The position numbers and the translations under genes were made by a program. The notes below the pieces were generated by a model that was given only the letters and a program-made list of their open reading frames with translations, ran no database searches and was not told where the DNA came from. 33,073 bases of DNA from Candidatus Sulfotelmatobacter sp. (GTDB lineage Bacteria > Eisenbacteria > RBG-16-71-46). The DNA lies in contig DATKAB010000023.1 in NCBI GenBank assembly GCA_035498555.1, positions 1 through 33,073 on the forward strand, given 5' to 3'. Each line of letters opens with the position of its first letter. Position 1 is the stretch's first letter. Shown in pieces: positions 1 through 33,073 of the stretch.

Positions 1-1
1 C

Positions 2-340
2 ATCAACCTGCTCGATCTCCTGATCCGCCACAGCGGCGCCAACCACAAGCGCGAGACCCTCGCCCAGTCCAAGCGTCGTCAGAGCGCGATCGATCGGCTC
101 TGGGTATTCCTGGTGTGGAGGAACCACGTCAAGTGGTTCTCCGAGCTGCGGCGCGATCAGACGCCGGCGATGAGGCTCGGGATCGACTCGAGAAGGAGAA
201 GCGTCAGGCAGATCCTCGAGCAGCGCCTCTTCCCCACCCGCATCGAGCTACCGGAGCGATGGGCGCAGTACTACTGGAGAACCATTCGGACGCGAGCCTT
301 CACCCGCAACCAGCGCCACACCCTGAAATACGCGGCGTGA
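2..340 (+). CDS. C-terminal fragment of a probable transposase (5' end outside window)
   Basis: The frame is open from the first bases of the window and ends at TGA 338-340, giving the last 113 residues of a longer protein. The fragment is very basic and aromatic. It contains a SGANHKRET stretch followed by SKRRQ, which I associate from memory with the C-terminal region of DDE-type transposases, where a conserved Glu follows an N-x2-KR context. No terminal inverted repeat or target duplication can be seen because the element would extend off the left edge. The next gene starts 158 bp downstream and carries a domain first described from plasmid and IS-borne ORFs, which fits a formerly mobile neighbourhood. 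The family assignment is tentative. That this is coding sequence is better supported, by the uninterrupted frame and the composition. Confidence 0.5.
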   Translation: MNLLDLLIRHSGANHKRETLAQSKRRQSAIDRLWVFLVWRNHVKWFSELRRDQTPAMRLGIDSRRRSVRQILEQRLFPTRIELPERWAQYYWRTIRTRAFTRNQRHTLKYAA

Positions 341-498
341 GTCGGTCTCCCTCGGGCCCCCATCCCCGGCATCAGCGGGCGCAACTGCAATCTTCGGAGC
401 AGGACCGAAGAAATGGATCGCGGTGCCCTCCGCGGCATGCGATGCCTTAGAATCGGCGCCGTCCCTCACGGAACCCGTCCTTAGGGGAGGCATCACCC

Positions 499-2661
499 AT
501 GAAGTCGATCACCTGGATTGGTGGCCGGGTTCGCTCGCTCGTCGGCGAACGTGAGGCAGCGGGTGCGCTGCTCGACATCGTCCTTTGGTTCGACGCCACA
601 AGGGATGTCATTCTGATCGCTGAAATCGTGTTCCCGAAGGCGCCTGACTCGGTCATCGCAGAGCAGTTGGCCAGCGCTCTCGAGCGCAATGCCCGGCACC
701 TGCCCGACCGGATCAGGGTTTCGGATCAGGCGGCCGCCGACGCGATCCGAGCCACCTTGCCGCCCTTGATCCCGATCGAAGTGGGACCTACTCCCGAGCT
801 GGACATGCTTGCGCAGGTGTTCCTCCATCACGCGAAGCGTGACGGGCGTGGCGAATCGTATTTCGGTGCCGGCGACATTACCAAGGCCGAGATCGCCGCG
901 CTCTTCCGCGAAGCCGCGGCGCTCTATCCGCTCGCGCCGTGGCGGAGGTTCCCGGATTCCGATGTGCTGCAGATGGATGTGCCCGCGCTGGGCGTCGACG
1001 GCGCCTGCCTGTCGATCCTCGGTGCGCTCAAGCAGGAGTATGGGATCCTGATCTTCGATTCCTTCGACGACTATGACGAGTTCGGCAGCCTCTCCGCCCA
1101 CGTCTTGGGAATGGGTAAGGCCCCGGTGATGTTGGGCGGTTCCTTTGTGTCTCTTAACTTCGAGCGGGGAGCGGACATCCCCGACTCGATGCGACGCGAG
1201 ATCACCGCGCATCGCTGGCCGGTGGCCGGGCCGCGGGCCTACCCGGTGGTGATGCCAATGACGCGGAGCGGCGACGCGAGGACTCCGACCGCTCGCGACA
1301 TTCGAGTGGCATGCGCCGCGGCGGCGGGTCTGGCCGAGCTGGCACGACGGCACCGCCGGCCGGCACCGGGCACCCTCTCGGGCCAGGAGGTCGTGACGCT
1401 CACGGTTTCAATGCCAGAGCCGGTCGAGGTCACGATGCGAGTGCCACATTCGGTGATAAGGGCGGAAGAAGAAAGCGCCGAGCATCCGATCTCCGACGCC
1501 GCGCGCGCGCGCGCCATGCGACAGGCGGCCGAGCAGATCGACCGTTTTCTCGCCGCTCCCCGCTCCGCCGCGATGCCGCCGGACTGGCGCGAAGTGGCGC
1601 GCTTTGTGTGCGAGTGCCTGCACGACACCAAGCTCGGATACATCGATGGGCGATGGAATGTCTTCTCCGCGCGGCAGATCGAATGGTTCATGCTCGAACA
1701 TTACCCGCGCAAGGTGGACGCCGATCCACGGATCGTCCAGCGCGCTCCCGAGATCCTGGATCGCTACTTCGAGTGGATGGGCGCGGAGGGCATCGAGCCC
1801 GCGGAAACCGTGGTGCGGATCAGAGAGCGCGTGGAGCGGGTGCGAGAGGCCTTTCTCGAGGCCGCCGCCGATCCGAGTCGATTTGGTCCCGCCAAGAGCC
1901 TCGTGGCGGCGATGCAGGCGGTGGGTGTGGACCCCACGGACTCGCGCGCAGTCGCCGCCTTCATCCAGCGCTACAACCAGAGCCTGGGCGCGCCGAAGCG
2001 GCCGGCCGAGCGCGGGCGCCCCCGGCGGGAAAAGCGAGCGAAGGCAGCGAAGGCAGGGAAGGCAGCGAAGGCAGCGAAGGCAGCGAAGGTTTATCAACTG
2101 AAAGTGTCGCTGGCGAACATTCGACCGGCGATCTGGCGTCGCCTCCTGCTTCGCGATGACGCTACCCTGCTTGAACTCCATCGCGCGTTGCAGGTCGTGA
2201 TGGGATGGCAGGGCTATCACCTGCACAGATTTGAAACCCCCGCAGGAGTCTTCGGCAAGCTGGATCGCGAGGTTCCGGAATTCCAGGACGAGCGGAAAGC
2301 CAGGCTGCGTGACGTGCTGCCCAAGCCCGGGAGCACGATCACCTACGAATACGATTTCGGCGACGGTTGGGAGCACCGGGTGAGGTTGGAAAACATCCTG
2401 CCCGCAGATCCGGGGCTTACTCATGCACGACTCGTCGCCGGGGCGCGCGCGGCCCCGCCCGATGATTGCGGCGGCATTTCGGGCTACGAGCACTTGCTCG
2501 AAGTGCTCGCGGATCCCGCGCACCTCGAACACGAGGAGCTGCGGGAATGGGTGGGAGGCTCGTACGATCCCGAGGCTTTCGACCTGAACTCCCTCAATCG
2601 CGCTCTGAAGCGCGTGGGGGTGACCCGGCGCCGCTCGCGCGAGCCGGTGGTGGGACGCTGA
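499..2661 (+). CDS. Large protein with C-terminal plasmid pRiA4b ORF-3-like (IS1096 TnpR-like) domain
   Basis: 720 residues, with a clear Shine-Dalgarno (GGGGAGG, 484-490) 8 nt before the ATG. The last ~170 residues (about 532-700) match the pRiA4b ORF-3-like family: an opening YQLKVSLANIRPAIWRR strand, then LHRALQVVMGW, then YEYDFGDGWEHRV, and a late DDCGG. The catalytic function of this family is unknown. The N-terminal ~500 residues look like an uncharacterised mixed alpha/beta region; residues ~140-200 resemble DUF proteins that often accompany this domain. A Lys-Ala-Ala linker encoded by a 9-bp tandem repeat (residues ~515-530) joins the halves. There is no signal peptide or membrane segment, so it is probably cytoplasmic. 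It converges on the CHAT gene with only 23 bp between stops. Function unknown; domain assignment fairly sure. Confidence 0.8.
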   Translation: MKSITWIGGRVRSLVGEREAAGALLDIVLWFDATRDVILIAEIVFPKAPDSVIAEQLASALERNARHLPDRIRVSDQAAADAIRATLPPLIPIEVGPTPELDMLAQVFLHHAKRDGRGESYFGAGDITKAEIAALFREAAALYPLAPWRRFPDSDVLQMDVPALGVDGACLSILGALKQEYGILIFDSFDDYDEFGSLSAHVLGMGKAPVMLGGSFVSLNFERGADIPDSMRREITAHRWPVAGPRAYPVVMPMTRSGDARTPTARDIRVACAAAAGLAELARRHRRPAPGTLSGQEVVTLTVSMPEPVEVTMRVPHSVIRAEEESAEHPISDAARARAMRQAAEQIDRFLAAPRSAAMPPDWREVARFVCECLHDTKLGYIDGRWNVFSARQIEWFMLEHYPRKVDADPRIVQRAPEILDRYFEWMGAEGIEPAETVVRIRERVERVREAFLEAAADPSRFGPAKSLVAAMQAVGVDPTDSRAVAAFIQRYNQSLGAPKRPAERGRPRREKRAKAAKAGKAAKAAKAAKVYQLKVSLANIRPAIWRRLLLRDDATLLELHRALQVVMGWQGYHLHRFETPAGVFGKLDREVPEFQDERKARLRDVLPKPGSTITYEYDFGDGWEHRVRLENILPADPGLTHARLVAGARAAPPDDCGGISGYEHLLEVLADPAHLEHEELREWVGGSYDPEAFDLNSLNRALKRVGVTRRRSREPVVGR
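2041..2089 (+). repeat. 9-bp tandem repeat encoding a KAA linker
   Basis: Five consecutive 9-bp units (AAGGCAGCG, one unit AAGGCAGGG) lie in frame in the 720-residue gene and encode K-A-A repeats, with one K-A-G. They sit exactly at the junction between the N-terminal region and the pRiA4b ORF-3-like domain. They probably form a flexible, positively charged interdomain linker whose length could vary by replication slippage without breaking the frame. Confidence 0.85.
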
Positions 2662-2684
2662 TTGCCCAACCTCTCGGGCCGTCC

Positions 2685-5600
2685 CTACCTCTCGACCCCG
2701 CTCCCCACGAACGCTCCCCAGTAGAACGGCGCGTCGCTCTCGCCACGTTCGCGGCGCGCGTCGAGCACGACCAGATCCGCTGCCCGCACCGAGGCCGCCA
2801 CATCGAGCCCGCGCCGCAACCGGGCGGCGTAGAACGCGCGCATCCACTCGCGCGTGGCCACGTCGTCCACGGCCCACAGGCTCATGAGCACGGTGCGCAC
2901 GCCGGCGATCTGAAATCCGCGCCGCAACCCGAGCACGCCTTCGCCCGCGCGCACGTCGCCACGCCCGGTCTCGCACGCCGAAAGCACGGCCAGCTCGACG
3001 CCGGAAAGATCGAGCTTCGCTATCTCGTCGGCGGTGAGAATGCCGTCGGCGGCGCCGTTCGCTGCGCGCGCCCGCTGATTGGCGCCGGCGAGCGCGAGGC
3101 CGGAGCGCAACAGCGGGTTCTCGTAGGCCACGGTGTCGGCCACGCGGACACCGCTCGCGTTCACTCCGCCGCACACGTTGGGCAGAAAGAAGCCGTGCGT
3201 CGCGAGGTGGAGCCAGCGCGCTTCGGGCGCCAGCTCCCGAAACGCGGCCTCGCTCGCCCCGCCGCGCGACAGCACCCGCGCGGAATCGCGCGAAGCAGCG
3301 CGCCAGGCGGCCGCCACCGAGTCGGCTTCGAGCCCGGATTCGGGCAGACGCTCGAAGCGGAGCGAGCGGAAGTCGGCGCAATCGGACGCGGCGGAACGCG
3401 GCGCCGCAACGCCAGGCTCGCGCGGCTCGGACAAGACACCACCTTCGCGCGGCTCGGACAAGACTCCACGCTCGCGCGGCTCGGACAAGACCCCACGCTC
3501 GCGCGGCTCGGACGTGGCTCCACGTGACGGCGCCGGCGGACCAGTCGCGGCGACACCATCGAAATCCGCATCGCCGACCGCGAGCAGGCCGCGCCCACTG
3601 ATCGCACCCGCGCTCGGGCGCAGCAGAACATCCCGCTCGGCCGAGAGCAACTGAATCGGTGGCGCTTCCTCGACGAGATACTTGCCGGCCGCCGCACCCG
3701 GCAATGCCCCGAAGTTCAGAAGCAGGAGCGCCCCGTCGGGCACGATGAGCAGTTCCTGTGACGGTGGCACCGCCTTCGCCACCGGATCCCACACCAGCCT
3801 CCGCGCCTCGAGCCCGAGCTTGCGAAGGCGCTGGGCGTCGGTCGCGCGCCTGAGAGGATTGGGTCGCGTGCTGGCCGCGCGCACGAACCGCGCGACCGCG
3901 GAGTCGATTCGGGCTGCCGCCCCGAGGGCCACTGCCCTCACGCGGTGCTCGCCGCCGACCGCCACAAACGCCACGTAGCCTGCTCGCGAGGGCTCCGCGT
4001 CGCGCCGCAGGTACCAGCCGAAGTCCTGCCCGGCAGCCGGCGCCTGGAAGTACCGCGCGAACGCAATCAGCGCCCGCCCGTGCTGAACCTGCCCGTGGAC
4101 CGTCATGAGCGCCGATCCCGGCGGCGCATCGAGCAACTGGAACTGGCTGTAGCGGGAGGCAAGCCACACTTCGAACCGTTCCTTGCGTTCGCGCACTTCC
4201 CTCAATCTCGAGCGCCCCGATCCCGTCGCATCGGCGCCGCTCTGCAGCAGCCAGCCGAGCTGCTCGCTCGCAGCGTTCAACGAATCGGCGTAGGCCGCAC
4301 CCGCCGAATCGAGCCCCGCCGCGATCGCGCGATGCCGCCGCGCCATTTCATCGAGCACGCGGGCCCGCGAATTGATCTGCGCTTCCCAGGCGAGCTGCAC
4401 GAGCGTCGAGTCGCCCGGATGATCCGCGGCGATCGACAAGGCGAGATCGAGCCCCGAAGGCCGCGTGGCGGCGTAGCTCAACGCCAGCCGTTCCTCCAGC
4501 ACCCGCGCCGTCGAGCGGAAGCGATCGAGCGCCGCCGCCTCGCCGCGGGTCGCCGCAGCCAGCGCTGAAGCATCGTTGCCGCCGGCGCGCTCGATCGAGG
4601 CCAGCTGCACCAGACTGGCCGCGGTCTCGGGATGATTCTCGCCGAGCGCCTTCTGGCGCAGCGCGAACGCGCGCTCCGCGTCGGAGTCGGCCGGCGCCAA
4701 CCGGCCCTGCGCGAGCCAGAGATTCGCGCGGCTGAACAGCACGCGCGCCACCTCGGGCGCGTCGGGGCCGTAGGCCTTGACCCGAATCGCGAGCGCGCGA
4801 TCGAGCGTCGATTCGGCGCGCGCGTATTCGTGACGTGCGATCAACAGCCCGCCGAGATCATCGAGAGGCGCCGCCAGGTCGGGGTGATCGCGCCCCTCGA
4901 CCTCTTCGCCCAGGGCGATCGCGCGCTCGAGATCGCGCATCGCGGCGAGCGTGTCGCCGGCGACGATCTCCAGCCCCGCGAGATTCCCGAGCGTGAACGC
5001 GAAGTTCACGTGCTGCGGGCCGAGCTTCTTCTCGACCACGTCGAGCGCGCGCTGATAGAGAAATCGCGCGCGATCGAGATCGCCCATCTCGGTCAGCACG
5101 TTGGCGAGATTGTTGTAGTTGAAGACGAGATCGGGACTGTCGAGCCCGAGCGCCTTCTCGCGGATGCCGAGCGCCCGCTCGTAGAGCGGCCGGCACTCCG
5201 ACCAGCGGCCGGTCTTGTGATACATCACGCCCAGGCTGTTCATGGCGTTGCCGAGCTGGGCGCTCTCGGCGCCGTAGAGCGTTTCGGCCACCGCGATCTC
5301 GCGGCGGTAGAGCTGCTCGGCGAGCGCGAATTCCGACTCGTTCTCGTAGATGTTGGCGAGATAATGAAGCCCGCGCAGCACCGAAATGTGCCGATTGCCG
5401 TACGCCTTCTCGCACTGCGCGAGGCCGCGCTCGGCCAGCGGGCGCGCGGCCTCCCAGTCGCCCTCGCGATAGAGGATGCGCGCCTGCATGATGAGGCTCG
5501 AGCCGGCCTGCGGACTCTCGGCGCCGTAGAGCCCGGTGTTCGCATCGACCGCCTGCTGCGGCACGGCGCGGTCGGCAGGCGCTTTCCACCGGCCGGCAGC

Positions 5601-5909
5601 GAGCAGGACCTCGGACAGCAGATCGAGCCCGGCGGCGCGGGCGGTGTCGGCCGCAGCGCCGGCGCCCAACGACGCGAGCCACGCGCGCGTCCGCGACTCG
5701 GCCGGGCCGAGTTGTTGCGACGAAAGCAGCCTGCGGAACGCAGCGAGCGAATCGGTGTTCGCGCTCGCGCAGGCGGGGCGCGGCGCGGCGAGCAGCGCGA
5801 GGGCCAGCGCGGCGCAGGCGGCGACGCGAACCGCAGCCGCGATCGCCGCGAAGACGGTGGCGCGCGAAAGGCGAGCTCCGAGCGCCGAGACGCCGGCTCC
5901 GCGACTCAT
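2685..5909 (-). CDS. Exported TPR-CHAT caspase-like protein
   Basis: 1074 residues if started at the ATG at 5909, which overlaps the TGA of the upstream sigma-factor gene as ATGA and implies translational coupling. A start 42 nt further upstream is also open. Residues ~15-50 are a long hydrophobic signal peptide or anchor ending near ACASA, so the protein should be exported. Residues ~140-460 hold kinesin-light-chain-type ~42-residue TPRs (repeated LGNAMNSLG, NNLANVLTEMGD and ALGIREKALG patterns). The C-terminal ~400 residues are a CHAT domain with the caspase-like dyad: His905 in HLATHGFF and Cys979 in LSACETG, followed by GLRRGFQIAG. Both catalytic residues are present, so it may be an active clan CD protease. 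A 9-residue tandem repeat is inserted in the CHAT region (~795-831). The partner and target are unknown; the linked sigma and anti-sigma genes are the obvious candidates. Confidence 0.9.
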   Translation of the reverse strand: MSRGAGVSALGARLSRATVFAAIAAAVRVAACAALALALLAAPRPACASANTDSLAAFRRLLSSQQLGPAESRTRAWLASLGAGAAADTARAAGLDLLSEVLLAAGRWKAPADRAVPQQAVDANTGLYGAESPQAGSSLIMQARILYREGDWEAARPLAERGLAQCEKAYGNRHISVLRGLHYLANIYENESEFALAEQLYRREIAVAETLYGAESAQLGNAMNSLGVMYHKTGRWSECRPLYERALGIREKALGLDSPDLVFNYNNLANVLTEMGDLDRARFLYQRALDVVEKKLGPQHVNFAFTLGNLAGLEIVAGDTLAAMRDLERAIALGEEVEGRDHPDLAAPLDDLGGLLIARHEYARAESTLDRALAIRVKAYGPDAPEVARVLFSRANLWLAQGRLAPADSDAERAFALRQKALGENHPETAASLVQLASIERAGGNDASALAAATRGEAAALDRFRSTARVLEERLALSYAATRPSGLDLALSIAADHPGDSTLVQLAWEAQINSRARVLDEMARRHRAIAAGLDSAGAAYADSLNAASEQLGWLLQSGADATGSGRSRLREVRERKERFEVWLASRYSQFQLLDAPPGSALMTVHGQVQHGRALIAFARYFQAPAAGQDFGWYLRRDAEPSRAGYVAFVAVGGEHRVRAVALGAAARIDSAVARFVRAASTRPNPLRRATDAQRLRKLGLEARRLVWDPVAKAVPPSQELLIVPDGALLLLNFGALPGAAAGKYLVEEAPPIQLLSAERDVLLRPSAGAISGRGLLAVGDADFDGVAATGPPAPSRGATSEPRERGVLSEPRERGVLSEPREGGVLSEPREPGVAAPRSAASDCADFRSLRFERLPESGLEADSVAAAWRAASRDSARVLSRGGASEAAFRELAPEARWLHLATHGFFLPNVCGGVNASGVRVADTVAYENPLLRSGLALAGANQRARAANGAADGILTADEIAKLDLSGVELAVLSACETGRGDVRAGEGVLGLRRGFQIAGVRTVLMSLWAVDDVATREWMRAFYAARLRRGLDVAASVRAADLVVLDARRERGESDAPFYWGAFVGSGVER
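3419..3526 (-). repeat. 27-bp tandem repeat within the CHAT gene
   Basis: Four units of 27 bp, three of which begin with the identical 19-mer CGCGCGGCTCGGACAAGAC on the plus strand; the fourth is diverged. In the coding frame each unit gives nine residues of the type VLSEPRERG. The array falls after the LLAVGDADFDG strand and before the HLATHGFF catalytic segment, so it should form an extended charged loop in or beside the protease domain. The near identity of the units points to recent expansion. Confidence 0.9.
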
Positions 5910-6460
5910 CCCGCGAGGCGCTGCATGCGCTTCCGGATCGCTTTCAGGCAATTGAACAGCCGCACGCGCATGGTGGATTCCTCACGCCCCTCGCGCTCGG
6001 CGATCGCGGCGTAGTCGAGATCCTCGAAGTAGCGCATGCGGATGATCTCGCGGCACGGCGGATCGAGGTCGAGCAGCGCGGCGCGCAGGCGCGCGCGCTC
6101 GTCACGCGCGAGCAGGCGCTCATGAGGAGTGGGCGTCTCATCGGCCAGCGAGTCGTCGAGCTCGACGTTCTTCCGCCGCCGCCTCACGCGATCGACGCAG
6201 CGGGCGGCGACCAGCGTACGGAGCACCGCGCGCAGGCCCTGCCGCAGCTCGAAGCCCGGCCGGGTGGCGAGCGTCCACACCTGCGCGAGCGCATCCTGCA
6301 CCGCGTCTTCGCGATCCTCGGCGGTGAGCCCGAAGCCGCGGAAGTAGGCGGTCTCCCGCGCCCAGCGCGTGGCGGTGCGCACCGCGGCCGGCTCGCCGGA
6401 AAGGAAGCGGCGCAGGAACGAATCGTCCTGCTCGCGCGGCAGGGTGGACGAGCTATTCAC
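5906..6460 (-). CDS. ECF-type RNA polymerase sigma factor
   Basis: 184 residues from a GTG start at 6460, which has GGGAGG three bases upstream (6464-6469). Longer starts would translate the intergenic tandem repeat and are unlikely. Region 2 spans ~50-105 (EDAVQDALAQVW, then a core ending CVDRVRRRRK). Region 4 spans ~130-182 (DLDPPCREIIRMRYFEDLDYAAIA and a recognition helix ending RLFNCLKAIRK). There is no region 1.1 or 3, as expected for an ECF factor. The stop overlaps the start of the TPR-CHAT gene, so the two are surely co-expressed. A divergently transcribed membrane protein with zinc-finger anti-sigma motifs lies 281 bp away, which suggests it controls this factor. Which ECF group it belongs to cannot be decided by eye. 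Confidence 0.93.
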   Translation of the reverse strand: MNSSSTLPREQDDSFLRRFLSGEPAAVRTATRWARETAYFRGFGLTAEDREDAVQDALAQVWTLATRPGFELRQGLRAVLRTLVAARCVDRVRRRRKNVELDDSLADETPTPHERLLARDERARLRAALLDLDPPCREIIRMRYFEDLDYAAIAEREGREESTMRVRLFNCLKAIRKRMQRLAG

Positions 6461-6590
6461 GTGCCTCCCACGAACTTCGGGCCCCGCGCGTGGCGGGGTC
6501 GGACCGGCCTCATTACTATAGCCGCAAACGCGCGCACCGCTCCTGCGACGGAGTGCGGGAGAGGGGAGTGTGCGCGGCGCGGCATTCAGG

Positions 6591-6713
6591 GCGCGCTGGC
6601 TGGTGCGCGCGAGCTGGTGCGCGCTGGCTGGCGCGCGAGCTGGTGCGCGCTGAATGGTGCGCGCGAGCTGGTGCGCGCTGGCTGGTGCGCGCTGGCTGGT
6701 GCGCGCCAGGAGT
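6591..6713. repeat. Array of nine ~14-bp GCGCGC-rich tandem repeats between divergent sigma and anti-sigma genes
   Basis: Nine units read one after another. Two main variants, GCGCGCTGGCTGGT and GCGCGCGAGCTGGT, roughly alternate. One unit is 12 bp (6619-6630), one carries TGAA (6645-6658), and the last is degenerate. All frames through it are open and give low-complexity Ala/Arg/Trp peptides, which explains apparent N-terminal extensions of both flanking genes; I do not believe these are translated. The array lies in the intergenic region shared by the divergent sigma/CHAT and anti-sigma units, closer to the anti-sigma start. Alternating purine-pyrimidine GCGCGC cores could favour Z-DNA or act as protein-binding iterons; this is inference. 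Confidence 0.9.
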
Positions 6714-6741
6714 GCGCGCACCCAAGGGCGTGGAGGTCGCG

Positions 6742-7662
6742 ATGGATCATTCGACCGCGGAGACGTTGCTCGACGACTGGCTGTGGGGCCGCCTGCCGCC
6801 CGAGCGCGCGAGCGAAGTCGAGACGCACGTGGCCGGCTGCGCCGAATGCGCGGCCCACGCCGAATTGATGCGCGGGCTCAAGCGCGAGGTGAAAGAGCAC
6901 GGCGAGGCGCTGTTCTCGGCGCACCTCACCGGCGACGAGCTGGCGCGACTGGAATTGCGAGCGGATTCGCTCTCGATCGCCGACGCGGCGCGGTTGGGCG
7001 CCCACGTGCGCGCCTGCCCCACCTGCAGCGCCGAGCGCGCGATGATTCGCGGGGCGGCCGGCCCCGCGCCATGGCGCGCGCTCAAGGCGTGGTATTCGAT
7101 CGCCGATCAGCCGAGCGCCTGGATCAAGCCGGCGCTCGCGATGTTCGCAATTCTGCTCGCGTGGCCGGCGTATCTCGGCGTGGTCGAATATCCGCGCGAG
7201 AAGCTCGCGGCCGAGCAGGCGCGCGCCGAGGCGGCGCGCGAGCTGGCGCACACGCCGCCCACGCCCGGCGCCGAGGTTCCGCCGGGCAAGCAGATCTGGA
7301 ACGGCGGCAGCGCCGCGGTGCTGGTGCTGACCGGCGCGACCCGCGGCGCGAGTGCGGCAGTGCCCTCGGCCAGGCTGCGTGACGGCCAGCCCGGACTCAC
7401 CATCGTCACCGACCGGCACATCATGGGGCCCGACACGCTGCTCGTGACACTTTTCGACGACCAGCACCGGCCGGTGTGGAAGCAGCCGGTGCCGGCCACC
7501 GAGTTGTGGGACGCGAACGCCCGTCTCACCAGCTTGATGATCCCGTCGCCCAATCTCACCCCCGGCGTCTACTCGATCGAGATCGGCGCGCCGGGCGGCG
7601 CCGCGCCCGGCTCGACCGCCGCTCCGCCCCAGTTCCAGGCGCGATTCCGGATCGCGCCGTAG
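6742..7662 (+). CDS. Membrane anti-sigma-like protein with two zinc-finger (ZAS/HC2) motifs
   Basis: 306 residues from the ATG at 6742, with GGAGG at 6732-6736. Residues 29-36 carry H-x3-C-x2-C (HVAGCAEC) and residues 88-95 a second copy (HVRACPTC), the signature of zinc-binding anti-sigma domains. Having two is unusual. A single transmembrane segment lies at ~130-148, followed by a coiled Ala/Glu stretch and a ~150-residue extracytoplasmic domain rich in beta-strand and proline with no family I recognise. The topology predicts a cytoplasmic sigma-binding N-terminus and an external sensor or substrate domain. It is divergent from the ECF sigma/CHAT operon, so the likely role is to hold that sigma factor inactive, with release triggered from outside. 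The role is inferred from motifs and position. Confidence 0.8.
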   Translation: MDHSTAETLLDDWLWGRLPPERASEVETHVAGCAECAAHAELMRGLKREVKEHGEALFSAHLTGDELARLELRADSLSIADAARLGAHVRACPTCSAERAMIRGAAGPAPWRALKAWYSIADQPSAWIKPALAMFAILLAWPAYLGVVEYPREKLAAEQARAEAARELAHTPPTPGAEVPPGKQIWNGGSAAVLVLTGATRGASAAVPSARLRDGQPGLTIVTDRHIMGPDTLLVTLFDDQHRPVWKQPVPATELWDANARLTSLMIPSPNLTPGVYSIEIGAPGGAAPGSTAAPPQFQARFRIAP

Positions 7663-7680
7663 GCGCGGCGACTCCACCCC

Positions 7681-7722
7681 GCGCCGCCCATCTTCCAGGC
7701 CCGCTACCGCAGTTCTCCCTAA
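7681..7722 (+). repeat. Degenerate in-frame duplicate of the anti-sigma gene 3' end
   Basis: The 42 bp 7681-7722, ending in TAA, parallel the final 42 bp of the anti-sigma gene (7621-7662, ending in TAG), exactly 60 bp apart and therefore in the same reading frame. The predicted peptides APPIFQARYRSSP and APPQFQARFRIAP share 9 of 13 positions. Either the gene once ended at 7722 with a repeated tail and acquired the upstream TAG, or the end was tandemly duplicated after the stop. Confidence 0.7.
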
Positions 7723-7755
7723 ACGCCTTCGCGCCTCCCGCGACCGATTCATAGA

Positions 7756-7777
7756 CCGCCGCAATTCCCCGCGGCGG
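7756..7777. terminator. GC-rich hairpin between anti-sigma and FG-GAP genes
   Basis: CCGCCGC (7756-7762) and GCGGCGG (7771-7777) are perfect inverted arms separated by 8 nt. No T-run follows, so intrinsic termination is uncertain. It could also be a processing or stability element just upstream of the next ribosome binding site (7789-7794). Confidence 0.35.
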
Positions 7778-7799
7778 ACGACCGGTTCGGGAGGCCTGC

Positions 7800-10700
7800 A
7801 TGCGTTCGCTCATCGTCACCGCGCTCTTCGCCGCCGCCATCGCCCCACTCGAAGCACCGCTGCTCACTCGCGCCGCATTCGCCGATGACGCGGTGTTCCA
7901 GTTCCAAAACAACGCCAATCCAGCAGGCAATTGGAGCTACGGCTACTCGCCCGGTCCCGGCATGGGATTCAACCTGTTCACGACCGAAACCAACCTGGGC
8001 GGAGGCCTGAATCGCTGGAGTGCTCCCAACGGCGCCTCGCTCTCGATGGCGTGCTCTCCAGTGGTGAACGAGCCGGGCGTGACGATGGTGGGAAGCGTGC
8101 TGAGCGCGCGGCTGGCCGCGAATCCGAACCAGACGGTGCTGCGCTGGACCGCGCCCTCCAACGACACGTGGCACGTTCGCGCGCGCTTCACCTCCGAGGC
8201 CGGCTACCTCGGGGCCAGCGGTGCCTCATCCGCGAACGGAACGCAGGCGAACCAACGCCTCGGCTGGGCGGTGGCGGTCGGGGACGTAAATGGCGACGGC
8301 TACGGCGACGTCGTCGCCGGGACCAACGTGTGGTCGAACTCCCAGGTGAACGAAGGCCAGATCGAGCTGTTCCTGGGCGGGGCGAACGGAATTTCGCCGT
8401 CGCCGGCGTGGTCCTACGAGCCCAACGTGGTCGATCAGTATGCGGGGATGAGCGTGGCGGTCGCAGACTTCGATCGCGATGGCTACGCCGACATCGCCGA
8501 AGGCGAGCCGGGCACCGGTGCGGTGCCGGGCAACGTGCGCATCTTCAAGGGCAGCTCGACGTTCCCGGCGCTGAGTTCCACGCGCAGCGGAAGCTCGGCG
8601 TGGCAGTTCGGAACAGCGCTCGCTACCGGCGACTTCAATGGCGACGGCTACCCGGATCTGGCGGTCGGATTGCCGGGAGCGAATGCGGTCGAAGTCGCGT
8701 ATGGCGGATCCACTGGTCTCGGCGCGTTCGGACCCATGATCCACTCGCCCGATCCCGGGTCGAACTTCTTCGGCCAGTCGCTCGCCAGTACAGGTGACGT
8801 GAACGGCGACGGCAAAGACGATCTGATCGTGGGGGCCCAAGCGTACAGTAGCTACCTCGGTCGGGCCTACGTGTTCATGGGATCGTCGGGTGGCGTCTCG
8901 GTCACTCCGTCCTGGACCTTTACCGGTCTCATCGCGAATGGGGAGCTGGGATTCGCCGTGTCGTCGGCCGGCGACGAGAATCACGACGGCTACGCCGACG
9001 TGCTGGTGGGTGCACCCTACGAGAGCAGCGGCGGCACCAATGCCGGAGCGGTGCGGTTGTTCCGGGGCAGCTCCACCGGTCTCTCGACGAGCCCGGTGTG
9101 GACGTGGTTTGGAGCGCCGAACAGCAACGCCGGCATGGCGCTCTCGCCGGCCGGCGACGTGGACGGCGACGGCTACGCCGACTTCCTGATTGGAGCGCCC
9201 GGCTACACCCATCCCGAGGTGAACGAGGGCGAGGCGTTTCTCTATCTGGGCGGATCGGGCGCGACCCCGACGCTTCACTCCACCTTCGAGATGAATCAGG
9301 CGAACGCGCACTGCGGGCGTGCCCTGGCCTCGGGCGACGTGAACGGCGATCTGACGCCCGATCTGGTGGTGGTCGCGACCGACTACAAGGCCGGAAGCAC
9401 GGCGAGCGCCGGGCGCATCTTGATGGAGATGGGCGCCGGGCCGCCGCGGCCTCCCTTCGCGCGCACCGTCCTGCGCCTGTACGCCGATGCCGTGATGATC
9501 GCGCAGGACACGCTCAACACCGCGACCGGGCGCGACACGGTGACGCTGGAAGCCACGGTGGCCGAGAACGCCGGCCACACGATCGACATCGAGGTGGGCG
9601 ACAACGGCGGCCTGCTCCCTTACGAGGCGGTCGGGATCGACGCCTCGATCGAGACCAACGCTACGCCCGCCAATCCGCTCGGGCCGGTGATCACGCTCGG
9701 CACCAGCCGGTTCGCGTCGATTCTGGGGCCGCCGGCGTTCGAGGCCGCGGCATTCGATCCGATCCATCGCTATCTGGCCTCGAACGGTCATCTCTACGAC
9801 GTGTGCGGGAATCTCCATTCGGCCGGTCCCGACGGACCCGGCATCGCCTGGGACATGGTGACGCAGAAGTTCTGGAACATCTCGTTCGACGCTGGCAACC
9901 AGCGCTGGGTGGTGGCGAGCTGGGACACCGCGACCGCCACCTTCACCACCGTGTTCAACATCCCGCGCGTGCTGACGGTGCCGGTAACCGGCGCGGACAC
10001 GCTGGAAGACGCGCGCGGCATCGCGGTGGATTCAAGCTACGTCTACGTGGTCGACGCGGGGCCGGATGGCCTCGTGCCGCGGGCCAACGCCTGGTTCAAG
10101 TTCACGCGGGCAGGGCAGGCGGTGGCATCGCTCAAGGGTTCGTCGTTCGCGGCCAATTCGAGCTACGACATCGTCGACGACATCGTCTACTGCCCGTTCG
10201 CCTCGCCCACCGAGCCCGGCCGCTTCCTGGTCGCCGTGCAGCACACCGGCATTCTCGTGCTCGACGCGAACGGCGCGATGCGCGACACCGCTTACTGGCG
10301 CTCGCAGGGGCTACCGGGCGTCAATGCCCCGCGGGCGGTGGCGGGCATCGCCATCGATCCGGTGAGCGGCGATCTGTTCGTCGAGGACAACGACCGCGGT
10401 CTGACGCGCCGCTGGGTACGGCTGCCCGACGGGCCGACGACGTACCTGTTTGGCGACAACGATCCGATCATGCTCGAGCTGCCGGTTACCGAGTGCACCG
10501 CCAGCAGCGCGCTGTTCCAGGACCCGATCGAGCCCTCATCCATGTACTGCCCGCAGACACCATTCTGCTTCGGTGTCGCGTTCCGCACCGCCGACATGCG
10601 CGGCTACACCGTGGACTATTCGACCGGCACGCTGTGGAAGTTCGATCCGCGCGGCGGACGCGGCACGCGTGTGGGCGAGACCGGGCTGCAGGGCGTGTGG

Positions 10701-11441
10701 GGACTGGCCTACGACGCGAGCCGCGATCGGCTCTACGGCGCGCAGAACGTCACCGGCACCCAGATATGGAGCATCAATCCGCGCACCGCGGTGGCGACCG
10801 CGCTGCCACAGTTGACGCCCTACTCGGTGACCGACATCGGCTTCGAGCCCAACAGCGGACTGATCTACGCGGTGTCGGGCGGCGGCTCGACCGCGCGCCT
10901 GATCAGCATCGATCGCGACACCGGCGCCGCGACCGTGGTCGGGCCGACCCACGATGTGCGCGGTCTCGACTACGACCCGGTGCGCGGCGCGCTGGTGGGG
11001 ATCACCTACGACGACTCGCTGTTCAGCATCAATCCCGGCACCGGGGCGGCGAGTCTGATCACCAGGCTGCCGTGGACGATGGGCTGGGAGGGACTCGCGG
11101 TCGGGCTCGTCGGCGTCGCCGGCTCGACCGACGTGCCGCTGGCGCAGGGCGGCGCGCGCATGGGCACGCCGCTCGCGCTGGCGGTCGCGCCGCAACCGAG
11201 CCACGCCAGCGCTTCGCTCACTTTCGCGCTGTTCGAGAACGCACGCGTGAGGCTCGACATCTACGACGTGAGCGGCCGGCACGTGCGCCGTGTAGTGGAT
11301 GGGGCGTTCACGCCCGGCGCCCACACGCTGGCCTGGGACGGCCGCGGCGATTCTGGCGAGGCCGCCGCCGCCGGAATCTACTTCGTGCGGCTCGAGGCGG
11401 GCGGAAGGAACGTCACGGCGCGCGTCGTGAGGATCCGATAG
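7800..11441 (+). CDS. Secreted FG-GAP beta-propeller protein with FlgD-like C-terminal sorting domain
   Basis: 1213 residues; GGGAGG lies 5 nt before the ATG. A signal peptide is likely cleaved near AFA28/D29. Residues ~155-545 contain seven FG-GAP / integrin-alpha-type calcium loops (DVNGDGYGD, DFDRDGYAD, DFNGDGYPD, DVNGDGKDD, DENHDGYAD, DVDGDGYAD, DVNGDLTPD), as for a seven-bladed propeller. Residues ~650-1110 look like a second beta-propeller, with repeated short strands around aromatic and DG/NP turns. The last ~80 residues are a FlgD-Ig-like domain (DIYDVSGRHVRR, then GAHTLAWDGR, then GIYFVRL) ending in Arg. The C-terminal domain is typical of cell-surface or secreted cargo in FCB-group bacteria. 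Extracellular binding or adhesion is plausible, but no ligand can be named. Confidence 0.9.
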   Translation: MRSLIVTALFAAAIAPLEAPLLTRAAFADDAVFQFQNNANPAGNWSYGYSPGPGMGFNLFTTETNLGGGLNRWSAPNGASLSMACSPVVNEPGVTMVGSVLSARLAANPNQTVLRWTAPSNDTWHVRARFTSEAGYLGASGASSANGTQANQRLGWAVAVGDVNGDGYGDVVAGTNVWSNSQVNEGQIELFLGGANGISPSPAWSYEPNVVDQYAGMSVAVADFDRDGYADIAEGEPGTGAVPGNVRIFKGSSTFPALSSTRSGSSAWQFGTALATGDFNGDGYPDLAVGLPGANAVEVAYGGSTGLGAFGPMIHSPDPGSNFFGQSLASTGDVNGDGKDDLIVGAQAYSSYLGRAYVFMGSSGGVSVTPSWTFTGLIANGELGFAVSSAGDENHDGYADVLVGAPYESSGGTNAGAVRLFRGSSTGLSTSPVWTWFGAPNSNAGMALSPAGDVDGDGYADFLIGAPGYTHPEVNEGEAFLYLGGSGATPTLHSTFEMNQANAHCGRALASGDVNGDLTPDLVVVATDYKAGSTASAGRILMEMGAGPPRPPFARTVLRLYADAVMIAQDTLNTATGRDTVTLEATVAENAGHTIDIEVGDNGGLLPYEAVGIDASIETNATPANPLGPVITLGTSRFASILGPPAFEAAAFDPIHRYLASNGHLYDVCGNLHSAGPDGPGIAWDMVTQKFWNISFDAGNQRWVVASWDTATATFTTVFNIPRVLTVPVTGADTLEDARGIAVDSSYVYVVDAGPDGLVPRANAWFKFTRAGQAVASLKGSSFAANSSYDIVDDIVYCPFASPTEPGRFLVAVQHTGILVLDANGAMRDTAYWRSQGLPGVNAPRAVAGIAIDPVSGDLFVEDNDRGLTRRWVRLPDGPTTYLFGDNDPIMLELPVTECTASSALFQDPIEPSSMYCPQTPFCFGVAFRTADMRGYTVDYSTGTLWKFDPRGGRGTRVGETGLQGVWGLAYDASRDRLYGAQNVTGTQIWSINPRTAVATALPQLTPYSVTDIGFEPNSGLIYAVSGGGSTARLISIDRDTGAATVVGPTHDVRGLDYDPVRGALVGITYDDSLFSINPGTGAASLITRLPWTMGWEGLAVGLVGVAGSTDVPLAQGGARMGTPLALAVAPQPSHASASLTFALFENARVRLDIYDVSGRHVRRVVDGAFTPGAHTLAWDGRGDSGEAAAAGIYFVRLEAGGRNVTARVVRIR

Positions 11442-11462
11442 TCTGGCCACCGTGACCCCATC

Positions 11463-11502
11463 GCGGTAGCCTTCCGCCGAAAATTGCCCCGGAGGCTACC
11501 GC
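11463..11502. terminator. Long inverted repeat downstream of the FG-GAP gene
   Basis: GCGGTAGCCTTCC (11463-11475) pairs with GGAGGCTACCGC (11491-11502) with a single bulged T, around a 15-nt loop. It starts 21 bp after the FG-GAP stop codon and ends 37 bp before the lipoprotein start. It is a good candidate for a transcription terminator or mRNA 3'-end stabiliser, although no T tract follows. Confidence 0.6.
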
Positions 11503-11539
11503 GGCCGGCCCAGCCGACCGCGTCACTGGGAGGTGCACG

Positions 11540-12595
11540 ATGGCCGGTCGCGAAGCTCGCGCGCGCCGCGGTTCCCCTGTGCGCGCGTTGCTGTGGTTGA
11601 TGATCACGCTTCCCATCGCGGGATGTGCCTCGTTCAAGTCGTCGAAGCGGCTCGACGTGAGCCCGTTCGCGCAGAACACAGTCGGCTTGATCGGCGAGGT
11701 CCAGCGCGCCACCAAGCCGGTGCAGTGGGTCTATCTGCAGAAGTACCAGGATCTGCCGTCGGTCCAGGAGGTACGGCGAGCGGCTCGACCCGCCCAGACG
11801 CTGATGCGGGGCGTGGCGCTCTATTCGACGCAAATCGTCTCGATCTACGAGTCACCGGTTCCGGACTCGCGCCGCGTGAGCGAGCTGGCGCGCTACCTCG
11901 ACGAATCGATTCGCGAGCGCCTCAAACAGTCGCCGGCCGCCGAGACCTTCCTCAGTCAGGCGGAGCTGGACGCTGCGGTTTCGAATTGCAAAGCGGCCAG
12001 CAATTTTCTCGCTGCACTCGGCGCGGCGCAGCCGGTGGTCTCGGCGGCGCTGGCCTACGGCAATTGCCTGTACGACAGCCTCGAGATTCGGATCGCCGCG
12101 GCCGACGTGGATATCTCGGCGCGTATTGAAACCGAGTTCGGTCCGATCAAGACGCAGATGGATCAGCTCGAAAATCTGCAGCTCCAGAACATCCGCGCCT
12201 ACACGAAGCTGGCCGAATATCGGCAGGGCTCCGAGGCGTCGCTGGATTCTCTACGTACCCTCGATCCCGAATCGGCGGACGCCATGCCGGCGGGGAAGAA
12301 GCCGGCGATCGCGGCGCTCGATGCGTCCGACAAGCGCCTGCTCGAGCGGATCGAAGCGCTCGGCACGCTCCACGATCGGCTCAATCATCAGTTCGAGATC
12401 TACAGCGCCGAGCAGCAGGAGCTGGACGCCCTGCGCACCCAGGCCAACGAAGCGGCGCGTCTCGGACGCATCACGCTGATCCTGTGGGCGCGCTCGCACA
12501 GCAACCTGGCGGCCGGCATCACGGTGCCGGCGCAGATCGACGTCATGAGCATGGTGAAGAGCGCCGCAGGGCAGGCGAAGTCGCTGGTGCCGTAG
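11540..12595 (+). CDS. Predicted helical lipoprotein of unknown function
   Basis: 351 residues; GGGAGG at 11528-11533 sits 6 nt before the ATG. A basic n-region and hydrophobic stretch end in a lipobox (LPIAGC, Cys29), so the mature protein should be membrane-anchored by lipid. The rest is almost wholly helical and polar, with heptad-like stretches at ~200-225 (MDQLENLQLQNIRAYTKLAEY) and ~262-310 (LLERIEALGTLHDRLNHQF). Two cysteines (C150 and C175 approximately) could form a disulfide. I recognise no family. It is separated by hairpins from the upstream gene and by a 206-bp intergenic region from fic, so it may be a single-gene unit. Confidence 0.8.
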   Translation: MAGREARARRGSPVRALLWLMITLPIAGCASFKSSKRLDVSPFAQNTVGLIGEVQRATKPVQWVYLQKYQDLPSVQEVRRAARPAQTLMRGVALYSTQIVSIYESPVPDSRRVSELARYLDESIRERLKQSPAAETFLSQAELDAAVSNCKAASNFLAALGAAQPVVSAALAYGNCLYDSLEIRIAAADVDISARIETEFGPIKTQMDQLENLQLQNIRAYTKLAEYRQGSEASLDSLRTLDPESADAMPAGKKPAIAALDASDKRLLERIEALGTLHDRLNHQFEIYSAEQQELDALRTQANEAARLGRITLILWARSHSNLAAGITVPAQIDVMSMVKSAAGQAKSLVP

Positions 12596-12600
12596 CCGGG

Positions 12601-12642
12601 CCGCGCCACCGCGTCGCTCACCTTCGCGCTGTTCGAGAACGA
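12601..12642 (+). pseudogene. Remnant of a FlgD-like C-terminal domain coding sequence
   Basis: Bases 12601-12640 match 11201-11240, inside the FlgD-like domain of the FG-GAP gene, at 36 of 40 positions with no gap and a distance of exactly 1400 bp. The encoded peptide ASLTFALFEN is preserved. The match stops abruptly at both sides. It begins 6 bp after the lipoprotein stop and lies in the same frame, which stays open to a TAG near 12685. It is a scrap of a former gene or a recombination footprint. Confidence 0.7.
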
Positions 12643-12694
12643 GCGGGAAGAAATCGGTGCCGAAAGGCCCCTTCGCCTTGGTTAGGGGTCGGGC

Positions 12695-12757
12695 GCGACA
12701 TGTCGCAGAAATCTGATTCTTGCGACACGTTGAGTTGACCGGTCGCCGGCCGCGACA
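12695..12757. promoter_or_regulatory. Possible operator region upstream of fic (GCGACA half-sites)
   Basis: A perfect 12-bp palindrome GCGACATGTCGC lies at 12695-12706. TGTCGCA (12701-12707) is repeated inverted as TGCGACA (12721-12727), and another GCGACA lies at 12752-12757. Four half-sites within 63 bp, 45-107 bp before the fic start, suggest a repressor-binding or hairpin-forming control region. A weak -35-like TTGACC is at 12735-12740 and a -10-like CATAAG at 12756-12761, with a short 15-bp spacer. Confidence 0.5.
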
Positions 12758-12801
12758 TAAGCTCCTGGCTCCCTTTCCCGCCTTCGACTGGAGACCTGAA
12801 C

Positions 12802-13940
12802 GTGAGCCGTTGGCGCGCCGACCTCCCCTACAACCATCTTCCCGAGCTGCCGCCTCGAATGGAACTCGAGACCAAGGCGGTGCTCAAGCAGTGTGTCGAG
12901 GCCCGCGCCGCTCTGGAGGGCCTCAAGCGTTCGTCCGAGCTGACCCCCAATCCCGCGATGCTCATCAACACGCTTCCGGTGCTGGAGGCGCGGGCTAGCT
13001 CCGAGATCGAGAACATCGTCACCACGGCGGACGCGCTGTTTCAGCACCTCGGAAACGGCGAAAGCGCCGACTCCGCGACACGCGAGGCATTGCGCTATCG
13101 CGAGGCGCTGCTCGAAGGGCATCGATCGCTGGGCAGGCGCCCGGTCTCGGTGCACACGGCCGAGGCCATCTGCACGCGAATCAAGGGCGCCGAGATGTCG
13201 GTTCGGCGGGTTCCGGGAACCGCTCTTCACGGCGCCGCGAGCCAGAGAGTCATCTACACCCCGCCCGACCCGGGTCCGCGGCTACGCGACCTGCTATCGA
13301 ACTGGGAGCGATTCGTTCACGCTGAGGATCCATTGGATCCGCTGGTGCGCATGGCCGTTGCTCACTACCAGTTCGAGGCGATCCATCCGTTCACGGACGG
13401 CAATGGGCGCACGGGCCGCGTGCTGAACAGCCTGATGCTGGTCCAGTGGGGATTGCTTTCGTCACCGATCGTCTACCTGAGCCGCTACTTCATCGCGAAC
13501 AAGCAGGAGTACTACAGTCGCCTGCTCGAGGTGACGCGACGGCCGCGTGGGAGCCGTGGGTGCGCTACGTGGTCCGCGGCGTCGAGGAGACGGCGCGTTG
13601 GACGGCAGGAAAGGTCGAGGCGATTCGCCGGCTAGAGCGCGCCACGGCCGAGTACGTGCAGTCGGCTCTGCCCAAGATCTATAGCCATGAACTGGTCGAA
13701 GCCCTGTTCGAACAGCCATACTGTCGAATCGCTAACCTCGTGACGGCGAAGATTGCCGCCCGTCAGGCTGCCGCGCGATATCTCAACGCGCTGGCTTCGG
13801 GCGGCGTGCTTCAGTCGAAGTCAGTGGGCCGGGAGAAGCTCTTCCTGAACACCCGCTTGCTGCGCTTGCTGACTCAAGAGAGCAACACGTTCGCCGAGTT
13901 CCGCACCGCTTCCATCGAAACCGTGCGGCGGCGTGGCTAA
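12802..13940 (+). pseudogene. fic: Fic-domain AMP transferase gene, interrupted by a single frameshift
   Basis: The GTG start at 12802 has GGAGA 7 nt upstream. Frame 1 gives a Fic N-terminal domain with the inhibitory motif S66-x3-E70-N71, so it is a class II, N-terminally autoinhibited Fic protein. The catalytic loop is HPFTDGNGRTGR with His195. Homology then jumps to another frame between 13531 and 13547: AAWEPWVRYVVRGVEETARW and a C-terminal winged-helix region (RIANLVTAKIAARQAAARY, then VGREKLF) continue to TAA at 13938-13940. One missing base explains the change, and restored it would encode about 380 residues. As written, frame 1 ends at 13635 with an unrelated tail. The catalytic core is intact, so the truncated product might still act on ATP. 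True mutation or consensus error cannot be told apart here. Confidence 0.85.
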
Positions 13941-13965
13941 CCAGGAGCTGCGAGCAAATCGCCCC

Positions 13966-14700
13966 ATGACCACCGATCATCTCTCGCGCGAATTCGAAAT
14001 CGCCCGCGAAGTCCAGGCGCGCCTGCTGCCGCAGAACGTGCCGCAGGTCGAGGGGCTCGAGCTGGCCGCGGCCTGTATCCAGGCGCGGGCGGTCGGCGGC
14101 GACTACTACGACTTCCTCGACCTCGGCGCGCATCAGCTCGGATTCGTGCTGGCCGACGTGTCGGGCAAGGGCATCCACGCGGCCCTGCGCATGGCGATTC
14201 TGCAGGCCCACCTGCGCAGCCAGGTGATCAACGCGCCGCAGGATCCGCTACGGGTCCTCAAGCTCGTGAACCGCATGCTGTGCGAATCCACCGACACCGG
14301 GCAGTTCGCGACGCTGTTCCTCGGCATCTACTCGGGACCGACGCGGCGGCTGCGCTACATCAACTGCGGGCACAACCCGCCGCTCTGCTTTCGCGCCGGC
14401 GGCGCGGTCGAGCGGCTCGAGGCCACCGCCACGGTGATCGGCTCGTTTCGCGACTGGGAGTGCGCGCTCGGCCACGTGACGCTCGCGCCCGGCGACGTGT
14501 TCGTGGCCTACAGCGACGGGCTCACCGAGGCGATGCGCGACGGCGAGCCGTTCGGCGAAGCACGCGTGGTCGAGGTGGTGCGCGAACTGGCCGGGCAGCC
14601 GGCGGCGCGCATCATGTCGGAGCTGGTGCGGCGCGTGCAGGAGTATTGCGGCGGCGCCTCGACCGACGACCTGACGCTGCTGGTGGCGAAGGCGCAGTAG
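13966..14700 (+). CDS. SpoIIE/RsbU-type PP2C serine phosphatase
   Basis: 244 residues from the ATG at 13966. A GTG at 13933 overlapping the fic stop would add 11 residues, and neither start has a well-spaced Shine-Dalgarno. An N-terminal helix, FEIAREVQARLLP, is the usual entry to the RsbU/SpoIIE phosphatase fold. Metal-binding acidic residues are present: D46 and D49 in GGDYYDF, D64 in DVSGKG, D184 in YSDGLTEA and D234/D235 in TDDLTLLV. No sensor, PAS, HAMP or membrane domain is attached, so it is a stand-alone cytoplasmic catalytic subunit. Such enzymes dephosphorylate anti-sigma-antagonist (STAS) proteins in partner-switching, but no STAS or HPK-like anti-sigma gene is in the window. It follows fic with at most 25 bp spacing and may be co-transcribed. 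Confidence 0.93.
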   Translation: MTTDHLSREFEIAREVQARLLPQNVPQVEGLELAAACIQARAVGGDYYDFLDLGAHQLGFVLADVSGKGIHAALRMAILQAHLRSQVINAPQDPLRVLKLVNRMLCESTDTGQFATLFLGIYSGPTRRLRYINCGHNPPLCFRAGGAVERLEATATVIGSFRDWECALGHVTLAPGDVFVAYSDGLTEAMRDGEPFGEARVVEVVRELAGQPAARIMSELVRRVQEYCGGASTDDLTLLVAKAQ

Positions 14701-14785
14701 GCCTTCGCGACGCTGCGCGGGCGGCGCCGCTTTGCGCCGACACCGCGCCTCGTCGAGTGGAGCGCCGCGCCGCACGCTCGGCCCG

Positions 14786-17182
14786 CTACCTGGCCCGCAC
14801 GATCCTCGCGACGAAGGTTCGGCCCTCGGCGCTCATGCGCGCGAGGTAGACGCCGCTCGGCGCGGGCTCCCCGGCCGCGTCACGGCCATCCCAGGCCAGC
14901 GTGTGGACGCCGGCCGCGAGCGCACCGTCGGCCAGCATCCGCACGCGGCGGCCGCTCACGTCGTAGATCGCGAGCGAGACGCTCGTGCCGCGCGGCAGCG
15001 CGAGCCGCAGGCTGGCCGCGCCGCGCGAGGGATTGGCCGAAGCGAGCGCGAACGACAGCTCGCGCGGCAGGTCCAAATCGACCGCGGTGACGCCCTGCGG
15101 CACCAGCGTCGCGGGCGGCGATTCGTTGCCATGAACGTCGATCGCGGTCAATTTGTAGACCGAAGGCGGTACGCCGGGATCGAAGTACGCCGTGCTCGAG
15201 AGCGCCGCCACCAGATTGCCCGGGGTGGGCGTGAAGCCGAGCGTACTGCCACGATAGAGCCGATAGCCGTACAGATCGCTCTCGGCGTTCGGTCCCCAGT
15301 TCATCGTGGTATTGCCGGCCGCATAGGTGCCGAGGAACGGGGCCGGCGTCACCGGCGCCAGGTTGTCGACCGAGTAGCCGCTGTCGGGCGCCGATTGCCA
15401 GTAGGCGCGCGAGTCGCTCGCGGCGTGCGCCTCGACCATGAACACCGTGTAGGGATTGTGGCCGGTGATCGAATCGGTGGTGGTGGGCGCCACGTAGCTG
15501 TACTGCGCCGATTGATTGGCCGGCTGCTGCGCCAGGAATTCCCACGCGTAGCTGGCGCCGGCGTCGGTCGCCGGCCGGAACAGCGCGGCCGAATGCGATC
15601 GCGCCGCCTTCTGCGCCAGGGTGATCGGCGCCTGGCGCCAGATCCAGTACGAGCCGACGCCATAGTCCTGCGAGTTGTCGAGCCAGCTCGGATTCCAGGT
15701 CACGCGCACGTGCCCGCCCTGATCGGCCTTGATGTCCTTGATGCCGGCGCTCGAAGGGCTGGCATCGCCGAGCGTCATGTATGGGTCGAGATGCTGGGCG
15801 TAGATCTGTCCTCGGCCGAGCGCATAGGAATAGAACGTCATGAACGCGCCTCCCTGAGCGTCCGGCGTCAGACCCATGCCTTGCCCGACGCCGGTGCTCT
15901 GGTAGAGCAGCCGGCCGCTGAGGCTGGTGAGCGGTTTCGCGGTGCCGAAGGCGTCGTAGTGAGCGCCGAAAATAGCGCCCGACGGCGTATACCCCCCGCT
16001 CCAGACGATGAACGCCCCGTTGTTGGCGTCGGGAGTGACGCCGACGATCCACGAGACATAGATCGGACCCGCCGCGACGTTGAGTCCCCCGGCGGGCCAC
16101 CCGCTGTAGGGTGTAGAAGCCGAGATCATGTGCGTCAGGTAGACGCCGGGCGCCGACGGACGCGCGTCCAGCCAGGTGACGAAGTATCCACCGGAGTTGT
16201 CGGGCGTGAGCGACAGGAGTGCCTGGCTGTCCGTCGAGCTGTAGAGGCTGAAACCGAGGTCGTATCCAACCTGCCCACCGGCCTGAACGTAGTCGTAGAG
16301 CACCTGGCAGTAGCTGCCGAACCGGCAATCGGTGTAGTAGACGTACGCGCCCGCGCCGCTGGTGACGATCTGGGGACTCTGCTGGTCGCCCGGAGCGTCG
16401 GTAATGATCCTTCCATTGAAGAGCAAAGCGAGGCTCGAGTTCACCCGAGCGGCCTTGATGTCATAGTTCCCGGCAGCGTTGTCCTCGTACGCCATGTAGA
16501 AGCCGCCACTGCCGTCCGGCGAGATGACTGGATCCTGCTGGATCTGAGGGTTGGTGTTGAGCGCCGCCGTGGAGAATGTGCCATTGGCGAGAAGATGGGT
16601 CGCGTACAGGTCGTGGTCGACGAGGCTGAACTGATAGCCGTAGGCGATGAAGAGGCCGGTGGCGCCGTCGGAGCACGCCGAAAAGTTGAAGTGCTCGACC
16701 GCGTCGGTCGAGACGTTGAGTCCGCCCACCGGCCAGCCGGCCTGAATGGCGCCGGCGCCGGTCAGGCGCTGCGCGAAGACGTCCGTGCGTGAATTCCGGT
16801 AGTCGAGCCAGACGGCGTAGAGACCGCCGGTGCCGTCGGGAAACAGACGCGCGGCCTGGCCGCCGTTGAGGCTGGCCGTCGAAAGCGCGACGCCGCCCGC
16901 GGGCCAGCCGCCCGCCACCGCGCCCGTCGAGGTGATGCGCTCGATCATGAGCTGGGAGCTGACGCCGTAGATGGCGCTGGAGAACGCGACGTAGAATCCA
17001 CCCGCGCCGTCGGCCAGCATCGAGTATCCGGGGGTGGTGTTGTCGTTCGGCCCGGGACACACGGTCGTGGGGTTGGCGACGTCGTGGCCCCAGGAGGCCA
17101 GTGACGCGCGCGGTGCGGCGGCGAGCAGCAGAACGACGGCGACAGCGAACGGCACGGCGAGAAGACGCGCGGGACGCGTCAT
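14786..17182 (-). CDS. Exported repeat protein with FnIII-like segment and FlgD-like C-terminal sorting domain
   Basis: 798 residues; CTGGAGG lies 5 nt before the ATG. The signal peptide is likely cleaved near SLA29/S. Residues ~40-490 are built from repeated strands with DGxGGxYxxW patterns and three GW-P-GG blocks (GWPAGGVALS, GWPVGGLNVS, GWPAGGLNVA), consistent with a beta-propeller. Residues ~500-700 resemble fibronectin type III material (YGYRLYRGST, VYKLTAIDVHGNES). The C-terminal ~80 residues are FlgD-like (LAIYDVSGRRVRM, GVHTLAWDGRDAAGE, SGVYLARM), ending IVRAR. It is probably surface-attached or secreted through the same route as the other FlgD-tailed proteins here. The ligand or activity is unknown. 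It converges on the PP2C gene. Confidence 0.88.
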   Translation of the reverse strand: MTRPARLLAVPFAVAVVLLLAAAPRASLASWGHDVANPTTVCPGPNDNTTPGYSMLADGAGGFYVAFSSAIYGVSSQLMIERITSTGAVAGGWPAGGVALSTASLNGGQAARLFPDGTGGLYAVWLDYRNSRTDVFAQRLTGAGAIQAGWPVGGLNVSTDAVEHFNFSACSDGATGLFIAYGYQFSLVDHDLYATHLLANGTFSTAALNTNPQIQQDPVISPDGSGGFYMAYEDNAAGNYDIKAARVNSSLALLFNGRIITDAPGDQQSPQIVTSGAGAYVYYTDCRFGSYCQVLYDYVQAGGQVGYDLGFSLYSSTDSQALLSLTPDNSGGYFVTWLDARPSAPGVYLTHMISASTPYSGWPAGGLNVAAGPIYVSWIVGVTPDANNGAFIVWSGGYTPSGAIFGAHYDAFGTAKPLTSLSGRLLYQSTGVGQGMGLTPDAQGGAFMTFYSYALGRGQIYAQHLDPYMTLGDASPSSAGIKDIKADQGGHVRVTWNPSWLDNSQDYGVGSYWIWRQAPITLAQKAARSHSAALFRPATDAGASYAWEFLAQQPANQSAQYSYVAPTTTDSITGHNPYTVFMVEAHAASDSRAYWQSAPDSGYSVDNLAPVTPAPFLGTYAAGNTTMNWGPNAESDLYGYRLYRGSTLGFTPTPGNLVAALSSTAYFDPGVPPSVYKLTAIDVHGNESPPATLVPQGVTAVDLDLPRELSFALASANPSRGAASLRLALPRGTSVSLAIYDVSGRRVRMLADGALAAGVHTLAWDGRDAAGEPAPSGVYLARMSAEGRTFVARIVRAR

Positions 17183-17308
17183 GGCGGCCTCCAGAACTGG
17201 GGCGCCGCGCGCCGGGGTGCGCGCCGGTCGAGGCGACCAGCGGCGCGACGGGCCACCAATAATGGTACCGAGCGGGAATCGCGCCCGCCACGGCTTAGTT
17301 CGTCCCGG

Positions 17309-17893
17309 CTAGTTCTTCCCGAACAGGCCTCCCAGCTCCTTCATCACCGAGCCGGCGGAGGCGTTGCCGCCCAGGAGCTGCGAGGCCATGCTCATCAGGC
17401 CCGGCTGCGCCTGCGACACGTTGGCGTGCTCGTTCTGGAGCATGCCGGCGAGTCCCTGCGCGTTGAGCCCCTGCGTCTGCTGCACGTGGGCGAGCGCACC
17501 CATCACCACCGGGGCGAGCACGGTCATCAGCTGGGCCACCTGGGGCGTGCCCAGCCCGCTCGCCTGCGCCACCGCCTGATGCGCCGCGTCCTGTTGATCG
17601 CCGAACACGTGGCCGAGGATGCCCGGACCGTTCGCCATCTGGCCCTTGAGCTGCCCGCCCAACTGGGCGCCGAGGTTCTGGAGGATGCTGCTGTCGTGGT
17701 TGCCGAGCGCGTTGAGCAGCGCCGAGGCCCCGCCCGGCTGCTGCGCGTTCTGGTGGAGCCCGGCGAGCAGCATCGGGAGCGCGGCCTGAATCGCGTTGCC
17801 GGTCTGCTGGGGATTGGCGCCGATCTGCTGGCCGAGCTGCTGCTGCACGTTGCCGCCGAGGGCGGCACCGAGAATATCCATGAGTCCGGGCAT
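17309..17893 (-). CDS. DUF937 / YidB-like protein
   Basis: 194 residues from the ATG at 17893, with GGAG 8 nt upstream; an internal Met at 17881 is the alternative. The protein opens MPGLMDILGAALGG and is rich in Gln, Gly, Ala and Leu. Repeated short helices (IQAALPMLLAGL, LMTVLAPVVMGAL, LAGMLQNE) and a GG-LFG-type C-terminus are characteristic of the DUF937/YidB family. The family is widespread and has no established biochemical activity. There is no signal peptide or membrane segment. It lies 127 bp from the start of the minus-strand FlgD-tailed gene downstream of it and is probably independently transcribed from the ~300-bp region to its right. Confidence 0.85.
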   Translation of the reverse strand: MPGLMDILGAALGGNVQQQLGQQIGANPQQTGNAIQAALPMLLAGLHQNAQQPGGASALLNALGNHDSSILQNLGAQLGGQLKGQMANGPGILGHVFGDQQDAAHQAVAQASGLGTPQVAQLMTVLAPVVMGALAHVQQTQGLNAQGLAGMLQNEHANVSQAQPGLMSMASQLLGGNASAGSVMKELGGLFGKN

Positions 17894-18037
17894 GGCTGGG
17901 TCTCCGGGTGAGAAATCCCTTCGGGACGTTTCACTCCCTGCGCATCCGAAAGCTACTCTCTCTGGCCTTCGAGGCAAGCCCAAACGTCTGGGAGTCGCGA
18001 CGATGGCCAGCGACCGACAGGGAACACGCATCGGCTC

Positions 18038-18125
18038 ATGACCGACCACCCACCGTTCTCGACCTGACCCACTATCGCCTGCGCGAGCTGCTCGGCCGCG
18101 GGGCGATCGGGGAGGGCGAAAGGGT
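18038..18125 (+). pseudogene. Remnant of a Ser/Thr protein kinase gene start (P-loop only)
   Basis: The stretch reads, in the frame of 18059 onwards, LDLTHYRLRELLGRGAIGEG. This matches the start of bacterial Ser/Thr kinases, where a short leader, YRL and the glycine-rich loop GRGAIGEV precede the catalytic Lys. An ATG at 18038-18040 (MTDHPP) lies one frame away, so a frameshift separates the natural start from the P-loop. After GEGERV similarity is lost and no kinase body follows. The 300 bp around it between DUF937 and the LamG gene contain nothing else I can recognise, apart from what must be the DUF937 promoter. Confidence 0.4.
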
Positions 18126-18195
18126 AGGCCCCGGGTCGCAACGCCAGGCGGGCGCGAGGAGATCAACTATCGCGTTGACTTAGGGTCGCTCCATA

Positions 18196-19236
18196 TCACC
18201 TGAGCACCGCCACGCGCCGCGTGCGGCTCTCCGCGCCCTGCGTGAGCAGGAGGACGTAGATGCCGGGCACGATGCGAGAGTCGCGGCCGAACTCGACCTG
18301 GTGCGAGCCGGCGACGAAGCGATCGAGCGATTCGCCGGCGATTCTCCGGCCGCCGATGTCGAACAGGTCGAGGCGTGCGGGTTCGCTCGAGGGCAGCGTG
18401 AAATCCACGCGCAGCCGGCCCCCTCTTGCCGGATTGGATCCGGTGTCGTCGATCGACAGCCGGGAGATCCGGCCGGGCGGCACCGCGGTGCTGTTGGCCG
18501 CGTAGAGCGCCGCCACCTGTGCGGCGCTCAGCTCCTGGTTGTAGATCCTCACTTCGTCGATCGAGCCCTGAAAGTAGTAGCCGGGCGAGCCCCACCCGGT
18601 GCGGAACAGGCGGCCGAGCTCGAGCGGGATCTGCACACCGCCCGAGGTGAGCTCGCCGATCGCTTCGGTGCCGAATCCGTACAACGCGCCGTCTACATAG
18701 AGCTTGGTGGAGTCGGTGGGAGGATTGAACGTGCCGACCAGGAAATGCCACTTGTCATCGCCGAGCAGGACATGATCGTCCTCGATGATGTTCTCGGAGC
18801 CCGAGTCGTCACGCACATCCCAGTAGGGGTGGCCGTTGGTGAGCGCCAGGATGTAGTTGGCGGCATCCGCATTGTTGCAGCTCGGATTCGCGCCGCACCG
18901 ATACCATTCCACCAGTACGGCGAGTGGCAGCGTCATGCCGGTCTTCTCCCACGCCGTGACCGTCATCGCGCTCGAGTCGGGCACGAAATCCGTATCGAAT
19001 GGGCGCTCGAGAAAGCCGGAGATGCCATCGAGCTGCCAGGCATCGCCGAAGCGACCCGTCACGCACGCCGGCGAGTTGAATGCGGCGAGATCGTTGCCAT
19101 GGCCGCTGGCGTCGGTGGTGGTGCAGCCGTCGAACTTCCAGTAGCCGATGAGATCGGCGGAAGACGGCGCGACGATCGAGAGAGACGCAAACAGGAGCAG
19201 AACTGCCGCGGTGGGGAGCGGGGCGAGACGTCTCAT
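18196..19236 (-). CDS. Exported LamG (concanavalin-like) protein with FlgD-like C-terminal sorting domain
   Basis: 346 residues. A signal peptide ends near SSA27/D. Residues ~28-240 form a LamG/laminin-G-like jellyroll: LIGYWKFDG and DASGHGNDL at the start, WHFLVGTFN, KLYVDGALYG, GSIDEVRIYNQELSAAQVAALY at the end. The last ~80 residues are a FlgD-like domain (LDLFDIGGRRIAG, SHQVEFGRDS, GIYVLLL) ending VAVLR. LamG domains usually bind glycans or proteins at the cell surface; no catalytic residues are evident. The start lies 7 nt after the stop of the upstream aminotransferase gene on the same strand, with an AGGA in the overlap region, so the two are probably co-transcribed although their functions look unrelated. 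Confidence 0.88.
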   Translation of the reverse strand: MRRLAPLPTAAVLLLFASLSIVAPSSADLIGYWKFDGCTTTDASGHGNDLAAFNSPACVTGRFGDAWQLDGISGFLERPFDTDFVPDSSAMTVTAWEKTGMTLPLAVLVEWYRCGANPSCNNADAANYILALTNGHPYWDVRDDSGSENIIEDDHVLLGDDKWHFLVGTFNPPTDSTKLYVDGALYGFGTEAIGELTSGGVQIPLELGRLFRTGWGSPGYYFQGSIDEVRIYNQELSAAQVAALYAANSTAVPPGRISRLSIDDTGSNPARGGRLRVDFTLPSSEPARLDLFDIGGRRIAGESLDRFVAGSHQVEFGRDSRIVPGIYVLLLTQGAESRTRRVAVLR

Positions 19237-19243
19237 CGGCGGC

Positions 19244-20608
19244 CTATCCTTTAGAGTAGCGGTCGGCGACCTCCAAGGCCTTGTCGATTCCCGCGAGTCC
19301 CTCGCGGGCTTCTTCCGGGGTGATCACGCAGGGCGGGGTCACCTGAAGTCGGTTGAAGTGCGCGAACGGCCACACGCCGTTCGCCTTGCAGGCCGCCATC
19401 ACTTCGCCCATCGGTTTGGCGTCGGCGCCGCTCGCGTTGAAGGGCACCAGCGGTTCGCGCGTCTTGCGGTTCTTCACCAGCTCGATCGCCCAGAAGACGC
19501 CGAGCCCGCGCACCTCGCCGACGCTCGGATGCTTCGCTGCGATCTTCTGCAGCTCGGGCCCGATCACGTCGGCGCCGATCTTGCGCGCGTTCTCGACGAT
19601 CCGCTCTTCCTTGAAGATGCCGATGCTGGCGACCACCGAGGCGCAGGCCAGCGGATGGCCCGAGTAGGTGAGGCCGCCCGGGAACACGCGATCCTTGTAG
19701 GTGTCGGCGATCGCGCGCTTGATGATCACGCCGCCGATCGGGACGTAGCCCGAGTTGGAGCCCTTGGCGAAGCAGATCAAGTCGGGCGTCACCTTCCACC
19801 GGTCGACCGCGAACCACTCGCCGCAGCGGCCGAAGCCCGCCATGACCTCGTCGGCGATCATCACGATGCCATGCTTCGTGCACAGCTCGCGCACGCCCGC
19901 GAGATAGCCGTCGGGCGGCACCAGCACGCCGTTGGTGCCGACGACGGTCTCGAGCACGATCGCGGCGATCGTGTGCGGGCCTTCCACCATCAGCACCTCG
20001 GCGAGGTGCTGGAGCGCGCGCTCGCACTCCTCGGCTGGCGTCGTCGAATGGAACGCCGAGCGATAAGGATAAGGGCCCCAGAACTTGACGATCCCGGGGA
20101 CACCCGGCTCGTTGCCCCACCGGCGCGGGTCGCCGGTCAAGGCGATCGAAGTGCCGGTCGCGCCGTGGTAACTGCGATAGGCCGAAAGAATCTTGTAGCG
20201 GCCGGTGTGGCCGCGGGCCAGCCGCACCGCGTTTTCGTTGGCCTCGGTGCCGCCGTTGGTGAAAAACACCATGTCGAGATCGCCCGGGGCGAGCTCGGCG
20301 ATCAGGCGCGCGCATTCGCTGCGCATGTCGTTGGCGTGGAACGGCGCGATCGTGCACAGCCGCGCCGCCTGCTCCTGGATCGCCGCCACCAGCTTCGGGT
20401 GCTGGTGCCCGATGTTGACGTTGACGAGCTGGCTCGAGAAGTCGAGCCAGGTGTTGCCCTTGTCGTCCCACATGCGGGAGCCGCGGGCGCCGGCGATGAC
20501 CGTCGGGTTGAGGGCTCCCTGGGCCGACCAGGAGTGGAAGACGTGCGCGCGATCGTTGGCGAAGGCCGTGGCCAGATAGGGCGAGGTGTTCGTGTCGATT
20601 TGGGTCAT
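19244..20608 (-). CDS. Class III PLP-dependent aminotransferase (omega-amino acid:pyruvate type)
   Basis: 454 residues from the ATG at 20608; no strong Shine-Dalgarno. Class III signatures are all present: substrate-entry SSQLVNVNIGHQHP, the phosphate-binding GGTEANENAVRLAR, YRSYHGATG, the pyridine-nitrogen Asp in IADEVMAGFGRCGEWFA, and the Schiff-base Lys282 in CFAKGSNSGYVPIGG, followed by FPGGLTYSGHPLACA. The length is normal for the family. The enzyme should transfer the amino group of an omega-amino acid, beta-alanine, taurine, diamine or similar donor to a 2-oxo acid in the cytoplasm; the specificity cannot be read by eye. It is followed at 7 nt by the LamG gene and diverges from the PPC-domain gene across 171 bp. 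Confidence 0.93.
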   Translation of the reverse strand: MTQIDTNTSPYLATAFANDRAHVFHSWSAQGALNPTVIAGARGSRMWDDKGNTWLDFSSQLVNVNIGHQHPKLVAAIQEQAARLCTIAPFHANDMRSECARLIAELAPGDLDMVFFTNGGTEANENAVRLARGHTGRYKILSAYRSYHGATGTSIALTGDPRRWGNEPGVPGIVKFWGPYPYRSAFHSTTPAEECERALQHLAEVLMVEGPHTIAAIVLETVVGTNGVLVPPDGYLAGVRELCTKHGIVMIADEVMAGFGRCGEWFAVDRWKVTPDLICFAKGSNSGYVPIGGVIIKRAIADTYKDRVFPGGLTYSGHPLACASVVASIGIFKEERIVENARKIGADVIGPELQKIAAKHPSVGEVRGLGVFWAIELVKNRKTREPLVPFNASGADAKPMGEVMAACKANGVWPFAHFNRLQVTPPCVITPEEAREGLAGIDKALEVADRYSKG

Positions 20609-20779
20609 GGGGGAATGGTAGGGCGGGAGCGGGGCGGTTGGGAAGTGGGTTTCCGGGTGTGCCGGGGCAGGGGGCCGGCGGAAGGTGCGAAGATCTCCCT
20701 GTCCGACCTGACGCGAGCCCGACTGCGGGGTTCATCGGAAGGAGACCCCGTGGCTCACTCACCGGCGAGGGAGGAGCAG

Positions 20780-23167
20780 ATGCGCCCGCTCTGCCTTTCG
20801 GTTCTGCTGCTGATCCTGGCTTCCTCTGCCTTCGGAGACGTCATCGTCAACGATCGGACCCTCGACCCGCCGGGCGTCGCGCAATATCGCCCGAGCCTCG
20901 CCGTGGTCAACACGCTCGAAGGCAACCAGCAGGTCTGCGTCTGGCAGGAGCAGCGGGCCGGCAACGTGCGCGACTTTCGGGTGGCGGTCTCGACCGCGTC
21001 CCAGTTCGCGATCTCGTGGGTCCAGCACGGAGCGCCGCCGGCGCCTACCGGCTACGACTGGCTGGAGGACGTGCTGGTCGCCTCCACCTCGTGCACCGGC
21101 GGCGACGGCAACTTCATCCTGGTGGGTCAGGTGCGAACCAACGCGGCGGCGCCGTACACCTATGGAATCGGAATGGTCACCGGCCACGTGGTGGACGAGA
21201 ACACGCTCACCTGGGGAACGCCGCGCGTGCTCATCACCTTCGGCAGTCAGAGCAGCACCTCGCGATTCTTCGACGCGCTGTCGCTGGCCAGCGATCCCTG
21301 TGCCGGGGTCGTCTATCTCGGATTTCTCAACACGCTGCCGGCTTCGCCCTATGTCTACACGGCCTGGCTATTGCGCTCCACGAACCTCGGCACGAGCTGG
21401 GACGCTCCGAAATCGGTGGGCAACGACACCACCCAGGCGCCCGGTCCGCCCCGGGTCCAGATCGGCGGCTACGCGGGCCGCCTGACTCTTCTCTGGAGTG
21501 TCTACACGGCCGGCATTTCGGAGCAGATGTACTCGACCAACTCGTTCGACTATGGCACGACCCTGAGCGCGCCGATCGCGGGACCGACGGAGCCCGTGGA
21601 CACGCAGTCCTCGCCGTTCGGGGTCAGCAGTTCAGTGGGGCCGCACACCACGGCTTCCGAGGCCCTATTCACCAGTCACTTCGGCTCGCTGTTCTACGCC
21701 TCGGGCGAACAGATGAACTCGAACGACGTCACCTTTCCAAACCCGGCGACCAGCCCGGGGCTGGTCGAGCACGAACCGGACAATCACGCCGCGCAGGCGA
21801 CGCTGGTGTCGTCGCCCGGCGTGGTGCTGCGCGGCACGCTCGGCGGCACGGCACCCAACGACACCGACTACTACTCGTTCTCGCTCAGCGCCGGGCAATC
21901 CGTGATGATGAACGCCGACTCGATCGCCACCAACCTGTCGGTGGTGGAGGTCGAGTGGCATGGGCCGGACGGAACTTCGATTCTGACCTCCAACAAAGGA
22001 GGATTCCTGGCCTTCACGGCGCCCGTGGCCGGGACCTACTACCTGATGTTGACCAAACTCTTCACCAACGCGAATACCGGTGGCTACCGTGTGCGCACGC
22101 TCTCGGCGGCGCCTCCAGTCGGAGGCTCGCGTGATCAGCGCGACTTATTCATGTGGGAATTGCCGGATGGCGGCGCGTGGGGGGGCTCGACCAACGTGAG
22201 CGCGCTCACCGCGCCGACCGGCTACGACGAGGACGGCGTCACCCTGCTCACCCCCAACGACGGCTATCTCTACGCGGGCTGGTACGACTGGACGGCGCAG
22301 CCGGCAAAGGAGATCTCACGCTACATGCTGGCGCGCTCGCCCGATGGTGGAGCAACCTGGGAGACGCCGGTGCCGCTGACTTCGGCGAATTCCGACTGGT
22401 CGCAGGTGGCGTCGCTCGTCAACACGAGCGCGCTGGCAGGGCCCTGGCAGGACGCCTTCCAGAACGGCAAGGAGATGTATTACGTCTGGACCGACGGGCG
22501 AAACGGCGACGCCGACCTCTACTCGCGGTTGATCCGGGATGATCTCGACCTGCTGTCCCAGGACTATTTGTCGGTATCCCTTCACGCCGGCGAGCGGTTC
22601 CGAGTCCACTTCAACGTGCAGAACGAGAACGATCTGTTCGGATGGAACGTGTTGCTGCGCGGCCAGGCCTCGTATCGCGGCTGGCCGCTCACCGAAGAGA
22701 ACCAGCCGCTCGACCCCGGCGCCACCCAGCCGCTCGAGTTCTTCTGCACCGTGCCCGACACCGCGGCCCCCGGCCCCGTCAGCTACCAGGTCGATTTCTG
22801 CTCGTCCCTCTATCCGCACGTGATTTACGCCATCGGGTTCGTCACGGTGAACGTGCTCCCGGGCGCGGCGGGAGTGGGCGCATCCCGCGCCGAGCTATCC
22901 TTCGCCGGCGCCACTCCCAATCCGGCCGCGACGCTTGCCGACATCTCGTTCTCGCTCTCGCGCGGCGGCCCGGTGAAGCTCGAGATCTTCGGCGTCGACG
23001 GCCGGCGCGTGAAGACGCTGGAGAATGGAGTGGCCGCGGCGGGCGCTCATGTGCGCTCGTGGAACGGCACCGACGATGCCGGCGCGCGCGTCGGGTCGGG
23101 GACCTATTTCCTGAGGCTCGAGGCCGAAGGGCGCTCGCTCACGAAGCGGATGGTCTGGCTGAGGTAG
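20780..23167 (+). CDS. Exported Asp-box / PPC-domain protein with FlgD-like C-terminal sorting domain
   Basis: 795 residues from the ATG at 20780 with AGGGAGG 5 nt upstream. An in-frame GTG at 20750 also has AAGGAG well spaced and would add ten residues. The long open frame further upstream is shadow of the aminotransferase gene. A signal peptide (RPLCLSVLLLILASSAFG) is clear. Asp-box motifs (STNLGTSW and SPDGGATW) indicate a sialidase-like propeller fold. Residues ~328-441 form a PPC domain (EHEPDNHAAQAT, DTDYYSFSL, GTYYLMLTK). The final ~80 residues are FlgD-like (KLEIFGVDGRRVKTL, GAHVRSWNG, SGTYFLRLEAEGR), ending MVWLR. No sialidase catalytic set is apparent, so carbohydrate cleavage should not be assumed. 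Confidence 0.88.
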   Translation: MRPLCLSVLLLILASSAFGDVIVNDRTLDPPGVAQYRPSLAVVNTLEGNQQVCVWQEQRAGNVRDFRVAVSTASQFAISWVQHGAPPAPTGYDWLEDVLVASTSCTGGDGNFILVGQVRTNAAAPYTYGIGMVTGHVVDENTLTWGTPRVLITFGSQSSTSRFFDALSLASDPCAGVVYLGFLNTLPASPYVYTAWLLRSTNLGTSWDAPKSVGNDTTQAPGPPRVQIGGYAGRLTLLWSVYTAGISEQMYSTNSFDYGTTLSAPIAGPTEPVDTQSSPFGVSSSVGPHTTASEALFTSHFGSLFYASGEQMNSNDVTFPNPATSPGLVEHEPDNHAAQATLVSSPGVVLRGTLGGTAPNDTDYYSFSLSAGQSVMMNADSIATNLSVVEVEWHGPDGTSILTSNKGGFLAFTAPVAGTYYLMLTKLFTNANTGGYRVRTLSAAPPVGGSRDQRDLFMWELPDGGAWGGSTNVSALTAPTGYDEDGVTLLTPNDGYLYAGWYDWTAQPAKEISRYMLARSPDGGATWETPVPLTSANSDWSQVASLVNTSALAGPWQDAFQNGKEMYYVWTDGRNGDADLYSRLIRDDLDLLSQDYLSVSLHAGERFRVHFNVQNENDLFGWNVLLRGQASYRGWPLTEENQPLDPGATQPLEFFCTVPDTAAPGPVSYQVDFCSSLYPHVIYAIGFVTVNVLPGAAGVGASRAELSFAGATPNPAATLADISFSLSRGGPVKLEIFGVDGRRVKTLENGVAAAGAHVRSWNGTDDAGARVGSGTYFLRLEAEGRSLTKRMVWLR

Positions 23168-23176
23168 CTCCGATCG

Positions 23177-25015
23177 TCAGCGCGCCGCTCCCGCCACGCG
23201 ATCCACCTCGATCCGCCGGCTTCGTCGCATCAGCTTGTGGGCGACGAAGCCCGCGGCGTGCGCGAACAGCGCGAGCACCGCGAGGCCCAGGAACACATGA
23301 TGGGTCGGCGGCCGGAGCCAGCGCTCCCAGGCGGCGAGCAGGATCCACACCGGCAGGAGCACGACGCAGGCCCAGAACACCAGGGTCTGGGGCCACGAGG
23401 CCGCCCCGGGCCCGAGACGCGTGGTGGGCGCCGGAGCGCCGGCCGGAGTTGCGCTTCCGGGAGCGGCGTAGCTGTGCGCGCGAAGCAGGATCACTTCGAG
23501 CAGCACCCTGAGTACGTCGCGCCGATCCGGGTAGGCGCCGTGCGAGCCGGCGAGGTCGGGGAGCACGTAGTTCGCCACCCGCACGTTGTCCACTTCTTGA
23601 TTCGTGAGCCGGCTGCTTCCCACGGTCTCGGTCGGACCGCTGATGAGGTCGCCCTTGTCCCAGAAGTTGATCCAGTGAACGTGCGGCCGGTGGTCGGCGG
23701 TGGAAAACGGCGGCGTGCCGATGTCGCCGCGCAGCCCCTCGGCCAGCTCCTCGTAGGTGCCGGAGCTGGACTGAGCCACGTAGAAGAAATAGTTGATCTT
23801 GTCGACCGGCGAGCCGTAGGTGACCAGATGCTCGATCTTCTCGAGCGGAATCGGACCCTCGAGCGGATCCCGTGCGCCGCTCGCCCGATTGCTGCGCGCC
23901 AGCTCGAGCAGCGTGTCCACGGCCACCGCCGAGCCCAGACTGTGCGCGACGATCACCACGCGCTCGCAGTCCGGGTCGTCGAGCACCTGCAGGAGCTGGG
24001 CGGTCGCGTCGGTCAGCACCTTCTTGCGGCGCGCGTAGAGCTTGTCGGTCTCTTCGTAGCTCGTGTACTGCTGCACGTCGCCGACGAAGTCGGTGAGGAA
24101 TTGGTTGACGCCGAGCACCGAAAGCAGGATCGGAAACGCCGACGCGACACGCGACCAGGCGACCTCATGCCATGGGAACGCCTGGCGGCCGGACAGATGG
24201 GCCCAGGCGAACTGCCCGGCAAGCACCAGCCACCAGGCGAGCAGCAGAAGGAATCCCGCGGCGAGCGCGCCGCCGAGCAGCGCGGCGAGAATCCCGAGCA
24301 GGTGGGCGGCCTCGCGCAGCAGATGATGGCGCCGCCACTCGCGCGCGAGTCGCGCCAGCGCGCCGGCGTCGGCGGGAGCCGAGTGCTGCTCGCGCCGGAC
24401 GAGATCGAGGAACTGGCCGAACGAGCCCTGCGGGTAACGATCGCGATTTCCGGCCGACTGGAACGCCTCGTAGAGTTCCAGCAGCCGGGCGGTGCGAACG
24501 CGCAGTGCCGCCACGTCTTCGCGGCCTCGATCGCGGCGCTGCTGAAACAATCGGACCAATGCGGCGCGGCGCAGTCTGCGAAATTCGCGCCAGCGCCCGA
24601 TCAGGAGCCAGACCGGCTTCCTGAGCTGCCGAACGAGCCAGAGGACCACCGAAAGCGCGGTGGTCCCATTCACGGTGTCGGGCGCCCAGTAGGCTTCGAA
24701 GAAGCGCAGATTGCGGGTGGGCAGCGAGCGGCGCGGATCGTCGGCGGCGACCCGGACGTAGACCACGTCGTGACCCGGTTGCGGAACGCGCGTCCCGCGC
24801 GGCAGCTCGACCTCGGCCGAGCGATCGTGGAGTCGAATGCCACCGAAGGGTGGGCCACCCCCGCGGCCCAGCTCCCAGGCCGCGTGATCCAGGCGGTCCA
24901 CCAGCATGCACATCTCTTCGTAGTGCCGCTGCGAGCCCATCCCGTGGAAGTAGACGACGCCGACGTACTTCGGCCCCGGCGAGGGTTCGGCTCGTTGGGC
25001 TTCGGATTCGGGCAT
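23177..25015 (-). CDS. Membrane-embedded alpha/beta hydrolase
   Basis: 612 residues from the ATG at 25015, which has GGAG 5 nt upstream; an upstream GTG at 25066 lacks one. The N-terminus has the first core strand and oxyanion turn VGVVYFHGMGSQ (~18-29). The nucleophile elbow comes far later as VIVAHSLGSAVAVD with Ser359, and WINFWDKGDLISG plus GSHGAY supply plausible Asp and His. The ~330 residues between strand and elbow include a hydrophobic block (~236-275, probably two membrane helices). Two further hydrophobic helices lie at ~528-585 near the C-terminus. The topology suggests a hydrolase domain on one face of the inner membrane. The substrate is unknown; lipase or esterase activity is plausible. 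Its stop lies 10 bp from the stop of the PPC gene (convergent). Confidence 0.85.
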   Translation of the reverse strand: MPESEAQRAEPSPGPKYVGVVYFHGMGSQRHYEEMCMLVDRLDHAAWELGRGGGPPFGGIRLHDRSAEVELPRGTRVPQPGHDVVYVRVAADDPRRSLPTRNLRFFEAYWAPDTVNGTTALSVVLWLVRQLRKPVWLLIGRWREFRRLRRAALVRLFQQRRDRGREDVAALRVRTARLLELYEAFQSAGNRDRYPQGSFGQFLDLVRREQHSAPADAGALARLAREWRRHHLLREAAHLLGILAALLGGALAAGFLLLLAWWLVLAGQFAWAHLSGRQAFPWHEVAWSRVASAFPILLSVLGVNQFLTDFVGDVQQYTSYEETDKLYARRKKVLTDATAQLLQVLDDPDCERVVIVAHSLGSAVAVDTLLELARSNRASGARDPLEGPIPLEKIEHLVTYGSPVDKINYFFYVAQSSSGTYEELAEGLRGDIGTPPFSTADHRPHVHWINFWDKGDLISGPTETVGSSRLTNQEVDNVRVANYVLPDLAGSHGAYPDRRDVLRVLLEVILLRAHSYAAPGSATPAGAPAPTTRLGPGAASWPQTLVFWACVVLLPVWILLAAWERWLRPPTHHVFLGLAVLALFAHAAGFVAHKLMRRSRRIEVDRVAGAAR

Positions 25016-25195
25016 CAGGGCTCCGGCGAATCGAGGCGTCGCGCCTGTCACGAACGGCGACCGCACGCTAGCAGGGCGGCCGCCCGGGTTCGAGCGCGAA
25101 AGCGCCCCATTTCGGCAAGGCCGGGCGCGATGGAATCGCGCTTGGCCCGGCTCGCCCGCCGGACTACGCTCGGGACCTCGGCACGGAGGTTTCCC

Positions 25196-25750
25196 ATGAA
25201 CGAAGTGACCGCCATGGCGGCAAAGAAGACCGGGTTCGACCCGTTCGTGAGGGAAATGCTGTGGGAGCAGTTAGGCGCGGCGATCGACATGCTCGAGAAC
25301 GCGGTGGACGCGTGCCCGGACGAGCTGTGGGGCGACCAGTCCCGCCATCCGCAGTTTCAGTTCTGGTACATCGTCTTCCACACACTGTTCTGGCTCGATA
25401 TCGATCTCTCGGGAAACTCGAAGCATTTCGCCCCGCCCGCGCCCTTCGCGCTGGACGAGCTGGATCCGGCTGGAGCCTATCCCGATCGCGTGTACACGAA
25501 GCACGAGTTGAAGACCTACCTCGCGCACGACCGCAACAAGCTGCGCGAGGTGATCCGCGGGCTCACCGAGGCGCGGGCGCGCGAGCGCGTCGTCGTCCCC
25601 AACGCCGACCTGCCGTTCCTCGAGCTGCTGATCTACAACATGCGTCACGTTCAGCATCACACGGCGCAGCTCAACTGGATGCTGCGCCTGAAGATCGATT
25701 CCGCGCCGAAGTGGGTGAGGAAGACCGCGAGCCCGCTCGGCCTCGAGTGA
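25196..25750 (+). CDS. DinB-like metal-binding four-helix protein
   Basis: 184 residues; GGAGG at 25185-25189 lies 6 nt before the ATG. The long open frame upstream is antisense to the hydrolase gene and is not part of this protein. The pattern fits the DinB/YfiT superfamily: an N-terminal long helix (REMLWEQLGAAIDMLENAV), His62 in WYIVFHTLFWLD, and the second metal site in YNMRHVQHHTAQLNWML near the C-terminus. Family members bind a divalent metal through three His; many act as thiol transferases or are uncharacterised stress proteins. It is 28 bp upstream of a Dps gene on the same strand, so a shared stress-linked operon is likely. Confidence 0.85.
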   Translation: MNEVTAMAAKKTGFDPFVREMLWEQLGAAIDMLENAVDACPDELWGDQSRHPQFQFWYIVFHTLFWLDIDLSGNSKHFAPPAPFALDELDPAGAYPDRVYTKHELKTYLAHDRNKLREVIRGLTEARARERVVVPNADLPFLELLIYNMRHVQHHTAQLNWMLRLKIDSAPKWVRKTASPLGLE

Positions 25751-25778
25751 CGCCCCAACCGACTCAGAAAGGAACGTC

Positions 25779-26354
25779 ATGCCCAAGATCCTCCAACCCG
25801 ACTCGATCACGCAGAAGACCAAGAGCCCGCGGCGCAATGGCTCGCGGGAGATCCAGGGTTTCAAGCAGCTGGTGAAGCTGCCGATCGCGCTGTCGGACGC
25901 GGTGTGCAAGGACAGCGTCGAGAGCCTGACTCAGCTGCTGGCCGACACCATGACGCTGCGCGACCTCTACAAGAAGCACCACTGGCAGGTGGTCGGGCCG
26001 ACCTTCTATTCACTGCACCTGTTGTTCGACAAGCATTACGAGGCGCAGGCCGAGCTGGTGGACACCATCGCCGAGCGCATTCAGCAGCTGGGCGGGGTGA
26101 GCATCGCCATGGCCCCCGACGTGGCCGAGACCACGATTATTCCGCGCGCGCCGAAGGGTCGTGAGTCGGTGCCGGCGCAGATCGCGCGGCTGCTCCATGC
26201 GCACGAGGTGGTACTCGAGGAGGCGCGCACCATGGCGCGCGAAGCCACCGAGCGCGGCGACGACGGCACCAACGATATGATCGTGAGCGACGTGATCCGC
26301 ACCAACGAGTTCCAGGTGTGGTTCGTCGCCGAGCACGCGCTCGATCCGAGCTGA
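25779..26354 (+). CDS. dps: Dps-family DNA-binding ferritin (starvation/oxidative-stress protection)
   Basis: 191 residues; AAAGGA precedes the ATG. The inter-subunit ferroxidase ligands have the exact spacing of E. coli Dps: His68, His80, Asp84, Asp95 and Glu99 (KKHHWQVVGPTFYSLH, LLFDKHYE, LVDTIAERIQ). The family assembles as a dodecamer that oxidises Fe(II) with peroxide, stores iron and often coats DNA. The N-terminal tail of ~25 residues is rich in Lys, Arg and Ser (KTKSPRRNG), suitable for DNA binding as in E. coli. The gene follows the DinB-like gene closely and ends in a hairpin shared with the converging coiled-coil gene. Confidence 0.95.
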   Translation: MPKILQPDSITQKTKSPRRNGSREIQGFKQLVKLPIALSDAVCKDSVESLTQLLADTMTLRDLYKKHHWQVVGPTFYSLHLLFDKHYEAQAELVDTIAERIQQLGGVSIAMAPDVAETTIIPRAPKGRESVPAQIARLLHAHEVVLEEARTMAREATERGDDGTNDMIVSDVIRTNEFQVWFVAEHALDPS

Positions 26355-26381
26355 AGAAGGCGGCGTTACGCCGCCTTCTTC
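26353..26381. terminator. Bidirectional terminator between dps and the coiled-coil gene
   Basis: GAAGAAGGCGGCG (26353-26365) and CGCCGCCTTCTTC (26369-26381) form a perfect 13-bp stem with the 3-nt loop TTA. The left arm begins in the dps stop codon. The right arm encodes the last residues (KKAA) of the converging coiled-coil gene, and the loop itself is that gene's TAA stop. Purine-rich lower stem arms give T-rich 3' ends in both directions. Confidence 0.75.
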
Positions 26382-29035
26382 GCCGGGCGATCGTCTTCTT
26401 CGTCGTTCTGGTCGCGCACCGAGCGCACGGCCGCGCGCATCTCGCCGGTCATCTTGCGCTCGTCGCGTAGTCCGTCGATCGCGGCCTCGGCCTGCTTGAG
26501 CAGGAACTGGAGCGAGCCGGCTTTCTCGACCGCCTGATCCACGATCGACTTCTGCTTCTGCAGCGCCTCGAGGCTCGAATTGATGTCGGCCAGCAGGCCT
26601 TCGGCGCGAGACAACCGCTCCTCGGCCTTGGCCATCTGCCGCTTGCGCTCGTCGAGCGAGCCGGCCAGCTCGCGAGCTTCCTTGAGCCGCGCCACCACGT
26701 CGCGAATCGTCTCGCGGCTCTTCTCGATCTCGCCGTGGGTCGAGGCGATCTCGCGCACGCCGGCCGAAGTCTGCTCGGCCATGGTGAACATGCGGTCCAG
26801 ATCGGTCTTGATCGCCGCCACCGTGTCCTGGCGCGAGACGATCTCGGCCAGCGACTGCTCGATCGACTCGTCGACCTTGTTCCACCTGGCGATGCGCTTT
26901 TCGAATTCGTCGATGCGCTTCTCGACCTGACCCAGCGCGGCGGCGCTCCCCTCGAGCTGCGACGACACCGCGGTCAGCTCGTTCGAGCGCTGCTCGGCCT
27001 GGTCGAGCGCCGCCGCCAGCTGCTGCGACAGATCGCCGAGCTGCTGCGCCGACTGCGCCGCCTCTTCCCGGAGCGCCGAGGCGCGCTGCAGATCCTTGGT
27101 GGCCTTGTGGACTGCGCCGTGCCGCTGCTCGATCTCCTGGCGCAGGGCCCGGGTCTTGCCGGCCAGTTCCTCGACCGACGCGCAGCGCGCCTCGATCGAA
27201 TCGACGGCCTTGTGGATCTTGTCGGCTTCAGACTTCGCCTCCCCGAGACTCGACGAGATGCCGCTGATCGCCATGGTCATCTTCTCGGCCTCGTCGGCCT
27301 GGGCCGAGAGCCCGGCAAAGCGCTGCTCGGCGGCCTGCATCCGTGAAAGGAGCTGGCGTCCCTGCTCGTCGAGCTGGCCGCTCAACGTTTCGAGATCGGT
27401 GAGGCGGCGCTGCAGGTCCTCGACGAACTGCCGCCGCGACTCGATCGACGCCATCGAGTCGCCGATCCGCTGCGTCTGCTTCTGCACGAACTCGACGGTG
27501 GGAGCGAGCGCCTGCATCGCGGCCACCTGTTCCTTGAGCTCGGCGATCGAGCGGGTCGCGGAGGTGAGCCAGTCGTGGGTCTCGGCCTGACCCTCGCGGA
27601 CGCGGGTCATCTCGGAATGAGCGACGCGGGTCTGCTCGAGCGCGTCGTTGAGGAGCGCGTGCGTGCCCGAGAGCTGCTGGAGGTCGTGGATCGCGCCGTC
27701 GATCGCCGGCCGCGCCTCGCCGAGCTTGGCCATTTGCGCACCGATCTCGGTGGCCGAGCGCGTGGTCTGATCGAGGTCGCGGCGCAGCGCGTGGACGCGC
27801 GCCATGTCGTCGTGGATGCCGGCCGCCTCCGCAGACAGGGACTGCAGATGCGAGGTGAGCGCCTCGGTCTGGGACTTGAGCTCGCCGACCGTCTGGGTCG
27901 AGGCGCTGAGCCCCTTGAAGCGCGTCTCGCAATCGGAGAGCGCGATGCGCAGATCGGCGACGCGCTGCGTCACCGATTCGAGCCCGCGCCGCTCGAAATC
28001 GAACCGCTCGATGGTCTTGCGCGTCTCGTCGGCCACCGAGGCCAGCTCCTGGCGCGTGGCCTCGGCCTTCTCGTCGATCTCGTGCTGGAGTTGCGACACC
28101 GCCCGGGAGCGATCCACCACCGTCTCGTGGAGCGAGCGCACGCCGGCGATCTGCTCCTGCATCGCGGCCAGCGCCTTTTCGTTGTCCTGCTGCTGCTTGA
28201 CGCGCGTGTCGAGCTGCCGCATGGCGCGATCGAGGCTCTCGGACTGAGCCAGCGCCCGATCGATGGTGTCGCGCTGCGCCTCGAGCGTGGCGGTCTTGGC
28301 CGCCACCAGATCGGCGAGCGCCTTGAGCGTGCCGAGCTCGCGGCGCACGTCCTCGATGCTGTGCTGGACGCCGTCGAGCCCGCGCACCGCAGCCTCGACG
28401 CCGGCCACGCGGCGCTCCTTGTCGGACATCGAGCGGCCGAGATCGTCGCGACGGCGATCGAGCGCCTCCATCTTGGAGAGCGCGAGCTTATGGGCGTCCA
28501 GCATGCGATCGTGCTGCTCGCGCAGGCGATTGACGTGTTCGGTGGTGGCTTCCATCTGGCCGCGCAGCGTGTCGGCTTCGCCCTTCAGCTGATTGAACGG
28601 CTTCTCGACCTCGAGAAACTGGACCAGCTGATCCTTGAGTCCGACGGCCAGGTCGGTCTTGCCGGCGAGGTCTTCGAGCGTGGCGCGCATCTGGGTCGAG
28701 TTCTCGAGCACTTCGACCACGCGCGCCTCCGCCCACTGCTGGCTCTTGGCCAGGCCCTCGGCGCGCTCGTCGAGCGACTGGAACAGTTCCGAGAGCTTGA
28801 CCATTCCCTCGAAGCGCTTCTCCATGGCCTTGAGGCGCTCGTCGAGGGAGTCGAGCGATTCGCTCGCCTGCGTGATCGGCTCGCCGATGTCCTGCATGCG
28901 CTCGATCGCGGCCTTGACCTTCTCGACCATGGCTTCGTTGTGGCCGCGCTCCTTCTGGATCTCGGCGAGGATGGTGCGCAGCTCTTCGGCCGCTTCGCGG
29001 TCTCGCGATCCGTTCCCGAGCAGGTTCTTGAGCAT
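26366..29035 (-). CDS. 889-residue all-coiled-coil protein of unknown function
   Basis: AAGGAG lies 6 nt before the ATG. From about residue 10 to 860 the protein is continuous polar helix with heptad periodicity (for example LDSLDERLKAMEKRFEGM, VEKRIDEFEKRIARW), almost no proline or cysteine and few aromatics. There is no signal peptide, membrane helix, Walker A or ABC signature, so it is not an SMC ATPase despite looking like an SMC arm. It has a short Lys-rich tail (DRPAKKAA). Recurrent loosely similar ~35-45-residue segments of the type LxxLxxxVAxxK/E suggest growth by internal duplication. A cytoplasmic filament, scaffold or spacer role is possible. It is followed downstream by the shared terminator with dps, and upstream lies a ~300-bp gap before the SPOR-like gene. 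Confidence 0.85.
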   Translation of the reverse strand: MLKNLLGNGSRDREAAEELRTILAEIQKERGHNEAMVEKVKAAIERMQDIGEPITQASESLDSLDERLKAMEKRFEGMVKLSELFQSLDERAEGLAKSQQWAEARVVEVLENSTQMRATLEDLAGKTDLAVGLKDQLVQFLEVEKPFNQLKGEADTLRGQMEATTEHVNRLREQHDRMLDAHKLALSKMEALDRRRDDLGRSMSDKERRVAGVEAAVRGLDGVQHSIEDVRRELGTLKALADLVAAKTATLEAQRDTIDRALAQSESLDRAMRQLDTRVKQQQDNEKALAAMQEQIAGVRSLHETVVDRSRAVSQLQHEIDEKAEATRQELASVADETRKTIERFDFERRGLESVTQRVADLRIALSDCETRFKGLSASTQTVGELKSQTEALTSHLQSLSAEAAGIHDDMARVHALRRDLDQTTRSATEIGAQMAKLGEARPAIDGAIHDLQQLSGTHALLNDALEQTRVAHSEMTRVREGQAETHDWLTSATRSIAELKEQVAAMQALAPTVEFVQKQTQRIGDSMASIESRRQFVEDLQRRLTDLETLSGQLDEQGRQLLSRMQAAEQRFAGLSAQADEAEKMTMAISGISSSLGEAKSEADKIHKAVDSIEARCASVEELAGKTRALRQEIEQRHGAVHKATKDLQRASALREEAAQSAQQLGDLSQQLAAALDQAEQRSNELTAVSSQLEGSAAALGQVEKRIDEFEKRIARWNKVDESIEQSLAEIVSRQDTVAAIKTDLDRMFTMAEQTSAGVREIASTHGEIEKSRETIRDVVARLKEARELAGSLDERKRQMAKAEERLSRAEGLLADINSSLEALQKQKSIVDQAVEKAGSLQFLLKQAEAAIDGLRDERKMTGEMRAAVRSVRDQNDEEDDRPAKKAA

Positions 29036-29333
29036 CGTTCACTCCTTGGGACGCGCCGAGCGCTCGGCCCCAGGGGGGACCGGTGGTTCAGCCGCGTATC
29101 GGGGTGGGGGATTCGCCTGGCGAACGCCCCGGTGATGTTTTCGCGGGGCGGTTGCTCTGCAAGAGGCGGACCGGCCGGGAGCCGAGGGCGGCAGGTGCGG
29201 CCCAAGCACTTGGGAATGGGGGGTTGCCGCTTCGGGTGCCACCCGGCCAAATGCGGGCCGCGACCCGGCTATTGGGTGGCCGGCGGGGTGGCCGCGGAGG
29301 GTGTTTCGGCCGCCCCGGGCGGGGCGGCCCGGT
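29036..29333. other. 298-bp intergenic region with palindrome and hairpin
   Basis: No gene is visible. It holds a perfect 14-bp palindrome, GCCGAGCGCTCGGC at 29055-29068, about 20 bp upstream of the coiled-coil start, where it could be an operator. It also contains the hairpin after the SPOR-like gene listed separately. The remainder is G-rich, with several GGGG runs on the plus strand, and shows nothing I can name. Confidence 0.5.
29308..29329 (-). terminator. Hairpin downstream of the SPOR-like gene
   Basis: GGCCGCCCC (29308-29316) and GGGGCGGCC (29321-29329) form a perfect 9-bp stem with a 4-nt loop, 4 bp past the stop codon of the minus-strand gene. Reading on that strand the stem is followed by GAAACACC rather than a T tract, so it may need Rho or act as an RNA end stabiliser. 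Confidence 0.5.
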
Positions 29334-30032
29334 CTACTTCTTCTTGGTCCCGGTCGTGTCCGCCAGCGTGATCACATCGGCCTGGGGCACGATCCCCTTC
29401 TGGAGGAGCTGGTTGGCCGTGAACGAGGCCTCGGCCTTGTGGGTGAAGTTGCCGGCATAGACGTGGTACGTGGTGTTGCCTTCGTCCTCGATCGGGACCA
29501 CGCGCAGCGTGAGCTTGGTCTTCGTCTTGGCGGACTCCACCAGCGCCTTGGCCGGATCCTCGAACAGGAACGAGCCAACGTCGAGCGTGTAGTGGCCCTC
29601 CGCGTCGGTCACGGCAGTGGTCGAGTCCGACGGCGGATGGAGCTTGGCGAGGATGACTTCCTGCTTCCACCGCGGCAGCGCCTCGAACGCCTTGATCGAA
29701 TCGGCGACCGCGACGGCGCGCAGGCTGTCTGCCCGGCGAACGCCGGCGATCGAGTCGGCGACCGCCGCGAGGCGTTCTTGTTCGGCCCTGGCGGCAGCGG
29801 CCTTGGCCTTCACCACCTCGCCGTGGTGGATCAGCATGATGCCGCCCACCACCGCCCCGATGATCGCCAGCAGTACGGCCCACCCGAGAATCGTTCCGGT
29901 CGCCGAGGTCTTGATCGGCTCGGCCTCGGCATCCTCGAGGCGTTGCCGGAGACGCGGCGGCAGCCACGCCCCGGGCGCCGGACCCTGCGAAGGGGGTGGC
30001 GGCTCGGACTGACGGTCATCGTTCTCGTTCAT
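29334..30032 (-). CDS. Membrane-anchored SPOR-like protein
   Basis: 232 residues from the ATG at 30032 with GGGAGG 4 nt upstream; a TTG four codons earlier is less likely. A proline-rich cytoplasmic N-terminus (~1-45) is followed by one transmembrane helix (~47-69). Next comes an Ala/Asp/Ser helical linker with three ADS repeats (~75-120), and a C-terminal domain (~147-223) with the beta-alpha-beta pattern of SPOR domains (YTLDVGSFLFEDPAKAL and, later, VYAGNFTHKAEASFTANQLLQK). Such domains bind glycan strands lacking stem peptides at division sites. The match is by pattern only. It diverges from the DUF2911 gene. On its strand a TACAAT (30109-30114) could be a -10 box. Confidence 0.75.
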   Translation of the reverse strand: MNENDDRQSEPPPPSQGPAPGAWLPPRLRQRLEDAEAEPIKTSATGTILGWAVLLAIIGAVVGGIMLIHHGEVVKAKAAAARAEQERLAAVADSIAGVRRADSLRAVAVADSIKAFEALPRWKQEVILAKLHPPSDSTTAVTDAEGHYTLDVGSFLFEDPAKALVESAKTKTKLTLRVVPIEDEGNTTYHVYAGNFTHKAEASFTANQLLQKGIVPQADVITLADTTGTKKK

Positions 30033-30270
30033 GAATCCTCCCAACGCCCCGGTCGAATCTTGTCCCTGTAGCGGGCCGGCCGAAGTCGCTCGCGCGCAAG
30101 GGCTGGGGATTGTAGCAGGATGGCGTTTTCGAGCCGAGTTGCGCGCCGGGGCCGAAAATCGCGGCGATTCGACCCGTCCCCCGCCACGGGCAAACCCGTC
30201 GAGGAACCGCTAGTCTCCCGGCGTACCCCTGCCGCTTGAGCATTGGAACCTCCTTACCCGGAGCCCCCTC

Positions 30271-31452
30271 ATGAAGCTGCGTGTGACCCTTGCCCCTTTG
30301 ATCCTGAGCCTCGCTCTCGTTCCGCTCGCCCGCGTGCGGCCGGCCGCCGCCGACGACTCGGGCAATTTCATGATGAAGCTGGGCGACGACACCACCAGCG
30401 TCGAGCGCTACGCGCGTTCGGCGTCGAAGCTCGAGGTGGATCAGGTCGGCCGCTCGCCGCGGGTGCTGCGCCGCCACTTCGTCTACGAGTACACGAAGGG
30501 CGAGGTCACCAAGTTTTCGCTCACCGTGCTGCCGCCGGTCGGCTCGACGCCGGTGCAGAGCATCGAGGCGACGATTGGGGCCGATTCGCTGCGCATGCAG
30601 GTGAAGAACGCCACCGGGCCGGCCCAGAACGTGAGCGTCAAGACCGCGCCGGGAATGTCGGTGGTGGCGCTGTCGAGCCCGTGGAGCGTCTACGAATCGC
30701 AGATCATGAGGCTCACTTCGGGGAAGAAGGACACGCTCGGCACGGCGGTCTACTTCCTGGGCGCCGGCAATACCGATTGGCTGAGCTTGAAGAAGCTCGG
30801 GCGCGACTCGGTGGTGCTCAGCAACACCCACAATGACGTGTTCCACGTCGCGGTCGACAAGAGCGGCCACGTGATGGGCGTGCTGCCGATCTCGGGCACC
30901 GCCAAGTTCGGCGTGCAGCGGCTCCAGAAGCTCGACATCGACGCGATGGCCGCGAACTTCGCGGCGCGCGAGACCGCGGGCGGCAACATGGGCGCGCTGT
31001 CGCCGCGCGATTCGGTGAAGGTCATGGCCGGCGGCGCCAACCTGTGGGTGGACTACAGCCGGCCGTCGAAGCGCGGCCGCGCTGTATTCGGCGGCACGCT
31101 GGTTCCCTACGGCGAGGTGTGGCGCACCGGGGCCAACGCCGCGACCCAGTTCAAGACCGACAAGGACCTGGTATTCGGAAGCGTGACCGTGCCGGCCGGG
31201 TTCTACACGTTGTGGACGCTGCCGACCGCGAATGGCTGGACGCTGATCGTGAACAGCGAGACCGGCCAATGGGGCACCCAGCACAAGCCCGAGAAGGATC
31301 TGTACAAGATCCCGATGACGGTGAGCTCCCTGCCGCAGGTGGTCGAGAAGTTCACCATCAGCGTGGAGCCGAGCGCCCAGGGCGGCACGCTCAATCTCGA
31401 CTGGGACACGACGCGCGCTTCGGCGGCGTTCGCGGTCAAGCCCTCGAACTAG
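30271..31452 (+). CDS. Exported DUF2911 protein
   Basis: 393 residues with GGAG 7 nt before the ATG and a signal peptide likely cleaved near AAA27/D. The N-terminal ~240 residues are a beta-rich region with no family I recognise. The C-terminal ~140 residues match DUF2911: LWVDYSRPSKRGRAVFGGTLVPYGEVWRTG, ATQFKTDKDL, VPAGFYTLWTLPT, WTLIVNSETGQWG, and a final beta strand LNLDWDTT. The family is common in Bacteroidota-related genomes, is secreted and has no known activity. A GC-rich hairpin (31480-31497) follows the stop and separates it from the toxin-antitoxin genes. Confidence 0.88.
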   Translation: MKLRVTLAPLILSLALVPLARVRPAAADDSGNFMMKLGDDTTSVERYARSASKLEVDQVGRSPRVLRRHFVYEYTKGEVTKFSLTVLPPVGSTPVQSIEATIGADSLRMQVKNATGPAQNVSVKTAPGMSVVALSSPWSVYESQIMRLTSGKKDTLGTAVYFLGAGNTDWLSLKKLGRDSVVLSNTHNDVFHVAVDKSGHVMGVLPISGTAKFGVQRLQKLDIDAMAANFAARETAGGNMGALSPRDSVKVMAGGANLWVDYSRPSKRGRAVFGGTLVPYGEVWRTGANAATQFKTDKDLVFGSVTVPAGFYTLWTLPTANGWTLIVNSETGQWGTQHKPEKDLYKIPMTVSSLPQVVEKFTISVEPSAQGGTLNLDWDTTRASAAFAVKPSN

Positions 31453-31479
31453 TAAGCGCGGGCGGCTGCTTTGGGGCGG

Positions 31480-31497
31480 GTGCGGCGTTCGCCGCAC
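31480..31497 (+). terminator. Hairpin after the DUF2911 gene
   Basis: GTGCGGCG (31480-31487) and CGCCGCAC (31490-31497) are perfect inverted arms around TT, so the helix is capped by GTTC. It lies 27 bp after the stop codon. No T tract follows; termination is likely but not certain. Confidence 0.45.
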
Positions 31498-31544
31498 TCG
31501 CCGCGCGAATCTATCGATACAAGCGGCTCACTCAGTCTCGGGAC

Positions 31545-31573
31545 TTGACGGCTATACGTCAATGACGTAGTCT
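31545..31573 (+). promoter_or_regulatory. Toxin-antitoxin promoter with palindromic operator
   Basis: A perfect palindrome TACGTCA-A-TGACGTA lies at 31555-31569. It sits between TTGACG (31545-31550) and TAGTCT (31568-31573), which are spaced by 17 bp as -35 and -10 elements. Binding of the antitoxin's HTH to this operator would block the promoter, as in HigBA autoregulation. The predicted transcription start is at or 1-2 nt before the GTG start of the toxin gene. Confidence 0.6.
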
Positions 31574-31580
31574 CGTTTCT

Positions 31581-31895
31581 GTGTTCACCTTCGTTGAAGC
31601 CCCCATCTTCACGAAGCTGGTCGGTGATTACTTCACCGACGAGGAGTACGCAGCGCTTCAGCAGGCCCTCTCCGAGAATCCGGATCTCGGGAACGTGATC
31701 CCAGGCTCGGGTGGCGTCAGGAAGGTCCGATGGGGGACACGTGGACGCGGAAAGCGCGGAGGCGCGCGCGTGATCTACTTTGTTCGCCATGAGCCGAGTG
31801 TCATCTGGATGCTGACGATCTACGCGAAGAACATCGCGGAGAACATTCCCGCGCACCTGCTACGCCGGATTCGCAAGGAGATCGAAAATGCCTAA
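31581..31895 (+). CDS. higB: RelE/HigB-type toxin
   Basis: 104 residues from a GTG at 31581; no Shine-Dalgarno precedes it. The protein has the RelE-superfamily layout: two N-terminal helices (APIFTKLVGDYFTDEEYAALQQAL) followed by a beta-sheet with VRKVRWGTRGRGKRGGARVIYF and LTIYAKNIAENI, closest in pattern to the HigB-2/YgjN-like group. These toxins cleave mRNA in the ribosomal A site. The gene overlaps the downstream HTH gene by 8 bp, in the toxin-first order typical of higBA. The operator upstream supports autoregulation. The toxin's activity is inferred. Confidence 0.88.
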   Translation: MFTFVEAPIFTKLVGDYFTDEEYAALQQALSENPDLGNVIPGSGGVRKVRWGTRGRGKRGGARVIYFVRHEPSVIWMLTIYAKNIAENIPAHLLRRIRKEIENA

Positions 31896-32163
31896 GCGCC
31901 CCCGCAACGTCGGTCAGGAAATCCTGCTCGGACTTCGTCAGCTCAAGCGTGGCACCATGGGCCGGGTGATGACGCTCCCGCCTATCGCAGACATTCGAAA
32001 GCGGACGGGCCTCTCTCAGGCCGAGTTTGCGCGACTGCTTGGGGTGTCTGTCAGGACTCTCCAAGAGTGGGAGCAGGGGCGCCGCGCGCCTTCGGGTCCC
32101 GCGCGAACGCTTCTGAACATCGCTCACAAGAACCCGAAGGTGTTGCTCGAATCCGCGGCGTGA
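31888..32163 (+). CDS. higA: XRE-family HTH antitoxin
   Basis: 91 residues, starting within the last codons of the toxin gene, which implies coupled translation. The N-terminal ~30 residues (ILLGLRQLKRG) likely clamp the toxin. Residues ~35-85 form a Cro/XRE helix-turn-helix: IADIRKRTGLSQAEFARLLGVSVRTLQEWEQGRR, followed by PSGPARTLLNIA. The pattern is that of HigA-2 antitoxins. It probably binds the TACGTCA palindrome upstream of the pair and represses it. Confidence 0.9.
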   Translation: MPKRPRNVGQEILLGLRQLKRGTMGRVMTLPPIADIRKRTGLSQAEFARLLGVSVRTLQEWEQGRRAPSGPARTLLNIAHKNPKVLLESAA

Positions 32164-32219
32164 TTTTCGCCGGATCGCCTCCTAACCACCCGGTTCGCGG
32201 GGCGGACAATTGGGGCCCC

Positions 32220-33073
32220 ATGACCGCCCGACCCTCACTTCGCCAGGCCTTCCGCCTGTTGCTGGCCGTCACGCTGCTAGCGTGCGCCGCGATTCCCGCG
32301 CGCGCCCAGTCCCCGCCGACCTTCAGGTTGACCATCGGCGGTCACGGATCTGCCCCTGGGCAGTTCCAATTTCCCTATCTCGCCGCCACGGATCAGGCCG
32401 GCAATGTGTACGTGAGCGACGCCGGCAACTCGCGCATTCAGTCGTTCAATTCGACGGGCGCGCTGTTGCTGGTGCGGGGGAGCTACGGGGCCGGAGACGA
32501 CCAGTTCAACAATCCGGAAGGGATCGGGATCGCTGCGAGCGGCGACATCTACGTGGCCGATGCCGTGAACCAGCGCGTCGCGCACTACCTCCCGACCGGC
32601 GCCGTCCTCACCTTTGGAACGCAGGGCACCGGACCCGGCCAGTTCCGCTACCCGCGCGGCGTGGCGGTGGATCAACTCGGCTTCGTCTATGTGGCCGACC
32701 GCTTCAACGCGCGCATTCAGAAGTTCACGCCCGCCGGTGACTACGTGTTGTCGTGGGGAGTGTCCGGCTACAACGACGGCGAATTCCAGGTCCCGCAGGG
32801 TATCGCGACCGACGCGACGCACGTTTACGTGACCGACGGCGGCCGCCACAACGTGCAGGTGTTCTCGCCAACCGGCGCCTTCATGGCGAGCTGGGGCGAA
32901 CTCGGCGCCGCCGACGGACAGTTCAACGGCCCAACCGGCATCGCCGTCGACGCCGATGGCTCCCTCTATGTGGCGGACACCTACAATGACCGCGTCCAGC
33001 AGTTCACCCCGTCCGGCGCATTCCTGACCAAGTGGGGAACGACCGGCACAGGGCCCGGTCAGTTCCAGCACCC
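32220..33073 (+). CDS. Exported NHL-repeat beta-propeller protein (3' end outside window)
   Basis: The frame starts at ATG 32220-32222 and remains open to the end of the window (about 284 residues seen). A signal peptide is present; cleavage near ARA/Q at ~30 is likely, though LLAC could also act as a weak lipobox. Five complete NHL repeats follow, each with a GQFxxPxGIAVDxxGxxYVAD core and a NxRVQxFxPxG turn, and a sixth begins at the edge. NHL proteins form six-bladed propellers that bind proteins, RNA or ligands; as an exported protein this one is more likely a surface binding or structural component. Given its neighbours it may end in the same FlgD-like domain, but that lies outside the window. 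Confidence 0.88.
   Translation, partial: MTARPSLRQAFRLLLAVTLLACAAIPARAQSPPTFRLTIGGHGSAPGQFQFPYLAATDQAGNVYVSDAGNSRIQSFNSTGALLLVRGSYGAGDDQFNNPEGIGIAASGDIYVADAVNQRVAHYLPTGAVLTFGTQGTGPGQFRYPRGVAVDQLGFVYVADRFNARIQKFTPAGDYVLSWGVSGYNDGEFQVPQGIATDATHVYVTDGGRHNVQVFSPTGAFMASWGELGAADGQFNGPTGIAVDADGSLYVADTYNDRVQQFTPSGAFLTKWGTTGTGPGQFQH

Follow-up and report, generated by a model that had tools for sequence, protein, structure and literature searches.

Background

In the type III-E CRISPR system CASP/Craspase, Csx29, a TPR-CHAT protease, cleaves Csx30, which inhibits a sigma factor (PMC10028731). The experimental cases of sigma control by a TPR-CHAT protease in the literature we found come from CRISPR type III-E only. 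RseA and DegS form a similar pair with a protease of another family (PMC10028731), and HetF of Anabaena is able to cleave PatU3, which acts negatively on HetZ (PMC12288457). For sigma group ECF54, a review lists carboxypeptidase, subtilase and CHAT domains in the gene context and reports no anti-sigma (PMC8999054). The ECF54 gene context, Craspase and HetF/PatU3 are earlier published hints of the circuit considered here.

We analysed a stretch of 33,073 nucleotides from Candidatus Sulfotelmatobacter sp. (contig DATKAB010000023.1; the whole stretch is called the window below), in which the genes of an ECF sigma factor, a TPR-CHAT protease and a probable membrane anti-sigma lie side by side. We propose, giving it about an even chance, that the TPR-CHAT protein cuts or otherwise regulates the neighbouring anti-sigma, and that the three genes are a signalling cassette, a non-CRISPR analogue of Csx29, Csx30 and CASP-sigma.

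The three genes of the window

The TPR-CHAT protease gene (2685..5909, minus strand) encodes 1074 aa and its product is predicted to be exported. Pfam CHAT (PF12770) matches it at 1.4e-62, with 212 bits against a curated cut-off of 24, and TPR_12 at 2e-49. By sequence reading and hydropathy, the N-terminus carries a long probable signal peptide, MSRGAGVSALGARLSRATVFAAIAAAVRVAACAALALALLAAPRPACASA (residues 1-51; 5757..5909, minus strand). A TPR array follows at about residues 126-456 (4542..5534, minus strand), supported by Pfam and by matches with the TPRs of kinesin light chain in the PDB, and the CHAT domain (Pfam CHAT positions 7-288) is located at 2697..3806 on the same strand. The predicted catalytic dyad consists of H905 within ATHG (codon 3195..3197, minus strand) and C979 within SACETG (codon 2973..2975, minus strand), both in conserved columns. 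In an alignment of 120 CHAT domains, the His column holds H in 119 and the Cys column holds C in all 120, so that all but one have both residues of the dyad. An earlier note on this DNA had described an exported CHAT protein with a signal peptide, TPRs and a His/Cys dyad; Pfam, hydropathy and the conserved columns agree with it, and its numbering of the cysteine as Cys979 is right. A 27-bp tandem repeat (3412-3524) within the CHAT domain encodes PRERGVLSE units and is inserted a short way before the catalytic His.

The ECF sigma factor gene (5906..6460, minus strand) starts with GTG at 6460 and encodes 184 aa. The NCBIfam profile sigma70-ECF (TIGR02937) matches at 1.5e-22, with 80 bits against a cut-off of 42.9, and the domain content is region 2 and region 4 only (Sigma70_r4_2, 8.7e-11; region 2 weak, 0.029). 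The sigma stop ends at 5906 and the ATG of the CHAT gene is at 5909, so that both share ATGA in a 4-nt overlap, as the same note had read it. Because of this overlap the CHAT gene is likely co-transcribed with the sigma gene and autoregulated, which speaks for a different reading, with CHAT as an effector. In that case some other sensor or protease would act on the membrane anti-sigma and free the sigma factor, which would then drive expression of an exported CHAT protein that cleaves other envelope proteins. We regard this reading as a serious but less probable one.

Between the sigma gene and the divergent gene lies an intergenic region (6461..6741, no strand assigned), which holds a tandem array of direct repeats at 6591-6706 with 8.4 copies of the 14-bp unit GCGCGCTGGCTGGT. 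The 14-bp pattern was sought across the whole genome and is present at this place only.

The divergent gene (6742..7662, plus strand; ATG at 6742) encodes a protein of 306 aa, probably a one-pass membrane anti-sigma with a double zinc finger. Zinc finger 1 comprises H3 and H29-x3-C33-x2-C36 (6748..6849, plus strand), and zinc finger 2 comprises H61 and H88-x3-C92-x2-C95 (6922..7026, plus strand); both are invariant in five relatives. The zf-HC2 profile matches the protein in two stretches (5e-7). Each finger has an extra conserved His (H3, H61) upstream of H-x3-C-x2-C, and the ZAS pattern, i.e. an N-terminal H-x3-C-x2-C with a further His, is thus found twice. A transmembrane helix is predicted at about residues 129-147 (7126..7182, plus strand; hydropathy 1.89 over 19 residues). 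The earlier note's picture of a one-pass membrane protein with two H-x3-C-x2-C motifs is therefore borne out by zf-HC2, the one hydrophobic stretch and the invariant residues.

Zinc finger 2 also aligns with the profile of the soluble anti-sigmas described below (E 2e-6). In a PDB search with a profile of the divergent protein and four relatives, RslA, ChrR, RsiW and DdvA were matched weakly (best E 0.011), and every match at E<=1, all of them weak, is a ZAS-type anti-sigma. The structure model of the protein has a mean pLDDT of 63 and is well predicted in the N-terminal finger only; an outer beta-rich, Ig-like domain at about residues 185-306 (7294..7659, plus strand) is suggested by this low-confidence model, the best Foldseek matches of which are mostly Ig/CopC-like beta sandwiches. 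Taken together, the product of the divergent gene is probably an anti-sigma of the ZAS kind, with inhibition of the sigma factor predicted from its family.

Downstream of the anti-sigma gene by 138 bp and in the same direction, a gene at 7800-11441 encodes a secreted protein of FG-GAP repeats that has a FlgD-type domain at its C-terminus, possibly a member of the anti-sigma operon or regulon. An ORF at 12802-13635 contains a Fic-like HPFTDGNGRTGR motif, read from the sequence.

The same locus in a second genus

The divergent protein was searched in 21 genomes of the order, and one full-length relative was found, which belongs to a different genus (G009) within the family. At this locus (L010) the sigma gene is again divergent from the anti-sigma gene, and the identity is 41% for the anti-sigma and 46% for the sigma factor. 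A gene starts on the sigma stop (GTGA), begins MRLAALVVAGLLAASAVAEAQA..., which reads as a signal peptide; the contig ends about 100 bases on, so only the signal-peptide part of this cut gene is readable. Of the window's own divergent layout, the sigma/anti-sigma pair recurs in one other genus, where the gene in the position of CHAT is truncated by the end of the contig. A scan of named genomes for the locus returned two unrelated loci only. The divergent pair has been kept in another genus, which argues that the arrangement in the window is more than chance.

Linkage of sigma and CHAT genes across the phylum

CHAT genes were located in the order and then in the phylum, and about 140 neighbourhoods were read, with sigma, kinase and CHAT genes called by profiles built in this analysis. 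A sigma gene was counted as a neighbour if it lay within 3.5 kb upstream or 1.5 kb downstream of CHAT. Among CHAT genes with complete neighbourhoods in the window's phylum, 51 of 74 have a sigma gene nearby and 23 of 74 have none. In a control phylum the same profile, which was trained on the window's phylum and may undercount here, finds a sigma gene in 3 of 40 neighbourhoods, one of the three being doubtful. This doubtful match, at L188, looks by sequence reading only more like a BlaI-type regulator than like a sigma factor.

The gene layouts are repeated: sigma, anti-sigma, CHAT; CHAT, sigma, anti-sigma; and sigma, kinase, CHAT, along with divergent or convergent forms, and 4-nt overlaps are frequent among the cassette genes. 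Conservation of gene order in relatives, which the earlier note had named as a check, was thus found across the phylum for ECF sigma, anti-sigma and TPR-CHAT genes, in several orders. Moreover, sigma and CHAT-domain distances are correlated over 60 coupled loci (Mantel r 0.64; reached by 0 of 5000 permutations), and the result holds when permutation is confined within layout classes. Sigma and CHAT are co-inherited, with the correlation coming partly from the shared history of the genomes.

These data bear on whether the genes are chance neighbours that work apart. The window's exact sigma/anti-sigma subtype is found in two genera only, and its genome (G000; 3.8 Mb) is rich in both families, with 11 CHAT matches and 25 sigma region-4 matches; however, linkage expected at this density is about 5%, and the observed linkage is far above both this rate and the control phylum, besides the co-inheritance and the frequent 4-nt overlaps. 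Chance linkage was rejected on sigma density, the control phylum and co-inheritance, and we hold the chance reading to be very improbable.

The effector reading draws more from the same neighbourhoods. At L042:3510-9044 and similar loci, a sigma gene is followed by a membrane Ser/Thr kinase with a DUF4384 outer domain and an exported CHAT, and the kinase occupies the place of the anti-sigma in other cassettes. Some CHAT genes adjoin such a sigma/kinase set with no anti-sigma, and in many loci CHAT stands alone; the kinase cassettes and the CHAT genes with no sigma neighbour keep the effector reading viable.

In another phylum, L194:5059-9002 contains in a row a sigma gene, a gene for a 140-aa one-pass membrane protein without zinc motif, and an exported CHAT gene.

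The soluble subtype and its subtilase

In some cassettes the anti-sigma is predicted to be soluble. In 10 of 10 tested soluble cassettes (L078, L062, L072, L081, L130, L133, L137, L143, L145 and L146), CHAT is followed by an exported-looking S8 subtilase gene; in the remaining ones the next gene is different or uncallable. The small partner proteins of these cassettes match RsiW, RslA and ChrR N-terminally (E 7.6e-4 to 4e-3), and in the model of one of them (pLDDT 83) the top Foldseek match is ChrR (E 2.4e-4, with low TM-scores). CarboxypepD_reg is matched by 4 of 13 soluble partners, and those of L133, L137, L143 and L150 are without the zinc motif. By analogy, the carboxypeptidase-annotated neighbour of ECF54 may be the anti-sigma of a soluble cassette.

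Agreement of predicted membrane side between anti-sigma and CHAT

Over the same-strand cassettes plus the window, a soluble anti-sigma goes with a CHAT protein without signal peptide in 18 of 18 cases, and a membrane anti-sigma with an exported CHAT protein in 30 of 30, with zero mismatches (Fisher 1.4e-13, computed on non-independent rows). The classes were assigned by hand from hydropathy values and N-termini; both signal peptides and membrane helices were called from hydropathy, with signal-peptide starts checked by hand. Over 19 residues, the highest hydropathy of the soluble anti-sigmas lies at 0.48-1.30 and that of the membrane anti-sigmas at 1.41-2.59. L089 (1.41) was assigned because it resembles its class, and L146 on the basis of a re-called ORF (1.38). 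L139, with a cytosolic CHAT and an ambiguous anti-sigma call, was excluded from the count. The outer domains vary by subtype and are Ig-like, FnIII-like or CarboxypepD_reg-like, a point against the proposed regulation.

On the CHAT tree each trait changes twice, at a large cytosolic clade and at L127, which sits nested among exported relatives, and both change together each time. With only two independent co-changes a sign test cannot reach significance; the agreement on the tree is suggestive and is not statistically independent evidence. At L122 a membrane anti-sigma is divergent from a CHAT gene with no clear signal peptide and an uncertain start, which may be a true exception. L024 was rejected as a counter-example because its cytosolic-type CHAT begins behind its soluble anti-sigma.

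The subtilase of the soluble cassettes is exported, whereas CHAT stays inside; of the two proteases, CHAT is thus the one that keeps to the side of the anti-sigma. The exported subtilase after CHAT looks like an effector itself, which lends some support to the effector reading; however, that reading gives no reason why CHAT and anti-sigma share a membrane side which the subtilase does not share.

Proposed mechanism and its meaning

Regulation of the anti-sigma by CHAT would proceed as follows. The cytoplasmic double zinc finger of the membrane protein would hold the ECF sigma factor inactive, as known for its family. The exported TPR-CHAT protein may sense a stimulus or a partner through its TPR superhelix, and would then cut, or otherwise act on, the outer part of the anti-sigma. 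The sigma factor would be released as a result, directly or via further proteolysis. The cassette of the window would belong to a family that has expanded in the phylum, with CHAT on the same membrane side as its anti-sigma.

We favour a protease on three grounds. The location of CHAT tracks that of the anti-sigma, which the location of the subtilase does not; the catalytic dyad has been retained; and inhibitors of transcriptional regulators are known targets of two CHAT-type proteases (PMC10028731, PMC12288457). The earlier note had left it between an exported CHAT protein that cuts the outer domain of the anti-sigma and one that the sigma factor merely drives; the topology agreement favours the first, with only two independent changes behind it. 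CHAT might also be a sensor or scaffold which binds the anti-sigma, a cut not being the signal: TPR arrays are binding modules, and agreement in topology needs contact and not cleavage. The catalytic dyad is nearly invariant, however, and we judge this reading improbable.

A wider statement is also possible, which we hold tentatively: the whole lineage may use an expanded non-CRISPR TPR-CHAT family as dedicated anti-sigma proteases, each in the compartment of its own anti-sigma, outside for the membrane type and inside for the soluble type. Many paralogous ECF/anti-sigma/CHAT cassettes in one lineage would place the circuit in ordinary signalling, and would make caspase-like enzymes of the envelope candidates for site-1 proteases. 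To our knowledge, the known site-1 proteases of RsiW and RseA belong to families other than CHAT. The cassettes may also provide an anti-sigma for an ECF group that is regarded as lacking one.

Comparison with known systems

Like RsiW and RslA, the divergent protein combines zinc motifs and a cytoplasmic N-terminus with a single membrane helix and an outer domain, and it resembles ChrR, a soluble ZAS anti-sigma, in the zinc motif, with profile matches to all three. It differs from these ZAS anti-sigmas in having two tandem zinc fingers, a divergent gene and a CHAT neighbour.

ECF54 is resembled by the soluble subtype in gene context (sigma, anti-sigma, CHAT, subtilase), whereas the window has a membrane anti-sigma beside CHAT. 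No subtilase gene was seen beside the window's CHAT, sigma and anti-sigma genes, so its gene context differs from the one reported for ECF54.

HetF is the namesake of CHAT and can cut the inhibitor of a regulator, but HetF/PatU3 involves no sigma factor or zinc anti-sigma and serves a different process.

A Craspase-like CRISPR locus was rejected, since the window's genome gave no PF03787 match for a RAMP (Cas7-11) effector. CASP/Craspase and the window share the combination of a TPR-CHAT gene with the genes of an ECF sigma factor and of its inhibitor, known in the one and probable in the other. In the window, however, CHAT is predicted to be exported, the inhibitor would be a zinc-finger membrane protein and there is no RNA guide, and cleavage of the inhibitor is a prediction. 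If the lineage-wide use of such anti-sigma proteases is true, the circuit would be a general one, and Craspase a version of it coupled to CRISPR.
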